A DNA stretch of 64,000 nt from an uncultured Bacteroidales bacterium. GTDB lineage: Bacteria; Bacteroidota; Bacteroidia; Bacteroidales; UBA932. Made by a program: the position numbers and the translations under genes. Below, piece by piece: positions 1 to 64,000 of this stretch. The first letter of the stretch is position 1. Each line of letters starts with the position of its first letter. Below the pieces are notes generated by a model. It was not told the DNA's origin and searched no databases. It worked only from the letters and a program-made list of their open reading frames with translations. The stretch is taken from positions 1 through 64,000 of the forward strand of contig CANRID010000007.1 of assembly GCA_947630665.1 (NCBI GenBank). Direction: 5' to 3'.

Positions 1-109
1 CCATTGCCAATTCTCACGTGAGTTCTTCTTAAAGGTTTGATATTCACAAATTCTACATCAAACTTCATCAAATATAGAGAAAATCCGTATTCCTTATGGA
101 ATTTTTTAC

Positions 110-117
110 TACCTTTG
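110..117 (+). promoter_or_regulatory. Bacteroidetes-type -7 box (TACCTTTG) upstream of tmRNA
   Basis: TACCTTTG matches the TAnnTTTG consensus and lies ~18 nt upstream of the tmRNA 5' end. Confidence 0.5.
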
Positions 118-134
118 CAATCCTTTCCGATCAA

Positions 135-533
135 GGGGATGTTTTGGTTTTGACAGCAGATTAATTGGAAAGTAAGCATGCCGGGCGTTGTGGGTATAGC
201 CCGTTCAACCTAACCCTCAAGCCTATAATTGGCAACAACAATTACGCACTCGCTGCCTAATTAAGCAAAGCTTAATAGCTTAATCTCCGCCGCCAAGGTT
301 GCGATGGAGACGAGTATCCCGCCGCTCTTTCCGCCGGCTCCGATGCGGCAAACGGGGTATCATTCAAGCCGGATGCCTGTGCGGATTTTCCTAAAGCACA
401 GTAAGACACAGGAAATAAGCTCCCGGTAGCCTGCCTTTCGGCAGCCGGGTCCCGACAATCAAAGAAAGGATAAGCATGTAGAAGGCTTTTGAATGGTTTG
501 CCTGGACGGCGGTTCGAGTCCGCCCATCTCCAC
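135..533 (+). ncRNA. ssrA: transfer-messenger RNA (tmRNA)
   Basis: 5' GGGGATGTTTTGGTTTTGACAGC pairs with 3' ...GGTTCGAGTCCGCCCATCTCCA; internal tag reading frame GGC AAC AAC AAT TAC GCA CTC GCT GCC TAA (GNNNYALAA*). Confidence 0.93.
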
Positions 534-544
534 AAAAACGGACA

Positions 545-2644
545 TCATTCCGTTTCATTCGTTACGGGTACTTCCCGCCTGTGATCCTTCTTTTTGTCGG
601 GATAGGCAATGCGGGCGTGATAGATCGCCTGCAAATGTTTTTTGAATACGGCCTTGACAATATTGATCTCCTTAATGGTGATGTCCGCCTGGGCCAGTTG
701 GGAATCGGATATCCGCTGGCTGAGAATCTTATCTACCAGATCGCTGATACTTTCTTTGGAATAGTCCTTCAATGACCGGGAAGCCGCCTCTACGGCATCC
801 GCCATCATTACCACTACCTGTTCTTTAGTCGTAGGCAGCGTACCTTGATAGGTGAAATCCGCGATAGCGGCGGGATCCCCTCCCTGATTGCAATATTGCA
901 TATAAAAATATCCGGTCTGGGAATGGCCGTGATGAGAAGTAATAAAATCCTGAACTATCTGGGGCAGGTTATATTTTTTTGCCAGCGCAGCACCTTCCTC
1001 CACGTGACGGATAATTTCCTTGGCGCTCTCCTGCGGGGAAAGGCCCTCGTGATAATTAATGCCCGGAGCCTGGTTTTCTATGAAACACTGGGGATTGCCC
1101 AGTTTCCCTATATCATGGTACATGGCTCCTACTTTCACTAAACGGGCATCGGCGCCTATGGCAACTGCGGCCCGCTCGGCAAGATTGGCTACCTGCAGGG
1201 AATGCTGGAATGTTCCCGGAGCCTTGCGTGCCAGTTCCTGCAAAAGCGGTTTGTTGGTATCGGACAGCTCCCTGAGCGTAGAAACGGAAACCAAGGAAAA
1301 TATTTTCTCGAACAGAAATACCATAGGATAGGCAGCCACCACAAAAAGGGCGTTCAGAAATATATAAAGGATGATCCGGTTATCCATATCGGAGATTTCG
1401 TTGATCTCCATCAGCCGGAAAGCGCAATATACCATAAAAAGTCCCACGAATATGATAAGCGCATTCAGGAACAGCCTCCATCCTCCGTTCAGATAAGAAA
1501 AAGCCACCAATGTCACTCCGCCGGCAAATACGTTCAGAATATAGAGTTCCACCCCGTTTTCGGCCACGAGCAATACCGGCAAAAGCGAAATCATATATAC
1601 TGGAAATACCACCCGGGAGGGGAAAAACGATTTCATATACAGGGCGAACACGGCAAACGGCACCATAAACAGATAAGAAGAAGATACATTCCGCGTGAGG
1701 ATGGTACTGACGAACATCAGGAGCATCATCAGCAGGATGAAATTCAGCTTATTGTTCTGGACGAAAACATCCATGTCCGTAAAAAAGAGGGTCAGGCAGA
1801 TCAGCAACAGCAATATCAGGATCAGAATCGCATGGCCCGCCAGCAACTGGGCCAGACTTCCGGAATATCCTAAGCTCAATTCATACTCGGCACGGTACGA
1901 ATCCAGCAGCTGTTCTATCTCCGCAGTAACGGTCTCGCCCTGCGCTACGATCAGCTGCCCCGTGTAGAACATCCCTTTGGTAGGGGAAATATAATCGACG
2001 GCCCGTTTATGGAACAAATCGGTAGTCTGCCGGTCATAGATCAGATTCGGCACCACCAGATCGCCCAATTTTATGGCGGTATAGAGGGAATCCGCGTCTA
2101 TATCCGGAAAATTGTCCCGCAAACCCGCCTTTATATAATTTTCGGCCTTGGGCAGGGTAAAAAATCCGGACACCAATTCTTCTCTTGCTTTACGGCCTTT
2201 CTGGACAATAATATATCCGGCATTATTTTTCAATTCATTCAGTTCGGCAAGGGATTTGTCATCCGATATCACCCCCCTGTTATAAATGGCGGTAAAACTG
2301 TTTACTATATTGGCCTCTATATCTCTCGGAATCCGATAACGCCGTTGAAGCCGGGCCAGTTCCCCCAATTGGGAAGGAAGCATATCCTCTTTATAAATGA
2401 AATAGGGCACGACCTTGGAAGCCGCTTCATCCCTCTCGCGCATCAATTCGGCGGAAGTCTTCAGGATGGGAAAATCGATAGGCGCCGTAAGCGTTTCATA
2501 CATCCACGGCCGGCCTTTCTGGTATTCGTATTTGAATTTTCCTTCGTTGGGAAAAAACAGCATCAACAAAACGAAAGCCAAAGCAAGGCTTATATAAAGC
2601 CCCTTATTGCGGAAAACGGATTTTATTTTATTTATGCCTTCCAT
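545..2644 (-). CDS. 7TM-HD family membrane HD-domain hydrolase (PgpH/YqfF-like)
   Basis: 699 aa; multiple TM segments followed by HD motif 'APGTFQHSLQVANLAERAAVAIGADARLVKVGAMYHDIGKL'. Confidence 0.88.
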   Translation of the reverse strand: MEGINKIKSVFRNKGLYISLALAFVLLMLFFPNEGKFKYEYQKGRPWMYETLTAPIDFPILKTSAELMRERDEAASKVVPYFIYKEDMLPSQLGELARLQRRYRIPRDIEANIVNSFTAIYNRGVISDDKSLAELNELKNNAGYIIVQKGRKAREELVSGFFTLPKAENYIKAGLRDNFPDIDADSLYTAIKLGDLVVPNLIYDRQTTDLFHKRAVDYISPTKGMFYTGQLIVAQGETVTAEIEQLLDSYRAEYELSLGYSGSLAQLLAGHAILILILLLLICLTLFFTDMDVFVQNNKLNFILLMMLLMFVSTILTRNVSSSYLFMVPFAVFALYMKSFFPSRVVFPVYMISLLPVLLVAENGVELYILNVFAGGVTLVAFSYLNGGWRLFLNALIIFVGLFMVYCAFRLMEINEISDMDNRIILYIFLNALFVVAAYPMVFLFEKIFSLVSVSTLRELSDTNKPLLQELARKAPGTFQHSLQVANLAERAAVAIGADARLVKVGAMYHDIGKLGNPQCFIENQAPGINYHEGLSPQESAKEIIRHVEEGAALAKKYNLPQIVQDFITSHHGHSQTGYFYMQYCNQGGDPAAIADFTYQGTLPTTKEQVVVMMADAVEAASRSLKDYSKESISDLVDKILSQRISDSQLAQADITIKEINIVKAVFKKHLQAIYHARIAYPDKKKDHRREVPVTNETE

Positions 2645-2683
2645 ATCGCAAAATTATATTATTTTTGTACAAATCATTCCATC

Positions 2684-3505
2684 ATGAAGAAAATATTTTT
2701 ATCTGTTCTCCCGGCTTTGCTTGCCGCAGTATCTACTCTTTTTTCATATTCATCTCTCGGCGCCCAGGAATTGATCGTTTTCGAATCCCCTAACCTGGCC
2801 TGCAACGATTCGGTTCTGGTTTACTCACCTCGTGGCAATTCCGCACCGGCTCCGGCCCTTTTCCTGCTGCACGGATGGAGCGGAGATTACCGCAACTGGA
2901 GTGAAAAATACGATTTACAACAATTAAGCGACCGTACGGGTTTCAGAATTATATGTCCCGACGGATTTTACAACAGCTGGTACCTCGACAGCTCCGATCC
3001 TTCCGGAATGCAATGGAGGAAATTTTTTCATCAGGAACTGTATCCGGCTCTCCAGGAAAAATACGGACTGTCTCCCGACAGCACTTTCATTACAGGCCTG
3101 AGCATGGGCGGCCACGGAGCCATCAATATATTCCTCGACGATACCACCCGTTTCAAGACGGCCGGCAGCATGAGCGGAGTGCTCGACCTGCAGCTGACCC
3201 CTTTAAAGGAAAAGCAAATCTCCAAGATAATCGGAGAGCATAGGGAAAGGCTGGCATTGGAAAGCGCCGTAAACCGCGTGGAAAAATTGTCGGGACGGAA
3301 AACACCGCTTATCATAAGCTGCGGATACGATGACTATTATGCAATCTGCGCGGAAGCATTCGTGAAAAAATGTAAAGCCGTGGGAGTCCCTTATATAGAA
3401 TTATCAAGCCCGGGCAATCATTCCTGGACCTACTGGACTTTCGCGCTGGAACAACATCTGCAATTATTCGGGAAAATCATGAACGGAGAGAATTTAGGAT
3501 ATTAA
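2684..3505 (+). CDS. secreted alpha/beta hydrolase, esterase family
   Basis: Signal peptide from internal ATG (MKKIFLSVLPALLAAVSTLFSY), nucleophile elbow GLSMGGHG; upstream TATTTTTG box. Confidence 0.82.
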   Translation: MKKIFLSVLPALLAAVSTLFSYSSLGAQELIVFESPNLACNDSVLVYSPRGNSAPAPALFLLHGWSGDYRNWSEKYDLQQLSDRTGFRIICPDGFYNSWYLDSSDPSGMQWRKFFHQELYPALQEKYGLSPDSTFITGLSMGGHGAINIFLDDTTRFKTAGSMSGVLDLQLTPLKEKQISKIIGEHRERLALESAVNRVEKLSGRKTPLIISCGYDDYYAICAEAFVKKCKAVGVPYIELSSPGNHSWTYWTFALEQHLQLFGKIMNGENLGY

Positions 3506-3526
3506 ACAGCACCCGGGATACTGAAA

Positions 3527-4972
3527 ATGGAAACGGCATCCGTCAAGACCAATTATCTGCTGAACCTCATCAATACGGTTTCGGGACTGCTGTTTCCGCT
3601 GATTACATTTCCCTATGCATCCCGTATTCTGATGGCGGATGGGATCGGGACTTTCCAGTTTTTCGATACTACCATCGGGTATATCCTCATCATCACCTCT
3701 TTAGGTATTCCCTTGTATGCCGTGCGGGCCGTTGCCAAAGTGCGGGACAATCCGGTTGAAAGGAGCAAAACCGCAACGGAGATCCTGATACTCCATGCGC
3801 TTCTTACCATTGCCGCCTACCTGTGCGTTTTCATCGTAGCCTGTACCGTCAGCCGGATCAAAGCCGATATTCCCTTATTCCTGATCGTAAGCGCCTCCCT
3901 GTTTTTCACAGCTATCGGGGCGCAATGGTTCTATCAGGCGATCGAAGATTTCAAATATATTACCATCCGCTCCGTTCTGGTAAAAATCGCAGCGGCCGCA
4001 GCCTTGTTTATCTTCGTGAAAACGAAATCGGATCTTTTATGGTATGCGGCTGTAAATACGGGAGCCACTGTGGGAAACAATCTGTTCAATTTCTTCCGCC
4101 TGAGGAAATATATTTCGTTCAAAGGATTCGGGCTGCGTGAACTGCATCCGGGCAAACATTTGGGAAGATCCTTGAAAGTATTTCCTTTGAATCTGATTAT
4201 AAGTGTATACTTATTGTTGGACGTACAAATGTTAGGGTATCTCAATACCGAGGCCTCCATCGGATATTACACCGCTGCGACGAAACTCACTAAAATGAGT
4301 CTGGGAATCGTAACCGCCTTGGGAGCGGTACTCCTCCCCCGCTTTTCCCATTTAGTCCATCAAAAACGGGAAGCCGAATTCAAAGATCTGGGGAACAAGG
4401 CGATCAGTTTTACAGCCGCCCTCACCCTGCCCATGACGGCAGGCCTTATCCTGCTTGCCGAGCCTATCATTCTGACATTCAGCGGATCGGGCTATCGTCC
4501 TTCCATCCTTACTTTACAAATTATAGCGCCTATCACCTTTTTTATCGGATTCAGCAGCTTCATCGGAATGCAGATACTGTATCCGTTAGGCAAAGAAAAT
4601 CTGGTGATTGCCGCTACGGCTGCAGGAGCCGCCGTAAATGTCGCGCTTAATTTTTTGCTGATCCCTCCTTTCGCACAATACGGCGCCGCGGCCTCCACTT
4701 TGGCCGCCGAATGTACGGTAATGGCCTCTGCCCTGATAATGGGAAGAGAATATCTGCCTTTTTCTTTCTTGTCCCGACAAAATTTCAACTACCTTGTCGG
4801 CACCCTGATCATGGGCGCAGCGGTTTGGTTGATTTCCCGATGGGAAGCCGAACCGTGGAAAATCCTTGTGACGGCAATTCCGTCGGGAGTATGCATCTAT
4901 TTCGGATATCTGGCCTTGTGCAGGGACCATTTCATCAAGGTAGGGAAAGAAATGCTGACCGGCAGCAAATAA
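3527..4972 (+). CDS. oligosaccharide flippase (Wzx/MATE-type polysaccharide biosynthesis protein)
   Basis: ~12 TM segments; 'NTVSGLLFPLITFPYASRILMADGIGTFQF' typical of the flippase family. Confidence 0.9.
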   Translation: METASVKTNYLLNLINTVSGLLFPLITFPYASRILMADGIGTFQFFDTTIGYILIITSLGIPLYAVRAVAKVRDNPVERSKTATEILILHALLTIAAYLCVFIVACTVSRIKADIPLFLIVSASLFFTAIGAQWFYQAIEDFKYITIRSVLVKIAAAAALFIFVKTKSDLLWYAAVNTGATVGNNLFNFFRLRKYISFKGFGLRELHPGKHLGRSLKVFPLNLIISVYLLLDVQMLGYLNTEASIGYYTAATKLTKMSLGIVTALGAVLLPRFSHLVHQKREAEFKDLGNKAISFTAALTLPMTAGLILLAEPIILTFSGSGYRPSILTLQIIAPITFFIGFSSFIGMQILYPLGKENLVIAATAAGAAVNVALNFLLIPPFAQYGAAASTLAAECTVMASALIMGREYLPFSFLSRQNFNYLVGTLIMGAAVWLISRWEAEPWKILVTAIPSGVCIYFGYLALCRDHFIKVGKEMLTGSK

Positions 4973-5017
4973 AATACGCATATATTTGCGGCGATATACG
5001 AGTATCATTATGATTAT

Positions 5018-6160
5018 GTGAATAAGGTTATGACTAAAAAATACGACTATATAGTAGTGGGCGCGGGATTATACGGCGCCATGTTCACCTGGAAAAAGAT
5101 CCGGGAAGGCAAAAAGGTGCTGGTAATCGACAAACGGCCCTATCCGGGGGGAAATATTTACTGCGAGAATATACATGGGATCAATGTCCATAAATACGGG
5201 GCGCATATCTTCCATACCTCCAACAAAAAAGTCTGGGAGTTGGTCAACTCCTTCGTGGAATTCAACCGATACACGAATTCCCCTTTGGCATATTATAAAG
5301 GACGTCTTTATAATATGCCCTTCAACATGAATACCTTTTACGCCATGTGGGGGGTAAAGACGCCTCAGGAAGCTGCCGGCAAGTTGGAAGAACAACGTAA
5401 AGAAATTGCGGAGCTGTTGCGCTCGCAGGGCGTAAGCCGCCCCCGGAACTTGGAAGAACAGGCCTTGCTGCTGGTAGGCAGGGACATTTATGAAACGCTC
5501 ATCAAAGGCTATACCCAAAAACAATGGGGCCGCGATCCGTCCCTGCTCCCGTCTTTCATCATAAAAAGGCTGCCCGTCCGGCTCACATTCGATAACAATT
5601 ATTTCAACGACACCTTTCAGGGAATCCCCATAGGAGGATACAATAAGCTGATAGAAGGATTGCTCTCGGGCGCCGATCTGCAATGCAACACCGATTTTTT
5701 CCACGAGCGCGGCCGATGGGAAGAAACAGCCGATAAAATCCTCTTTACCGGCAGGATAGACGAATATTACGGCTACCGTTTGGGAAAACTGGAATACCGG
5801 AGCCTCCGTTTCGAGCATAAAGTGCTGGACTGTCCCAATTATCAGGGAAATGCGGTCATCAATTATACGGATACCTCCGTTCCGTACACCCGGATCATAG
5901 AGCATAAACATTTCGAGCAATCCTACGCCTACCTGAGCGACCCGGCCAACGGATCGGACAAAACGGTCATTACCTGGGAGTACCCGTTATCCCGGGAGGA
6001 AGAAGGAGAGCCGTATTATCCGGTGAACGACGAAAAGAACAACCGTCTTTATGAAAAATACAGAGAGCTGGCCGCCAAAGAAAAAAATGTCATTTTCGGG
6101 GGACGCTTAGGCGAATACAAATATTACGACATGCACCAGATAGTGGAAAAGCTGTTATGA
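5018..6160 (+). CDS. glf: UDP-galactopyranose mutase
   Basis: N-terminal FAD motif YDYIVVGAGLYGAMF; 'GAHIFHTSNKKVWELVNSF', 'YTQKQWGRDP'; alternative ATG at 5030. Confidence 0.95.
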   Translation: MNKVMTKKYDYIVVGAGLYGAMFTWKKIREGKKVLVIDKRPYPGGNIYCENIHGINVHKYGAHIFHTSNKKVWELVNSFVEFNRYTNSPLAYYKGRLYNMPFNMNTFYAMWGVKTPQEAAGKLEEQRKEIAELLRSQGVSRPRNLEEQALLLVGRDIYETLIKGYTQKQWGRDPSLLPSFIIKRLPVRLTFDNNYFNDTFQGIPIGGYNKLIEGLLSGADLQCNTDFFHERGRWEETADKILFTGRIDEYYGYRLGKLEYRSLRFEHKVLDCPNYQGNAVINYTDTSVPYTRIIEHKHFEQSYAYLSDPANGSDKTVITWEYPLSREEEGEPYYPVNDEKNNRLYEKYRELAAKEKNVIFGGRLGEYKYYDMHQIVEKLL

Positions 6161-6254
6161 TCATCCCGACGGATGCCGGGAAATCCGGCAAAATATTGCA
6201 GAAGGAGATTTTTAAACGTGCAAAATACAATTGCTTACTCTTAAAAGAATACGC

Positions 6255-7271
6255 GTGAAAAAGCTTACAGTAAACCTGTACAACGGTACCAATTGCTACA
6301 ATGCAGGCAGCAAAGCGATTGCGGATTTTCTGAAAATCCTTTCTTCCAAAGGATACCGGATTCTATCGTTCCGGATTCCCATAGGGAAAAGCAAAGCGGC
6401 AAAACTGTATCTCCTCATAAGAGACGTCCTGAAAGGATATTGCACCATTCCCCTGGGGGCAAGAGTGGTATATGTCTATCCCGACATTCTTCAGTACGAT
6501 TTTTTATTTCCTTTGCTGGCATTGAAAAAACACCGGAAAACCGCCATCGTATGCGATATAGACTCCCTTCGCTGCGGCAGCGGGGAATTGAGCCGGGAAG
6601 ATTTCAGCCGGATAGACCGGTTCGATGAGATCATTGTCCATACTCCAATGATGAAGGAAGTGTTGGTAAAGGCGGGGATGAATCCCGAGAAGCTGAAAAT
6701 CATCGATTTATTCGACTACTTGGCGGAACGGCCATACACGGGGGTGCGCCGCAAAAGCAACCGGATATGCTATGCGGGAAACCTCGACAAAAGCATTTTC
6801 CTGCGCCGGCTGCCGCTGTTGTACGAAACGGAGGACAACACTGTCGGGATGCCAAGTTTTAACCTTTACGGCATAGAATCCCCGAATCTGCCCCGCTCGG
6901 AACATATCGTTTATAAAGGAAAGTTTCATCCCGACGATCTGAGCGGATTAGAGGGAAGCTGGGGATTAGTATGGGACGGAGATACTCCGGATACCTGCGG
7001 AGGGCCTTTCGGGAATTACCTCAGGGTAAATATTCCTCATAAGACCTGCCTGTATCTTTCGGCCTGCATGCCCGTCATTATATGGAAAGAAGCCGCACTG
7101 GCCCCGCTGATCGAAAAAAACAAACTCGGAATCGCCGTAAATTCGCTGTACGAAATACCGGAACGGATCGCCGCAATTCCGGAGGAAGAATACGATCAGA
7201 TGTTCCGGAACGTACAGGAATACTCCGCCAAACTCCGAAACGGCGAAATGTTGGGAAAAATGCTGGAATAA
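6255..7271 (+). CDS. glycosyltransferase, galactofuranosyltransferase-like
   Basis: 'YNGTNCYNAGSKAIADF', 'GGPFGNYLRVNIPHKTCLYLSACMPVIIWKEAALAPLIEKNKLGIAVNSLYEI'; adjacent to glf; GTG start proposed at 6255. Confidence 0.7.
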   Translation: MKKLTVNLYNGTNCYNAGSKAIADFLKILSSKGYRILSFRIPIGKSKAAKLYLLIRDVLKGYCTIPLGARVVYVYPDILQYDFLFPLLALKKHRKTAIVCDIDSLRCGSGELSREDFSRIDRFDEIIVHTPMMKEVLVKAGMNPEKLKIIDLFDYLAERPYTGVRRKSNRICYAGNLDKSIFLRRLPLLYETEDNTVGMPSFNLYGIESPNLPRSEHIVYKGKFHPDDLSGLEGSWGLVWDGDTPDTCGGPFGNYLRVNIPHKTCLYLSACMPVIIWKEAALAPLIEKNKLGIAVNSLYEIPERIAAIPEEEYDQMFRNVQEYSAKLRNGEMLGKMLE

Positions 7272-7280
7272 GCGGGCCGT

Positions 7281-8411
7281 CTATTCCCCGCCGTACATTT
7301 CCTTATAATAAGACAGATAGGCCCCGCTGGTAACATGGTCCATCCATTCCTGATGCTCCAGATACCATCTGACGGTTTTCTCCAACCCTTCTTCGAATTG
7401 CAGGGAAGGCTCCCATCCCAGGCTCCGTTTGAGCTTGGAAGAATCGATGGCGTACCGCAAATCGTGTCCTGCCCGGTCCGTCACGTATGTAATCAATCCG
7501 GCAGACGCGCCTTCCGGTCTTCCGAGAGCCTTATCCGTCACTTTTATAAGAAGACGTACCAGATCTATATTTTTCCATTCGTTGAAGCCACCTATATTGT
7601 AAGTGTCTCCCGGTTCGCCTTTATGGAAGATGACATCTATGGCTCTGGCATGATCCACTACATACAGCCAATCGCGTATATTTTCGCCCTTTCCGTAAAC
7701 CGGCAGCGGCTTATTATATCGTATATTGTTGATAAACAAAGGTATCAGTTTTTCCGGGAATTGATACGGACCGTAATTGTTGCTGCAATTAGTTACGATT
7801 ACAGGCATCCCGTAGGTATCCCCGAAAGCGCGCACGAAATGATCCGAAGAGGCTTTGGAAGCCGAGTAAGGACTGTGGGGATCGTATTTGGTATCTTCCG
7901 TAAAATATCCGTCTCCAGGTTTGAGCGCGCCATATACCTCATCCGTGGAAATATGATAGAACAAATGGCCTATATTCCCGTTTTCGTCCCTGCTGAAACA
8001 GCCGTCGTTTTCTTCCTGCGATTTTTTCCGCAACGCCAGACTGCAGTTCCACCATTCCCGGGCGGCCTGAAGCAAAGTAAGGGTGCCTATTACATTCGTC
8101 CGGGCGAATATGAAAGGATCCTTGATGCTCCTGTCCACATGACTTTCCGCAGCCAGATGGATGACATACCCGATATCATATTTCCGGAAAATCTCTTTTA
8201 CGGCTTCATAATCGCAGATATCCCCTTTCAAAAAAGTATAATTGGGACTGTTCTCTATATCTTTCAGATTGGCCAGATTCCCGGCGTAAGTAAGTTTGTC
8301 GAGATTATAAATATGATATTCAGGATATTTATTGACGAACAGCCGGACCACATGGGAACCTATAAATCCCGCTCCCCCCGTAATCAATATATTTTTTCCT
8401 CCGTTTTTCAT
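7281..8411 (-). CDS. rfbB: dTDP-glucose 4,6-dehydratase
   Basis: MKNGGKNILITGGAGFIGSHVVRLF; YSASKASSDHFVRAF; 'TNCSNNYGPYQFPEKLIPLFI'. Confidence 0.95.
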   Translation of the reverse strand: MKNGGKNILITGGAGFIGSHVVRLFVNKYPEYHIYNLDKLTYAGNLANLKDIENSPNYTFLKGDICDYEAVKEIFRKYDIGYVIHLAAESHVDRSIKDPFIFARTNVIGTLTLLQAAREWWNCSLALRKKSQEENDGCFSRDENGNIGHLFYHISTDEVYGALKPGDGYFTEDTKYDPHSPYSASKASSDHFVRAFGDTYGMPVIVTNCSNNYGPYQFPEKLIPLFINNIRYNKPLPVYGKGENIRDWLYVVDHARAIDVIFHKGEPGDTYNIGGFNEWKNIDLVRLLIKVTDKALGRPEGASAGLITYVTDRAGHDLRYAIDSSKLKRSLGWEPSLQFEEGLEKTVRWYLEHQEWMDHVTSGAYLSYYKEMYGGE

Positions 8412-8661
8412 GTAAATTTCTGATTGTAAGGTTATAATATTATCTTGTAGGATTATGATTATTTCCTCAAAATTAGAAAAATTTCCGCGGATAGCAAATT
8501 TTGTCCTAAGCTTCATTCACATCAAAAACCGCCAGGCTCCTTCCGCCTCTTTATTCCATAAACCTTAAAAAGTTAAACTAAACTGCATAAAAAGGTTATC
8601 GGAACAGCCTTTTATGTACCTTTGCTCCGGTTTCCGCCTGCACATTTTTAGTAACCGTAAT

Positions 8662-9672
8662 ATGAATTTTACCGTACTGATAGACAATCGCAGAAAAAAC
8701 GAAGCGCTTTGGAGCGAACACGGATTTTCCTTGCTGTTCGAGACGGACGGACAGCTTATCCTGTTAGATACGGGCGCTTCGGGCCGGTTTGCGGATAACT
8801 GGGAAATGTTGGCGGAGAATAGGAACGCTTCCGGAGGAAATCTTTCATCCGGTCGAATGAAAAAGGCATCCCGGGGCGTCTGCCTGCGGGGAACCAGACC
8901 GGCCGATACCGGTTGGCCTGATCCTATCTCACGGACACAACGATCATACGGGCGGGCTCCGCACGTTTTTAGAATGCAATTTTTCCGCTCCGGTTTATAT
9001 ATCCGCCCGAGTAAAAGGCGCACATTATTATTCATGCCGCACGAAAACCGCGTCCGACACCGACACTGCTCCGGACACCGCTCCGGAAACCGCTCCGGAA
9101 ACTCCCTTGAACGATCCGGGTTATCTGCCTGTTTTCCGGGAATACCGGTCCATCGGAGTATCTCAGGCCGTATTGGAAGAATACCAGAACCGCATTATCT
9201 ATATCCGGGGAAGCCGCCGCCTCACGCCGAAAGTATCGCTCATAGACATCCGGGCGGAGCAGCTTCATATACCTCCCCGTTGGCCTCTTCCGGCCGGAAA
9301 TGCCACCCTGCTGGCGGAAGATCATGCGGATACATTCGATCATGAACTGGCGGTAGCCGTAGAAGATCCCGACGGTCTGGTCGTCCTTTCTCCCTGTTCC
9401 CATAACGGAGTATTGAATATCATTGAGGCCTGCCAAAAATTCACGGGAAACCGCTTGCCTGTAAAGGCTTTTATCGGAGGGACCCATCTGGTGGAATATG
9501 TCCCGGACACGATTGAACAGACCCGCGAATTGGCCCTTACAATAAAAGAAAAATATCCGCGATGAAATTTTTCTCAGGCCACTGCACTTGCCAGGCAGCT
9601 TGCGGAATATTCGAAGACATTCTGGGAGAAAGATACGAAACCTTTTACAGCGGATATTGCGGAAAGGTCTGA
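8662..9672 (+). pseudogene. MBL-fold metallo-hydrolase, apparently broken by two compensating frameshifts
   Basis: Frame 1 N-term MNFTVLIDNRRKNEALWSEHGFSLLFETDGQLILLDTGASGRFADN; frame 2 resumes as GLILSHGHNDHTGGLRTFLE...HLVEY...KEKYPR*; frame 1 C-term at 9562 MKFFSGHCTCQAACGIFEDILGERYETFYSGYCGKV*. Confidence 0.75.
9062..9102 (+). repeat. 12-bp tandem repeat, ~3.4 copies (GACACTGCTCCG GACACCGCTCCG GAAACCGCTCCG GAAAC)
   Basis: Read directly; encodes DTAPDTAPETAPET in the frame-2 part of the MBL gene. Confidence 0.9.
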
Positions 9673-9741
9673 AAACCGGTCCGGGACGATCGGAGAGAAT
9701 GGCCGCGAAATCGCGTGAGATCATAAACGAATTGGGAAAAC

Positions 9742-10860
9742 ATGGAAATGGAAAATATATTTACACTATTTGTAGGGACTTATGGAAATGAAATATTCAG
9801 ATACTCTTTCAATACCCGGACACTTGAAGCGGTTCCCGACGGAAGTGCGAAAGTAGAAAACGGATCTTATCTGGCGGCAGGCAGCGCCGATACGGATCCG
9901 GAAAACCGGCCCCCTTCTTTCATATACGCTCTCACGGAAAGCGGTTCCCGGTCGGCCGTTCATGCGCTTGGCAATGATATCGGGATGTCCCGCATCAACA
10001 CGGAAAGATCCGTAGGCAAAGATCCCTGTTACGTGATCCATTACCGGAATCATGTCATAACTGCCGATTACTCGGGCGGAAGCATTTCCGTTTTCCCCAC
10101 CGCCCCGGACGGGGCGCTGCTTCCTCCTGTCCAGACAATCCGGTTCACAGGCAAAAGCGTACATCCTCTCCGGCAGCAATCTTCCCATATCCACACCGTA
10201 AGAGTGGTTCCGCCCCTTACACCGGACGGCGTTTCGGAATCATCCCCCTCACAAGGCTATCTGCTGGCTACCGACTTGGGAAGCGACCGGATCCATATTC
10301 TCAAAATCACGGAAAACGAGCCCGCTTCTTTGCGGCTGATACCCGCAAACCCCGCCTTCATTCCGGTACCGCAGGGATCGGGTCCCCGGCACATAGCATT
10401 TCATCCGGGAAAAAACATGCTTTACGTACTCGCGGAGCTATCGGGAATGATACTCGTATTCCGGATGAAAGAAACCGCCGGAGAACTTATGCTGGAACCG
10501 ATCCAGGAAATCGAAACCGATACCGCTCCCGGTCGGGCCGGCGGAGACATTCATATCAGTCCCGACGGGCGTTTTCTATACGCTTCCACCCGGAATGCTA
10601 ACGACGGCATCTTTCATTACCGTATTTCCGCACAGGACGGCACGCTTGCCTGCACGGGATTCACCCCCACGGGTCGCCATCCCAGAAGTTTTCTCATTAC
10701 TCCCGACGGATCGCTGCTGCTGGCAGCCTGCAAAAACGACAAATTGATTCAGATTTTCCGGATCGATACCCGAACAGGCGCTTTAACAGGCCCCTTACGG
10801 ACGATCGGATTTGAACGGGATGAACCCGTTTGCCTGATAGCTGCGCCCGCCCGCCGATAA
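9742..10860 (+). CDS. lactonase family beta-propeller protein (6-phosphogluconolactonase YbhE-type)
   Basis: 'LFVGTYGN', 'GSGPRHIAFHPGKNMLYVLAELSG', 'ISPDGRFLYASTRNANDGIFHYRI', 'GRHPRSFLITPDGSLLLAACKNDKLIQIFRID'. Confidence 0.92.
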   Translation: MEMENIFTLFVGTYGNEIFRYSFNTRTLEAVPDGSAKVENGSYLAAGSADTDPENRPPSFIYALTESGSRSAVHALGNDIGMSRINTERSVGKDPCYVIHYRNHVITADYSGGSISVFPTAPDGALLPPVQTIRFTGKSVHPLRQQSSHIHTVRVVPPLTPDGVSESSPSQGYLLATDLGSDRIHILKITENEPASLRLIPANPAFIPVPQGSGPRHIAFHPGKNMLYVLAELSGMILVFRMKETAGELMLEPIQEIETDTAPGRAGGDIHISPDGRFLYASTRNANDGIFHYRISAQDGTLACTGFTPTGRHPRSFLITPDGSLLLAACKNDKLIQIFRIDTRTGALTGPLRTIGFERDEPVCLIAAPARR

Positions 10861-10886
10861 TCCACTCTCCCGCGTATCCCTGCTTT

Positions 10887-11567
10887 TTATTTTCTGTCCG
10901 TAACGGACTGAAGTTCGAGCGTGGTTTTGACCATACCGTTCATCGCCTCCGTTGTTTGCCGGATCATGCCCGTGCCGGGAGACAACCAATAGGTATTTAC
11001 GGTTTCCTGATTCTGTCCCATTATCTTAATAATCATTTTTTCCGAAAAACGGATGCACTCGAACTTGCCGGCAGGAACTTCTACGGTTTCCCGCGCTTCG
11101 GCGATCCGGTCTTCCTGGGATATATCCATTTCCATGCTCATTCCATAGACCGTGGCCTTGATTTTCATAGAGACTCCCGGATATCGGTTCCCTATTTCCA
11201 TCTTCTTGGGGTATATCAGTTCGCCGGTCGATTCGAGAATCTCGAAATCGCCCAGTTGCGACAGATTGTCGGCGAAGATCTCCTTGAAATCCGCTTTATA
11301 TACATCTCCGGCATTATCGTATTTGAGGGTGATCGTCTGAAGAGGTCCGGTCCCTCCTTCCTGATAAACTTCCGTAGCTACTTCCGTAAAGTCATCATTC
11401 TGATTCTTAATATACTGGCGCGAAATCATGTACTGAACTCCCGTAGGCAGAGCGGCCGTAGCCTTATACTCGAGCATTTTGCCCAACCGAGGGAAAAACG
11501 GGCATTCCTGCGCAAAAAGCGAAAACGCGCAAAGCCCCAAGGCAAGGGTAAGAAGAAATTTTTTCAT
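10887..11567 (-). CDS. secreted DUF3108/TapB-like protein
   Basis: Signal peptide MKKFLLTLALGLCAFSLFAQ; 'VEVPAGKFECIRFSEK' and 'YWLSPGTGMIRQTT'. Confidence 0.65.
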   Translation of the reverse strand: MKKFLLTLALGLCAFSLFAQECPFFPRLGKMLEYKATAALPTGVQYMISRQYIKNQNDDFTEVATEVYQEGGTGPLQTITLKYDNAGDVYKADFKEIFADNLSQLGDFEILESTGELIYPKKMEIGNRYPGVSMKIKATVYGMSMEMDISQEDRIAEARETVEVPAGKFECIRFSEKMIIKIMGQNQETVNTYWLSPGTGMIRQTTEAMNGMVKTTLELQSVTDRK

Positions 11568-11625
11568 TTTAAAAAAGAATTATCCGGATTCCAGTGCCAA
11601 AGATACTAATTTATTTACCGGATAT

Positions 11626-12348
11626 CTACATTTCCTCCAGCGCATATTGGACCGCCATATTCAATATCCGGTTAAATTCGCAGGTCAGGGAGAATTTTTC
11701 CGCCGTTCTCTCCAGCAGATCGGGAGCGAACAAAAACGAATTATCTATCGGGAGGCTAACTGAAAAATCTTTATGTTTAAGCAGTTCCTTCCATTTTTCA
11801 TCCGCACCTTCGAATCCTTTAGGCACTTTCTTCAATACCTGATACGTATCCAAGCGGAAGCCGCGCGCCCGTTTCAACGCCCGGAGAAAACTGTCTCCGT
11901 TTACGGATATTTCATCCCGCAGGCTTTGCACGACTTTGGATTCCGGACAATACAGGCCGGCCGCCAGCAGATTGCCTCCTAAAAATTCCTGTCCCGGTTC
12001 CAACACATGATCCGCACCCCAACCGTCCGACAGAGGCTCCACATGAAAATAATATCCCGCATAAGGAGACTTTTTGCCTCCCTTGCAAATATATCCACCC
12101 ATATAGGTCTTATACGGGGCCTTGTTTTTAGAAAAACGGATGTCCCTGTAAATACGGAAAATACAGTCCTTGACGTCCAGCAAATCGGGACGGATATCGG
12201 AATCGAAGCGGGCTATTTCAACAATCAGCTTTTCGATAAATGAATTGAATTCGGCCTGCGCATCTTTGTATTCGGATTTATGCCTTTCGAACCACTCCCG
12301 GTTGTTATTCTCTTTCAATCGGCATAAAAAATCATAAACCTGCTTCAT
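11626..12348 (-). CDS. DUF2461 domain-containing protein
   Basis: 'FLCRLKENNNREWFERHKSEYKDAQAEFNSFIEKLI', 'IFRIYRDIRFSKNKAPYKTYMGGYI'. Confidence 0.88.
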   Translation of the reverse strand: MKQVYDFLCRLKENNNREWFERHKSEYKDAQAEFNSFIEKLIVEIARFDSDIRPDLLDVKDCIFRIYRDIRFSKNKAPYKTYMGGYICKGGKKSPYAGYYFHVEPLSDGWGADHVLEPGQEFLGGNLLAAGLYCPESKVVQSLRDEISVNGDSFLRALKRARGFRLDTYQVLKKVPKGFEGADEKWKELLKHKDFSVSLPIDNSFLFAPDLLERTAEKFSLTCEFNRILNMAVQYALEEM

Positions 12349-12489
12349 AAAAACACATTAAGTCGTATGCAAATATAATCCGCTATCGGATACTGGACAA
12401 ACTTTTTATACGCTTTCCGGCATTGTTTTTATTTTACAATCGAAAAAACTTCCTAAATTTATGCCCCGGAACCTACCTGAAAGACTGTC

Positions 12490-13254
12490 ATGGAAAACAA
12501 CTTTACCATATTCCTGATACTGATGAGCATTACGGCGCTGATCGTTTTCATCGCCCTGTATTTCATAACGGCCGGGTACGGAAAATTCGCCAGCCGGAAA
12601 TGGGGTCCGGCGATCGGCAACAAACCGGCATGGATGCTGATGGAAAGTCCCGTATTCATATTAATGACAGTCTTATGGATATGCAGCCCCCGGCGGTACG
12701 AAACGGCCTTGTTGGTAATGTTCCTGCTTTTCCAGCTCCATTATTTTCAACGATCCTTCATCTTCCCCCTGCTGATCAAAGGGAAAAGCAAAATGCCCCT
12801 TTCCATCATGTTCATGGGAATCATATTCAACGTATTGAATGCCCTGATGCAGGGAGGGTGGCTGTTTTATATTTCCTCTCCCGACAGATATCCCGCCTCC
12901 TGGCTCGTCTCTCCCCAATTTATTGTCGGGACCGCCATCTATCTGACAGGAATGTTCATCAACATACAATCCGATTCCATTATCCGCCGTCTGCGCAAAC
13001 CCGGCGACACCCGCCACTACCTGCCCCGGAAAGGAATGTACAAATACGTTACCTCCGCCAACTATCTGGGAGAAATCATCGAATGGACGGGATTCGCCAT
13101 CCTGACCTGGAGTTGGGCCGGCGCGGTCTTCGCATGGTGGACCTTCGCCAATTTAGTACCCCGGGCCCATACCATTTACAAGAAGTACCGGATGGAATTC
13201 GGACAGGAAATGGAAGGTAAGAATCTCAAGCGGATCATTCCGTTCATTTATTGA
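12490..13254 (+). CDS. 3-oxo-5-alpha-steroid 4-dehydrogenase (steroid 5-alpha-reductase) family membrane protein
   Basis: C-terminal 'PRKGMYKYVTSANYLGEIIEWTGFAILTWSWAGAVFAWWTFANLVPRAHTIYKKYRMEFG' is characteristic of the family. Confidence 0.88.
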   Translation: MENNFTIFLILMSITALIVFIALYFITAGYGKFASRKWGPAIGNKPAWMLMESPVFILMTVLWICSPRRYETALLVMFLLFQLHYFQRSFIFPLLIKGKSKMPLSIMFMGIIFNVLNALMQGGWLFYISSPDRYPASWLVSPQFIVGTAIYLTGMFINIQSDSIIRRLRKPGDTRHYLPRKGMYKYVTSANYLGEIIEWTGFAILTWSWAGAVFAWWTFANLVPRAHTIYKKYRMEFGQEMEGKNLKRIIPFIY

Positions 13255-13267
13255 TTATCGACCGATT

Positions 13268-14545
13268 ATGAAAAACACCGATATGGAAAACATCCAGACA
13301 AACTGTCCTGCGGAGAAAAAATCCCGCCTTTTTACCCCCGGCAAGCTGGGTCCCATCACTTTACGGAACCGGACGATCCGCTCGGCGGCTTTCGAAAACA
13401 TGGCTACCGGACACAATCCCTCCAAAATGCTCTACGACTACCATAAAAGCGTTGCCGCAGGCGGCATCGGGATGACGACCATCGCTTACGCTTCCGTTAC
13501 GCAAAGCGGACTGTCGTTCAAAGACCAGTTGTGGCTCCGGAAAGAAACAGTGCCGGGGCTGCGGAAAATTACCGATGCCATCCATGCGGAAGGGGCAGCC
13601 GCCTCCATACAGATCGGGCATTGCGGAAATATGAGCCACCGCTCGGTGACCGGATGCATGCCGGTATCCGCCTCCGGGGGCTTCAATATGTACTCCCCTA
13701 CCCTGTACCGCAGTCTCAAGGAAAATGAATTGACGGAAATGGCCCGCGCTTTCGGCAACGGGGTAAGGTTGGCCCGGGAAGCCGGGTTCGACTGCGTAGA
13801 AGTCCATGCGGGACACGGATATCTTATCAGCCAGTTCCTTTCGCCCTATACCAACCGCAGAAAAGACCGGTTCGGAGGAAGCCTGCAAAACCGGATGCGT
13901 TTCATGAATATGTGCATGAACGAGGTGATGGAAGCGGCCGGCTCCGACATGGCGGTTGTAGCGAAAACCAATATGAGGGACGGATTCAAAGGCGGCATAG
14001 AAATAGACGAAGGGATAGAAATCGCCCGGGAGTTGCGCAAAAGCGGTGCGCATGCGCTGGTGCTGAGCGGAGGCTTCGTCAGCAAGGCTCCCATGTATGT
14101 TATGCGCGGCGCCATGCCGATCAAAACCCTTACCCATTATATGGATATCTGGTGGCTCAAATACGGGGTAAAATTAGTGGGAAGAATGATGATCCCTACC
14201 GTACCGTTCAAAGAGGCGTATTTCTTGGAAGACGCGCTTCGTTTCCGGGAAGCGATGCCGGATTATCCCCTCATATATGTAGGAGGACTTGTATCCCGAC
14301 AGAAAATAGACATGGTGCTGGACCACGGGTTCGAATTCGTACAGATGGGACGGGCCGTACTGCACGATCCGGCTTTCGTAAATAAGATGAAGGAGCAAGG
14401 GCTGGAAAGATGCGGGTGCAAACACTCCAATTATTGTATCGGCAGGATGTACAGCATAGAAATGGCCTGCCACCAGCATCTGCAAGAAGAACTGCCGTCC
14501 AAACTGAAAAAAGAAATCGAGCGGTTAGAAGCAGAAAACAAATGA
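13268..14545 (+). CDS. NADH:flavin oxidoreductase / Old Yellow Enzyme family (candidate delta4-3-oxo-steroid 5-beta-reductase)
   Basis: 'FTPGKLGPITLRNRTIRSAAFENMATG', 'EVHAGHGYLISQFLSPYTNRRKDRFGGSLQNRMRF'; C-terminal Cys cluster CGCKHSNYCIGRMYSIEMAC. Confidence 0.88.
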   Translation: MKNTDMENIQTNCPAEKKSRLFTPGKLGPITLRNRTIRSAAFENMATGHNPSKMLYDYHKSVAAGGIGMTTIAYASVTQSGLSFKDQLWLRKETVPGLRKITDAIHAEGAAASIQIGHCGNMSHRSVTGCMPVSASGGFNMYSPTLYRSLKENELTEMARAFGNGVRLAREAGFDCVEVHAGHGYLISQFLSPYTNRRKDRFGGSLQNRMRFMNMCMNEVMEAAGSDMAVVAKTNMRDGFKGGIEIDEGIEIARELRKSGAHALVLSGGFVSKAPMYVMRGAMPIKTLTHYMDIWWLKYGVKLVGRMMIPTVPFKEAYFLEDALRFREAMPDYPLIYVGGLVSRQKIDMVLDHGFEFVQMGRAVLHDPAFVNKMKEQGLERCGCKHSNYCIGRMYSIEMACHQHLQEELPSKLKKEIERLEAENK

Positions 14546-14596
14546 AATTTGGGTTATGCCGAGGCGCAGCGTGTTTGTAATGATAAAATATAAGGA

Positions 14597-15523
14597 ATGA
14601 GAAATTTTTCACAGACCGGAACAATGCGTCTTACCGCATTGGTAACCGGAGCCAGCTCGGGTATAGGCAGCCAGTATGCCGACCAGCTGGCCCTGAGGGG
14701 GTGCAACGTTCTGTTGATAAGCAATCAGGCCGGGCAGATCCGGGAAACGGCAGCCCGCATCGCCTCGAAGTACGGATACACCGACCTGTCTCCCATGCCG
14801 GAGAACTTGAACACGGAGGGATATACAGAAAATCAGACACATCTGCGGGAATCCGAACCCCGGAAAACGGGAAACGGAACACTCTCCGAGTCCCCCTGGG
14901 TAATGGGACTGTACAAAGACCTGGCGGAGGCCGAAGCCGCCCGCGAATTATGGGAATTCTGCAAAGAAAAAGGCATGGAGGTGGATATATTAATCAACAA
15001 TGCCGGCATTTTCTTTTTCAAGGATACCATCGACTGTCCGCCCGAAAAGGTGCGGGCCATTCTGAACCTGCATGTGGTAACCTCGACCATGCTGTGCCGG
15101 TATTTCGGAGAGGATATGAAAAAAAGGAAAAGAGGCTATATCCTCAATATGTCCTCCATATCCGTCCATACCCCTTTTCCGGGCATATCGCTCTATACGG
15201 CGACCAAATCGTTTATAAGGACTTTTACAAAAGCCCTGCATTATGAAATGAAGGACTATGGAGTGAAAGTCGTGGCTGTATCGCCCGGAGCTGTGGCGAC
15301 CGATCTTTACAACCTGCCGCCGCATTTGCAAAAACTGGGCGTCAGGTTAGGGATTATCTACCGGCCCGGCCGGCTGGCCGATAAAGCCCTGAATAAGTTG
15401 GCGAAAGGGAAAATCGAATTTATTCCGGGTTTTGTCAACCGTTTTTACAAACCTTTCTTCGCCATTTTGCCGGGATGGTTCAAAATGATGGCGCGGAGAA
15501 AGCTCAAAACGTTAATGAAATGA
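14597..15523 (+). CDS. short-chain dehydrogenase/reductase (candidate hydroxysteroid dehydrogenase)
   Basis: TGASSGIG, NNAGIF, YTATKSF; HSD17B12-like layout. Confidence 0.88.
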   Translation: MRNFSQTGTMRLTALVTGASSGIGSQYADQLALRGCNVLLISNQAGQIRETAARIASKYGYTDLSPMPENLNTEGYTENQTHLRESEPRKTGNGTLSESPWVMGLYKDLAEAEAARELWEFCKEKGMEVDILINNAGIFFFKDTIDCPPEKVRAILNLHVVTSTMLCRYFGEDMKKRKRGYILNMSSISVHTPFPGISLYTATKSFIRTFTKALHYEMKDYGVKVVAVSPGAVATDLYNLPPHLQKLGVRLGIIYRPGRLADKALNKLAKGKIEFIPGFVNRFYKPFFAILPGWFKMMARRKLKTLMK

Positions 15524-16566
15524 CGCGCCGCCCGCAAAATTTTATGGAAACGGAAAATTGGAAGGAGCCGGCCGCTATCGATAGGATTGCGGTCATGACC
15601 GGCGCCACGGGAGGAATCGGGAGTCATGTATGCGCCCGTCTGATAGAAAAAGGATATACGGTATATGCCGCCTGCCGGAATGCCGCCAAAGGAGAACGAT
15701 TCAGGCAGGAAATGGCCGGCAGTCTCTCTCCCGACCTGCCGCCCGCTGTAACGGACAGCCGCCTGATTCTGATCCCCGCCGACCTGAAATCCTTCACTTC
15801 CACGGACCGTTTTACGGACCGGATCATCTCGCTGCTGGGAACCGGCATATCCGGAGAGGAACTTTCAAATGACCGGGAACCACCGGAAAACGCCGGAGGC
15901 AACGGGCCGGAGGCAAAAGACGGCCGCCGCCCTGCTATCGGGATACTGATAAATAATGCGGGCATCATCGCCCCCCGCTTCGAGGTTACGGAAGACGGAT
16001 ACGAATCCTCCCTCCAGGTCAATTACCTGGCTCCCCGCCGGATCATCCGCCGGCTGCTCCCCTATCTTCATCCGCAGGAGGGTCGGATTATCAATACCGT
16101 TTCCTGCACCATCCGGATAGCTTCGCCCGATCCGTACATCCGGGAATGGCTCCGGGCAGACGAGGAGCAGGAGCCGGAAAACCTGAAACTGTCGGGACAA
16201 TTGCTGGAAGAACAGAAAAGACATTTCCGGAATCTCAAAAATTACGGGAACTCCAAATGGCTGCTGGCCGTCCATACGGCACGGTTGCACGAATCGCTTC
16301 GTTTACAAGGTTCCGGCATCCGGGTATTCGGCGCCGATCCCGGCATAGTGAATACGAATATCATTACTTTGGACAGATGGTTCGATCCGTTGGCCGACCT
16401 GTTTTTCCGTCCGTTTATAAAGACGCCCCGGCAAGGAGCCGTTCCGTTAGTGCGGGCCGCCGAATATCCTTTCCATCCCGACAGGCCCCTCCTTTTCAAA
16501 GGGAAAAAGGAAGTTTCTTTTCCCGCAAATATCCTGGCATTCGCCCATCGGGAATTTCCGCAATAA
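15520..16566 (+). CDS. short-chain dehydrogenase/reductase
   Basis: TGATGGIG, INNAGIIAP, YGNSKWLLAVHTARL; ATG at 15520 overlaps the upstream TGA (ATGA). Confidence 0.85.
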   Translation: MTRRPQNFMETENWKEPAAIDRIAVMTGATGGIGSHVCARLIEKGYTVYAACRNAAKGERFRQEMAGSLSPDLPPAVTDSRLILIPADLKSFTSTDRFTDRIISLLGTGISGEELSNDREPPENAGGNGPEAKDGRRPAIGILINNAGIIAPRFEVTEDGYESSLQVNYLAPRRIIRRLLPYLHPQEGRIINTVSCTIRIASPDPYIREWLRADEEQEPENLKLSGQLLEEQKRHFRNLKNYGNSKWLLAVHTARLHESLRLQGSGIRVFGADPGIVNTNIITLDRWFDPLADLFFRPFIKTPRQGAVPLVRAAEYPFHPDRPLLFKGKKEVSFPANILAFAHREFPQ

Positions 16567-16663
16567 CAGAAAATCTCCCGACAGCCTTCCCCGCAAGAGC
16601 GGTTAAACAAACAACCGCTCCGCTCTGTTTATGTAATTGCTAAAACTGAAAATCATTATTGCC

Positions 16664-16960
16664 ATGAAAAAGTACAGACTCATAAACAACCGGGGAGCCC
16701 ATCAATACGAATTTCAATTGGAAAACGGATCGGCGATGGTCGAATATATCAAAACAAAAAACGGGGAAATGGTGCTTACGCATACCGAAGTGCCTACACG
16801 GTACCAGAAACAGGGAGTGGGCACCGAATTAGTGGAACAGGTGCTGGAAGATATCAAGAAGTCTCATTTGCAGGTAGTTCCGATCTGTCCGTTCATTGCC
16901 GATTACATCAGCGCGCATCCCCAATGGAAATCGCTGGTAGTGAAAGGAATCGATGTATAG
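16664..16960 (+). CDS. GNAT family N-acetyltransferase (YjdJ-type)
   Basis: 'LTHTEVPTRYQKQGVGTELVEQVLEDIKKSHLQVVPICPFIADYISAHPQW'. Confidence 0.88.
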   Translation: MKKYRLINNRGAHQYEFQLENGSAMVEYIKTKNGEMVLTHTEVPTRYQKQGVGTELVEQVLEDIKKSHLQVVPICPFIADYISAHPQWKSLVVKGIDV

Positions 16961-16984
16961 CATCCTTATTTCCAGATTATTGTT

Positions 16985-17896
16985 TTATGCGATTGCGCTG
17001 TTCACAAACTCTTTTGGAGTACATCCGACTTGCTTTTTAAAGAAACGGAGAAAATGTTGTGGATATTGGAAACCTAACATATCGGCTACCTGCTTTGTGT
17101 TCAGGTTCGCATCCAGCAAAGCACTTTTGGCAACCTCTGCAATCTTGAGTTGGATATGCTCTTGTGCGGTCTTGCCTGTTTCACTTTTTACCAAATCACC
17201 GAAATAGCTTGGCGAAAGGCAGATCTTGTCTGCAAAGTATTTCACGGTAGGCAATCCGTGCAGTTTTGCCATACCGGAATCCCAATATTCACTCAACATG
17301 CGCTCGAAGCGTACAAGCGCACCGTTGTTCAATTCTTCACGGGTAACAAACTGCCTCTCATAGAAACGCATGCAATAGTTGAGCAGCACCTCTATGTTGG
17401 AAATAATCAGCGATTTGGAGAACCTGTCGATAGGATGCTGTAACTCTCGGACGATCTTCTCCATATAATCCTGAAGAACGATACGCTCTTCGGTTGACAG
17501 ATGCAACGCCTCGTTGGAAGCGTAGGAGAAAAACGAATACTGTTTCATCTTCTGACCCAACGAGGTACGGTTCAGAAAATCGGGATGGAACAGCAATCCG
17601 ACAGCTTCCGGAGCAGGACCGTCCTCTATCCGGTGGATACCGACGGTCTGTCCCGGAGCGAAACTGACAACCGTTTCGTCATCGAAATCATAGATGGTCT
17701 TTCCGTAGTTGATGATGCATCCGGTTGTCTTTTTGAGAAACAACGCATAAAACCCCAGTGTCATCCGATGGGTGGGTTGAGGCACGGAACTGTCGAAATG
17801 CACGATACCGACCAACGGATGGAGCGTCTCGAACCCGAAAAACCGGTTATATTGTTCGATGGTGTCCGCTTTTACTATATCCGCAGTATGATCCAT
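16985..17896 (-). CDS. AraC family transcriptional regulator
   Basis: C-terminal HTH 'YFADKICLSPSYFGDLVKSETGKTAQEHIQLKIAEVAKSALLDANLNTKQVADMLGFQYPQHFLRFFKKQVGCTPKEF'. Confidence 0.92.
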   Translation of the reverse strand: MDHTADIVKADTIEQYNRFFGFETLHPLVGIVHFDSSVPQPTHRMTLGFYALFLKKTTGCIINYGKTIYDFDDETVVSFAPGQTVGIHRIEDGPAPEAVGLLFHPDFLNRTSLGQKMKQYSFFSYASNEALHLSTEERIVLQDYMEKIVRELQHPIDRFSKSLIISNIEVLLNYCMRFYERQFVTREELNNGALVRFERMLSEYWDSGMAKLHGLPTVKYFADKICLSPSYFGDLVKSETGKTAQEHIQLKIAEVAKSALLDANLNTKQVADMLGFQYPQHFLRFFKKQVGCTPKEFVNSAIA

Positions 17897-18105
17897 ATTC
17901 TATGAACTTTTCTTTCAAACGCAATGTTTTCTGTGCAGTACAAAGGAAATATATTTTTCCCGATAATAAAAGCATTGCATGGCAAAACCCGTAATCGTGG
18001 TACTTCTATCCGTAAGATAGGTATCATGCCGCATGACAGAACACCCTAATTTTGTAACACACCAACTAAATGATCATAAACATCTGTCAATAAAAACTGA
18101 GAATC

Positions 18106-19191
18106 ATGAATAAAAATATCTTAGTACTGTTTGCAGCATGGGTGCTTTGCATAGAAACTGCCTGCACTGCCGTAAACAATACGGGAAACTATCAAAAGAT
18201 CGGTAACAATATGGAAAATCTGCATTTGACAAACGAGTGGGACAAGACGTTCCCCAAAAGCGACAAAGTGAATCACTGCAAAGTAACATTCGTCAACCGT
18301 TACGGCATTACACTGGCGGCGGATATGTATATGCCGAAAAATCCTGCCGGGAAACTGCCCGCCATCGCTGTCTGCGGACCCTTCGGGGCTGTCAAGGAAC
18401 AGGCGGCCGGACTGTATGCCCAGACAATGGCCGAGCGCGGCTTTCTGACCATCGCTTTCGACCCCTCCTACACCGGAGAGAGCGGCGGCGAGCCTCGCTA
18501 CGTAGTATCGCCCGACATCAATACCGAAGATTTCTCGGCGGCCGTCGATTTCCTGGCCACTAACGACAAGGTCGATTCAGAACGGATCGGCATTATCGGT
18601 ATCTGCGGCTGGGGAGGACTGGCCATCAATGCCGCAGCAGCCGACACGCGCATCAAAGCCACCGTTGCCTCCACCATGTACGACATGAGCCGCGTCAGTG
18701 CCAACGGTTATTTCGATGCCGATGATAATGCCGAAGCCCGCAACGCGCTTCGCAAGGCGCTGTCTGCACAACGGACCGAGGATTTCCGCAACGGCTTCCC
18801 GAAGCCGGCCGGCGGCGTAGCCGATGAAATTCCGGACGATGCCCCGCAGTTCCTCAAAGATTATCATGCCTACTACAAGACCCCGCGCGGCTATCACAAG
18901 CGCTCGCTCAATTCCAATCAGGGGCGGAATGTGACAGGGGCCATTCCTTTCATCAACTTCCCGCTCATGAGCCGTGCGGATGAAATCGAAAGCGCCGTGC
19001 TTGTCATTCATGGCGAAAAGGCCCACTCCCGCTATTTCGGAGAAGATGCGTTCAAGAAACTCAAAGGCGACAACAAGGAACTGATGATTATTCCCGGGGC
19101 GAGCCATACGGATCTTTATGACAACCTGTCCGTCATCCCTTTCGACAAAATAGAAGCATTCTTTCAAAAGAATCTTCAGTTGTACAGGTAA
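18106..19191 (+). CDS. secreted alpha/beta hydrolase (dienelactone hydrolase-like)
   Basis: 'YMPKNPAGKLPAIAVCGPFGAVKEQAAGLYAQTMAERGFLTIAFDPSYTGESGGEPR', nucleophile elbow GICGWGG; divergent from the AraC regulator. Confidence 0.88.
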   Translation: MNKNILVLFAAWVLCIETACTAVNNTGNYQKIGNNMENLHLTNEWDKTFPKSDKVNHCKVTFVNRYGITLAADMYMPKNPAGKLPAIAVCGPFGAVKEQAAGLYAQTMAERGFLTIAFDPSYTGESGGEPRYVVSPDINTEDFSAAVDFLATNDKVDSERIGIIGICGWGGLAINAAAADTRIKATVASTMYDMSRVSANGYFDADDNAEARNALRKALSAQRTEDFRNGFPKPAGGVADEIPDDAPQFLKDYHAYYKTPRGYHKRSLNSNQGRNVTGAIPFINFPLMSRADEIESAVLVIHGEKAHSRYFGEDAFKKLKGDNKELMIIPGASHTDLYDNLSVIPFDKIEAFFQKNLQLYR

Positions 19192-19205
19192 TCCTCCGGG
19201 TGAGG

Positions 19206-20096
19206 CTACTTATAGCCGATTATTTGTGCAATTACCACTGTCTTCACGCCTGCATCGGGAAATTTCTTTCGCACAAACTCTGTCAGGTCCTGATACAGCC
19301 AAACATAGGCACGGGTACCGCCGCCATTGCCCGTGCCGCCGGGAAGACGTACGATAAAAGCATCCATTGTCAGGGAAGTTCTATCGGTAATAGGGCCGAG
19401 AATGAAAGTCCATTGCTCTTTGCCCATTACCTGACCTTCCAACGGCAGCAGCTTGTAGCTGTCCGGGAAATTATCGTCCGTCCTCGTTTTCCTCTCTAAT
19501 TTACCGGCGCCCATCAAAGGATACAATGCGTCTTCATTGAATATTGCGAATTCCGTAAGTTCCTCATTGAAAACATATTGTTTGCACAAAAAAAGGTAGG
19601 ATCTGTTCATGAGAAAATCCTCTACTTCCTCCTTTTTGTCGGCCTCGATAAGATAGCGCCGCTCGACATCCAGACAACTGTAACCGTCCGGCAGCAAATT
19701 CGCAGGAAGCCCTTCCGATTCGCCCTTCTCTTTCGAGATTACTTCAAGCAACTTGTATTCCACCCAAGCCGGATCGCCCATACGGTAGTCCAGGTACCAG
19801 GTTTCGCTTATTTTTATGTGATATTCATACCCCTCTTCATAGGAAAAATCTTGAATGGCCGAAAACGGTTCCCATGCTTGCGCACCTTCTTTTTTTACCG
19901 CATAGACCATGCTGAAATAATTATTGCCGCCGCTGAATACCATGCCCAACAACTCTTTTGAAGCTACAGTGAGTTCATACTCCCGATAGTCGGTTACTTT
20001 GGCTTTTTCATCGTTGTCATCATCGAGACACGCCGTCAGCCCTACCGCCATGAGGCACATGGCGAGCGACATTCCGAGAAGCTCTTTTGTTTTCAT
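19206..20096 (-). CDS. DUF4377 domain lipoprotein
   Basis: Lipobox MCLMAVGLTAC; 'WEPFSAIQDFSYEEGYEYHIKISE...YKLLEVISKEK'; start at MKTKELLGMSL. Confidence 0.72.
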   Translation of the reverse strand: MKTKELLGMSLAMCLMAVGLTACLDDDNDEKAKVTDYREYELTVASKELLGMVFSGGNNYFSMVYAVKKEGAQAWEPFSAIQDFSYEEGYEYHIKISETWYLDYRMGDPAWVEYKLLEVISKEKGESEGLPANLLPDGYSCLDVERRYLIEADKKEEVEDFLMNRSYLFLCKQYVFNEELTEFAIFNEDALYPLMGAGKLERKTRTDDNFPDSYKLLPLEGQVMGKEQWTFILGPITDRTSLTMDAFIVRLPGGTGNGGGTRAYVWLYQDLTEFVRKKFPDAGVKTVVIAQIIGYK

Positions 20097-20470
20097 TGTC
20101 CTCTCCTTTTTATCATTGTTCTTCTCTGTACTCGGGATTATTCCCATCCCGACATAAAGATAGGAATAATTTATGATTATCTGCCTTGCAAAAATCCCGA
20201 ACAATAATAGATTTATTATATGGACAGTGTATAATTTTGACGCTGTGCATCCATGGCATTATATAGCCGGGGAAACAACCGCATCGGCAAACTTTTTTCG
20301 CTTTCATCCTCCACAAAGTCTGTCCACAAGCCGCCATAACCATCTCATTTTATGAACACATCCCCGAATACAAGTATGTAAATGCCGCCATTAATGTATT
20401 TTGGAATAAGGTTCTTAGATAGTAGATATAAGTGAGAACCCTAACAAAATCATAATGAACAAACAGTTAT

Positions 20471-21682
20471 ATGGCATCAATCAAATTAAAATTCAGAGCG
20501 CATACGGATAACAAGAAAGAGGGTGCGTTGTATTTTCAAGTCATACACGAGAGAGTGGTCAAGCAGGTTAAGACCGATTATCGCATATTTGAATACGAGT
20601 GGGATAAGCGACGCGGAGACATTGTCAAAGAGTTTCCACTATCGGCGGCACGAAACGAGACATTGAGGATTGTCCGCGACAAGATTTTGTGGGAGCAAAG
20701 GAAGTTGGAGCAGATTGCCAAATCTTTTGAGAATATCGGCCAGCCATACACAGCCGATGAGATAATCCACCGCTACAAAGAATCTGCATCGGACAAAACA
20801 ACCGTCTTTGAGTACATGCGTCATCAGTCGGAACGGATGAAGAAGCTCGGCAGAACAAGAACGGGCGAAACCTATCAGCAAACATTGCACAGTTTTATGC
20901 GGTTCCGCAATGGCGTTGATTTATATTTCGATATGTTCTATGCCGATATGGCCGAGCAGTACGAGAGTTATATGCGGGCGAATTGTCTGAGCCGCAATAC
21001 GACCTCTTTTTATATGCGGATTCTTCGGTGTATTTATAACCGGGCTGTCGAGGATGGTCTTGCCCAGCAAAACAATCCGTTCAAAAGAGTCTATACAGGC
21101 GTAGATAAAACAGCCAAACGGGCCATATCGATTAAAGAGATCAAGCGGATCAAGGAATTAGACCTTGCGGATAAACCGGATCTGGATTTCGTCCGCGATC
21201 TGTTTATGCTCTCATTCTATCTTCGTGGAATGTCGTTTATCGATCTGGCTTATTTGCGTAAAAAAGACCTTGCCAATGGCTATATTACCTATATCCGCAA
21301 AAAGACCGGGCAGCAGCTTACGATTCGCTGGGAGCGGTCGATGCAGGAGATTATCGACAAATACCCCGAAAATCCGACACCATATCTGTTGCCGGTCATC
21401 ACGAGGCAAGACGGTACGGAACGCAAACAATACCTCAATAAGATACTGTTTGTCAATCGTAAACTGAAACAGATTGCACAATTGGCGAAGATTGCCACGC
21501 CGCTGACGATGTATGTCAGCCGCCATAGCTGGGCAAGCATCGCCAAGTCGAAAAATATTCCGCTAAGCGTCATCAGCGAGGGCATGGGACACGACAACGA
21601 AGAAACCACACGCATCTATCTCGCCTCACTTGACACAAGTGCGGTAGATAAGGCTAATTGTCTTATCTTAAAAGATTTGTAA
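20471..21682 (+). CDS. tyrosine site-specific recombinase / phage-integrase family with SAM-like domain
   Basis: 'FMLSFYLRGMSFIDLAYLRKKDL', 'YVSRHSWASIAKSKN', 'ISEGMGHDNEETTRIYLASLD' (R..H-x-x..Y catalytic pattern). Confidence 0.93.
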   Translation: MASIKLKFRAHTDNKKEGALYFQVIHERVVKQVKTDYRIFEYEWDKRRGDIVKEFPLSAARNETLRIVRDKILWEQRKLEQIAKSFENIGQPYTADEIIHRYKESASDKTTVFEYMRHQSERMKKLGRTRTGETYQQTLHSFMRFRNGVDLYFDMFYADMAEQYESYMRANCLSRNTTSFYMRILRCIYNRAVEDGLAQQNNPFKRVYTGVDKTAKRAISIKEIKRIKELDLADKPDLDFVRDLFMLSFYLRGMSFIDLAYLRKKDLANGYITYIRKKTGQQLTIRWERSMQEIIDKYPENPTPYLLPVITRQDGTERKQYLNKILFVNRKLKQIAQLAKIATPLTMYVSRHSWASIAKSKNIPLSVISEGMGHDNEETTRIYLASLDTSAVDKANCLILKDL

Positions 21683-21723
21683 CCAGTCGTATATGGTGAA
21701 ATATGTTGAGCGAAAAGACGAAC

Positions 21724-21912
21724 CTCTTGTTAAGAGTTATAGTTGATATTGCAAAGATACGCATAATATTGTAAAATCTGAGTTTTTGCCTTTTTTATAA
21801 TAGGACATGAAAGACATTTTATCAGAATTTGTTTGGCAATTCAATCTACATTGATTTCACAATTAATTGATTTACAATGCAAATATCCCTATAATATATC
21901 TCTTAACAAGAG
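21724..21912. repeat. putative invertible promoter segment bounded by 13-bp perfect inverted repeats
   Basis: CTCTTGTTAAGAG (21724-21736) and its exact reverse complement CTCTTAACAAGAG (21900-21912); TATCTTTG -7 box on the minus strand at 21753-21760; tyrosine recombinase gene ends 41 bp upstream. Confidence 0.75.
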
Positions 21913-22929
21913 ATGTTTGTAGAAATTGATATATTAGAAGATAACATATTCCTGCTTTCGCCTGAATTACTGAATATCTTGCTTAAAGACCATACCACGA
22001 GCAAGGAGGATATTCAGCACAATATCTTTTGGGCAACTTCCGATTATGAATATTTGGGCAATGGTTATCAATATGATTCGCCTATTCTTCCTTGTCTGAT
22101 TACCGGAGATAACGGACATGTCATCATGCCCCGTGTTCTTAAAAGCCGTGATACACAAACTGCGCGTTCACGGGACATGGCAGAGGTGTTTACCCCGTCA
22201 TGGATATGCAATGCACAGAACAATCTGATTGATGAAGCGTGGTTTGGGAGAAAGGATGTGTTCAATACGGAATACACGGACGAACAAGGATACCATCGGT
22301 GGCAGCCCAATGCGGAGAAGATTCAATTTCCGAAAGGCAAGACTTGGAAGGATTATGTTCGTGACACCCGGTTAGAGATATCCTGCGGAGAAGCCCCTTA
22401 CATAGTAAGCCGGTATGATACCACAAACGGAGAGGCTATCCCAATAGAAGGACGTATCGGACTCCTCGATCGCAAGTTGCGGGTAGTAGGTGAAAATACG
22501 GAAACCTCCGGTGAATGGTTGGAATGGACACAGGAAGCATATAAGAGTACTTACGCTTACGAATGGCAAGGCGACAATTTACTGATTGCCCGAGAATCAA
22601 TGCTCATCTCCTTTATCGAATACTATCAACAGAAATTCGGCAAGCAGCCCTTGTTGAAATCCATCAATTATATCGCCTACATCATTTCGTGGAATGTATG
22701 GCAGATGGACGGGCTGAAAGGTGTCGTTCCGAATAGTTGCGGTGAACGCAGGGAAATTGTTGCCGACCTGTTCGGAACAAGGGAAGAAGTCAGTCAATGC
22801 GAAGGTTGTCTGAAAGATGACATACGCAGGCACAACGGTATCTATTGCCAAATCAAGGACTGGCGGGCAAAAGACCCTAAAACGGGAAAAACGGGAAAAC
22901 GAATCCGATTTATCGACCTCATAAAATAG
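21913..22929 (+). CDS. restriction endonuclease subunit M-like protein (N6-adenine MTase-like SAM-binding motifs)
   Basis: 'DMAEVFTPSWICNAQNNLIDEAWFG' (motif X-like) and 'RLEISCGEAPYIVSRYD' (motif I-like); 6 nt from the next ORF. Confidence 0.7.
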   Translation: MFVEIDILEDNIFLLSPELLNILLKDHTTSKEDIQHNIFWATSDYEYLGNGYQYDSPILPCLITGDNGHVIMPRVLKSRDTQTARSRDMAEVFTPSWICNAQNNLIDEAWFGRKDVFNTEYTDEQGYHRWQPNAEKIQFPKGKTWKDYVRDTRLEISCGEAPYIVSRYDTTNGEAIPIEGRIGLLDRKLRVVGENTETSGEWLEWTQEAYKSTYAYEWQGDNLLIARESMLISFIEYYQQKFGKQPLLKSINYIAYIISWNVWQMDGLKGVVPNSCGERREIVADLFGTREEVSQCEGCLKDDIRRHNGIYCQIKDWRAKDPKTGKTGKRIRFIDLIK

Positions 22930-22935
22930 TGCAGC

Positions 22936-25900
22936 ATGAAATTCACATCTTCACTAAAATTGAAACTGATCTATGTGTTCCGCATCAACGATGCCGCACA
23001 CAGAGGGTGTCTGAAGGTGGGTGAAGCCACTTGTAACGATGACAGCGTTTTGGGGCTTGCTCCGAACAGCAAAGCTCTCAACGACTCTGCGAAGAAGCGC
23101 ATTAACCAATATACGCAGACGGCCGGCATCGCCTACGACCTCTTATATACGGAGCTTACCCTATACAACAGCAAAAAAGGCTTGTGTTCTTTCAACGATA
23201 AGGAAGTGCATCATGTGCTGGAGCGTTCCGGTATTAAGAAAAAGATATTCGATACCGAGAACAAAGCCAACAAATGGTTCATCACGGACCTTGAAACGGT
23301 CAAACGGGCCATAACAGCAGTTAAGGAGGGACGGGAATCGCTCTCTTCCGCAGAAGTATCACATGACCGAACTCCGATTGTGTTCCGTCCTGAACAACGG
23401 GAAGCCATCGAAAAGACCAAGAAGCAATTCAAGAAAGGCAATCAGATGTTGTGGAATGCCAAGATGCGTTTCGGCAAAACGTTGTCGGCCTTGCAAGTGG
23501 TAAAAGATATGGATTTCGGCCGGACTTTGATTCTTACCCATCGCCCTGTGGTGGATAGCGGTTGGTTCGAGGATTTCGGCAAGATATTCTATGATAGTCC
23601 CGGTTTTGCATATGGTTCAAAGAACAATGGTGATAACCATGTTTCATTAGAAACGAGAGCGAAACAGGGCAGATGCAAATATGTGTATTTCGCTTCCATG
23701 CAGGACTTGCGCGGTTCCGAACTCGTAGGCGGCAACTTTGACAAGAACGATGATGTGTTTGCTACCGCATGGGATTGCATCATCGTGGACGAAGCACACG
23801 AGGGGACACAGACGGAACTGGGCAAGGCGGTCATACAGGAACTGACAAAAGCCGATACCAAGATATTGCGCCTTTCCGGCACTCCGTTCAATCTGTTGGA
23901 TGATTTCAAAGAGGATGAAATATATACTTGGGACTATGTAATGGAACAACGGGCCAAGGCTTCGTGGGATTTGATACATTTCGGTGATCCGAATCCATAC
24001 GCTTCCCTGCCCACGATGAACATCTACACCTACGATCTCGGGCGGTTGCTCCATGAGTTCGTGGATGAGGATGTGGCTTTCAACTTCCGCGAGTTTTTCC
24101 GTGTCAATGAGGCCGGGAACTTTATCCACGAAAAAGACGTAAAGGCATTCTTGAATCTTATCACCAAAGAAGACAAGGAGAGCTGCTATCCCTTTGCCAA
24201 CGAGGAATACCGCAATATCTTCCGACATACCCTATGGATGCTGCCGGGCGTGAAAGAGGCTCGCGCCATGAGTGTCATGCTGCAATCACACCCTGTATTC
24301 CAACATTTCAAGGTAGTAAATGTAGCGGGAAACGGTGACGAGGACGAAGAGAGCAAAGATGCGCTTGTCGCGGTGGAAGAAGCCATCGGTAAAGACCCTG
24401 ATGCCACACGCACCATCACCCTGTCTTGCGGACGATTGACCACCGGCGTCAGTGTCAAGGCATGGACAGGCGTATTTATGCTGTCCGGCTCATACAATAC
24501 CGCCGCCTCAAGTTATATGCAGACCATCTTCCGTGTGCAGACACCTGCTACTATCAATGGAAGGGTTAAGGAGCAGTGTTATGTGTTTGATTTCGCACCG
24601 GACAGGACACTGAAAGTCATTGCCGAGACGGCGAAGATTTCAGCCAAGGCAGGAAAGACCAGCGGCAACGACCGCAAGATTATGGGCGAGTTCCTGAACT
24701 TCTGCCCGATTATTTCCATCGAAGGCTCCAAGATGAACCAGTTCGATGTACCCAGAATGTTGGAGCAACTCAAACGTGTTTATGTGGAAAGGGTTGTCCG
24801 CAACGGTTTTGAGGACAGGAGCCTATATAATGATGAGTTGATGAAACTCGATGATTTGGAGTTGCAGGAGTTTGACGACCTGAAAAAGATTATCGGTCAG
24901 ACCAAAGTCATGCCCAAGACCAATCAGGTGGACATCAACAATCAGGGATTGACCGATGAACAATATGAGGAACTGGAAGACCTCGAAAAGAAATCCAAGA
25001 AGAAAGGCAAAGACAAACAGCCGTTGACGGAAGAGGAGAAGAAACGGCTCGAAGAGCTGAAAAAGAAAAAGAACAACCGTGAAGCCGCCATTTCCATTCT
25101 TCGGGGTATCTCCATCCGTATGCCCTTGCTGATTTATGGCGCAGAGTTACAAGATGAATCTCAAGAAATAACGATTGACAACTTCGCCTCGCTTATCGAC
25201 CCGCAATCGTGGGAAGAGTTTATGCCGAAAGGAGTTACCAAACAGAAGTTCAACAGCATCAAGAAATACTACGACCCGGAGATATTCTGTGCGGCAGGCA
25301 AACGCATTCGCGCCATAGCCCGAGCTGCGGACAAGCTGAATGTGGAAGAGCGCATCGAACGCATCACGGATATTTTCAGCACATTCCGCAATCCCGACAA
25401 GGAAACGGTGCTTACGCCTTGGCGTGTGGTGAATATGCACCTTGGGGATTGTCTGGGCGGTTATAACTTCTTCGAAAAAGGTTATGAAACCACATTGTCC
25501 GAACCTCGTTTCATTGACCGAGGCGAAGTGACGGCCAATGTATTCGCCCCGGATTCCCGAATCCTTGAAATCAACTCGAAGTCCGGCTTATATCCACTTT
25601 ACATGGCATACAGCATTTACCGCGCAAGGGTAAAGGATTCTTTATTTTCAGTGTCAAGCATAGAGGATGAACAGAGAATCTGGGACAAAGTGGTGGAGGA
25701 AAACATCTTTGTCATCTGCAAGACGCCTATGGCAAAAGCCATTACCCGCCGTACACTTCTTGGCTTCCGCAAAGGAAAAACCAATATGTGGGCGCCGGAA
25801 GATTTAATCAACAAAATTAAAAACCAGCCCGAACTCTTTATCAGCCGCGTTACGAAGGCTTCAAAGTGGGGCATCTTGAACATAGACATGATGAAATTCA

Positions 25901-26937
25901 ACGCTATTGTAGGTAATCCTCCTTATCAGGAAGTAGATGGTGGTGGAATTGGTGATAGTGCTAAACCTATTTATCACTTCTTTGTTGGCATTGCGAAAAG
26001 AATTAATCCGAACTACATGAGTATGATTATGCCATCTCGTTGGTTAAAAGGTGGCAAAGGATTATTCAAATTTAGAGAAGAAATGCTTTCAGACCCATGT
26101 CTTTCTGTTCTTTATGATTATGCGGATGCTGGTGTATGTTTTGGGAATATTCATATTGATGGCGGAATTTGTTACTTCCGTTGGGATAGAAATAAAAAGC
26201 ATGTGGCTCAACAAGTATCTTATTCATACCAAGATCTTTCAGGTTACAGGAGTACATCAATACGTGTTCTTGCGGATGAAGATTTAAATGCCGTCATTAG
26301 GGATGTCCGTCAGCAATCTATTGTAGAAAAAGCATTGCGTCAGAATCAACCTACTTTTGACACTATTGTGTCTCCAAGAAATCCTTTTGGCTTTTATGCA
26401 GATTTGTTTAACCGCCCTGAAAATTATTCATATCTCCATATTTCTGATTATGAAAATGACGGATATGTTCCAATTTATGGTGTTATAGGTATAAAGGGCG
26501 GTGCTAAGCGTATCACGAAATTTATATTAAAAGAAGAAATACTCAAATCCACTTCGAGTATTGACGCATATAAAATATTCTTTTCCAAGGCTTATATGAC
26601 AACATCTACTGTCCCACCAGAATTTATATGTGGACAGCCAGGAGATGTGTGTACGGAAACTTTTCTTAAAATTGGAGATTTCACATCTTCTATAGAAATG
26701 GAATGTTGTGCCAAGTACATAAAAACGAAATTCTTTAGAGCATTACTGTTCTTTAATCGTAGTTCTCTTAACATTTCTCAGTCCACTTTCTCACTTATTC
26801 CTTTGCAGAATTTTGTGGATGATAGTGACATTGACTGGAGCAAAAGCGTATCAGAAATAGATACACAACTCTACGCCAAATACAATCTGACAGAAGAAGA
26901 AATCGCCTTCATCGAATCAATGATTAAACCGATGTAA
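22936..26937 (+). CDS. 1333-aa restriction-modification fusion: N-terminal GIY-YIG-like domain, SF2 helicase, Eco57I-type methyltransferase
   Basis: 'LIYVFRINDAAHRGCLKVGEAT...RINQYT...DKEVHHVL'; Walker A-like 'WNAKMRFGKTLSAL' and DEAH 'IIVDEAHEGTQ'; 'FNAIVGNPPYQEVDGG' motif IV. Confidence 0.78.
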   Translation: MKFTSSLKLKLIYVFRINDAAHRGCLKVGEATCNDDSVLGLAPNSKALNDSAKKRINQYTQTAGIAYDLLYTELTLYNSKKGLCSFNDKEVHHVLERSGIKKKIFDTENKANKWFITDLETVKRAITAVKEGRESLSSAEVSHDRTPIVFRPEQREAIEKTKKQFKKGNQMLWNAKMRFGKTLSALQVVKDMDFGRTLILTHRPVVDSGWFEDFGKIFYDSPGFAYGSKNNGDNHVSLETRAKQGRCKYVYFASMQDLRGSELVGGNFDKNDDVFATAWDCIIVDEAHEGTQTELGKAVIQELTKADTKILRLSGTPFNLLDDFKEDEIYTWDYVMEQRAKASWDLIHFGDPNPYASLPTMNIYTYDLGRLLHEFVDEDVAFNFREFFRVNEAGNFIHEKDVKAFLNLITKEDKESCYPFANEEYRNIFRHTLWMLPGVKEARAMSVMLQSHPVFQHFKVVNVAGNGDEDEESKDALVAVEEAIGKDPDATRTITLSCGRLTTGVSVKAWTGVFMLSGSYNTAASSYMQTIFRVQTPATINGRVKEQCYVFDFAPDRTLKVIAETAKISAKAGKTSGNDRKIMGEFLNFCPIISIEGSKMNQFDVPRMLEQLKRVYVERVVRNGFEDRSLYNDELMKLDDLELQEFDDLKKIIGQTKVMPKTNQVDINNQGLTDEQYEELEDLEKKSKKKGKDKQPLTEEEKKRLEELKKKKNNREAAISILRGISIRMPLLIYGAELQDESQEITIDNFASLIDPQSWEEFMPKGVTKQKFNSIKKYYDPEIFCAAGKRIRAIARAADKLNVEERIERITDIFSTFRNPDKETVLTPWRVVNMHLGDCLGGYNFFEKGYETTLSEPRFIDRGEVTANVFAPDSRILEINSKSGLYPLYMAYSIYRARVKDSLFSVSSIEDEQRIWDKVVEENIFVICKTPMAKAITRRTLLGFRKGKTNMWAPEDLINKIKNQPELFISRVTKASKWGILNIDMMKFNAIVGNPPYQEVDGGGIGDSAKPIYHFFVGIAKRINPNYMSMIMPSRWLKGGKGLFKFREEMLSDPCLSVLYDYADAGVCFGNIHIDGGICYFRWDRNKKHVAQQVSYSYQDLSGYRSTSIRVLADEDLNAVIRDVRQQSIVEKALRQNQPTFDTIVSPRNPFGFYADLFNRPENYSYLHISDYENDGYVPIYGVIGIKGGAKRITKFILKEEILKSTSSIDAYKIFFSKAYMTTSTVPPEFICGQPGDVCTETFLKIGDFTSSIEMECCAKYIKTKFFRALLFFNRSSLNISQSTFSLIPLQNFVDDSDIDWSKSVSEIDTQLYAKYNLTEEEIAFIESMIKPM

Positions 26938-26939
26938 AA

Positions 26940-26969
26940 AACGAGGACAAGTATAACTCTTGTCCTCGT
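26940..26969. terminator. bidirectional intrinsic terminator between convergent operons
   Basis: ACGAGGACAAG-TATAACT-CTTGTCCTCGT perfect 11-bp stem flanked by A-run and T-run. Confidence 0.8.
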
Positions 26970-26975
26970 TAAAAT

Positions 26976-27149
26976 TCACTTTTCTTTTCGTACACCCTTA
27001 AACGGTGTACCATCCTGTTTTACATCAATAAAACGTCCAGTATCTTTATCCCTTTTTACCCATTGTTCTGTTTTAGGATTAAAAACCTGAGAACGTTTTC
27101 TTACTGCACCATTACGATGTCCGTCTCCTGACGGTGGATTTGTTGCCAT
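26976..27149 (-). CDS. small 57-aa basic protein, last gene of the AAA/RloB operon
   Basis: MATNPPSGDGHRNGAVRKRSQVFNPKTEQWVKRDKDTGRFIDVKQDGTPFKGVRKEK*; below the ORF-track size cutoff; starts 13 bp after the upstream stop. Confidence 0.75.
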   Translation of the reverse strand: MATNPPSGDGHRNGAVRKRSQVFNPKTEQWVKRDKDTGRFIDVKQDGTPFKGVRKEK

Positions 27150-27162
27150 AACCTTTTTGTCT

Positions 27163-28731
27163 TTATAGTTGTTCTATGATTTTCTGCATTGCCTCACTGC
27201 CCTTTGATAATAGATTCTTTGCAGCCTCTTTTGTATTCAATTTTTCAATACTTAATCCCACATAGGCTAAAGCTTGTTTCTCATTGTCTTTCGTGATTTC
27301 CGCCCCATTATGATGAGCAAGTGAGAGTATTGAACGTAATGTCCTTTCGTTTTTTAAGAAAGTATCGAATTCCGTATCATCAATTTTAAGATGTTCAAAT
27401 AATCTATGTAAGTATGCAATCGATGCCCCCCTCTTTTCTTCTTCTGTAGGATTAAGGATGTTTTTATAGAGTTTAGCCTTATTTAGACTATCATAAAACA
27501 TCAATCCAATTTGTTGAAGTAACGGACTGAGTGCAAAATAATCATTATCCTGCAAAAGATTAATTTTGTCGGGAATTTCATTCTGAGCATGATTCAAAGG
27601 CTTGATAAGCGGGAATCCATATTCTTCTTCCCACTTACGTAATAATGTTTTATACGTATCCCTAAAAACGAAGTCAATTGATTCGGCAGAAGAATTCCAA
27701 TTGCCTTGGAACATTGTTTCTTGAAAATGCCGGCTAAAACCACGTCCGTCAGGAGCGATGTTGTAACCCTTCCAAGTATTTTGTTCTCTATACGGGAGAT
27801 CCAATACATCTTTTAGAAAGGCAACAATATAACTCTCATTATCGTTGTCGCAACGAATAGAGAAATCAGGAGTGGTGATTCTAAGTGATTCAACACAATA
27901 TTTTTCGCGTCCCATATAACGAGAAAGTAATTTCTTTTCAAAGAAAATCGGAGTATATGGGAATGTGTTTTCATCAGACAATATGTCTAACCCATTCTCG
28001 TCTGTTGCAATAATATATCGAGCGTTCATCGATTTCATATACTCTTTAAGTGGTGTGTGCTTAAAGACAGCCTTTCCATTGAACCAATTACGCATATTGG
28101 TAAAACACGGATTTACCATAATATTGTAATGCTGTAATGCTGTCCTACTTATATCTTTGCCTCGTTCAGGAGTACATTTATATTCAAATGTTGGAGAATA
28201 ATCATTCAAATTGTATTCAATTTCTGATTGACAGTGGCAGATTAAATCCATTCCCTTCGCTGCCATAAATTCAGTAAGGTATCTATTAAGTATTTTTGCA
28301 GAAGTATCTGTGATTTCACATACAAGAGTACCTTTATCATCAAAAAACAGCCTTGTGCTTTCCTTATGCACCTCATATAGATTATGGTAGAAAACAATTT
28401 CTTCTGCTACTCTAATCTGCACGAATCGGTCAACTCCATTTTTGAAATCACGGATTATCGTCAATGGCTCAAAGCCATCGTGTACAAAAGGTTTATATGT
28501 ACATCCATTAATTAAAGCACCTCGCACATTGTCAGGTATATCCACGGTATATGATGATAATGCATCGGTTATTTTAGATGGAGTCGCCAAGTAACACCAG
28601 TACTTATAGTAAACATCAATTACTCCGTCCTTGTAATGCTGCTTCTTATATAACCACACCCAATCATTTGCTAAAAAATGATTGGAGAGAAGTTCTATAT
28701 GTTGTTTATGTTCAAATTCTTCTCGAGTCAT
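27163..28731 (-). CDS. unrecognised 522-aa protein in defence operon
   Basis: Long ORF co-directional with and 6 nt downstream of the RloB-like gene; no family recognised. Confidence 0.8.
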   Translation of the reverse strand: MTREEFEHKQHIELLSNHFLANDWVWLYKKQHYKDGVIDVYYKYWCYLATPSKITDALSSYTVDIPDNVRGALINGCTYKPFVHDGFEPLTIIRDFKNGVDRFVQIRVAEEIVFYHNLYEVHKESTRLFFDDKGTLVCEITDTSAKILNRYLTEFMAAKGMDLICHCQSEIEYNLNDYSPTFEYKCTPERGKDISRTALQHYNIMVNPCFTNMRNWFNGKAVFKHTPLKEYMKSMNARYIIATDENGLDILSDENTFPYTPIFFEKKLLSRYMGREKYCVESLRITTPDFSIRCDNDNESYIVAFLKDVLDLPYREQNTWKGYNIAPDGRGFSRHFQETMFQGNWNSSAESIDFVFRDTYKTLLRKWEEEYGFPLIKPLNHAQNEIPDKINLLQDNDYFALSPLLQQIGLMFYDSLNKAKLYKNILNPTEEEKRGASIAYLHRLFEHLKIDDTEFDTFLKNERTLRSILSLAHHNGAEITKDNEKQALAYVGLSIEKLNTKEAAKNLLSKGSEAMQKIIEQL

Positions 28732-28737
28732 ATGAAA

Positions 28738-29340
28738 CTATAATTCATTAAGTAATTCAATGATTTTGTGTATCTCAGAGTATGCCCTCAAATCCTCCGG
28801 TGATTCCTTACAGAGCTGGCACAATTTTTCGGAATTTGACATTGCCCGTTCCAAATCTCCATTCTCAGTCAAGAACTTGTAGAGGTTGATACGTATGAAA
28901 TATCGCTTTGTCTTTTCATATCCCGGCATATATTTCTGCAATTCAGGAAGCAGTTGTTCGTAGCTGTCATATCGCCGACAGACCACATTCGGCAGGAAGT
29001 GGAGCAAAAACCAAAATTCAGTGCATGGATTCGTTTCTACAAACATCACTCTTTCGGCATACTTCTTTGCACTGTACTTTCTCTTTGCCCGCTGATAAAG
29101 CTGCATTTCAGAAGGGAACTGTAACAGTCTGTCCATGTCAAACAGGCATACGATATAATCATATTGCTTGTTCAGGTAGGATTCCGCCAATTTCAGAATA
29201 TGATTGATGTCGCTGTGCTGTGGAAAATCCGGAGCGACCTTGAAAGGATAGCGACACGCGATTCTCAAAGAGTCGAAATAGAACCATTCCGTTTCTCCTT
29301 CGCCTATGATGGCGATACTTTTTGTTACTGTTCCCGGCAT
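28738..29340 (-). CDS. RloB-like protein (AbiLii-type, TOPRIM-related)
   Basis: 'IIGEGETEWFYFDSL', 'DYIVCLFDMDR', 'NPCTEFWFLLHF'. Confidence 0.83.
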   Translation of the reverse strand: MPGTVTKSIAIIGEGETEWFYFDSLRIACRYPFKVAPDFPQHSDINHILKLAESYLNKQYDYIVCLFDMDRLLQFPSEMQLYQRAKRKYSAKKYAERVMFVETNPCTEFWFLLHFLPNVVCRRYDSYEQLLPELQKYMPGYEKTKRYFIRINLYKFLTENGDLERAMSNSEKLCQLCKESPEDLRAYSEIHKIIELLNEL

Positions 29341-29344
29341 ATCA

Positions 29345-30643
29345 TCAGTCGTTTAGGTTGATATACTGACTGCCCAAGAACGGCAACTTTACCAATTTCC
29401 CCTGCTTGTAGGCGTTATACGGGGAAAGATTCTTATGCAGTCCCAAAGAAGAAAGGCGCACTATTTTTGTTTCGCCAAATTCGTTCTTATCAGTGAACCA
29501 TATCGTATCACGGCGAATGAAATCCTCGTTGAGCAGATTGATGTCGTGCGTGGTCAGGAGCATCTGGGATGTCCCGTTGCTGTTTGCCAAAAATACTTTT
29601 ATGAAATAAGCCAGCAATTCATAGTGAATGCTTGTTTCCACTTCATCGATAGGCACGAACCGATTGGTCTTTAACAAGAAATTCAGTATCACTGCCATTC
29701 CCAAGAACCTCATGGTGCCATTGGACTCGTATTCTTCCGACAAATCATATACTTTATCACCTGCTTTATGCTTGAAGGTCAGTTCCGTATTTGTGATTTT
29801 TCCTTTTCTAAGCATTTCTGCCTTTGCTTCACTACCAATAGGGGCATTCTGAATCAGTTGTTCCAGTTCCGGAGTAATCAGTTCTTCCTCTTCGTGCAAT
29901 ACCACATCTTCTATATTGAAATCGGACGCTTTCAGGAAGTTCAAGATGAATTTCTTCAAATCCCCTGTTTCGTCTTTATCCAATCGTGATTTGACATATC
30001 CCGAAAGCAGCATACCGGGAGCCAATAGCTCTTTTACCTGTTTGACAAAATAATCGTACACATCATTCAGCTTGGTACGTTCTACGTTGCTTTTGCCAAA
30101 TGCGGCAAGCACACTGCAATTATTGATAGTGTTGCCTGAAATCACATCCTGGCTCTTCTTCGTCATTTTCAGATTTACACCAAAATCGATGGTAGTAGAA
30201 TCTGTTGCGGCATCATAACTGCGGTTATAAAGTTTTGTAGGACGAATGGAATCATAAACAATCAATGTCTCGGAATAAATATGCTTGGCATCCAACTCAA
30301 AACTGAGTATGTACTTCGACTGATTGATATAGAATACCATCGACATCTTTGTCTTTTCATTCCTTGAAGTGTCATCTAACATGAAAGGGACAACCCCGGT
30401 TTTCTCATTCCTGTCTTTTGGCATTCTCAAAACCAACATCCTGAAAAATTCGATGGCATTTAATATGTTTGTTTTGCCGGACGCATTGGCACCATAGATT
30501 ATTCCCACTTTCAGTAATCTTACTCCTTCCTTGACTTCATACGAATATTCATCAGACATAAAAGTGTCCGTCGTCGGTTCAAAACTGATTTTCTGATTCG
30601 ATTTAATGGAGAAATAATTCTCAATGCTGAACTCTGCTATCAT
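29345..30643 (-). CDS. AAA family ATPase, RloA/AbiLi-type (AAA_15/AAA_21)
   Basis: Walker A 'GIIYGANASGKTNILNAIEFF'; Walker B 'RFVPIDEVETSIHYELLAYF'; 'LLTTHDINLL' H-loop. Confidence 0.88.
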   Translation of the reverse strand: MIAEFSIENYFSIKSNQKISFEPTTDTFMSDEYSYEVKEGVRLLKVGIIYGANASGKTNILNAIEFFRMLVLRMPKDRNEKTGVVPFMLDDTSRNEKTKMSMVFYINQSKYILSFELDAKHIYSETLIVYDSIRPTKLYNRSYDAATDSTTIDFGVNLKMTKKSQDVISGNTINNCSVLAAFGKSNVERTKLNDVYDYFVKQVKELLAPGMLLSGYVKSRLDKDETGDLKKFILNFLKASDFNIEDVVLHEEEELITPELEQLIQNAPIGSEAKAEMLRKGKITNTELTFKHKAGDKVYDLSEEYESNGTMRFLGMAVILNFLLKTNRFVPIDEVETSIHYELLAYFIKVFLANSNGTSQMLLTTHDINLLNEDFIRRDTIWFTDKNEFGETKIVRLSSLGLHKNLSPYNAYKQGKLVKLPFLGSQYINLND

Positions 30644-30672
30644 AATCGTTGAATTTGTCTGTTACACGGCTC

Positions 30673-30680
30673 AAAGATAC
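30673..30680 (-). promoter_or_regulatory. -7 box (TATCTTTG) for the AAA/RloB operon
   Basis: Plus strand CAAAGATA 30 bp upstream of the ATG; same octamer as in the invertible segment. Confidence 0.55.
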
Positions 30681-30924
30681 AAATAAAATTCTATTTTAAT
30701 AAATCATAATCGAAATTATTGTAATAAAACTACGATATATATAAATAAAATGAATATATATCCATCTATTTGGACTATACTTTATTTTTAATATTTGAGG
30801 TATTTTGCTTTGAGACGTTTATGGTTTGGAGCTTGGCAATCTCTTGTTGTTGAGAAAGGACTCCGGCCACTTTCTGATTTTTAAACTGTTTTTATGGGCA
30901 ATTTATTCTATCTTTACATTGCGT

Positions 30925-31662
30925 ATGAAAAAAGATTTCTTTTCCTGGAATCCCTGGCACGGCTGCCGGAAAGTAAGCGCCGGATGTCTGAATTGTTATG
31001 TATATCGGATCGACGGACGGCACGGGAAAGACAGTTCCGTGATAACCCGGACGGAAAATTTCGGACTGCCTCTGCACAGGAAAAGGGACGGGAAGTTCAA
31101 AATCCCGTCGGGAACCCTGCTTTATACATGCTTCAGTTCCGATTTTCTGATAGAGGAAGCGGATGCCTGGCGTCCGGAAGCATGGAAGATGATGCGCTTT
31201 AGGAAAGACGTGCATTTCCTTTTCATTACCAAACGGATAGACCGGTTGCAGAAATGCGTTCCTCCCGACTGGGGAGACGGATACGAAAATGTAACCGTTT
31301 GCTGTACGATGGAAAATCAGGAGCGTGCCGATTATCGGCTTCCCATTTATAAAGAGGCCCCCATCAAACACAAAATCATCATTTGCGAACCGCTGTTGGA
31401 AGAGATCGTTTTTCCGGCACCTTTGGAAGGATGGGTGGAGGAAATCATAGCGGGCGGAGAATCGGGGCCGGATGCCCGTCCCTGCGATTATAAATGGATA
31501 TTAAGCCTCAGGGAACAATGCATCCGCAACAGAGTCGGCTTCCGGTTCAAGCAGACGGGGGCGCGCTTTATAAAGGAAGGCCACCTGTACCGTATTCCCC
31601 GGCCATTCCAGTCTTCGCAGGCGAGGAAAGCGGATATCGACTATCATCCTGCAAAATGGTAA
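30925..31662 (+). CDS. DUF5131 family (phage Gp37/Gp68-like) protein
   Basis: 'FFSWNPWHGCRKVSAGCLNCYVYRID', 'VHFLFITKRIDRL', 'IIAGGESGPDARPCDYKWI'. Confidence 0.88.
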   Translation: MKKDFFSWNPWHGCRKVSAGCLNCYVYRIDGRHGKDSSVITRTENFGLPLHRKRDGKFKIPSGTLLYTCFSSDFLIEEADAWRPEAWKMMRFRKDVHFLFITKRIDRLQKCVPPDWGDGYENVTVCCTMENQERADYRLPIYKEAPIKHKIIICEPLLEEIVFPAPLEGWVEEIIAGGESGPDARPCDYKWILSLREQCIRNRVGFRFKQTGARFIKEGHLYRIPRPFQSSQARKADIDYHPAKW

Positions 31663-31743
31663 GATTTTTGCAGCACCCATCCTGCAAAAAAGGAAACTTT
31701 TTGTCTATTCAGGGAAGTATCCCGACAATATTCATTTACAAAT

Positions 31744-33948
31744 ATGAATACGTGTACTTTACCGGTATTGGAAATGAGCTGCGCCGTCTGTGCGGCCAAT
31801 GTTGAAAATAAAGTGAAATCTCTGCCAGGGGTCATCCGTGCCTCCGTCAATTTTGCAGCCAATACTCTGCAACTCGAATATGATCCTGAAAAAATCGGTC
31901 TGGAACAAGTCCGGGACGCCATCCGGAGCATCGGCTACGATCTGATTATCGCTCCTGACAACAAAGAGGAGCTTCAGGAAGAGGCCGGAAAAGTCCGTTA
32001 TAAATCTTTACGGCGGAAAGTCATCTGGGCATGGGCGCTATGTATACCGCTGATGGCGGTTTCCATGATTTTCATGCACGAGAAGTGGTCACCGTGGATC
32101 ATGCTGGCGTTGACCGTCCCTATTTTATTCTATTCCGGAGGGGGATTTTATGTCCATGCCTGGAAACAGGCTTTGCGCAGGACCGCCAACATGGACACAT
32201 TAGTGACCTTGAGTACTTCCATCGCATTTCTATTCAGTCTTTTCAATACGTTATTCCCTTCTTTCTGGACAAGCCGGGGCATCGAGCCGCATGTATATTA
32301 CGAAGCGGCGGGGATGATCATTGCATTCGTCCTGCTGGGGAAACTATTGGAAGAAAGGGCTAAAAACAGCACCACCTCCGCCATTAAAAGCCTGATGGGA
32401 CTCCAGCCCAAAACGGCCCGCAGAATAACCGCAGAAGGGGAAGAGGAAATTTCCATCTCCCTGTTGCAAGTGTCGGATCAGGTAAGTGTCCGCCCCGGAG
32501 AGAAGATTCCGGTAGACGGAACCATCATCTCCGGAGAATCTTATGTAGATGAGAGTATGATAACGGGAGAGCCTATCCCGGTGGAAAAACAACCTTCGGA
32601 CAGAGTACTGGCGGGTACCATCAACCAGCGGGGAGCTTTCGTACTCAGGGCGGATAAAGTGGGGGCGGAAACAGTCCTGGCGCAAATCGTGAAAATGGTA
32701 CAGCAGGCGCAGGGCAGCAAGGCGCCGGTCCAGAAAATCGCCGATAAAATCAGCAGCGTATTCGTTCCGGCAGTCATGGGGATTTCCCTGCTCACGTTTA
32801 TTTTATGGTGGGCTATCGGGGGAAACTCCGACTTTTCCTATGCGTTGCTTTCGGCAGTGTCGGTATTGGTAATCGCCTGTCCATGCGCCTTAGGACTCGC
32901 CACCCCGACCGCGCTGACAGTGGGTATCGGGAAAGGAGCGGAAAACCATATTCTGATAAAAGATGCGTATGCGCTGGAAAAACTGTGCAATGTAAACAGC
33001 GTAGTATTAGATAAAACCGGCACTTTAACGGAGGGACGGCCTTCTGTAAAAGATTCTTATTGGGATACCGAACCTTCGCCCCGGGTAAAAGGCCTCCTGT
33101 TGGCGGCGGAAATGAAGTCAGAACATCCCCTGGCCTTTGCCCTCACCGAGTATCTGACCCGCGAGGGAGTAACGCCCGTCGAACCGGACACCTTCAACAG
33201 CATAACCGGAAAAGGCGTGGAAGTTACCTGGGAAAACAAGATTTACTGGGCCGGCAGCTATAAATTCGCCGCCGCCCGCCAGTCCGACCTCGAAGGCGAA
33301 GTCTCCCGGTTATCCCGACAATGGCAGGAAGAGGGCAAAAGCGTAGTCTATTACGGATGCGATGACCGGCTGCTGGCCGCCTTCGCGATAACGGACCCTA
33401 TCAAGCCTACGTCCGCACAGGCGATCCGGCAATTGCAGAAAAAAGGCATAGAAATACACATGCTTACCGGAGACGGATACAGAACGGCTCTCTCCGTTGC
33501 CAAAGAAGCGGGCATCACCCGGATAAAGGCCGAAGTGCTGCCGGCCGACAAAGAAGAGTATATTTTACAACTTCAGCGCAACGGCAAGACGACGGCCATG
33601 GTAGGTGACGGAATCAACGATTCCCAGGCACTTGCCCGCGCCGATGTCAGCATCGCCATGGGGAAAGGAACCGATATCGCCATGGATGTGGCCATGGTAA
33701 CGCTCATGACCTCAGACCTGCTGCTGCTTCCTCGGGCCATACGCCTGTCCCGGAAAACCGTCCGGCTGATCCGCGAAAATCTCTTCTGGGCCTTTATTTA
33801 TAACATTATCGGCATCCCGATAGCGGCCGGAGCGTTATTCCCGGCCTACGGATTGCTCTTGAATCCCATGTGGGCAAGTGCCGCCATGGCCTTCAGTTCC
33901 GTTTCCGTGGTAATGAACAGTCTGCGGCTCAAATGGAGCCGGATTTAA
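31744..33948 (+). CDS. copA: copper-translocating P-type ATPase
   Basis: HMA '[15 protein letters not shown]', '[14 protein letters not shown]', '[12 protein letters not shown]', '[22 protein letters not shown]'. Confidence 0.95.
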
Positions 33949-33975
33949 AGAATAATACCCTAAAAATTACGAATC

Positions 33976-34194
33976 ATGAAAACAAGCAGATTTAAAACCA
34001 ACGCCAAATGCATGGGATGCGTGGCGAAAATAGAAGAATCCTTGAACGGGAAAGTGGCGAGAGATGCCTGGAAGATAGATCTTTCTTCTCCCGATAAAAT
34101 CTTGGAAATCACATCGGATCTGTCTGATGAAACCGTAGCGGCCCTGATCAATCAAGCGGGATTCAAAGCCGAGAAAATAAACCAGACGGAATGA
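33976..34194 (+). CDS. heavy-metal-associated (HMA) domain protein, CopZ-like chaperone
   Basis: 72 aa, 'KTNAKCMGCVAKIEESLNG' directly downstream of copA. Confidence 0.82.
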   Translation: MKTSRFKTNAKCMGCVAKIEESLNGKVARDAWKIDLSSPDKILEITSDLSDETVAALINQAGFKAEKINQTE

Positions 34195-34898
34195 AAAAGC
34201 ATTATAAGTATAAAGAGACGGATAAGATGAGTGATCTTATCTGTGAGGATTACTCATTGCTAACCGTTATGAGCCGTTTCGGCTTGTCTCTCGGATTCGG
34301 AGACCAAAGCGTGAAAGAGGTATGCCGGACCCAGCACGTGGATCACAAGACTTTTCTGGCGGTGGTCAATTTCATGGAAGACGGACAGTTCCAGCCCGAA
34401 GACCTGGAAGATTCGGAATTTTCCATCGAGGCCCTGATGGAATATCTGAAAAGGGCCCACAATTATTTTCTGGACTTCAACCTGCCGGCCATCCGGCGCA
34501 AACTCATCGAAGCGATCGACTGTTCGGCCGCCAACGATGTAGCTTTAGTAATCCTCAAATTTTATGACGAGTACGTGGGAGAAGTGCGCAAACACATGAA
34601 TTACGAAGACCGCAGGGTCTTTACCTATGTCGAATCCTTGTTGAAGGGAACTCCGCCCGAAGATTATAATATCGCCGTTTTCGCCAGGCGCCACAATCAG
34701 ATCAACCGGAAACTGAACGAGCTTAAAAACATCATCATCAAATATTATCCGCAGAAAGGGAGCAACAACCTGCTCAATGCGGTCTTATTCGATATTTACA
34801 ATTGCGAACATGACCTGTTCTCCCATTGCCGGATAGAAGATTACATGTTCGTTCCGGCCGTGCTGCAACTGGAAAAAAAGAGGCAAAATGAAAAATAG
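34191..34898 (+). CDS. hemerythrin-domain protein (RIC/YtfE-like)
   Basis: 'MSRFGLSLGFGDQSVKEVCRTQHVD', 'RAHNYFLDFNLPAIRRKL', 'CEHDLFSHCRIEDYMFVP'. Confidence 0.78.
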   Translation: MKKHYKYKETDKMSDLICEDYSLLTVMSRFGLSLGFGDQSVKEVCRTQHVDHKTFLAVVNFMEDGQFQPEDLEDSEFSIEALMEYLKRAHNYFLDFNLPAIRRKLIEAIDCSAANDVALVILKFYDEYVGEVRKHMNYEDRRVFTYVESLLKGTPPEDYNIAVFARRHNQINRKLNELKNIIIKYYPQKGSNNLLNAVLFDIYNCEHDLFSHCRIEDYMFVPAVLQLEKKRQNEK

Positions 34899-35502
34899 CG
34901 GACCTTTTAAAATAGTGATCGCAGATACATCCGTAATCGTAAGAAGCGGAATCGTATCCGTCTTAAAAAGAGTTCCGGATCTGAATATACAGCCGGTGGA
35001 AATCGTTTCGGCGGAAGCCCTGCATAATTTCACCCGACTGCACACTCCCGATCTGATGTTGGTAAATCCCTTATTGGAGGAATGGTTCAATATAACGGCT
35101 TTCAAGGCGAAAAATCCTTCGGTAAAATGTATCGCCTTGCTCTATTCCGTCATGAATCCCGCTTTGCTGAAAGATTACGATCAGACCATATCCATCTGCG
35201 ATGATGCGGATACGATCGTTTCCAAAATAAACTCCCAGTTAAACCGGCCCGGAGAGACTGAGGAAAAAGAAAACAACGGACAGGAACCCCTGAGCCAGCG
35301 GGAAAAAGAAATCATCGTATGCGTGGTTAAAGGAATGACCAACAAAGAGATAGCAAACAAGCTCTTTCTTTCTATCCATACGGTCATTACGCATCGCCGG
35401 AATATCGCCCGAAAACTACAGATCCATTCTCCCGCCGGCCTTACCATTTACGCCATTATCAACAAGTTAGTTGAATTGCAGGATATCAAGAACCTGTTTT
35501 GA
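34888..35502 (+). CDS. LuxR-family DNA-binding regulator with degenerate receiver-like N-terminus
   Basis: C-term HTH 'LSQREKEIIVCVVKGMTNKEIANKLFLSIHTVITHRRNIARKLQIHSPAGLTIYAI'; receiver-like N-term with LMLVNP in place of ...D..P. Confidence 0.88.
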   Translation: MKNSGPFKIVIADTSVIVRSGIVSVLKRVPDLNIQPVEIVSAEALHNFTRLHTPDLMLVNPLLEEWFNITAFKAKNPSVKCIALLYSVMNPALLKDYDQTISICDDADTIVSKINSQLNRPGETEEKENNGQEPLSQREKEIIVCVVKGMTNKEIANKLFLSIHTVITHRRNIARKLQIHSPAGLTIYAIINKLVELQDIKNLF

Positions 35503-35507
35503 CCCGC

Positions 35508-36296
35508 TTATTCTTCTTCTGTTCTCCCGATAGCTTTCAGCAAGGCGACGGCAGCCGCATGCGCATCCCCGCCGGATTCTTCCAACAGACGGACGTATTT
35601 GCTGCCGATAATAGCGCCGCAGGCATGCGCGGCGGCCGTCTCATAGGACTGTTTATCGGATATGCCGAAGCCTATCATCAGGGGATTTTTCAATCCCATC
35701 TGCGCTATGCGTCTGAAATATTCTTCTTCCCGTACACCGAACTGCCGGAATCCCGTAACGGAGGCCGCAGATACCATATATATGAATCCGTCCGTATAAC
35801 GGTCGATAAGCCGTATCCGCTCGGGAGAAGTTTCCGGCGTAATAAGCATAATCATGCGGATATCATATCTACGGGCTACGGGCAGATATTCTTCTATATA
35901 ATTTTCCAGTGGCAGATCCGGTATGATCGCGCCGTCCACGCCGCATTCCGAGCAGGAGTGGCAAAAATTTTCGAACCCGTATTGCATGATAGGATTCAAA
36001 TATCCCATCATCAGCAGCGGAATCTGCACCCGGCTGCGTATTCCGGCCAATTGTCCGAACAGTTTCTTCAAGGTCATTCCCCCTTGGAGGGCGCATCGGG
36101 TCGCCTGCTGGATTACCGGACCGTCAGCCATCGGATCGCTAAACGGGATCCCTATTTCTATCATATCCACACCCGCACCGGAGAGCGACTCTATTACCCC
36201 GGAAGCATCCGATCCGGCAGGATGCCCGGCGCAAAAATAAACGGAAAGGACGTCTTTCTTTTTCGTCCGGAATAATTCATTAATTCTATTCATCAT
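35508..36296 (-). CDS. trpA: tryptophan synthase alpha subunit
   Basis: 'YFCAGHPAGSDASGVIESLSGAGVDMIEIGIPFSDPMADGPVIQQATRCALQGG'. Confidence 0.97.
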   Translation of the reverse strand: MMNRINELFRTKKKDVLSVYFCAGHPAGSDASGVIESLSGAGVDMIEIGIPFSDPMADGPVIQQATRCALQGGMTLKKLFGQLAGIRSRVQIPLLMMGYLNPIMQYGFENFCHSCSECGVDGAIIPDLPLENYIEEYLPVARRYDIRMIMLITPETSPERIRLIDRYTDGFIYMVSAASVTGFRQFGVREEEYFRRIAQMGLKNPLMIGFGISDKQSYETAAAHACGAIIGSKYVRLLEESGGDAHAAAVALLKAIGRTEEE

Positions 36297-36370
36297 TCGC
36301 GATTTTTATTTTCCTATTACTTAATCATTTATTATCAAAATCTTCATTTCTTGTCGGGAATCCTGTTTTC

Positions 36371-37012
36371 TTACATGTCCTCCTGCAGGAGGCGGAATTC
36401 CTTTATGAACTTCCCGATAGATTCCGCATCTTTTACAGCCGGAGCCTTTTCGAATCCGCTGTTTAAATCCACCCCCGCCCATGCCGGATGCCGGAATTCA
36501 CGGAGAGAAGCCAGGCTGTCGGGACCCAAACCGCCGCTGAGCAAAAAAGGGACAGAGCCTTCGTACAGCGAAAGCAGCGTCCAATCGAATTTCTTCCCGG
36601 AACCGCCGTAGCCCCTGCAACGGGTATCGAACAAAAAATAATCGCAGCTATCGCAGAAGTCCGCCGCCAACTTCAGATCATCCTTACATTCCACGGAAAA
36701 AGCCTTTATAACCCTTAAGCCTTTTTCTCTCAGTTCCCGACAGATTCCGGGAGATTCTCCTCCATGCAGCTGAACCGCATTCAATCCGTATTTCCGTACC
36801 GTATCCAAGATCTTTTCCGCCGGTTCGTTTACAAACACCCCCACTCTATCCGCCTTTTCAGGCAAATATTCCGGCACTGCCGATACGAACCGGGAAGAAT
36901 ACGGATAGAAAATAAAACCTATCCAATCCGCTCCCGCCCGCTCCGTTTCCCGGATATTGCGGGAGTCCCTCATACCGCATACTTTCACGATCATATTTTC
37001 AAAAGGCTGCAT
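36371..37012 (-). CDS. trpF: phosphoribosylanthranilate isomerase
   Basis: 'VKVCGMRDSRNIRETERAGADWIGFIFYPYSSRFV', 'VQLHGGES'. Confidence 0.96.
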   Translation of the reverse strand: MQPFENMIVKVCGMRDSRNIRETERAGADWIGFIFYPYSSRFVSAVPEYLPEKADRVGVFVNEPAEKILDTVRKYGLNAVQLHGGESPGICRELREKGLRVIKAFSVECKDDLKLAADFCDSCDYFLFDTRCRGYGGSGKKFDWTLLSLYEGSVPFLLSGGLGPDSLASLREFRHPAWAGVDLNSGFEKAPAVKDAESIGKFIKEFRLLQEDM

Positions 37013-37865
37013 TTTCGAAGCTTTTTACACAATCGCCGCACAGGGAACCGTATCCGGCCAGAAAACTCTCAAGAGCGTCCGCAGGACGGCCGGTTTTCAT
37101 AAAACGCTCCCCTATCAGGAATCCCCGGTAGCCCGCCTCCCGCAAGAGTTTTACCGTTTCGGGTCCGGATATGCCGCTTTCCGAAATCCACAGTTTCTCC
37201 CGGGGCAATTTTTCCGCCAGACGGAAAGAATTTTCCACATCCGTATGGAACGTACCCAAATTCCGGTTGTTGACCCCTATCATATCCGTGAACTCGTTTA
37301 TACGATCCAGCTCTTCTTCCCGATGGATTTCCAGCAAAACTTCCAATCCGAGGGACTTGGCCCTGGCTCCCAAATCCCTGCACCGGGCCGCATCCAGTAC
37401 GGAGGCAATCAGCAGAACGGCATCCGCCCCGGCGGCCCGGGCCTCGAACAACTGATAAGGATCAATTATAAAATCCTTCCGGAGAATCGGCAAGCCGGTT
37501 GCGGAACGTCCCCGGGACAAATCTTCCAAAGAACCTCCGAAATAGGGAGAATCGGTCAAAACGGATATCGCAGAAGCGCCCGCCTTTTCATATCCCCGGC
37601 AAACATCCTCTATATCAGCATCCCGACAAATCCATCCCTTCGACGGCGACTTCCGTTTGAACTCAGCAATAATTCCGGTTTCGGAACGCTCCAGATTCCG
37701 GAGCATGCTTCTGCCTTTTCTGTTCCGGCTCCCGTCCATGCCCTGTTCTTCCTTCTCGCAATGCAATGCCAGCATGCCGATCCCCACGGTCTCCTTCCGC
37801 CGGGCCACCTCGATCCGTTTGGCGGCCACGATCTCTTCCAAAATATCTTTTTCCATAATTTTCAT
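36999..37865 (-). CDS. trpC: indole-3-glycerol phosphate synthase
   Basis: 'IIAEFKRKSPSKGWI', 'PILRKDFIIDPYQLFEARAAGADAVLLI', 'ESGISGPE'. Confidence 0.96.
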   Translation of the reverse strand: MKIMEKDILEEIVAAKRIEVARRKETVGIGMLALHCEKEEQGMDGSRNRKGRSMLRNLERSETGIIAEFKRKSPSKGWICRDADIEDVCRGYEKAGASAISVLTDSPYFGGSLEDLSRGRSATGLPILRKDFIIDPYQLFEARAAGADAVLLIASVLDAARCRDLGARAKSLGLEVLLEIHREEELDRINEFTDMIGVNNRNLGTFHTDVENSFRLAEKLPREKLWISESGISGPETVKLLREAGYRGFLIGERFMKTGRPADALESFLAGYGSLCGDCVKSFENAAF

Positions 37866-37884
37866 CCTCTTACATACATTTTTT

Positions 37885-38880
37885 CTAACTGTTGACCGCT
37901 ATGAATTTTTTCAATACGTCCAGCGCCTTGCCGCTCTCGAGCGATTCCCGGGCCAGCGCTACGCATTCCTCTATAGGCCGTGCGGGTTCGATGGCCTGAA
38001 TAGCAAAAGAAGCGTTAATAAGAACGCAATCTTCTTGCGCTTTCGTACCCCTGTTTTCCAAGACATTGTCAAAAATGCACGCGGCATCTTCCGGAGTGCG
38101 TCCTCCGAACAGTTCTTCCCGTGGAGCGAGTTCGAAACCCAAATCCGCAGGTTGATAGATAGTCTCATACAGATTGGTCATCACCTTGAATTCATCCGTC
38201 AGGGATATCTCATCGTAACCGTCCAGATTGTTGACTACGGCAAACCCGATCCCCAATTCGCGCAACACATTCGTATATAAACGCATCTGTACCAAATCGG
38301 CCACTCCCAATAATTGATAGTCAGGCAAAGCGGGGTTTATCAGGGGGCCGAGCAAATTGAATACGGTCCTGAACTGCAAGGCTTTTCGCACCGGAGCCAC
38401 ATTTTTCATCGCCGGATTGAAAAGCGGCGCATGCAGATACGCCATTCCGCATTCTTCCATCGACCGGCGCAGCGCATCCGGACGGTTCGTAAATTTTACG
38501 CCGTGCATCTCCATCACATTGCTGGCACCGCTTATAGAGGTAGCTCCGTAATTTCCGTGTTTGGCCACTTTATACCCCGCACCGGCTACCACAAAACATG
38601 CGCAAGTGGAAATATTGAAAGTATTTTTACCGTCGCCTCCCGTTCCCACAATATCTATGGGATGATAATCCGTCAAATCCACCGGCACCCGGGAGGAGAG
38701 CAGCGACTCCCGGAATCCGATCATTTCCTCTACGGTAATTCCCCGCATCCGGAATACCGTAAGCAGCGCCGCAATCCGGGCTTCGTTAATCCGGTTTTCC
38801 GTAATGCAGTCCATCAGTTCCCGGGCTTCTTCCCGGTTCAACTGTTCATGGTCGAATAATCTGTCAAGTAAAATTTTCAT
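37885..38880 (-). CDS. trpD: anthranilate phosphoribosyltransferase
   Basis: 'DIVGTGGDGKNTFNISTCACFVVAGAGYKVAKHGNYGATS'; start MKILLDRLFDHEQ. Confidence 0.96.
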   Translation of the reverse strand: MKILLDRLFDHEQLNREEARELMDCITENRINEARIAALLTVFRMRGITVEEMIGFRESLLSSRVPVDLTDYHPIDIVGTGGDGKNTFNISTCACFVVAGAGYKVAKHGNYGATSISGASNVMEMHGVKFTNRPDALRRSMEECGMAYLHAPLFNPAMKNVAPVRKALQFRTVFNLLGPLINPALPDYQLLGVADLVQMRLYTNVLRELGIGFAVVNNLDGYDEISLTDEFKVMTNLYETIYQPADLGFELAPREELFGGRTPEDAACIFDNVLENRGTKAQEDCVLINASFAIQAIEPARPIEECVALARESLESGKALDVLKKFIAVNS

Positions 38881-38894
38881 ATCGGTTCGTATTT

Positions 38895-39473
38895 TTATAT
38901 TGCGGGCAAAGAATGAGACAACCAATTAAAAAGAATCGTTTTTCCGCAAGGGGTCAGAACGGACTCCGGATGGAACTGGATTCCCCGCACATCGTATTTC
39001 CGGTGCCGGAGAGCCATAATTTGACCTTCTGCGCTTACGGCCGTTATTTCCAAAGAGTCCGGAAAGTCCCCGGTATCCACGACCCACGAATGATAACGCC
39101 CCGCCTGTATGACCCGAGGCAGCCCCTCGAAAATATAATCGTCTCCCGACAGAGTTACCGGAGTCTGCACCCCGTGAAAAACCTTCGGCAAATTTACCAG
39201 CCGCGCCCCGAATACCTGGGCGATAGCTTGTTCTCCTAAGCATATTCCTAAGATCGGTTTCACGGGCGCATACCGGCGGATCGTCTCCAACAGCAGACCC
39301 GCTTCCTCCGGAATTCCCGGACCGGGAGAAAGTATTATTTTATCATAAGGCTCCAGCTCTTCCAATGAGAATGCATCGTTCCGGAACACATCTACCTGTC
39401 TGCCGGACTCTACGACCACATGTCGCAGATTATACGTAAACGAATCGTAATTATCGATAATAGCTATTTTCAT
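38895..39473 (-). CDS. trpG: anthranilate synthase component II (glutamine amidotransferase)
   Basis: 'IIDNYDSFTYNL', 'ILSPGPGIPEEAG', 'GICLGEQAIAQVFG', 'GIQFHPES'. Confidence 0.96.
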   Translation of the reverse strand: MKIAIIDNYDSFTYNLRHVVVESGRQVDVFRNDAFSLEELEPYDKIILSPGPGIPEEAGLLLETIRRYAPVKPILGICLGEQAIAQVFGARLVNLPKVFHGVQTPVTLSGDDYIFEGLPRVIQAGRYHSWVVDTGDFPDSLEITAVSAEGQIMALRHRKYDVRGIQFHPESVLTPCGKTILFNWLSHSLPAI

Positions 39474-39488
39474 TTCCGTTCATATTAT

Positions 39489-40895
39489 TTAAAGAATTTC
39501 CGCCAGCTCTATCGCCCTTTTAAGAGCGCCCAATTTATTATTCACCTCCTGAAGCTCTTTTTCCGCATCGCTCCCGGCTACAATGCCTCCGCCTGCCTGA
39601 AACCAAAGCTCATTATTCCGGCTTACGAATGTCCGGATCGTTATGGCCTGGTTCAGAGAACCGTTCAATCCGATGAATCCGATGCAACCGCCGTAGGCTC
39701 CCCTGTTGTGCGGCTCGTATTCGCTGATAAGCTGCATCGCCCTGACCTTAGGCGCTCCCGACAAAGTCCCGGCCGGGAAAGTGTCGATAAACGCCTTAAC
39801 CGGATCCGCATTTTCTTCCAACCGGCCGCTCACACGGCTGACTAAATGAATAACATGGCTGTAATATTGAATCTGTTTGAAAAATTCCACTTTTACATCC
39901 CGACAATTCCGGCTCAGATCGTTGCGGGCCAGATCCACTAACATCACATGCTCCGCATTTTCCTTGGGATCGGCCAGCAGAGCCTCGGCCAGCAAGGCGT
40001 CTTCACGGGGATCGCCTCCCCGACGGGTCGTACCGGCAATCGGATCGATATAGGCCCTTCCCCCTTCTATACGGCAATGAGTCTCCGGAGACGACCCGAA
40101 AATGCGGAATCCACCGAAGTCGAAATAAAACAAATACGGAGAGGGATTTATGCTCCTGAGCGCACGGTATAATTTAAAATCATCTCCGGTATAATGCTGT
40201 ATATATCTCCGGGATAAAACGATCTGGAATACATCCCCTCTTTTGCAATGGGCAATTCCCTTGCGGATATTCTCCATATGTTCCCGGTCGGTAAGCGTTC
40301 CGGTAACGGGTCCCTGCGCCCTGAACCCGTAAGTAGAATAAATTCCATTGCATATAGCCTTTTCTACCCTATCCAGGCCGCTTTCCTCCTGCGGACCGCA
40401 CATTTCCAGCAATACCATCTCATCCCGATAGTCGTTGAAGACGATCAGATATCTATATAAGATATACAGCATATCGGGCGCATCGTTTTTGGGGAACCGG
40501 CTTTCCTTCACGGGAATATTTTCCATATACCTCACGGCATTGAAAGAGGTATATCCATACAGGCCGCAATAACCGGAGTACTCCCCCCGGACACTGAAAC
40601 GGTCCAGAAAATCACGCAGGACGTTCTCCACCCTGCAGGATTCTCCCAGCATCCGTTCTTCCTCCGATCCGTCGGGAAACCGGTAAGTCGCCTTGCCGCG
40701 ATTGATTCCGATACTGGCCACCGGACAAAGCCCGATAAAAGAACGGTTATTTTCCCCTCCGTGATAATCGGAACTCTCCATCAGAGCGCTTTGAGGAAAT
40801 ACATCCCGTACTTTCAGATACGTTTCCACGGGCGTATGCAAATCGCCCGGCAGAATCTTATAACGGGTTACATATTCAAACTTTTTCATTTTCAT
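39489..40895 (-). CDS. trpE: anthranilate synthase component I
   Basis: 'GDVFQIVLSRRY', 'FGSSPETHCRIEGGRAYIDPIAGTTRRG', 'FPAGTLSGAPKVRAMQLI'. Confidence 0.96.
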   Translation of the reverse strand: MKMKKFEYVTRYKILPGDLHTPVETYLKVRDVFPQSALMESSDYHGGENNRSFIGLCPVASIGINRGKATYRFPDGSEEERMLGESCRVENVLRDFLDRFSVRGEYSGYCGLYGYTSFNAVRYMENIPVKESRFPKNDAPDMLYILYRYLIVFNDYRDEMVLLEMCGPQEESGLDRVEKAICNGIYSTYGFRAQGPVTGTLTDREHMENIRKGIAHCKRGDVFQIVLSRRYIQHYTGDDFKLYRALRSINPSPYLFYFDFGGFRIFGSSPETHCRIEGGRAYIDPIAGTTRRGGDPREDALLAEALLADPKENAEHVMLVDLARNDLSRNCRDVKVEFFKQIQYYSHVIHLVSRVSGRLEENADPVKAFIDTFPAGTLSGAPKVRAMQLISEYEPHNRGAYGGCIGFIGLNGSLNQAITIRTFVSRNNELWFQAGGGIVAGSDAEKELQEVNNKLGALKRAIELAEIL

Positions 40896-40931
40896 TATTT
40901 ATTTCTCATTCTTTATTTTCTATGCCTATAA

Positions 40932-42146
40932 TTATTCGTTTCCGGAAAGAACGGTTTCTTTGCGGTATTGCAGATAAACCGGAAGATCCTTATCTCCCCG
41001 TCCGGAGACAGTCAGCACGACGATATCGGAAGGACGGAATTTCATTTTTTCCAATGCGCCCAGAATATGGGCCGATTCCAAAGCCGGAATGATTCCTTCC
41101 AAACGGGTCAGTTCATACGCCGCTTGCAGCGCCTGATCATCGTTTACGGCCACCACCCGGGCCCGTCCGCATCGGGACAAATAAGCATGCAAGGGACCTA
41201 TACCCGGGTAATCGAGTCCTGCGGAGACGGAATACGGCTCTTCGATCTGCCCGTCTTCGTCCTGCATTACCAAGGTCCTGGAACCATGCAGGATGCCCGT
41301 CCTGCCTAAATGAATGGTAGCGGCCGACATGCCCGACTCTATCCCTTTTCCTCCGGCTTCCGCCAACACGATTTTTACCCGCTCGTCATTCAGGTAATGA
41401 TAAATAGTCCCGGCAGCATTACTCCCGCCTCCTACGCAGGCCATCAGATAATCCGGATAATCCCGTCCTTCTTTTTCCAGCAACTGCTTTTTGATCTCCT
41501 CGCTGATGACCGATTGCAGCCGGGCCACTAAATCAGGATAAGGATGCGGTCCCACCGTAGAACCTATGATATAATAAGTATCCGAAGGATGACAGCACCA
41601 GTCGCGGATCGCCTCGTTAGTGGCATCTTTCAGGGTCATGTTGCCGGAAGTAACGCTCCGCACCTCTGCGCCCAGCATTTTCATTCTCTCCACATTGGTC
41701 CTCTGACGCCGGATATCCGTTTCCCCCATATATACGACACATTGCATATTCATCAAAGCGCAGACCGTAGCCGTAGCCACACCATGTTGTCCTGCTCCCG
41801 TTTCGGCGATAATGCGTTTTTTCCCCAATCGCCTGGCCAACAGAATCTGCCCCACGGTATTATTGATCTTGTGAGCGCCCGTATGATTAAGATCCTCTCT
41901 TTTCAAATAAATTTTGCAGCCGTATTTTCCCGACAGGCGGGCGGCGGGATACAAGGGAGAGGGCCGGCCCACATAGTCGCGCAACAACCGGTCATACTCT
42001 TGCTTAAAATCCCTGCTTTCCAATATTTCCCGATAAACCGACTGCAAATCAGTCACGCATTTGTGCAGGATTTCGGGAATATAGGCACCTCCGAATTCCC
42101 CGTAAAACCCGCGTTCATTTACCTGATACGTTTCCATTTTATTCAT
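40932..42146 (-). CDS. trpB: tryptophan synthase beta subunit
   Basis: 'GFYGEFGGAYIPEIL', 'KREDLNHTGAHKINN', 'ETGAGQHGVATAT', 'GGGSNAAGTIYHY'. Confidence 0.97.
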   Translation of the reverse strand: MNKMETYQVNERGFYGEFGGAYIPEILHKCVTDLQSVYREILESRDFKQEYDRLLRDYVGRPSPLYPAARLSGKYGCKIYLKREDLNHTGAHKINNTVGQILLARRLGKKRIIAETGAGQHGVATATVCALMNMQCVVYMGETDIRRQRTNVERMKMLGAEVRSVTSGNMTLKDATNEAIRDWCCHPSDTYYIIGSTVGPHPYPDLVARLQSVISEEIKKQLLEKEGRDYPDYLMACVGGGSNAAGTIYHYLNDERVKIVLAEAGGKGIESGMSAATIHLGRTGILHGSRTLVMQDEDGQIEEPYSVSAGLDYPGIGPLHAYLSRCGRARVVAVNDDQALQAAYELTRLEGIIPALESAHILGALEKMKFRPSDIVVLTVSGRGDKDLPVYLQYRKETVLSGNE

Positions 42147-42220
42147 TTTATTCAGTTTATTGTAATTCCATTACCGTATTTTGTCCGTGCAAAACCGCAT
42201 CCGGAAAAGGCCGCAAATCA

Positions 42221-42250
42221 AAAAGGCCCGTCGTAAGTACGACAGGCCTT
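42221..42250 (-). terminator. trp attenuator (intrinsic terminator in trpB leader)
   Basis: Minus strand AAGGCCTGTCGT-ACTT-ACGACGGGCCTTTTTT: 12-bp stem (one G-U) with T-run. Confidence 0.85.
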
Positions 42251-42307
42251 CGATATCCTTTTTATATTATGATGTTCAGAAATCAGCTATAGATATATAC
42301 GGTCCTC

Positions 42308-42370
42308 TCACTTACGACTTTTAAAGTGCAAGCGGCGCCACCAATATCTATCTGCCGATAATCTTCTCAT
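42308..42370 (-). CDS. trp operon leader peptide with tandem Trp codons (MRRLSADRYWWRRLHFKSRK)
   Basis: ATG AGA AGA TTA TCG GCA GAT AGA TAT TGG TGG CGC CGC TTG CAC TTT AAA AGT CGT AAG TGA upstream of terminator and trpB. Confidence 0.85.
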   Translation of the reverse strand: MRRLSADRYWWRRLHFKSRK

Positions 42371-42466
42371 TTTTTCTTATATTTCGGGGACAAAGATAAC
42401 TGTTTTTTCTTAACATTATTCCGATATGGAAAGATTTTTGCTGATGGTTTGCAAAAAAATATTCTA

Positions 42467-43699
42467 ATGCGATTTCTGTGGATCATACTCCTGTTTTCAG
42501 GAGCCAATATATATGTCTTTTCCCGTATATGGAATATGATGCCCGCCGGTACGGTCGAAAAGATTTTACTGATTCTTTTGTGGCTGCTGCTTACGGCAGC
42601 GCCTTTTATAGGCATTTTCGCAGGCGGCCGTTTCCCGTCCTCCGTTACGGCATTCCTATACAGGACCGGCTCTTCCTGGCTGATTATCTTTCTGTATATG
42701 GCAATGATTTTCCTGTTATGGGATCTGCTGCATCTTCTCCGGATATTGCCTTCCATGACCGCATACCGGGCTGCACCCTTTATATTGGGAGGGATTCTGC
42801 TGATTATATTTACGGGAGGATATATCCGTTACAGGATCAAGGACCGGGTGGAACTGAATATCTCCGTTACCCATCCCGCCCCTTCCGGCTCTGCAGATCC
42901 GGGGCTTCGCTCCCCGGAGGCCGTTTCGCCGGAATACGATCTCCCGCAATACCCTATTCCGGAATACGGCACCCTTACATCGGATTCCTTAAAAATAGTG
43001 GCGATCAGCGATCTTCATTTGGGATACACTATCGGGAAAAAAGAACTCGAACAATGGATCGCCCTTATCAACCGGGAAGAGCCGGATGCGGTATTAATCG
43101 CCGGAGACATTATCGATAACAATCTGAAGCCTTTATACGAGCAGAACATGGCTCCTTCCTTTAGAAAAATCCGCTCCCGGTACGGAGTGTTCGCCGTTCC
43201 CGGAAATCATGAATATATTGCCGGAATCGAGGGCAGCGCCGAATTTATAAAATCCGCCGGCATCGTATTCCTCAGGGATTCGGTAGCGAAGATAGACGGA
43301 CGGTTTTATATTGCCGGAAGAGACGACAGGAGCAACAGAAGAAGAAAGCCCTTGGGAGAATTGCTCGGCAAGCCCGATCCCTCCCTGCCCGTTATTCTGT
43401 TGGACCATCAGCCTTACGGGCTGGAGCAATCAGCCGAAAACGGAGTGGATCTTCAGATTTCCGGTCACACCCACCGCGGACAAATATGGCCCGTTTCGCG
43501 GATTACCGACCGCATATTCGAAAAATCCCACGGATACTTGCGCAAGGGCGATACGCATATATACGTAAGCTCCGGGTTGGGAATCTGGGGCGGAAAATTC
43601 CGGATCGGAACAAAATCCGAATATGTAGTCATCCATCTGAAAATCATCCGCGACACAACGGCCCCGAAAAAGGATCTCCGCATAGCCGAAAATGAATAA
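42467..43699 (+). CDS. membrane-anchored metallophosphoesterase
   Basis: N-terminal TM segments; 'ISDLHLGYTIG', 'LIAGDIIDN', 'VPGNHEYIAG', 'SGHTHRGQIWP'. Confidence 0.93.
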   Translation: MRFLWIILLFSGANIYVFSRIWNMMPAGTVEKILLILLWLLLTAAPFIGIFAGGRFPSSVTAFLYRTGSSWLIIFLYMAMIFLLWDLLHLLRILPSMTAYRAAPFILGGILLIIFTGGYIRYRIKDRVELNISVTHPAPSGSADPGLRSPEAVSPEYDLPQYPIPEYGTLTSDSLKIVAISDLHLGYTIGKKELEQWIALINREEPDAVLIAGDIIDNNLKPLYEQNMAPSFRKIRSRYGVFAVPGNHEYIAGIEGSAEFIKSAGIVFLRDSVAKIDGRFYIAGRDDRSNRRRKPLGELLGKPDPSLPVILLDHQPYGLEQSAENGVDLQISGHTHRGQIWPVSRITDRIFEKSHGYLRKGDTHIYVSSGLGIWGGKFRIGTKSEYVVIHLKIIRDTTAPKKDLRIAENE

Positions 43700-43728
43700 A
43701 CAGACAAGGGGACGGGGCTGACAAGAAA

Positions 43729-43761
43729 CGGGGACTGCCGACAAGTTTCAGACAGTCCCCG
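43729..43761. terminator. possible bidirectional terminator hairpin between convergent genes
   Basis: CGGGGACTG (43729-43737) and CAGTCCCCG (43753-43761); no clear T-run. Confidence 0.45.
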
Positions 43762-43783
43762 CCATGCTTCCGCCGGAGCATCG

Positions 43784-44299
43784 TTACCAGACATACGCCA
43801 CCTTAAATCCCAATGCGCCCGCATTTACACTCAAACCGTCACGGGTGAGTGACTGATGATAATATCCGAACGTGAAATCCAACGCATGTCCATTCTGGAT
43901 ATTCATGCTGCATCCGATCTGAGGATCGATGAGAAATCCGCCCAAACTGCTGAAATCACCGGCGCCTACGCCGCCTCCCAGATCCAAGGCAGCCAGCAGG
44001 GATATTCTATCGGTCACCGGATAATATGCTTTGGCATTTAAGAAAATGGGGATAATCGTCCCGCATCCATCGGAGGTATAAAAATCCACGCCCAATCCGG
44101 CACCGACAAAGAAATTCTCATTCAGGCGCACGCCGTGAACCGTACGCACCGGAATCCGGGTCATATCGTATGTACCTATCCCGATTCCTACTCCCAAGCT
44201 CGCTTCTCCCTGATATTGAAGATGGAAAGATCTTTGCTGCGCATTCGCGAATCCTATGCCCATTAAAAAGGCGGTAAGAACAAAAAGAACTTTTTTCAT
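43784..44299 (-). CDS. secreted outer-membrane beta-barrel-like protein
   Basis: Signal peptide MKKVLFVLTAFLMGIGFANAQ; glycine-rich alternating strands, C-terminal aromatic residue. Confidence 0.6.
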   Translation of the reverse strand: MKKVLFVLTAFLMGIGFANAQQRSFHLQYQGEASLGVGIGIGTYDMTRIPVRTVHGVRLNENFFVGAGLGVDFYTSDGCGTIIPIFLNAKAYYPVTDRISLLAALDLGGGVGAGDFSSLGGFLIDPQIGCSMNIQNGHALDFTFGYYHQSLTRDGLSVNAGALGFKVAYVW

Positions 44300-44483
44300 G
44301 ACAATATTTTTTAAGTTATTAATTTACAAAGCGGTTACGATTTATTTTTCCAAATACCCGCATCTTACATGCAAAAATAATAAAAATCCTCTTTGAAGAT
44401 ACTTTAAATAATCTTCCTCCCGATAGGGCATTGCCCTTTTTTTTATACCTTTGCCAATCGAACCCATCAAAATCCGGATTAAA

Positions 44484-45950
44484 ATGAGACTTACCCTTTT
44501 CTCGCTATTGTTTTTTTCGCTTTTAGCCGCAGAACCGGCAGAAGCCAAGAGCGATGCGCAAAAGTTCATCGACTCGCAACTCAAAACCGATCCGTTGTTC
44601 TGCAATGCGGTAGTAGGCATTTTAGCGGTGGACCAGAACGGAAATACCATCGCCGAATGGAATTCCAATCTGCCGCTTTTAACAGCATCTACCTTGAAAA
44701 CCGTTACTACCGGACTCGGACTCTATTATTTAGGGCCGGACTACCGTTTCAGTACCCGGATCGCTTATTCGGGCCAGATCAGAGACAGCGTTTTACAAGG
44801 CAACCTGCATATTATAGGCGGAGGAGACCCGACCTTAGGGTCCCAAGATACGGTAGCCTATAAAATCGATTCCATATTCGGCATCTGGAAAAATGCCGTG
44901 GATGCCTGCGGTATCAAAAAAATAGAGGGAAATATCGTAGTGGACGACCGGTTTTTCGAGAGGGAAGCCATTCCCGACTCCTGGTCGTGGGGCAATATAA
45001 GCACCGATTACGGGAGCGCCCCGTCGGGACTCTCCTTTTATGAAAACAATCAGATATTCAAGCTGATCCCCGGAGAACAGCCCGGAGACAGCGTATCGGT
45101 ATCGATATCCTATCCCGGATTACCCGATTTCCAAATCGTCAATGAACTGAAAACCGCCAAAGCGAAAAGCGGCGACCGCAGCGCATATTATACGCAGGAC
45201 ATGGTACAGGCCGGAAGATTTACCGGAACCGTTCCGGCAGACCGCGACTCCATTCTGTCGGTCAACTCCAACAAATTCCCGCACCTAAGCTGCGGATATG
45301 AATTCCGGGAATACCTTCTGCGCCACGGGATAGAAAGCAAACCGCAGATAGTGGACATCTCCCAAGTGGGGGAAGACGAGGATGAAGCCCTGATTTACAT
45401 CGCCCAGACCTATTCTCCCGAACTGCGCCGGATTGTAAACGTAACCAATCATATCAGCAATAATTTCTACGCGGAAACCATCCTTAAAACCATCGGGAAG
45501 AAAATGACGGGGTCGGGAAGCTACGACTCTTCCGTGGTAGCGGTACGCCGGCTGCTGAAAGAATTAAACGTTCCCCTGACGGGATTCACTATGGAAGACG
45601 GCAGCGGCCTGTCGCGGCAAAATTACGTATCGCCTGCATTTTTCTGCAATTATTATTCTAAAATAGCGGAAAGTGATATCTTTGTTCCGTTTTTTGAGAG
45701 CTTGCCCGTACCGGGGGAAGGAGGTACGTTGAAAAACGTACTGCGCAACGCTCCGGTGCAAATAAAAAACCGGATTCATGCCAAAAGCGGCTCCTTAGCC
45801 AATGTAAAATGCTATGCCGGATATGTAGAATGCGAAGGGGGAAGCGGCCTGATCCGATTCGCCATTTTAGTAAATAATTATGCCGCAAGGACTTCTCAAA
45901 TACAACCCAAAATAGAGGGATTTTTAGAAATGCTTACCCACTGCGAATAG
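44484..45950 (+). CDS. dacB: D-alanyl-D-alanine carboxypeptidase/endopeptidase (PBP4 family)
   Basis: 'TASTLKTVTTGLGLYYLG' (SxxK), 'NHISNNFYAE' (SxN), 'IHAKSGSLANVKCYAGYV' (KSG); upstream TACCTTTG. Confidence 0.93.
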   Translation: MRLTLFSLLFFSLLAAEPAEAKSDAQKFIDSQLKTDPLFCNAVVGILAVDQNGNTIAEWNSNLPLLTASTLKTVTTGLGLYYLGPDYRFSTRIAYSGQIRDSVLQGNLHIIGGGDPTLGSQDTVAYKIDSIFGIWKNAVDACGIKKIEGNIVVDDRFFEREAIPDSWSWGNISTDYGSAPSGLSFYENNQIFKLIPGEQPGDSVSVSISYPGLPDFQIVNELKTAKAKSGDRSAYYTQDMVQAGRFTGTVPADRDSILSVNSNKFPHLSCGYEFREYLLRHGIESKPQIVDISQVGEDEDEALIYIAQTYSPELRRIVNVTNHISNNFYAETILKTIGKKMTGSGSYDSSVVAVRRLLKELNVPLTGFTMEDGSGLSRQNYVSPAFFCNYYSKIAESDIFVPFFESLPVPGEGGTLKNVLRNAPVQIKNRIHAKSGSLANVKCYAGYVECEGGSGLIRFAILVNNYAARTSQIQPKIEGFLEMLTHCE

Positions 45951-45981
45951 ATTAATATAAAAAACACTTAAAAAATACACT

Positions 45982-47178
45982 ATGTTAACTTTTTCAAAAA
46001 AGGCCCAGGCAATGCCGGCCTCTCCTATCAGAAAATTAGTACCTTTTGCAGAAGCCGCTAAAAAAAGAGGCGTAAAAGTATATCACCTGAATATCGGACA
46101 GCCCGATATCGCTTCCCCGAAAGAAGCGTTGGACGCCGTTAAAAACAATACGCTGGAATATGTGCCTTACAGCAACTCCGCCGGAGTGGAATCTTACCGG
46201 AAAGGACTGGCGAAATATTACCAAGGCATCGGCATCGATATCGACTATACCGATCTGATCGTAACCGGCAGCGGTACGGAAGCCGTTCAGTTCGCCATTT
46301 CCGTTACCTGCGACCCGGGCGATGAGGTAATCGTAATGGAGCCTTTTTATACCAACTACAATGCTTTCGCCATTCAAAACGATGTCAAACTGGTTCCTAT
46401 CTCCACTTCCATAGAAGAAGGATTCAAATTGCCGCCTATCGAGGAATTCGAGAAACACATCACGCCCAAGACCAAAGCCATCCTTATCTGCAACCCGGGT
46501 AACCCGACCGGAACCTTGTATTCCAAGGAATCCCTGCTCCAATTAGGGGAAATCGTAAAAAAACATAATATATTTTTGTTCTCGGACGAAGTATATCGCG
46601 AATTCTGCTACACGGATGATCCTCATTTCTCCTGCATGCAGATACCCGGCGCAGAACAGAACGTAGTATTATTAGATTCCGTTTCAAAAAGATACAGTCT
46701 TTGCGGAGTGAGAATCGGCTGCATCGCATCCCGCAATAAAGAACTGATGAAATACGTGTTGAAATATGCCCAGGCACGCCTTTGCGCTCCGGCTTACGGA
46801 CAAATCGCTGCAGAAGGCGCTCTGGCGACTCCTAAAGAATATTTCGCTGCCGTCAAAGCCGAATATATCCACAGAAGGGATGTAATGATCGATGCATTGA
46901 GGAAAATGGGCGTGGTGACTCCTACCCCGATGGGTGCTTTCTACACCGTTGCCGAGCTTCCGGTAGATAATGCGGACAAATTCGCCCAATGGCTGCTGGA
47001 AGAATTCCAGTACGAAGGCCAGACCGTAATGGTAGCGCCGGCCGCAGGTTTTTATGCCACCCCGGGAAAAGGAACCCGTCAGGTAAGAATCGCCTACGTG
47101 CTTAAAATCGAAGACCTGAAAGCCGCCATGAAATGCTTGGAAGAAGCTCTTAAAGTTTATCCGGGACGTCTCAAATAA
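45982..47178 (+). CDS. pyridoxal phosphate-dependent aminotransferase (class I/II)
   Basis: 'VYHLNIGQPDIASPKEALDAV', 'NPGNPTGTLYS', 'FLFSDEVYREFCY', 'DSVSKRYSLCGVRIGCIAS'. Confidence 0.94.
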   Translation: MLTFSKKAQAMPASPIRKLVPFAEAAKKRGVKVYHLNIGQPDIASPKEALDAVKNNTLEYVPYSNSAGVESYRKGLAKYYQGIGIDIDYTDLIVTGSGTEAVQFAISVTCDPGDEVIVMEPFYTNYNAFAIQNDVKLVPISTSIEEGFKLPPIEEFEKHITPKTKAILICNPGNPTGTLYSKESLLQLGEIVKKHNIFLFSDEVYREFCYTDDPHFSCMQIPGAEQNVVLLDSVSKRYSLCGVRIGCIASRNKELMKYVLKYAQARLCAPAYGQIAAEGALATPKEYFAAVKAEYIHRRDVMIDALRKMGVVTPTPMGAFYTVAELPVDNADKFAQWLLEEFQYEGQTVMVAPAAGFYATPGKGTRQVRIAYVLKIEDLKAAMKCLEEALKVYPGRLK

Positions 47179-47216
47179 AACCTTTTTCATAAAGGAAAAA
47201 ATACGGAATACCGAAA

Positions 47217-47249
47217 ATAGCCGGAAAGTCATGCGGACCTTCCGGCTAT
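47217..47249 (+). terminator. intrinsic terminator downstream of the aminotransferase
   Basis: ATAGCCGGAAAGTC-ATGC-GGACCTTCCGGCTAT stem followed by ATTTAT. Confidence 0.6.
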
Positions 47250-47331
47250 ATTTATGTTCCGGCCTCATTGCACAATCCCCGTCGGGAATAATATGAATCC
47301 GGTTTATCTGCTCACTGTCGGGAAGGGCCTG

Positions 47332-48297
47332 TCAATTCACGAAATATGCCGCCCGGGCGATTACCAGCGCACATAAAAGCAAAATCAGCTCTATCCGTAC
47401 GGCATTTCCCTCTAACCGGTTGCCGAAATAATGAGAAAACACCAATGCTAAGGAAGGAGCAGGGAGAATGCACAGGGGAGCATTTCCCGCCCGGGAAAAC
47501 AAGAAGAAAATTCCCGACAACAAAAACACGTATATGAATTCCATTCTCAGAATCGATGCGGCAATGGGACTGTAACGGCTCATTTTTCCCGCAATTCCGA
47601 TGACCGCATGGATAAAGACAAAGGCGATGCACAAAATCAGGAACAATACGGTAATAGCCGGAGTATAAAACGGCACGCCGAATCCGGAAACGGCATCCAA
47701 GTACTGTAAAAGGAAATAATCCAAGTCATTATATACTATATACCGGAAGGAAAAGAGATAGATGAAAGGTACGGCCGCCCCGCCTGCATAACGGGCCGCA
47801 TCCCTCAATACATCCGTACTGCCGATCAGCGCCAGAATAAAAATACAGGGAATGCACCACAATAAAGGCGCATAAAACAAGGTTCCCGATGCCAGCAGCA
47901 GAAAGGAGGTAAATTTCTGTTTCTCCAAAAAACAGTATTGCGCCCAGGCCCAACACACGGCGGCGGGATATATTCCGCTGAAATATACGGAAGCCGGATC
48001 GGAAAATATAAAAGCCGATAAAAACAGCCAGGTGAAGTTCCAGTTGAAAGAATGGCTCAAGGTCTTATGACTGATAAGATAGACCGGCAAAAACAGCAAC
48101 AGGATGAAAAAAATCCCCAAAGCGGCGCTCCACCATACATTTTCATACAGGATATCCGTCTCTATATACCCGCTCACAAGAGGAATCCAATCTCCGCTCC
48201 GGTCGGCCGGTATCAGAAAAGCGGACAGAAACAGAAACAGCACTACGGCCAGAATCAGCCGGTTCCACTTGGGATAAGTATCGGAGGCAGGCAACAT
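47332..48297 (-). CDS. DUF6427-type integral membrane protein
   Basis: ~10 hydrophobic segments, adjacent to purD. Confidence 0.65.
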   Translation of the reverse strand: MLPASDTYPKWNRLILAVVLFLFLSAFLIPADRSGDWIPLVSGYIETDILYENVWWSAALGIFFILLLFLPVYLISHKTLSHSFNWNFTWLFLSAFIFSDPASVYFSGIYPAAVCWAWAQYCFLEKQKFTSFLLLASGTLFYAPLLWCIPCIFILALIGSTDVLRDAARYAGGAAVPFIYLFSFRYIVYNDLDYFLLQYLDAVSGFGVPFYTPAITVLFLILCIAFVFIHAVIGIAGKMSRYSPIAASILRMEFIYVFLLSGIFFLFSRAGNAPLCILPAPSLALVFSHYFGNRLEGNAVRIELILLLCALVIARAAYFVN

Positions 48298-48313
48298 ATA
48301 CGGTTGGTATCGT

Positions 48314-49618
48314 TTACTTTTCTTTCGGGCCGAGCAAATCCAATCCTATATCTTTCCGATAATATTTGCCGGTGAATCCTATCTTTTCCATTTCCCGATA
48401 AATAACCTCCCGACAAGCAGGAATGCCTTTTCCGTTGACGGTCACCGCCAGCACCCGCCCTCCGGAGGTAACCAACTTTCCGTCGCGGACCGCCGTTCCG
48501 GAATGGAAAATCTTTACGGGGCTGTCGGGACGATTCTCTAAAAGATAAGGAGTTCCCGTTATTTCGAATCCTTTTTCATACGATTCCGGATAGCCGCCGG
48601 ATACGCACACTACCGTAAAAGCCTCTTCAGGAGAAACCGAAATCTTTTCTCCCGACAGCCGGCCTTGCGCCGCAGCCGTCAAATGCTCCAGTAGGTCGGA
48701 TTCGATCCGGGTCATTACCGCCTCCGTTTCCGGATCTCCCATACGGACATTGTATTCGATCACGTAAGGCTCTCCGGCGCAATTCATCAATCCGATAAAA
48801 ATGAATCCTTTATAATCGATTCCGTCTTTTTTCAGCCCCTCAATGGTAGGCCGGATGATTTTTTGCTCCGTTTTCGCCATAAAATCCCGGTCGGCAAACG
48901 GAACGGGAGAAACTGCGCCCATTCCTCCGGTATTGAGCCCCTTATCGTTCTCGCCTATCCGTTTATAATCTTTCGCCTCGGGCAGAATCATATAGTCTTT
49001 TCCATCGGTAAGCACGAAGACGGAAACTTCGATGCCCGCCAGAAATTGTTCGATTACCACCGTATTCCCGGCTTCGCCGAACTTGCCTCCCAACATTTCC
49101 CGCAATTGCCGTTTGGCTTCCGGAAGATTATCCACGATCAAGACCCCCTTTCCGGCCGCCAGACCGTCCGCTTTCAACACGTAAGGAGGATTCAGACTCT
49201 CTAAAAAACGATCCGCCTCGGCAAGACCGGCAGAGGTGAAACTCTTATAGGCGGCTGTCGGGATACCGTGCCGGGACATGAACTCCTTGGCGAAATCTTT
49301 GCTTCCCTCCAACCGGGCGCCGGATTTTCCCGGGCCTATGAACAGAACCCGGCTCAATTGCGGGTCGCTTTCGATAAAATCGCGCAACCCTCCTACCAGC
49401 GGGTCTTCAGGCCCTACGACCACCATATCTATATCATGCCGCAGGATCTGCTCTTTTATCGCATTGAAGTCCTTGACGGAACCTTCTATATTTTGGGCTA
49501 TCCGGGCGGTTCCGGGGTTTCCCGGCATACAGAACAGGGCCGTACATTTTTTACTTTGTCTTATCTTCCAGGCAATCGCATGCTCCCTTCCGCCGGAGCC
49601 TAATACCAATACATTCAT
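48314..49618 (-). CDS. purD: phosphoribosylamine--glycine ligase
   Basis: 'MNVLVLGSGGREHAIAWKI', 'GPEDPLVGGLRDF', 'VIEYNVRMGDPETEAVM'. Confidence 0.97.
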   Translation of the reverse strand: MNVLVLGSGGREHAIAWKIRQSKKCTALFCMPGNPGTARIAQNIEGSVKDFNAIKEQILRHDIDMVVVGPEDPLVGGLRDFIESDPQLSRVLFIGPGKSGARLEGSKDFAKEFMSRHGIPTAAYKSFTSAGLAEADRFLESLNPPYVLKADGLAAGKGVLIVDNLPEAKRQLREMLGGKFGEAGNTVVIEQFLAGIEVSVFVLTDGKDYMILPEAKDYKRIGENDKGLNTGGMGAVSPVPFADRDFMAKTEQKIIRPTIEGLKKDGIDYKGFIFIGLMNCAGEPYVIEYNVRMGDPETEAVMTRIESDLLEHLTAAAQGRLSGEKISVSPEEAFTVVCVSGGYPESYEKGFEITGTPYLLENRPDSPVKIFHSGTAVRDGKLVTSGGRVLAVTVNGKGIPACREVIYREMEKIGFTGKYYRKDIGLDLLGPKEK

Positions 49619-49628
49619 TTCCGTTATT

Positions 49629-50240
49629 TTATAGTTCTATTCTTTTGCATACGAGATTCTTCTTTCCGATCGCCTCCAGCACCAAAGGGAGGGCCACCCA
49701 AAGATTTTTCGCACATTTGACCGAATCGTGGAATACGATAACGGCCCCCGGCTCTATATACGGTATGACATTTCTGGCACAGGTTTTTCCGGAAATCCGG
49801 CGGTTATAATCCCGGCTCAGGACATTCCACATGATCGTATGGTATCTCTCGCTCAGCACCCGGGCCTGATTGGGACCGATCCGGGCATAGGGAGGGCGGA
49901 ATAAATTGGACCGGATCATATCTCCCGCAATATCGATATCGCGCACATAATCGCCCGTCTCCATTCCCCATCCTTTTACGTGGCTGTAAGAATGGTTGCC
50001 CACCGCATGCCCCCGGCGCTTCACCTCTTCGAAAAGCTCCGGAAACATCTCCACATTCTTGCCTATACAGAAAAAAGTAGCCTTTGCATTGTATTTATCC
50101 AATTGATCCAGCACCCACGGGGTTACTTCGGGCCGCGGGCCGTCGTCAAACGTAAGGAAAACCCCCTCTTCCTCTTCCGGAAAATTCCAGATGAAGGAGG
50201 GAAACATTCTTTTTATAATCCGGGGCGGTCTGAATTTCAT
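49629..50240 (-). CDS. polysaccharide deacetylase family protein
   Basis: 'GVFLTFDDGPRPEVTPWVLDQLDKYNAKATFFCIGKN', 'HAVGNHSYSH', 'RPPYARIGPNQ'. Confidence 0.93.
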   Translation of the reverse strand: MKFRPPRIIKRMFPSFIWNFPEEEEGVFLTFDDGPRPEVTPWVLDQLDKYNAKATFFCIGKNVEMFPELFEEVKRRGHAVGNHSYSHVKGWGMETGDYVRDIDIAGDMIRSNLFRPPYARIGPNQARVLSERYHTIMWNVLSRDYNRRISGKTCARNVIPYIEPGAVIVFHDSVKCAKNLWVALPLVLEAIGKKNLVCKRIEL

Positions 50241-50304
50241 TTTATAAGTTTGAATTGGCAAAAATAATAATAAAAATTAACTTTGTGTTTCATTAATAAG
50301 CCGT

Positions 50305-50925
50305 ATGCGCAACATATCGAAGATATTTCACATTTTCCCGGGAATACTCGCCTGCCTGCTATTGTTTTCCTGTACGAAAAGGGGCATCATTCCCGCCAAT
50401 GAACTTTCCCGCATCATCGGTGAAATGTACTTGGCGGATCAATACGTGGAAGAAAATCCCCAGTACCGGATACAGGCCGATTCCGCCGCCCTGTACGAGT
50501 CCATTTTCCGCAAATACGGCTATACTACGGAAACGTACAGAAATTCTTTAGCTTACTATCTTCAAAAAGGCAACTCCTACGAGAAAATCAATACCCGGGC
50601 CCGCGATATGCTTTCCGAAAGGAAAAATGAACTCGAACGGATCCTGCAGAAAACCGGGAAAACTCCTGTCCACTGGCCCATATTGGATTCCATCCGGAAA
50701 ATAAATCTGCATGAACTCCGGGCCTATCCCTATTTGAGGGCCGTAAAATGGTTTTCCATTCCCGACGAGGACGCCGGCTGGAAATTTACCGATACCCAGG
50801 AACCCGACATCCCCGGAAACATCCGTTGGTGGATACTGAACGTAGACATTTTCTCGGATTCCCTGAATCTGAAATATCCCGTTTTACTAAAAAAGTATTT
50901 GCTGGAAAAAGAATCGGCAAAATGA
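50305..50925 (+). CDS. DUF4296 domain lipoprotein
   Basis: Lipobox LLLFSC; 'LSRIIGEMYLADQYVEENP', 'DSAALYESIFRKYGYTTETYRNSLAYYLQ'. Confidence 0.85.
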   Translation: MRNISKIFHIFPGILACLLLFSCTKRGIIPANELSRIIGEMYLADQYVEENPQYRIQADSAALYESIFRKYGYTTETYRNSLAYYLQKGNSYEKINTRARDMLSERKNELERILQKTGKTPVHWPILDSIRKINLHELRAYPYLRAVKWFSIPDEDAGWKFTDTQEPDIPGNIRWWILNVDIFSDSLNLKYPVLLKKYLLEKESAK

Positions 50926-52055
50926 GACGGATCGCAGCCAACTATATATTTCCGGTAACGGGCGAACCGATCAAAAACGGCGTTATAACGCTGGAGGATG
51001 ACGGAACGATTCTTCGGATCGGCCGGCTGGAAAGCGAAGAGGAAGATACCGAATTCTATAACGGCATCCTCTGTCCCGGGTTCGTAAATGCCCACTGCCA
51101 TCTCGAATTGTCCCATTTGCAGGGCCGCCTCCAGGAAGCGACCGGAATGTGGGGATTCATCTCCCAGATTAAGTCCTTACGGGAAACCACGCCCCGGGAG
51201 GAACGCATCCGGGCCGCGGAAATTCAAATGGAAAATTTATACCGGCAGGGAGTAAGCGCCGTAGCGGATATAAGCAACAGCGAGGAAACATTCGGGATCA
51301 AAACCCGCAGCCCGTTGTACAGCCGTACTTTCATAGAACTTTTCGGTTCAGAACCCGACAAGGCGGAAGAGCTGCTCCGGCAAGGAGTACAAAAGGCCGG
51401 CAGGGCGACTGCGCAAGGTTTAGATGCCTCCTTGGCTCCCCATGCCTGTTACAGCATGAGCGTCCCTCTTTTAGAGGCTACCGTCCGGGAAGGGCTAAAA
51501 AGCGGATTCCTATCCTGTCATAACCAGGAAAGCCCGGAAGAAGAAGAATTGTCGGGAAGAAATACGGGGAAGCCCTCCCTTCTCTATTTTTTAGATCATC
51601 TGTCACGGGTACATACTCCGACTGTCCCGGGAAAAATAAATCTGGTCCACAACACGGTTACCGGGGAAGAAAGCATCGATGCGGCCCTGCAAATTTTGCA
51701 GGAACCTTACTGGACAATTTGTCCGCTTTCCAATATTTTCATCCATCGGACCCTGCCTCCCCTGAATCTGATGCGGGCCAAAGGGCTGGATATATGTTTA
51801 GGAACCGACAGCCTTTCCAGCAATAAATGCCTGTGCATGGCAGAAGAGATCAAATGCCTGCATATCAATTTCCCCGAGATTCCGTTAACGGAAATTCTCA
51901 AATGGGCCTGTCTGAACGGAGCCAAGGCCTTAGGCAAGGAAAATGAACTGGGAAGTTTGGAGCCGGGGAAAAAACCGGGCATAGTTTTAGTAAGCCACAT
52001 AGACTGGTCACATTTTAAGCTGACTCCCGACAGTATTACGAAAAGAATTATCTGA
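50922..52055 (+). CDS. amidohydrolase family protein
   Basis: 'LCPGFVNAHCHLELSHL', 'APHACYSMS', 'ICLGTDSLSSNKCLCM'; ATGA overlap with the preceding gene. Confidence 0.9.
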   Translation: MRRIAANYIFPVTGEPIKNGVITLEDDGTILRIGRLESEEEDTEFYNGILCPGFVNAHCHLELSHLQGRLQEATGMWGFISQIKSLRETTPREERIRAAEIQMENLYRQGVSAVADISNSEETFGIKTRSPLYSRTFIELFGSEPDKAEELLRQGVQKAGRATAQGLDASLAPHACYSMSVPLLEATVREGLKSGFLSCHNQESPEEEELSGRNTGKPSLLYFLDHLSRVHTPTVPGKINLVHNTVTGEESIDAALQILQEPYWTICPLSNIFIHRTLPPLNLMRAKGLDICLGTDSLSSNKCLCMAEEIKCLHINFPEIPLTEILKWACLNGAKALGKENELGSLEPGKKPGIVLVSHIDWSHFKLTPDSITKRII

Positions 52056-52068
52056 AAAAACAAATATC

Positions 52069-52845
52069 ATGGCAACCTTGCTTTTCAATCATATCGCTTT
52101 CGGTCCCATTAAAAGCAGACGTTTAGGCAACTCGTTAGGGATAAATTTATTGCCGAAATTCGGCAAATGGTGCAGCTTCGACTGCATCTATTGCGAATGC
52201 GGCTGGAACAAAGACGGCAAAAACGACCGGCAGCTTCCTTCAAAAGAAGAAGTTTTCCTTGCCCTCGACCACAAGCTCAAAGAATGTAAAGAAAACGGCA
52301 CGCCTATCGATACCATCACTTTTTCCGGCAACGGGGAGCCGACGCTGCATCCCGATTTTCCCGCCATTATCGACCGTACGCTGGAATTGCGTGACCGGTA
52401 TTATCCCGCCTCAAAGGTATCTGTTCTCACCAATGCTTCCCAATTGGACAAACCGCAAATAAGGGCGGCCCTGCAAAAAACGGATAACCCCATTTTAAAG
52501 ATCGATTCTCCTCTAAACGAATACGTACAAAGCATAGATCGTCCCTCTCCCGCCTATTCTTTGGCCCGGACCATAGAAAACATAAAACTGTTCGACGGCG
52601 ATTTTATTCTCCAGACCATGTTTCTCAGAGGAGAAGCAGACGGAAAACGCATAGATAGTACGGACCCCGAAAATTGCCGCGCATGGCGGGATCTGGTGCG
52701 GGAACTCAAACCCCGCGAAATCATGATGTACACCATAGACCGGGAAACCCCCGCCCAAAATCTTTCCAAGGTAACGGTGGAAGAGATGGAAGAAATAGCC
52801 CGCCCGCTCAAACAGGAAGGATACAGGATCCAAATCAAAGGATAA
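52069..52845 (+). CDS. radical SAM protein
   Basis: 'KWCSFDCIYCECGW' (CxxxCxxC), 'TFSGNGEPTLHPDF'. Confidence 0.93.
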   Translation: MATLLFNHIAFGPIKSRRLGNSLGINLLPKFGKWCSFDCIYCECGWNKDGKNDRQLPSKEEVFLALDHKLKECKENGTPIDTITFSGNGEPTLHPDFPAIIDRTLELRDRYYPASKVSVLTNASQLDKPQIRAALQKTDNPILKIDSPLNEYVQSIDRPSPAYSLARTIENIKLFDGDFILQTMFLRGEADGKRIDSTDPENCRAWRDLVRELKPREIMMYTIDRETPAQNLSKVTVEEMEEIARPLKQEGYRIQIKG

Positions 52846-52914
52846 AGGCCGGCCGGAGAACGGAACGGTTAAAAAAAAGTTAATTTTTCCGGAAAAAATA
52901 TTTCAAAGGAAGAT

Positions 52915-52922
52915 TATCTTTG
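52915..52922 (+). promoter_or_regulatory. -7 box (TATCTTTG) upstream of dtd
   Basis: TATCTTTG consensus match in the 154-bp intergenic region. Confidence 0.55.
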
Positions 52923-52939
52923 TAATAGGAAATTCGTAA

Positions 52940-52968
52940 AAATCCTTTACTAAAGTAACGGATTTTTT
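52940..52968 (+). terminator. terminator-like hairpin in the dtd 5' UTR, downstream of its apparent promoter
   Basis: AAATCCTTTAC-TAAA-GTAACGGATTTTTT, one mismatch, T-run. Confidence 0.5.
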
Positions 52969-52999
52969 AAACGACCTGAAAATTAAAATTGTTAAAAGG

Positions 53000-53452
53000 A
53001 TGCGGACAGTGATACAAAGGGTATCCCGGGCGGAGGTGACAACGGAAGGGGAAACTATCGGGAAAATCGGTCAGGGACTTATGATTTTAGTGGGAATCGA
53101 AGAGGCGGACAATACGGAAGACATTTCCTGGATGGCCAGAAAGATAATCAATCTGCGTATTTTCGATGACCGGGAGGGAGTTATGAATCTGTCCGTCAAG
53201 GATACGGACGGAGAAATCCTGTTGGTAAGCCAGTTTACCCTCCATGCGCTGACAGCCAAAGGGAACCGGCCTTCCTATATCAAAGCCGCCCGTCCGGAAA
53301 CGGCAATTCCGGTATATGAAGAATTTATCCGCACCATAGAAGAAGGGCTGGGAAAAAAGATCGCTACGGGAAAATTCGGAGCGGAAATGCAAGTATCCCT
53401 CGTAAATGACGGACCGGTTACGATCCTCATAGATACCAAACATAAAGAATAG
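53000..53452 (+). CDS. dtd: D-aminoacyl-tRNA deacylase
   Basis: 'MRTVIQRVSRAEVTTEGETIGKIGQGLMILVGIEEADN', 'LLVSQFTLHALTAKGNRPSYIKAARPE'. Confidence 0.97.
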   Translation: MRTVIQRVSRAEVTTEGETIGKIGQGLMILVGIEEADNTEDISWMARKIINLRIFDDREGVMNLSVKDTDGEILLVSQFTLHALTAKGNRPSYIKAARPETAIPVYEEFIRTIEEGLGKKIATGKFGAEMQVSLVNDGPVTILIDTKHKE

Positions 53453-53500
53453 CCCTGCTGCAAGACTCCCCTGGAGAACACGAAAAAAATAGAACGATAT

Positions 53501-54370
53501 ATGAAAGAGATTCTGAACGGTTTTGATTACATCCCCGACATCGAAGACATCGACAAAAAACTCTCGGCAATACAATCGAACCTGGAAAACTGGGCGACCA
53601 AAGACAATCTGGCCTCTTGTATCGGCTATATGGATCTGACCTCCCTGAACTCGACCGACACGGCGGAAAAAATAGCCGGCCTGACCCAGAAAGTAAATAA
53701 TTTCAAAAGCAATTTCCCCAATTATCCCGCTCCCGCATCCATTTGCGTCTATCCGAACTTAGGGAAAACCGTCAAGGACAATCTGACGGTTCCCGGCGTT
53801 CATGTAACCGTAGTAGGCGGAGTTTTTCCCACTTCCCAGAGTTTTTTGGACGTAAAAGTACTCGAATGCAGAACTGCAGTGGAGCAAGGCGCGGATGAAG
53901 TGGATATCGTTCTGGCATTGAACGCATTTTTGGCAAATGATTTCGAAAAAGCCTCCCATGAAATCCGGGAAATCAAAAAAGCTGTCGGGAACGCCTGTCT
54001 GAAAGTCATTCTGGAAACAGGAGCGCTCGCCACTCCGGAAAAGATCGCGGCGGCCTCCTTCTTGGCTATGGAAGCGGGCGCCGATTTCATAAAGACCTCT
54101 ACCGGAAAACTCGAACCGGCCGCCACTCCCATGGCCGCCATCGTCATGTGCGAATGCATCAATGCATATAATCGTAAAACGGGGAAAAAGATCGGTTTCA
54201 AGCCGGCCGGAGGTATGACTTCTCCCAAAGACGCTCTCTGCTATCTGGCCATCGTAGACACCATTCTGGGAAAAGAATGGCTTACGCCCCGATATTTCAG
54301 GATAGGAGCCAGCCGTCTGGCAAACAATCTGCTGAGCGAATTGGAGCAGAAAACCGTCAGTTATTATTAA
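53501..54370 (+). CDS. deoC: deoxyribose-phosphate aldolase
   Basis: 'ADEVDIVLALNAFLANDFEKASHEIREIKKA', 'LKVILETGAL', 'ADFIKTSTGK', 'GFKPAGGM'. Confidence 0.95.
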   Translation: MKEILNGFDYIPDIEDIDKKLSAIQSNLENWATKDNLASCIGYMDLTSLNSTDTAEKIAGLTQKVNNFKSNFPNYPAPASICVYPNLGKTVKDNLTVPGVHVTVVGGVFPTSQSFLDVKVLECRTAVEQGADEVDIVLALNAFLANDFEKASHEIREIKKAVGNACLKVILETGALATPEKIAAASFLAMEAGADFIKTSTGKLEPAATPMAAIVMCECINAYNRKTGKKIGFKPAGGMTSPKDALCYLAIVDTILGKEWLTPRYFRIGASRLANNLLSELEQKTVSYY

Positions 54371-54393
54371 TATAATATCGTCCCTTGCGCCGT

Positions 54394-55287
54394 CTAACCG
54401 GCCAGCAGGCTCCAGACCGTAAACACTGCGAAAATTACGGAAGCCAGTCCGTTGGTAGTAAAAAAAGCCGCATCCAACCGTCTCAGATCGGATGGGGAGA
54501 TGATACAGTGTTGATATGCCAGGAGTCCGGAAAACAGCAGCGCCCCGGTAATATATATCCAATGGACACTGCCCGATGCAGAAAAAGACATATCCGTATC
54601 CTTGAAAATATAAAAATACAGCACGCCCGTCAGGGGAACGACCAAGGCATGCAGAAATCCAGAGAGGATCATGGCTTTTTTCCTTCCTAAGCGGGCCGGT
54701 ATGGAGCGGATTCCATATCGTTTATCGAAATCCTCATCCGCCAGAGCATACAATATGTCGAATGAACCCGACCAGAGCAGAACAATCAGAGAGACGATCA
54801 GGGGTGCGGGAGCTAACTCTCCGGTTACGGCCATGTAGGCGCCCGCCGGCGCCAAAGAGAGGGACAGCCCTAACCCGAAATGGCATAACGCCGTAAATCT
54901 TTTCAGCGAACTGTATCCCAACAAAACCGTCAGTACTACCGGAGAAAGCATCAGGCATAAGCGATTGATGAAAGAGCAGGCAGCAATGAACAGCAGGCAA
55001 TTCACGGCTACGAAAACCAGTACGTTCCGGGGGCTTAGGACTCCCGACGGTATCTCCCGCGAAGCCGTACGGGGATTCATCGCATCGATCCTGCGGTCCA
55101 GATACCGGTTGAAACCCATAGCCGCATTCCGTGCGGTTACCATGCAGACCAGCACTTTCAACAGCAGGGACACGGAAAATTCCATACCGGGCTGCAATAT
55201 GCCCAAGGTAAATCCGATACAGGCAAAAGGAAGCGCAAAAACGGTATGCGCGAATTTCACTAAGGAAAAATAGCTCGCTACCCGCAT
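54394..55287 (-). CDS. UbiA-like prenyltransferase
   Basis: 'VTARNAAMGFNRYLDRRIDAMNPRTASREIPSG' (NxxxD region), 'ALADEDFDKRYGIRSIPARLG'. Confidence 0.92.
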   Translation of the reverse strand: MRVASYFSLVKFAHTVFALPFACIGFTLGILQPGMEFSVSLLLKVLVCMVTARNAAMGFNRYLDRRIDAMNPRTASREIPSGVLSPRNVLVFVAVNCLLFIAACSFINRLCLMLSPVVLTVLLGYSSLKRFTALCHFGLGLSLSLAPAGAYMAVTGELAPAPLIVSLIVLLWSGSFDILYALADEDFDKRYGIRSIPARLGRKKAMILSGFLHALVVPLTGVLYFYIFKDTDMSFSASGSVHWIYITGALLFSGLLAYQHCIISPSDLRRLDAAFFTTNGLASVIFAVFTVWSLLAG

Positions 55288-55302
55288 ATTTTATTCCGTC
55301 CG

Positions 55303-57783
55303 CTAACGTAAAACGGCCCCGAATTTCTCCTGGAAATTTTTCAGCAATTTTTCCATCGTAACTTCCACCGCCTTATCGGTCAGGGTTTTTTCCATATCCT
55401 GCAGCACGAAACTGATCGCATATTGTTTTTTGCCGGCCGGAATTTTATCTCCCCGATATACATCGAACAGCGTTACGCTTTTAAGCAACCGGCGTTCAGC
55501 CGAAAAAGCCGCTTTCCGGATATCGGCGAAAGATATGTTTTCTTCCAGCAGCAATGCCAGGTCTCTTTTCACTTCGGGATATTTAGGCAATTCCTTGTAT
55601 TGAACCCGGTTTTTCCGAATCAATTTCCACAGGATGTTCCATGAAATTTCAGCGGCGAAAACCGGCTGCTTGATGCCGAATTGTCTCAGGCGCACCGCAG
55701 CCACCGTCCCCATGACCGCCAGTTCCTTGCCTCCGACAATATAGGAAAGTCCTTCCGAGAATAAATCCGACGGAGCCGGAGCATATTCCAGATCGGCCAG
55801 TTCGATACCGAAGCGTTTGAGCAGCAATTCCAAATACCCTTTCAGCGTAAAATAATTTCCTCCGGCCGTTTTGTTGTGCCAGCTTTGATAACCGTTCCCG
55901 GTAATGAAAATGGAGAATCGGGGCTTTTCATCATAGGCTCCCAAAGAATTTCCGGGATCGCCCGTTTCCCCGTCGGGAAGGACATAATCAGGATTAAATG
56001 AATATACATTCCCGTATTCGAACAGTTTCAAATCCGGCATCTGCCGGTTAATATTATAGGCAATCACCTCCAATCCGCTGAATAAAAGGGTCTGACGCAT
56101 ACAATTCAGATCCGAGCTGAGCGGATTCAAGATTTTCACGCATTTCTTTTCCGGATATGTTTTCAGATGGGCGTAATATTCGCTCCGTGTCAGCGAATTG
56201 TTCATCATCTCCATAAAGCCGTTGGCCGCCATAAAATCAGACGCCACGCTTCTGATCCTCTCCTTATCCGGTTTGGGAACCGTATTTACGGAAGAAGTCA
56301 TCCTCTGGGGCAACTCCACATTATTATATCCGTAAATCCGCAATACGTCTTCCACTACATCGCACTCCCGATAAACATCCTCTCTGTAAGTAGGAACCTT
56401 GACTACCGCACCTTCCGCATCGGAAGAAACGAATTCCATATCCAGATATTCCAGAATCTTTTTGATGGTTTCCGCGCCGATCTTTTTCCCCATCAGCCGT
56501 TCCATACGGCCGTAATTCAACTCCACCTCTTTTTTCCCGACAGGTCCGGACACGATATCATACACCGGCCCCGTGATACGGCCGCCGCCCAACTCCTGAA
56601 TCAACAAGGCGGCCCGTTTAAGAGCATACAGCGTAATCATAGGATCCGCTCCCCTTTCGTACCGGAAAGACGCATCGGTCTTCAATCCGTGCCGTTTGGA
56701 AGTTTTCCTTACATATACCGGATTGAAATAAGCGCTTTCTAAAAAAACATTCACCGTATTTTCGGTAATTCCGCTTTCCGCTCCGCCGAATACTCCCGCA
56801 ATACACATGGGAGCCTGAGTATTGCATATCATCAGATCCTGTGCATCCAGCTTCCTTTCAACGCCGTCCAGCGTTACAAAACGGGTTCCCGGCGCACAAA
56901 AATCCACCACTACCTTCCCGCCCGTAATCTTATCCGCATCAAAAGCGTGCAGCGGCTGCCCTATTTCCATCAGTACGAAGTTCGTAATATCCACTAAATT
57001 ATTGATAGGCCGCAGCCCTACCGACAGCAACTTCGCCTTCAACCAATCCGGAGACTCCCCCACTTTCACGCCCCGGATAGTCACTCCCGAGTACCTCGGC
57101 GCTCCCTGCGGCGCCTTCACTTCTACCGTTATCGATTCTTCCGTATCGGTTCCCTCTTTAAATGCGCTTACATCCGGGATATGAAGATCCCCTCCCAAAC
57201 CGTTCAATTTCAAATAGGCGCTCAGATCCCTGGCCACTCCTATATGCGAGGCGGCATCTACACGGTTGGGCGTCAGCCCTATCTCAAAAACGATATCCGT
57301 CTTCAGATTCAGATAATCCTTTGCGGGAGTTCCGGGAACCGCCCCGGCATCCAACACCATAATACCTTCGTGATCATGCCCGATTCCCAATTCATCCTCC
57401 GCGCACAACATCCCGAAAGATTCCACACCCCGTATTTTGGATTTTTTTATTTTCACCTCTTCCCCGTTGATGAAAGTCAGCCGGGTATTCAGCGTCGCCA
57501 GCATCACTTTCTGACCGGCCGCCACATTGGGGGCGCCGCAAACGATCTGCAACGGTTCTCCGCTGCCCATATCGACCTTGGTTACATGCAAATGATCCGA
57601 ATTCGGATGTTCCTTGCATTCCAGCACCTCCGCCACCACTACTCCGGCCAGACCGCCGGGAATCTCCTCCACTTGTTCCATGCCTTCTACTTCCAGCCCT
57701 ATTGAATTCAATATCACTTCCAATTGTTCGGGAGTCAGATCGAAATCGACATATTCTTTCAGCCAATTATACGAAATTTTCAT
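55303..57783 (-). CDS. pheT: phenylalanine--tRNA ligase beta subunit
   Basis: 826 aa; 'MKISYNWLKEYVDFDLTPEQLE', tRNA-binding domain, B3/B4, C-terminal FDX-ACB. Confidence 0.97.
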   Translation of the reverse strand: MKISYNWLKEYVDFDLTPEQLEVILNSIGLEVEGMEQVEEIPGGLAGVVVAEVLECKEHPNSDHLHVTKVDMGSGEPLQIVCGAPNVAAGQKVMLATLNTRLTFINGEEVKIKKSKIRGVESFGMLCAEDELGIGHDHEGIMVLDAGAVPGTPAKDYLNLKTDIVFEIGLTPNRVDAASHIGVARDLSAYLKLNGLGGDLHIPDVSAFKEGTDTEESITVEVKAPQGAPRYSGVTIRGVKVGESPDWLKAKLLSVGLRPINNLVDITNFVLMEIGQPLHAFDADKITGGKVVVDFCAPGTRFVTLDGVERKLDAQDLMICNTQAPMCIAGVFGGAESGITENTVNVFLESAYFNPVYVRKTSKRHGLKTDASFRYERGADPMITLYALKRAALLIQELGGGRITGPVYDIVSGPVGKKEVELNYGRMERLMGKKIGAETIKKILEYLDMEFVSSDAEGAVVKVPTYREDVYRECDVVEDVLRIYGYNNVELPQRMTSSVNTVPKPDKERIRSVASDFMAANGFMEMMNNSLTRSEYYAHLKTYPEKKCVKILNPLSSDLNCMRQTLLFSGLEVIAYNINRQMPDLKLFEYGNVYSFNPDYVLPDGETGDPGNSLGAYDEKPRFSIFITGNGYQSWHNKTAGGNYFTLKGYLELLLKRFGIELADLEYAPAPSDLFSEGLSYIVGGKELAVMGTVAAVRLRQFGIKQPVFAAEISWNILWKLIRKNRVQYKELPKYPEVKRDLALLLEENISFADIRKAAFSAERRLLKSVTLFDVYRGDKIPAGKKQYAISFVLQDMEKTLTDKAVEVTMEKLLKNFQEKFGAVLR

Positions 57784-57820
57784 GTCTGTCTTTTATTATT
57801 TTTTGATTTTCAAACGTTTG

Positions 57821-58780
57821 TTACCGGAATAGCGAACCGACGAATTCTTTCTTGTCGAATACCTGCAAATCCTCTATTTTCTCTCCCACGCCGATAAACT
57901 TTACGGGAATCCTGAATTGGTCGGCGATACCTATCACCACACCGCCCTTGGCCGTCCCGTCCAATTTCGTTACCGCCAGCGCAGTCACATCCGTAGCTTT
58001 GGTAAATTCCTTCGCCTGCTGGTAAGCGTTTTGTCCCGTCGAGCCGTCCAGCACCAACAATACCTCATGAGGAGCATCCGGGATCACTTTCCGCATGACA
58101 TTCCGGATTTTAGTCAACTCGTTCATCAGATTCACTTTATTATGCAAACGTCCGGCAGTATCTATCAAGACCACATCCGCACCCTGCGCTACCGCCGATT
58201 TAACCGTATCGTAAGCCACGGAAGCCGGATCGGCTCCCATTCCCTGCTTGACGATCGGCACCCCCGCACGTTCACTCCAGATGGTCAATTGTTCCACGGC
58301 TGCCGCCCGGAATGTATCGGCCGCACCCAGAACCACTTTTTTACCGGCATTTTTCAGGCGCAACGCCAGTTTTCCGATCGTAGTGGTCTTCCCGACGCCA
58401 TTTACCCCTACCACCATCATCACATACGGTTTTTTGGAAAAGTCGAAAGGTTCCGGAATCTCTCCATCCGAATCCTTTACATTGAGCAGTTTTTCGATTT
58501 CTTCCCGTAAAATGGAATTTAATTCCTCCGTATTCATATATTTATCTCTCGCCACCCTTTCCTCCAGACTGTCTATAATTTTAAGCGTGGTCTCCACCCC
58601 GATATCCGATGCGATAAGCGCCTCTTCGATACCGTCCAAAACATCATCGTCCACTCTCGATTTACCCACGATCGCCCGCGATATTTTATCGAAAATCCCG
58701 CTCTTGGTCTTTTGCAAACCCTGATCGAGGGATTGCTGTTCTTCTTTTGTTTTCTTTCCGAATAATCCAAAAAACGCCAT
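57821..58780 (-). CDS. ftsY: signal recognition particle receptor FtsY
   Basis: 'VVGVNGVGKTTTIGKLALRLKNAGKKVVLGAADTFRAAAVEQL', 'DTAGRLHNKVNLMNEL', 'TKLDGTAKGG'. Confidence 0.97.
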   Translation of the reverse strand: MAFFGLFGKKTKEEQQSLDQGLQKTKSGIFDKISRAIVGKSRVDDDVLDGIEEALIASDIGVETTLKIIDSLEERVARDKYMNTEELNSILREEIEKLLNVKDSDGEIPEPFDFSKKPYVMMVVGVNGVGKTTTIGKLALRLKNAGKKVVLGAADTFRAAAVEQLTIWSERAGVPIVKQGMGADPASVAYDTVKSAVAQGADVVLIDTAGRLHNKVNLMNELTKIRNVMRKVIPDAPHEVLLVLDGSTGQNAYQQAKEFTKATDVTALAVTKLDGTAKGGVVIGIADQFRIPVKFIGVGEKIEDLQVFDKKEFVGSLFR

Positions 58781-58873
58781 AATTCCTATATTCTTTTTCC
58801 AACTTGCAAATATAGATATTTTTTACCTCACAGGACAAAAAAGGTCCGGACAGAGTCAATAATCAATATAAAA

Positions 58874-58916
58874 CACAAAAAAGGCTTCCCGACTGGAATT
58901 CAGTCTAAAAGCCTTA
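58874..58916 (-). terminator. intrinsic terminator downstream of the L28/L33/DUF4295 operon
   Basis: Minus strand AAGGCTTTTAGACTG-AATTC-CAGTCGGGAAGCCTTTTTT. Confidence 0.6.
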
Positions 58917-58983
58917 TTCTAAAAAAGAGCTGCCTAAAATTCATCAGACAGCCCCAATACTGGATATAAAATCGCCTTACTAC

Positions 58984-59148
58984 TTATTTTTTATTGGCGA
59001 AAAATTCTTTTACCTGATCAACCGGAACAATCTCCTCGTTGAAAACGTAAGCTCCCGATCTGTCAGAACGGACCATACGGATACATTTCACGACATTTCT
59101 CAACTGAGATTTGTCACCGCTAAAGGTTGCGACTGCTTTCTTTGCCAT
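58984..59148 (-). CDS. DUF4295 domain protein
   Basis: MAKKAVATFSGDKSQLRNVVKCIRMVRSDRSGAYVFNEEIVPVDQVKEFFANKK*; conserved after rpmG in Bacteroidota; below ORF-track cutoff. Confidence 0.9.
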   Translation of the reverse strand: MAKKAVATFSGDKSQLRNVVKCIRMVRSDRSGAYVFNEEIVPVDQVKEFFANKK

Positions 59149-59167
59149 TTTCTGAAATAATTAGATG

Positions 59168-59350
59168 TTATTTGATTTCGCGGTGTACCGTAACCCTTTT
59201 CAAATAAGGATTGTACTTTTTACGCTCTAACCTTTGAGTTGTATTCTTTTTATTTTTGGTAGTAACATACCGGGACATTCCCGGCACTCCGCTTTCCCTT
59301 TGTTCAGTACACTCGAGTATAACCTGAACCCTATTGCCTTTCTTTGCCAT
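59168..59350 (-). CDS. rpmG: 50S ribosomal protein L33
   Basis: '[42 protein letters not shown]'. Confidence 0.97.
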
Positions 59351-59361
59351 ATCTTCCTAAT

Positions 59362-59604
59362 TTACACTAAGTTAATTAAACCTTTCTCCTGAGCTTTCTT
59401 TAGAGAGGCAGCCAGGCCGTTTTTCTGGATATTCCGGATGCCTGCAGCGGAAACCTTGAGTGTAATGAACCGTTTCTCCTCTTCGCTCCAGAATTTCTTT
59501 ATCCGGAGGTTCGGGGCGAATTCACGTTTGGTACGACGCTTGGAATGGGAAACGTTGTTTCCGATCATTCTCCTTTTCCCTGTAATTTGACAAACTCTTG
59601 CCAT
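59362..59604 (-). CDS. rpmB: 50S ribosomal protein L28
   Basis: 'MARVCQITGKRRMIGNNVSHSKRRTKREFAPNLRIKKFW'. Confidence 0.97.
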   Translation of the reverse strand: MARVCQITGKRRMIGNNVSHSKRRTKREFAPNLRIKKFWSEEEKRFITLKVSAAGIRNIQKNGLAASLKKAQEKGLINLV

Positions 59605-59677
59605 TTCGTATATGCGTTATTATTATTCGAATTTGAGGATGCAAATATCCTTCTTTTTTTTTAAATATACAAATTTT

Positions 59678-61024
59678 TTAAAGAAACTTAAAAATCCTCT
59701 TCCAACGGATATTGGACGGAAACGATTTGTATTTATCGGTCGAAAACCAGATGACGGAAGGAGTCCCTACGATATGGTCTTCCGGGACGAAGCCAAAGTA
59801 ACGGGAGTCCAGCGAATTATGCCGGTTATCCCCCATCATGAAAAAATAATCCTGCTTGAACGTATATGAATCCGTTTTTTCGCCGTTAATATAGATCTGT
59901 CCGTCTTTCACTTCCAGCGTATTGTGTTCATAGGCGGTAATAATCCGGGAATAGAGCGGAAGGTTTTCTTCCGTCAGTTCCACCGTCGCGCCTTTGGCGG
60001 GAACCCAAAGAGGGCCGTAATTGTCCCGGGTCCATTTGAAATCTTCCGTAAACGGGAACAGCATCAAGGCCGAATCGGGATAATCAGGCGGATAAACATC
60101 TATATTGGGATACACTTTCACGATGTTGCCCATTTTTTCTATTGTATTCAGTTCGTTTTGGGTAAGGGCGATATTCGGATACCCGGGCAGCTTAGGATCG
60201 TAATACACTTCCTCCTGATTCAGTCCCATATCTTTTATAATCTTGGGATTTATAGGAGTTCCATTCGTATAGACGGTATAGGTATTCTGAATTCCTTCAT
60301 ATTCGGGTTGCAGCATACCGTTTGTTATCACCTGGCCGTTGATTATCGATAAAGTATCCCCGGCAATGGCTACACACCGTTTTACATAATTATCCTTTTT
60401 ATCATTCGGTCTGACGATTACCGGACCATACGTTTTTTGGGTATAATCCCGTCCGTTCAGCCGCACGTAAGCATAGTAATCGGCCATAGGCGCCTTTTTC
60501 AAGACCGTATCTCCATGCGGGAATCCGAATACCACGATGTCGTCCCTCTTTACCTTGGAAAATCCTTTCAGTCTGCGGTACTTATTCTTAATGATTTCCG
60601 AGTATGACTCTCCACCGGTAATAGGCATTACATTGTGGACCAAAGGAAACGATATGGGAGTCTCGGGAATTTTTGGTCCGTAGGCGATCTTGCTTACAAA
60701 CAGATAATCTCCTACCAGCAATGTTTTTTCCATGGACGATGTGGGAATCGTATAGGCCTCATAAAAGAACATGCGGATGAATGTAGCCGCCACCAAAGCG
60801 AAAATGATAGCGTCCACCCATTCGAACCACCCTCCGGACTTTCGGCGGGATGCGTCTTTTTTCCTCCAGAAGGCCCACCTGACTTTCTTGGAGACATAGA
60901 TATCGAAAATTACGGGCAACCCCAAAAGCCACCAATAATTTCCTAACCATATCACCCATAGAAGATACAAGCCCCCCCATAAAGAGAACTTAAACCATTT
61001 GTTTCTCAAAAAACCCAGATCCAT
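59678..61024 (-). CDS. lepB: signal peptidase I (Bacteroidota-type, long)
   Basis: 'YTIPTSSMEKTLLVGDYLFVSK', 'YVKRCVAIAGD', 'FFMMGDNRHNSLDSRYFGFVPEDHIVG'; start at MDLGFLRNK. Confidence 0.94.
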   Translation of the reverse strand: MDLGFLRNKWFKFSLWGGLYLLWVIWLGNYWWLLGLPVIFDIYVSKKVRWAFWRKKDASRRKSGGWFEWVDAIIFALVAATFIRMFFYEAYTIPTSSMEKTLLVGDYLFVSKIAYGPKIPETPISFPLVHNVMPITGGESYSEIIKNKYRRLKGFSKVKRDDIVVFGFPHGDTVLKKAPMADYYAYVRLNGRDYTQKTYGPVIVRPNDKKDNYVKRCVAIAGDTLSIINGQVITNGMLQPEYEGIQNTYTVYTNGTPINPKIIKDMGLNQEEVYYDPKLPGYPNIALTQNELNTIEKMGNIVKVYPNIDVYPPDYPDSALMLFPFTEDFKWTRDNYGPLWVPAKGATVELTEENLPLYSRIITAYEHNTLEVKDGQIYINGEKTDSYTFKQDYFFMMGDNRHNSLDSRYFGFVPEDHIVGTPSVIWFSTDKYKSFPSNIRWKRIFKFL

Positions 61025-61082
61025 ATCATAAAAATGACTATCCCTTATTCGCATAAGGGACAGTCGTCATATTTTCGCCGGT

Positions 61083-61427
61083 TTATTTTATCGAATTGAT
61101 TATCGCTTCGAATGCCTGCGGATTGTTCATGGCCAGATCCGCTAGGACTTTTCTGTTCAGCCCTACATTATTCTTGGCCAACTTACCTATGAACTGAGAA
61201 TAGTTCATTCCATGCTGACGGGCAGCGGCATTGATCCTTTGGATCCACAGGGCGCGGAAATTCCTTTTTTTGGTCTTGCGGTCCCTGTAAGCATACGTTA
61301 GACCTTTTTCGTAAGTGTTTTTGGCAACTGTCCACACATTGGCCCGTGCGAGGAAATTGCCTTTGGTTTGTTTCAGAATCTTTTTGCGGCGAGCTCTCGA
61401 AGCTACCGAATTTACCGATCTTGGCAT
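61083..61427 (-). CDS. rplT: 50S ribosomal protein L20
   Basis: '[37 protein letters not shown]'. Confidence 0.97.
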
Positions 61428-61507
61428 ACTTTTAATGTTTTGTGAATGTCAGCGTTCTTCTCCATAAGAATCTTAATCTGCTGGACATCCGGTTAATAAA
61501 TAATGAT

Positions 61508-61702
61508 TTAAGCTAAAATCAGTCTCTTTACCCTTGGCTCGTCCACGCGGGAAACAGTGCCGGTATGGGTAAGATTCCTTTTTTGCTTAGTCGTCTTTTT
61601 AGTCAAAATGTGGCTTTTGTAAGCGTGCTTTCTTTTCACTTTACCCGATCCGGTAAGCTGGAAACGCTTTTTTGCACCGGAATTGGTCTTCATTTTTGGC
61701 AT
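61508..61702 (-). CDS. rpmI: 50S ribosomal protein L35
   Basis: '[33 protein letters not shown]'. Confidence 0.97.
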
Positions 61703-61728
61703 TGCTAAATATTTTTAGTTAATAAAAT

Positions 61729-62352
61729 TTACTTTTTCTTGATAGGAGCCAACATCATGATCATCCTTTTCCCTTCCAACTTGGGCATTTGCTCCGCTTT
61801 TCCGTAATCTTCCAACTCCACGGCAAACCTCAACAGCAATTTCTCGCCCTGCTCGGAAAATAAAATGGAACGGCCTTTGAAAAAAACATACGCCTTTACC
61901 TTGGAACCTTCCTCCAAAAAACTCCGGGCATGCTTGAGCTTAAACTGAAAGTCGTGTTCGTCCGTATTCGGTCCGAACCTGATCTCTTTAATTACCACCT
62001 TGCTGGCGTTGGCTTTCATTTCTTTAGCCTTCTTCTTCTGCTGGTACAAAAATTTCTGGTAATCGATAATTTTACATACCGGCGGATCGGCATTGGGAGA
62101 GATCTCTACTAAATCCAATTCCAGATCGGCCGCCATTTTCAGAGCTTCCTGCAAAGGATATATTCTTTGTTCAGGAACATTTTCCCCGACAACCCTTACT
62201 TGAGCCGCCCTTATCTCCTCATTGATCTTAGGGCCGTTCTCTTTCTTTTTCTGGCTATTATACGGCTGCCTTCTGTCCTGCGAAGCAGACGATGACGAAT
62301 TAGTTTTTTTAATAAAGCCCCCCGGACGTGGTTTAAAAGGTGTAGCGATAAT
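61729..62352 (-). CDS. infC: translation initiation factor IF-3, probable non-AUG start (ATT at 62352 or ATC at 62349)
   Basis: Frame stays open upstream of the listed ORF: (I)[73 protein letters not shown]...; AGGAGG 4-7 nt before ATT/ATC. Confidence 0.88.
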
Positions 62353-62400
62353 CAGTCCTCCTAATTTTAATTAATATTCAATAAAACAAACCCGGCCGGC

Positions 62401-64000
62401 TTATGCCAGCTGAGCCTTGATTTCATCCTTTATAAAAGTAACGAAGTCTTCCACGGACATTTGTCCCAGATTTTCTCCGCCCTGACGCCGTACCGAAACG
62501 GTTCCCGCCTCCATCTCCTTTTCTCCCACCACTAACAGGAAAGGAATCCTTTTCAATTCGTTTTCCCTGATTTTCTTCCCGATCGTTTCGCTACGCTCAT
62601 CGATTGAGGCGCGAATATCGTAATTATTCAGCAAATTACAAACTTTTTTTGCAAAATCGTTATATTTTTCGCTTACCGGCAACAATACGGTCTGGTCCGG
62701 AGCCAGCCACAACGGGAACTTACCGCCCGTATGCTCCAACAGCACCGCCACAAACCGCTCCATAGACCCGAAAGGAGCCCGATGGATCATGATCGGACGG
62801 TATTTTTTATCATCCGCACCCGTATATTCCAGATCGAACCGCTCGGGCAGATTGTAATCCACCTGTATGGTACCCAGCTGCCATTTTCTTCCCAAGGCGT
62901 CTTTTACCATAAAGTCCAGCTTAGGTCCGTAAAAAGCCGCTTCGCCGTATTCGACAACCGTATCGAGACCTTTCTCCTTAGCCGCCTCTACGATAGCGTT
63001 CTCCGCTTTCTCCCAATTCTCATCCGAACCGATATACTTTTCTTTGTTGTTCCGGTCCCTAAGAGAAACCTGCGCGGTAAAGTTATCGAATTTCAAAGTC
63101 TTGAATATATACAGCACGATATCTATTACCTTGCAGAATTCATCTTTCAATTGATCCGGCCGCACGAACAGATGGGCATCGTCCTGGGTGAATCCCCGTA
63201 CCCGGGTCAAACCGTGCAATTCCCCGCTTTGCTCATAACGATAAACGGTGCCGAACTCCGCAAAGCGCAAAGGCAAATCCTTGTAAGAGCGGGGCTTTGT
63301 TTTATAAATTTCGCAATGATGCGGACAATTCATGGGTTTGAGCAAAAATTCTTCCCCTTCCTGCGGCGTATGGATAGGCTGGAAGGAATCCTGACCGTAT
63401 TTGGCATAATGGCCGGAGGTCACATACAATTCCTTCTGCCCGATATGCGGGGTAATGACCGGCTGATAGCCATACGCTTTCTGTACCTGTCTCAGGAAGT
63501 TCTCCAGTTTCTCCCTCAAGGCGGCTCCCCTCGGAAGCCACAACGGAAGTCCCTGTCCCACCCGGGAAGAGAAAGCAAACAGCTCCAGTTCCTTTCCCAA
63601 CTTGCGGTGATCCCTTTTCTTGGCCTCTTCGAGCATCGTCAGATACTCGTCCAGCATTTTTTTCTGAGGGAAAGTGACTCCGTAAATACGGGTCAGCATT
63701 TTATTATGTTCGTTCCCGCGCCAGTAAGCGCCGGCGATAGAGGTAAGTTTTACCGCTTTTATCACGGAAGTGTCCGCCAGATGCGGGCCGCGGCATAAAT
63801 CGGTGAATCCGCCGTTCGTATAGAATGTAATGGTTCCGTCCTGAAGGTCCCGGATCAGCTCGCATTTGTATTGGTCTCCTTTGGCGGTATAGGTTTTCAT
63901 CGCCTCCTCTTTGGACACTTCCCTTCTCTGGAAGGACTCCTTTCTACGGGCCAGTTCTATCATTTTGTCCTCGATCCGTTTCAGATCCGTTTCAGAGATG
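62401..64000 (-). CDS. thrS: threonine--tRNA ligase (partial; N-terminus beyond window)
   Basis: '[36 protein letters not shown]', '[10 protein letters not shown]', '[32 protein letters not shown]'; open to the window edge. Confidence 0.96.

Follow-up and report, generated by a model that had tools for sequence, protein, structure and literature searches.

Layout of the locus

The window analysed here, 64,000 nucleotides of contig CANRID010000007.1 from an uncultured, gut-type Bacteroidales bacterium, carries a tyrosine recombinase gene followed by a short intergenic segment between inverted repeats and a two-gene operon of restriction-modification (R-M) type, with the following features:

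20471–21682, plus strand: tyrosine recombinase, putative invertase, 403 aa (Pfam and motifs)
21724–21736, plus strand: putative left recombination site, CTCTTGTTAAGAG, with an imperfect extension to 21741
21737–21899, no strand assigned: predicted invertible segment, 163 bp, in the OFF orientation as assembled (homologous segments occur in both orientations)
21752–21759, minus strand: TATCTTTG, a Bacteroidota-type −7 box directed away from the operon
21900–21912, minus strand: putative right recombination site, reading CTCTTAACAAGAG on the plus strand and abutting the ORF1 ATG
21913–22929, plus strand: ORF1, 338-aa R-M subunit of a methyltransferase-like family (PADLOC MTase_II PDLC03390, E = 1.8e-122)
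22936–26937, plus strand: ORF2, 1333 aa, helicase and Eco57I-type methyltransferase with a possible N-terminal GIY-YIG/T5orf172 nuclease (Pfam, PADLOC)

As described in the initial annotation, the 13-bp inverted repeats are perfect and lie 163 bp apart (17 of 18 positions match when they are lengthened inward), the left one beginning 41 bp after the recombinase stop codon and the right one ending on the base directly before the ATG at 21913. These two sites are the sole copies of the exact 13-mer in the genome assembly, and within the window the pattern CTCTTNNNAAGAG is confined to them, against an expectation of 0.07. One 13-nt inverted pair with a span of 100–400 bp was observed in the whole window versus 0.33 expected, and such a pair arose in 0.13% of trials with shuffled copies of the intergenic region. 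These three figures served to test a chance origin of the repeats. By themselves the repeats are moderately improbable, and the evidence from the window is suggestive; on our reading of the sequences, it is the comparison with other loci, and not repeat statistics, that settles whether the observation is real.

The recombinase is XerC/XerD-like, with the Pfam domains Arm-DNA-bind_5, Phage_int_SAM_5 and Phage_integrase and with the RHSWA and GH...Y motifs. Its adjacency suggests that it acts on the two sites, a role that either of two relatives in the same genome (C49, 50% identical, and C28, 39% identical) could fill instead; no promoter inverton was found beside C49 or C28.

Between the repeats, TATCTTTG is the sole perfect TAnnTTTG box. 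It was correctly placed on the minus strand, facing away from the operon, in the initial annotation, but its coordinates are 21752–21759 and not 21753–21760; in silico inversion likewise brings it near the ATG as predicted, at 21877–21884 (plus strand) and 28 nt from the ORF1 start instead of at ~21876–21883 and ~30 bp. The octamer does recur upstream of the neighbouring AAA gene, at 30672–30679 (minus strand) and again 28 nt ahead of the ATG, and also at 11598–11605 (minus strand). Because the window contains seven copies versus 2.8 expected by chance, the octamer by itself is weak evidence. Moreover, no canonical TTTG −33 box was found in the segment at the expected spacing, the best candidate having two mismatches and an 18-nt spacer, which makes the promoter the weakest element of the explanation. 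The segment is assembled in its OFF state, judging from where the −7 box lies and which way it points.

A Pfam search with ORF1 gave no match, and its structure model was poor (pLDDT 47), too low for a fold search. ORF2 contains the Pfam domains ResIII and Eco57I (Eco57I-type methyltransferase, E = 3e-28) and matches REase_MTase_IIG (PDLC03626) in PADLOC. Conserved residues at its N-terminus show a GIY-YIG/T5orf172-like spacing, which is our own reading of the motif; T5orf172 falls under the Pfam cut-off in ORF2 and is clear in a homologue (L197). Together, the motif spacing and the Pfam match of the homologue hint at a possible nuclease domain in ORF2. A fold search of the PDB with the confident model of the ORF2 N-terminus gave no significant match, and PDB sequence searches returned nothing for ORF2 and no meaningful match for ORF1. 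The operon showed no HsdS. Elsewhere in the same genome, G000:C6:37823-38767 encodes a second ORF1 relative (64%), at which a comparable upstream inverted-repeat pair was not found. The convergent operon at 27163–30643 (minus strand) of the window matches AbiL-type components in PADLOC and is AbiLi/AbiLii-like (AAA and RloB); its third gene (522 aa) matched no family above the cut-off.

Segment orientation in homologous loci

A search of the genome collection returned 80 ORF1 homologues, and co-occurrence of repeats and recombinase was counted over the 72 loci for which 1.5 kb or more of upstream sequence was available. An inverted-repeat pair was present at 21 of the 22 loci with an adjacent relative of the recombinase versus 2 of the 50 without one (Fisher p = 7e-15, for loci that are not independent, several being near-identical). 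At the recombinase-bearing loci the repeats differ in sequence, measure ~160–196 bp from outer edge to outer edge and lie just before the operon; the exception (L031) has the recombinase and a repeat pair interrupted by extra sequence.

Where the initial annotation had counted a fixed orientation in close relatives as evidence against a switch and proposed checking homologous loci for both, the opposite of fixation was seen: in four comparisons the segment occurs in both orientations between conserved flanks, with breakpoints exactly at the repeats. L009 (Bacteroides nordii) and L016 share flanks of 100% identity, and their segments align at 100% identity as the reverse complement and at 61% as read; L012 and L011, L025 and L026, and L041 and L036 show the same two-orientation pattern. 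The −7 box points toward the operon in L009, L012, L025 and L041 and away from it in the others, among them L037 (Phocaeicola faecicola, like B. nordii a cultured carrier). Its place in nearly every orthologous inverton is close to one and the same end of the segment, even where repeats and recombinases have diverged, and by box position the window groups with loci whose box faces away. The window segment has weak similarity to that of L008 or L016 over its whole length, with the OFF orientation slightly closer. Of 21 loci from the genome collection, 4 were ON and 17 OFF (binomial p = 0.007, with relatedness ignored). Each assembly presents one orientation, and reversibility within a strain would be the expected counterpart of these differences between strains.

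Other features were met at individual homologues. The genome of Leyella lascolaii khD1 carries the cassette twice (L025 and L028), once ON and once OFF, and the repeats of the two differ slightly. Upstream of position 3501 in L033, a 27-bp inverted repeat pair spanning 157 bp precedes an ORF1 homologue, and neither a recombinase relative within 3.5 kb nor a TAnnTTTG box was found there. One close homologue at a contig end (L135/L174, G305:C3:197137-197664) lacks the invertible segment and has a single CTCTTATCAAGAG site abutting the ATG, which could reflect either an aberrant excision event or an artefact of assembly. At L036:4514-4948 the beginning of the ORF2 homologue, translated from the aligned start, runs into an in-frame stop; either the gene is broken or the coordinates are at fault. 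L111 (IMG/VR contig IMGVR_UViG_2871890851_000002), a contig with a viral classification, carries recombinase, inverton and R-M cassette in the OFF state. In an empty-site comparison for a mobile island, the genes flanking the window's cassette lacked synteny in same-genus genomes.

We consider it highly probable (about 0.92), on the sequences compared, that segment 21737–21899 is a phase-variable invertible promoter of the R-M operon, inverted by the recombinase encoded upstream. This reading is favoured because inversion would give the 28-nt spacing between box and ATG that is found at the AAA gene, because the recombinase family adjoins invertons in front of other genes too, because homologues occur in both orientations with repeats that track the adjacent recombinase, and because the −7 box keeps to the same segment end despite divergence of repeats and recombinases. 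The proposal of a phase-variable promoter captured OFF is thereby upheld by the homologues, by the co-occurrence of repeats and recombinase and by the direction of the box. The recombinase would act on two quasi-palindromic CTCTT-NNN-AAGAG sites and invert the DNA between them. In the OFF state, as assembled, the −7 box would face the 3′ end of the recombinase gene, with the R-M operon left without a recognisable promoter; in the inverted, ON state, the box would stand 28 nt ahead of the ORF1 ATG and drive ORF1–ORF2. Transcription of the operon would then depend on orientation, and a population would consist of cells that have this restriction and methylation activity mixed with cells that lack it. 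The window contains the repeats, the recombinase, the box and the operon, and the segment is inverted between homologous loci of other species; from these, inversion may be expected in this strain as well.

That a former switch is now locked OFF in this strain is unlikely. Most sampled copies are OFF (17 of the 21 above) and the cost of self-restriction could favour such a lock, but the recombinase ORF is intact and retains its motifs, the two sites match at all 13 bp, and ORF1 and ORF2 are likewise intact. Very improbable is a reading of the recombinase as a mobile element's integrase, with the repeats as its attachment sites: despite the integrase-type domains and the movement of the cassette between species (the flanks of L009 and L016 are identical), the repeats stand in inverted orientation at a distance of 163 bp and are not direct repeats at the ends of an element, the exact 13-mer has no further copy in the assembly, and the segment between the repeats flips in relatives. 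The idea that the repeats, being short, quasi-palindromic and placed around a promoter region, are operators for a repressor or other DNA-binding protein on a fixed segment is scarcely tenable and already contradicted for the homologues, whose repeats track the recombinase and whose segments are found either way round, with breakpoints falling at the repeats; the initial view of the repeats as recombinase crossover sites is supported instead.

Recombinase family and possible exchange of cargo

When relatives of the recombinase were surveyed across the bacterial order, similar-sized invertons were found directly downstream of many. Their cargo includes capsule-type regulators, surface-protein genes and at least two other R-M operons, namely a methyltransferase, methyltransferase, T5orf172-helicase operon (L176, L197 and L198) and an operon of PLD-helicase and Eco57I type (L177). 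On this survey, the recombinase family is a general switch, placed before varied cargo.

The recombinases found beside R-M operons of the window's type do not form one clade, and that of the window falls among recombinases that adjoin other cargo (support 0.97). Moreover, recombinases 94–97% identical to one another are found in front of three different R-M operons. One genome has two copies of the switch (L177 and L178, G331:C1:601764 and 911112) before different R-M operons, with 89–99% identity over 1.9 kb that drops to background at the right repeat. These alignments suggest a modular switch that changes its cargo at the right site or close to it, and homologous recombination inside the shared switch is another explanation of the pattern in this genome. 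We put forward only tentatively, as a possibility we rate below even odds, that invertase and invertible promoter form a portable cassette that has been placed repeatedly before different Bacteroidales R-M systems, with cargo swapped at the right site. The OFF promoter, pointing antisense into the invertase gene, might stabilise the OFF state.

Other switch-like sites were noted in the genome of the window. A second inverton-like pair with CTCTTACCAAGAG arms spans 175 bp at G000:C33:3164-3339, where TAACTTTG faces the gene for a 911-aa surface-type lipoprotein. Two contig ends (G000:C33:28603 and G000:C20:39382) repeat this site together with the beginning of this gene (loci L122, L123 and L124), which suggests a multi-locus surface-protein switch. 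Sites of CTCTTTGTAAGAG lie near contig ends at G000:C2:64, G000:C4:1530 and G000:C32:9, and may be more repeated switch sites at which the assembly broke.

Known invertible systems and implications

The switch is almost certainly real, but of a known class. Bacteroidales invertible promoters with an adjacent invertase have been described for antibiotic-resistance loci (IP-ARG; PMC8748976), and the present system fits that class, with a cargo that is IIG-like by sequence. Shared with IP-ARG are the invertase immediately upstream, the inverted repeats around a short intergenic segment, the TAnnTTTG −7 box and the predominance of OFF, an excess of which was reported for the resistance-gene invertons at a level similar to that in our set (PMC8748976); unlike IP-ARG, the cargo here is an IIG-like R-M operon and a canonical −33 box was not found. 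Inversion-driven phase variation of R-M systems has been established chiefly for hsdS shuffling (PMC5903667, PMC11892184). In those Type I systems, as predicted here, R-M activity changes when a recombinase inverts DNA, but the segment described here is intergenic and promoter-bearing; since no coding sequence or hsdS is rearranged, the whole operon should go ON or OFF with its specificity unchanged. Like Type IIG-like R-M enzymes, ORF2 combines helicase and Eco57I-type methyltransferase in one chain, whereas a second R-M-like subunit, ORF1, is encoded first and the nuclease domain of ORF2 is putative. Invertible promoters controlling methyltransferases have been suggested before (PMC10333322); in the part of the literature that we searched, no description of this exact cassette was found, and an earlier report is possible.

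The operon probably has its own nuclease, and its switching would raise the puzzle of how a cell with an unmethylated genome survives an OFF-to-ON flip. The switch may confer a benefit in defence or as a phasevarion. In Bacteroides fragilis group genomes, more methyltransferases are encoded than methylated motifs are detected (PMC10333322), a surplus that switching of such operons could help explain. If the operon is indeed under ON/OFF control, a clonal population would be mixed in its phage sensitivity, DNA uptake and methylomes.

Follow-up and report, generated by a model that had tools for sequence, protein, structure and literature searches.

The operon at positions 26976-30643 of a 64,000-nucleotide stretch of DNA from an uncultured Bacteroidales bacterium (the window) raises the question of whether four closely spaced genes form one defence system or several. 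The four open reading frames (ORFs) are all on the minus strand and are separated by gaps of 4, 6, and 13 bp; the coordinates were checked, and those of the original prediction were borne out, as was the spacing. That prediction regarded the last two genes, which encode a 522-aa protein (here called U522) and a 57-aa basic protein, as a possible extension of the AbiL/RloAB system encoded by the first two. The analysis favors a mosaic operon in which three independent defence modules lie behind the rloAB promoter, a reading to which we give a probability of about 0.7. The first module would be the AbiL-type system rloA-rloB. The second would be a separate single-gene system for an abortive-infection RNase, independent of rloAB and captured downstream of it, and the third a widespread defence-associated tail consisting of the 57-aa gene and the terminator. 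The tight spacing would then reflect cargo captured behind an existing promoter and not a shared complex.

The first two genes appear to be a complete, standard AbiL-type system, and their assignment to AbiL/RloAB in the original prediction was correct. The rloA gene (29345-30643, minus strand) encodes a 432-aa AAA (ABC-like) ATPase of the RloA/AbiLi type, which matches AAA_21 (3.4e-25) and the PADLOC model AbiLi (5.4e-68). Directly downstream, after the 4-bp gap, rloB (28738-29340, minus strand) encodes a 200-aa TOPRIM-like protein of the RloB/AbiLii type, with matches to PF13707 (1.5e-30) and AbiLii (1.4e-19). The motifs GANASGKT, IDEVE, GEGETE, and LFDMDR were all found as predicted. The order of the two genes and the matches to both family models are those of AbiL, but the pair in the window is trailed by two genes that are absent from AbiL elsewhere. 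RloB is akin to OLD_TOPRIM by HHpred (PMC10440598), and RloAB shares with PARIS (AriA-AriB) the architecture of an ATPase and a TOPRIM-type effector (PMC12409363). Unlike PARIS, the RloB of the window fits PF13707 and not an AriB model. By analogy with PARIS (PMC12409363) and AbiL (PMC10440598), the RloA ATPase may sense infection and restrain the TOPRIM nuclease RloB.

Predicted signals for transcription are found at both ends of the operon. The element TATCTTTG (30672-30679, minus strand), read from the sequence ahead of rloA, has the form TAnnTTTG, which we take to be the -7 promoter type of Bacteroidota. It occupies the same position upstream of rloA in all five of the close rloAB loci that were aligned, and it is the putative shared promoter of the rloAB head. 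Since it is kept in these loci, capture of cargo behind the promoter would be a simple explanation for the arrangement. At the other end is an intrinsic terminator (26940-26970, minus strand), recognized by its fold energy and T tract and kept on a Phocaeicola plasmid. It is strong (dG -19.8, z -5.4), as had been predicted, but a bidirectional action is not supported, since the scan showed a T tract in the minus-strand orientation only. We infer that all four genes are cotranscribed from the rloA promoter. Their third-position GC content (GC3) is 49.0% in rloA, 50.7% in rloB, 30.8% in the U522 gene, and 17.2% in the short 57-aa gene, and the step at the junctions is counted as support for a mosaic operon.

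The 522-aa gene is not linked to RloAB in other genomes. RloB is present in 62 of the 199 related genomes searched; 60 loci were read, and the RloB gene could be called in 52. RloA is upstream of RloB in 51 of the 52 callable loci, while no gene of the U522 family is found in any of the 60 loci that were read. Similarly, neither RloA nor RloB is beside a U522 homologue among about 100 family genes from many phyla and an archaeon; near one Prevotella homologue an RloA-like ORF lies 3 kb off, past other genes. Co-occurrence with RloB was the test that the original prediction had set for itself, and it revealed no linkage. The tight spacing had also been taken as a sign that the two extra genes belong to the system. 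A same-strand ORF is found within 30 bp downstream of RloB in 17 of the 52 surveyed genes, and several of these ORFs are housekeeping-like (transaldolase-, RadC-, thioredoxin-, and carboxyltransferase-like, by reading of their sequences), so spacing is weak evidence of shared function here.

Comparison with close rloAB loci locates the boundaries of the modules. Six loci have nucleotide identity to the window of 87.9% (L313), 87.0% (L224), 83.7% (L259), 83.4% (L235), 77.0% (L225), and 74.7% (L226) by blastn, and in all six the similarity extends from about the rloA start or the promoter to junction 1 (28737-28754). The end points are 28737, 28739, 28742, 28744, 28747, and 28754, and the rloB stop is at 28738. 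Different systems then follow. L313 has SIR2 and HerA genes, whose PDB homologues are SIR2-HerA complexes (1.5e-22 and 1e-29). L259, a Phocaeicola plasmid, has Thoeris genes in the order ThsB-ThsA-ThsB (1e-72, 2e-192, and 6e-89), and L235 has Gabija GajA (2.9e-302) and a 535-aa ORF. L225 has an AbiL-like pair made up of a 357-aa AbiLi/PDC-M38A-like ATPase and a 201-aa ORF, and L226 has an intact CBASS cyclase (1.5e-87) and two further genes. L224 retains a 478-bp remnant of a CBASS cyclase that is 84% identical to the intact gene of L226. In L224 (4206-5200) rloAB also adjoins phage-like genes, and the remnant would represent the decay of a captured cassette.

The other boundary, junction 2 (27150-27162), lies between the U522 gene and the 57-aa gene. 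L259 resembles the window not only over rloAB but also over the 57-aa gene and the terminator (window 27150-26936, 88.5% identity), with Thoeris between them. Its similarity restarts at 27150, one base before the start codon of the 57-aa gene. Thoeris takes the precise place of the 522-aa gene of the window, and both flanks are homologous. This is the only arrangement found in which both flanks are kept around a different middle, and it is seen in L259 and in a second Phocaeicola plasmid with the same gene order. Complete defence systems have thus been swapped between two conserved flanks, rloAB on one side and the 57-aa gene on the other, and the breakpoints fall at the stop of rloB and the start of the 57-aa gene. 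Breakpoints at the nucleotide level indicate that defence systems with no relation to each other can come to lie in one tightly spaced operon, and they advise caution against guilt by adjacency in naming multi-gene systems. No direct repeats were found flanking the island, no rloAB was found in phage records, and no close rloB was found in viral contigs.

These comparisons bear on two other explanations of the operon. A four-gene extended AbiL/RloAB system, with the 522-aa and 57-aa proteins as dedicated subunits, would fit the single strand, the short gaps, and the single terminator. It is very improbable in view of the RloB loci that have no U522 homologue, the homologues that have no RloAB beside them, the loss of identity at the rloB stop with other systems taking the same position, and the break in GC3. 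As a conserved arrangement, the extension that had been proposed is refuted by these sequence comparisons; the two extra genes are not conserved members of AbiL. Alternatively, RloAB may be a constant sensor or regulator for whichever effector cassette comes after it (HEPN, TIR/SIR2, CD-NTase, GajA, or SIR2-HerA), so that cassettes plug in and do not passively hitch-hike. None of the seven close rloAB loci, including the window, lacks a downstream defence gene or remnant, six different kinds of system are found across them, and the rloA promoter element is conserved. However, distant RloAB pairs precede housekeeping-like genes or nothing, and the cassettes are complete systems able to work without a partner, as Thoeris, Gabija, and CBASS each do, which makes this explanation quite unlikely. 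It is likewise unlikely that the locus is a Bacteroidales exchangeable-cassette operon with rloAB as its constant head and the 57-aa gene plus terminator as its constant tail, in which RloAB senses for or regulates the effector in the middle, a new HEPN-type family occupying the slot in the window. If the rloAB slot were functional and not passive, it would represent a plug-in immune architecture.

In the mosaic reading the 522-aa gene is a module of its own, and judged by its homologues U522 is the founder of an undescribed, phylum-spanning family. The gene (27163-28731, minus strand) encodes a protein that the original prediction could not assign, and no match to it was found in Pfam, PADLOC, NCBIfam, PHROG, or the PDB sequences. 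Searches with the single 522-aa sequence found nothing in the genome contigs of close relatives or in viral contigs. The homologues, from many bacterial phyla and an archaeon, were found by phylum sampling and by looking for the core motif as a degenerate DNA pattern, and conservation was counted over 84 aligned full-length members. The core, LPxxEQxxWxxxNxxP (residues 312-327; 27751-27798, minus strand), has L312, W320, N324, and P327 in 100% of the members, P313 and Q317 in 99%, and E316 in 95%. No parallel to this core was found. Three distant relatives of 403-444 aa (L030, L031, and L032) have the U522-type C-terminal half and other N-termini, suggesting that the core and the R-x-H domain are reused in other architectures.

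The C-terminal domain of U522 is probably a HEPN-type RNase that uses R466 and H473, as suggested by the invariance of these residues, the helix content, and the genomic context. The domain (residues 398-522; 27166-27540, minus strand) is all-helical according to the models. R466 (27336-27334, minus strand) and H473 (27315-27313, minus strand), the putative catalytic pair, are both present in 84 of 84 members. They have five residues between them in 71 members, four in 12, and six in one, the U522 of the window. R is followed by S in 74 of the 84 members and by S or another polar residue in most. The HEPN signature is Rx4-6H with a polar residue after the R (PMC3710099), and U522 has this motif, borne in the models by an all-helical domain. 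In the AlphaFold model of the whole protein (pLDDT 84.6) the N-terminal half is rich in beta structure and the C-terminal domain, which carries the R-x-H motif, is helical; the C-terminal domain modelled alone has a pLDDT of 84.2. The beta-rich half and the core may sense infection or keep the RNase off until infection occurs, and RNA cleavage after infection would stop growth. The family would thus comprise probable RNases across bacterial phyla and an archaeon, with R466, H473, W320, and N324 as testable residues.

Searches for a solved or described relative of this domain gave few leads. Foldseek with the C-terminal model found no significant match to any solved HEPN in the PDB and nothing significant among viral structures. 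No Pfam HEPN family matched above threshold, the single weak match being that of the distant relative L032 to HEPN_Cthe2314 (E=0.04), and profile searches of the PDB with U522 gave non-significant matches only. The sole significant Foldseek match of the whole protein is to Avs3 (E 9.6e-4, TM 0.23), an unexplained lead.

The genomic neighbours of the U522 family are partly defence genes. A member lies between HsdS and HsdR in L065 and adjoins HsdS or HsdR in L087, L099, L103, and L111. Others adjoin an nSTAND3-Mrr gene (L018), another STAND-like ATPase (L119), AbiH (L016, 1.6e-71), or an ORF that by reading is SIR2-like (L075), and one is within a gamma-mobile-trio element (L012). Among 120 neighbours that were tallied, specificity subunits and restriction-modification (R-M) genes are the commonest, and ordinary genes (oxidoreductases and sulfatases, for example) also occur. 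Many homologues adjoin ordinary genes, and the linkage to defence is partial. The overall picture is of a mobile defence gene, self-contained for the most part, that in some cases is nested within another system. In Poribacteria and relatives (L092, L140, L071, L117, L137, L149, and L153), a PIN-domain gene encoding 136 aa shares 4 bp with the U522-family gene, and the two may form a two-gene toxin unit.

Other functions of U522 can be weighed against an independent HEPN-type RNase. The R and H residues could be structural in a domain that is no nuclease, for example in a binding protein akin to Avs-type sensors. The missing HEPN fold match and the similarity to Avs3 agree with this, but almost every one of the 84 diverse members has the published HEPN signature, R-x4-6-H with a polar residue after R, and we consider a non-nuclease unlikely. 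The family could also be a PrrC-like guard RNase, silenced by a partner enzyme and freed when a phage inhibits that partner. RloAB or the R-M enzyme nearby would be the partner in the window. PrrC provides a precedent, HEPN genes are known inside R-M operons (PMC3710099), and the five loci with HsdS or HsdR directly beside a family member are in line with it. Since most members are outside R-M operons and no constant partner is found across the family, a guard role is rather unlikely. Like the anticodon nucleases PrrC and RloC, U522 has an R-x-H nuclease signature and some relatives in type I R-M operons; unlike them, it has no fused ABC ATPase. Membership in PrrC/RloC was rejected, no ATPase domain being found in U522.

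ApeA (ApeA_NTD1 and HEPN_Apea) resembles U522 in its beta-rich N-terminal region (about 300 aa) and its C-terminal helical domain with R-x4-6-H, and also in that some U522-family members are embedded in R-M operons. However, the U522 family fits neither PF18862 nor PF18739 and has its own LPxxEQxxWxxxNxxP core. Assignment to ApeA was rejected: 14 members searched at E 0.5 gave no hit to PF18862 or PF18739, and the hhalign probability was 0.1. The same genome has a genuine ApeA gene with ApeA_NTD1 and HEPN_Apea (G000:C52:261-1550; L268, 207-1589), which adjoins a 389-aa ORF.

The last gene of the operon (26976-27149, minus strand) behaves as an independent tail gene that is widespread and associated with defence. 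Its 57-aa product matches the PADLOC candidate PDC-S38 over positions 1-57 of 57 (8.5e-36), showing that the ORF is real and not due to chance, and it also matches PHROG 12550 (6.5e-20); no difference from these families was found. The gene occurs in 61 plasmid records and 15 viral contigs. It is also found behind IetAS in two related genomes and in other plasmid contexts.

The genes at 20471-26937 converge on the RloAB operon, and together they are likely to be an integrated defence island. They begin with a tyrosine recombinase (20471-21682), after which come a 338-aa ORF and a 1333-aa enzyme with ResIII helicase and Eco57I methylase domains (PADLOC type IIG). The GC content is down to 35-42% at 26-31 kb. 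On the other side of the operon, an ORF that by reading is DUF5131-like (30826-31662) is divergent to rloA, and in L230 a similar ORF overlaps rloB by 4 bp.
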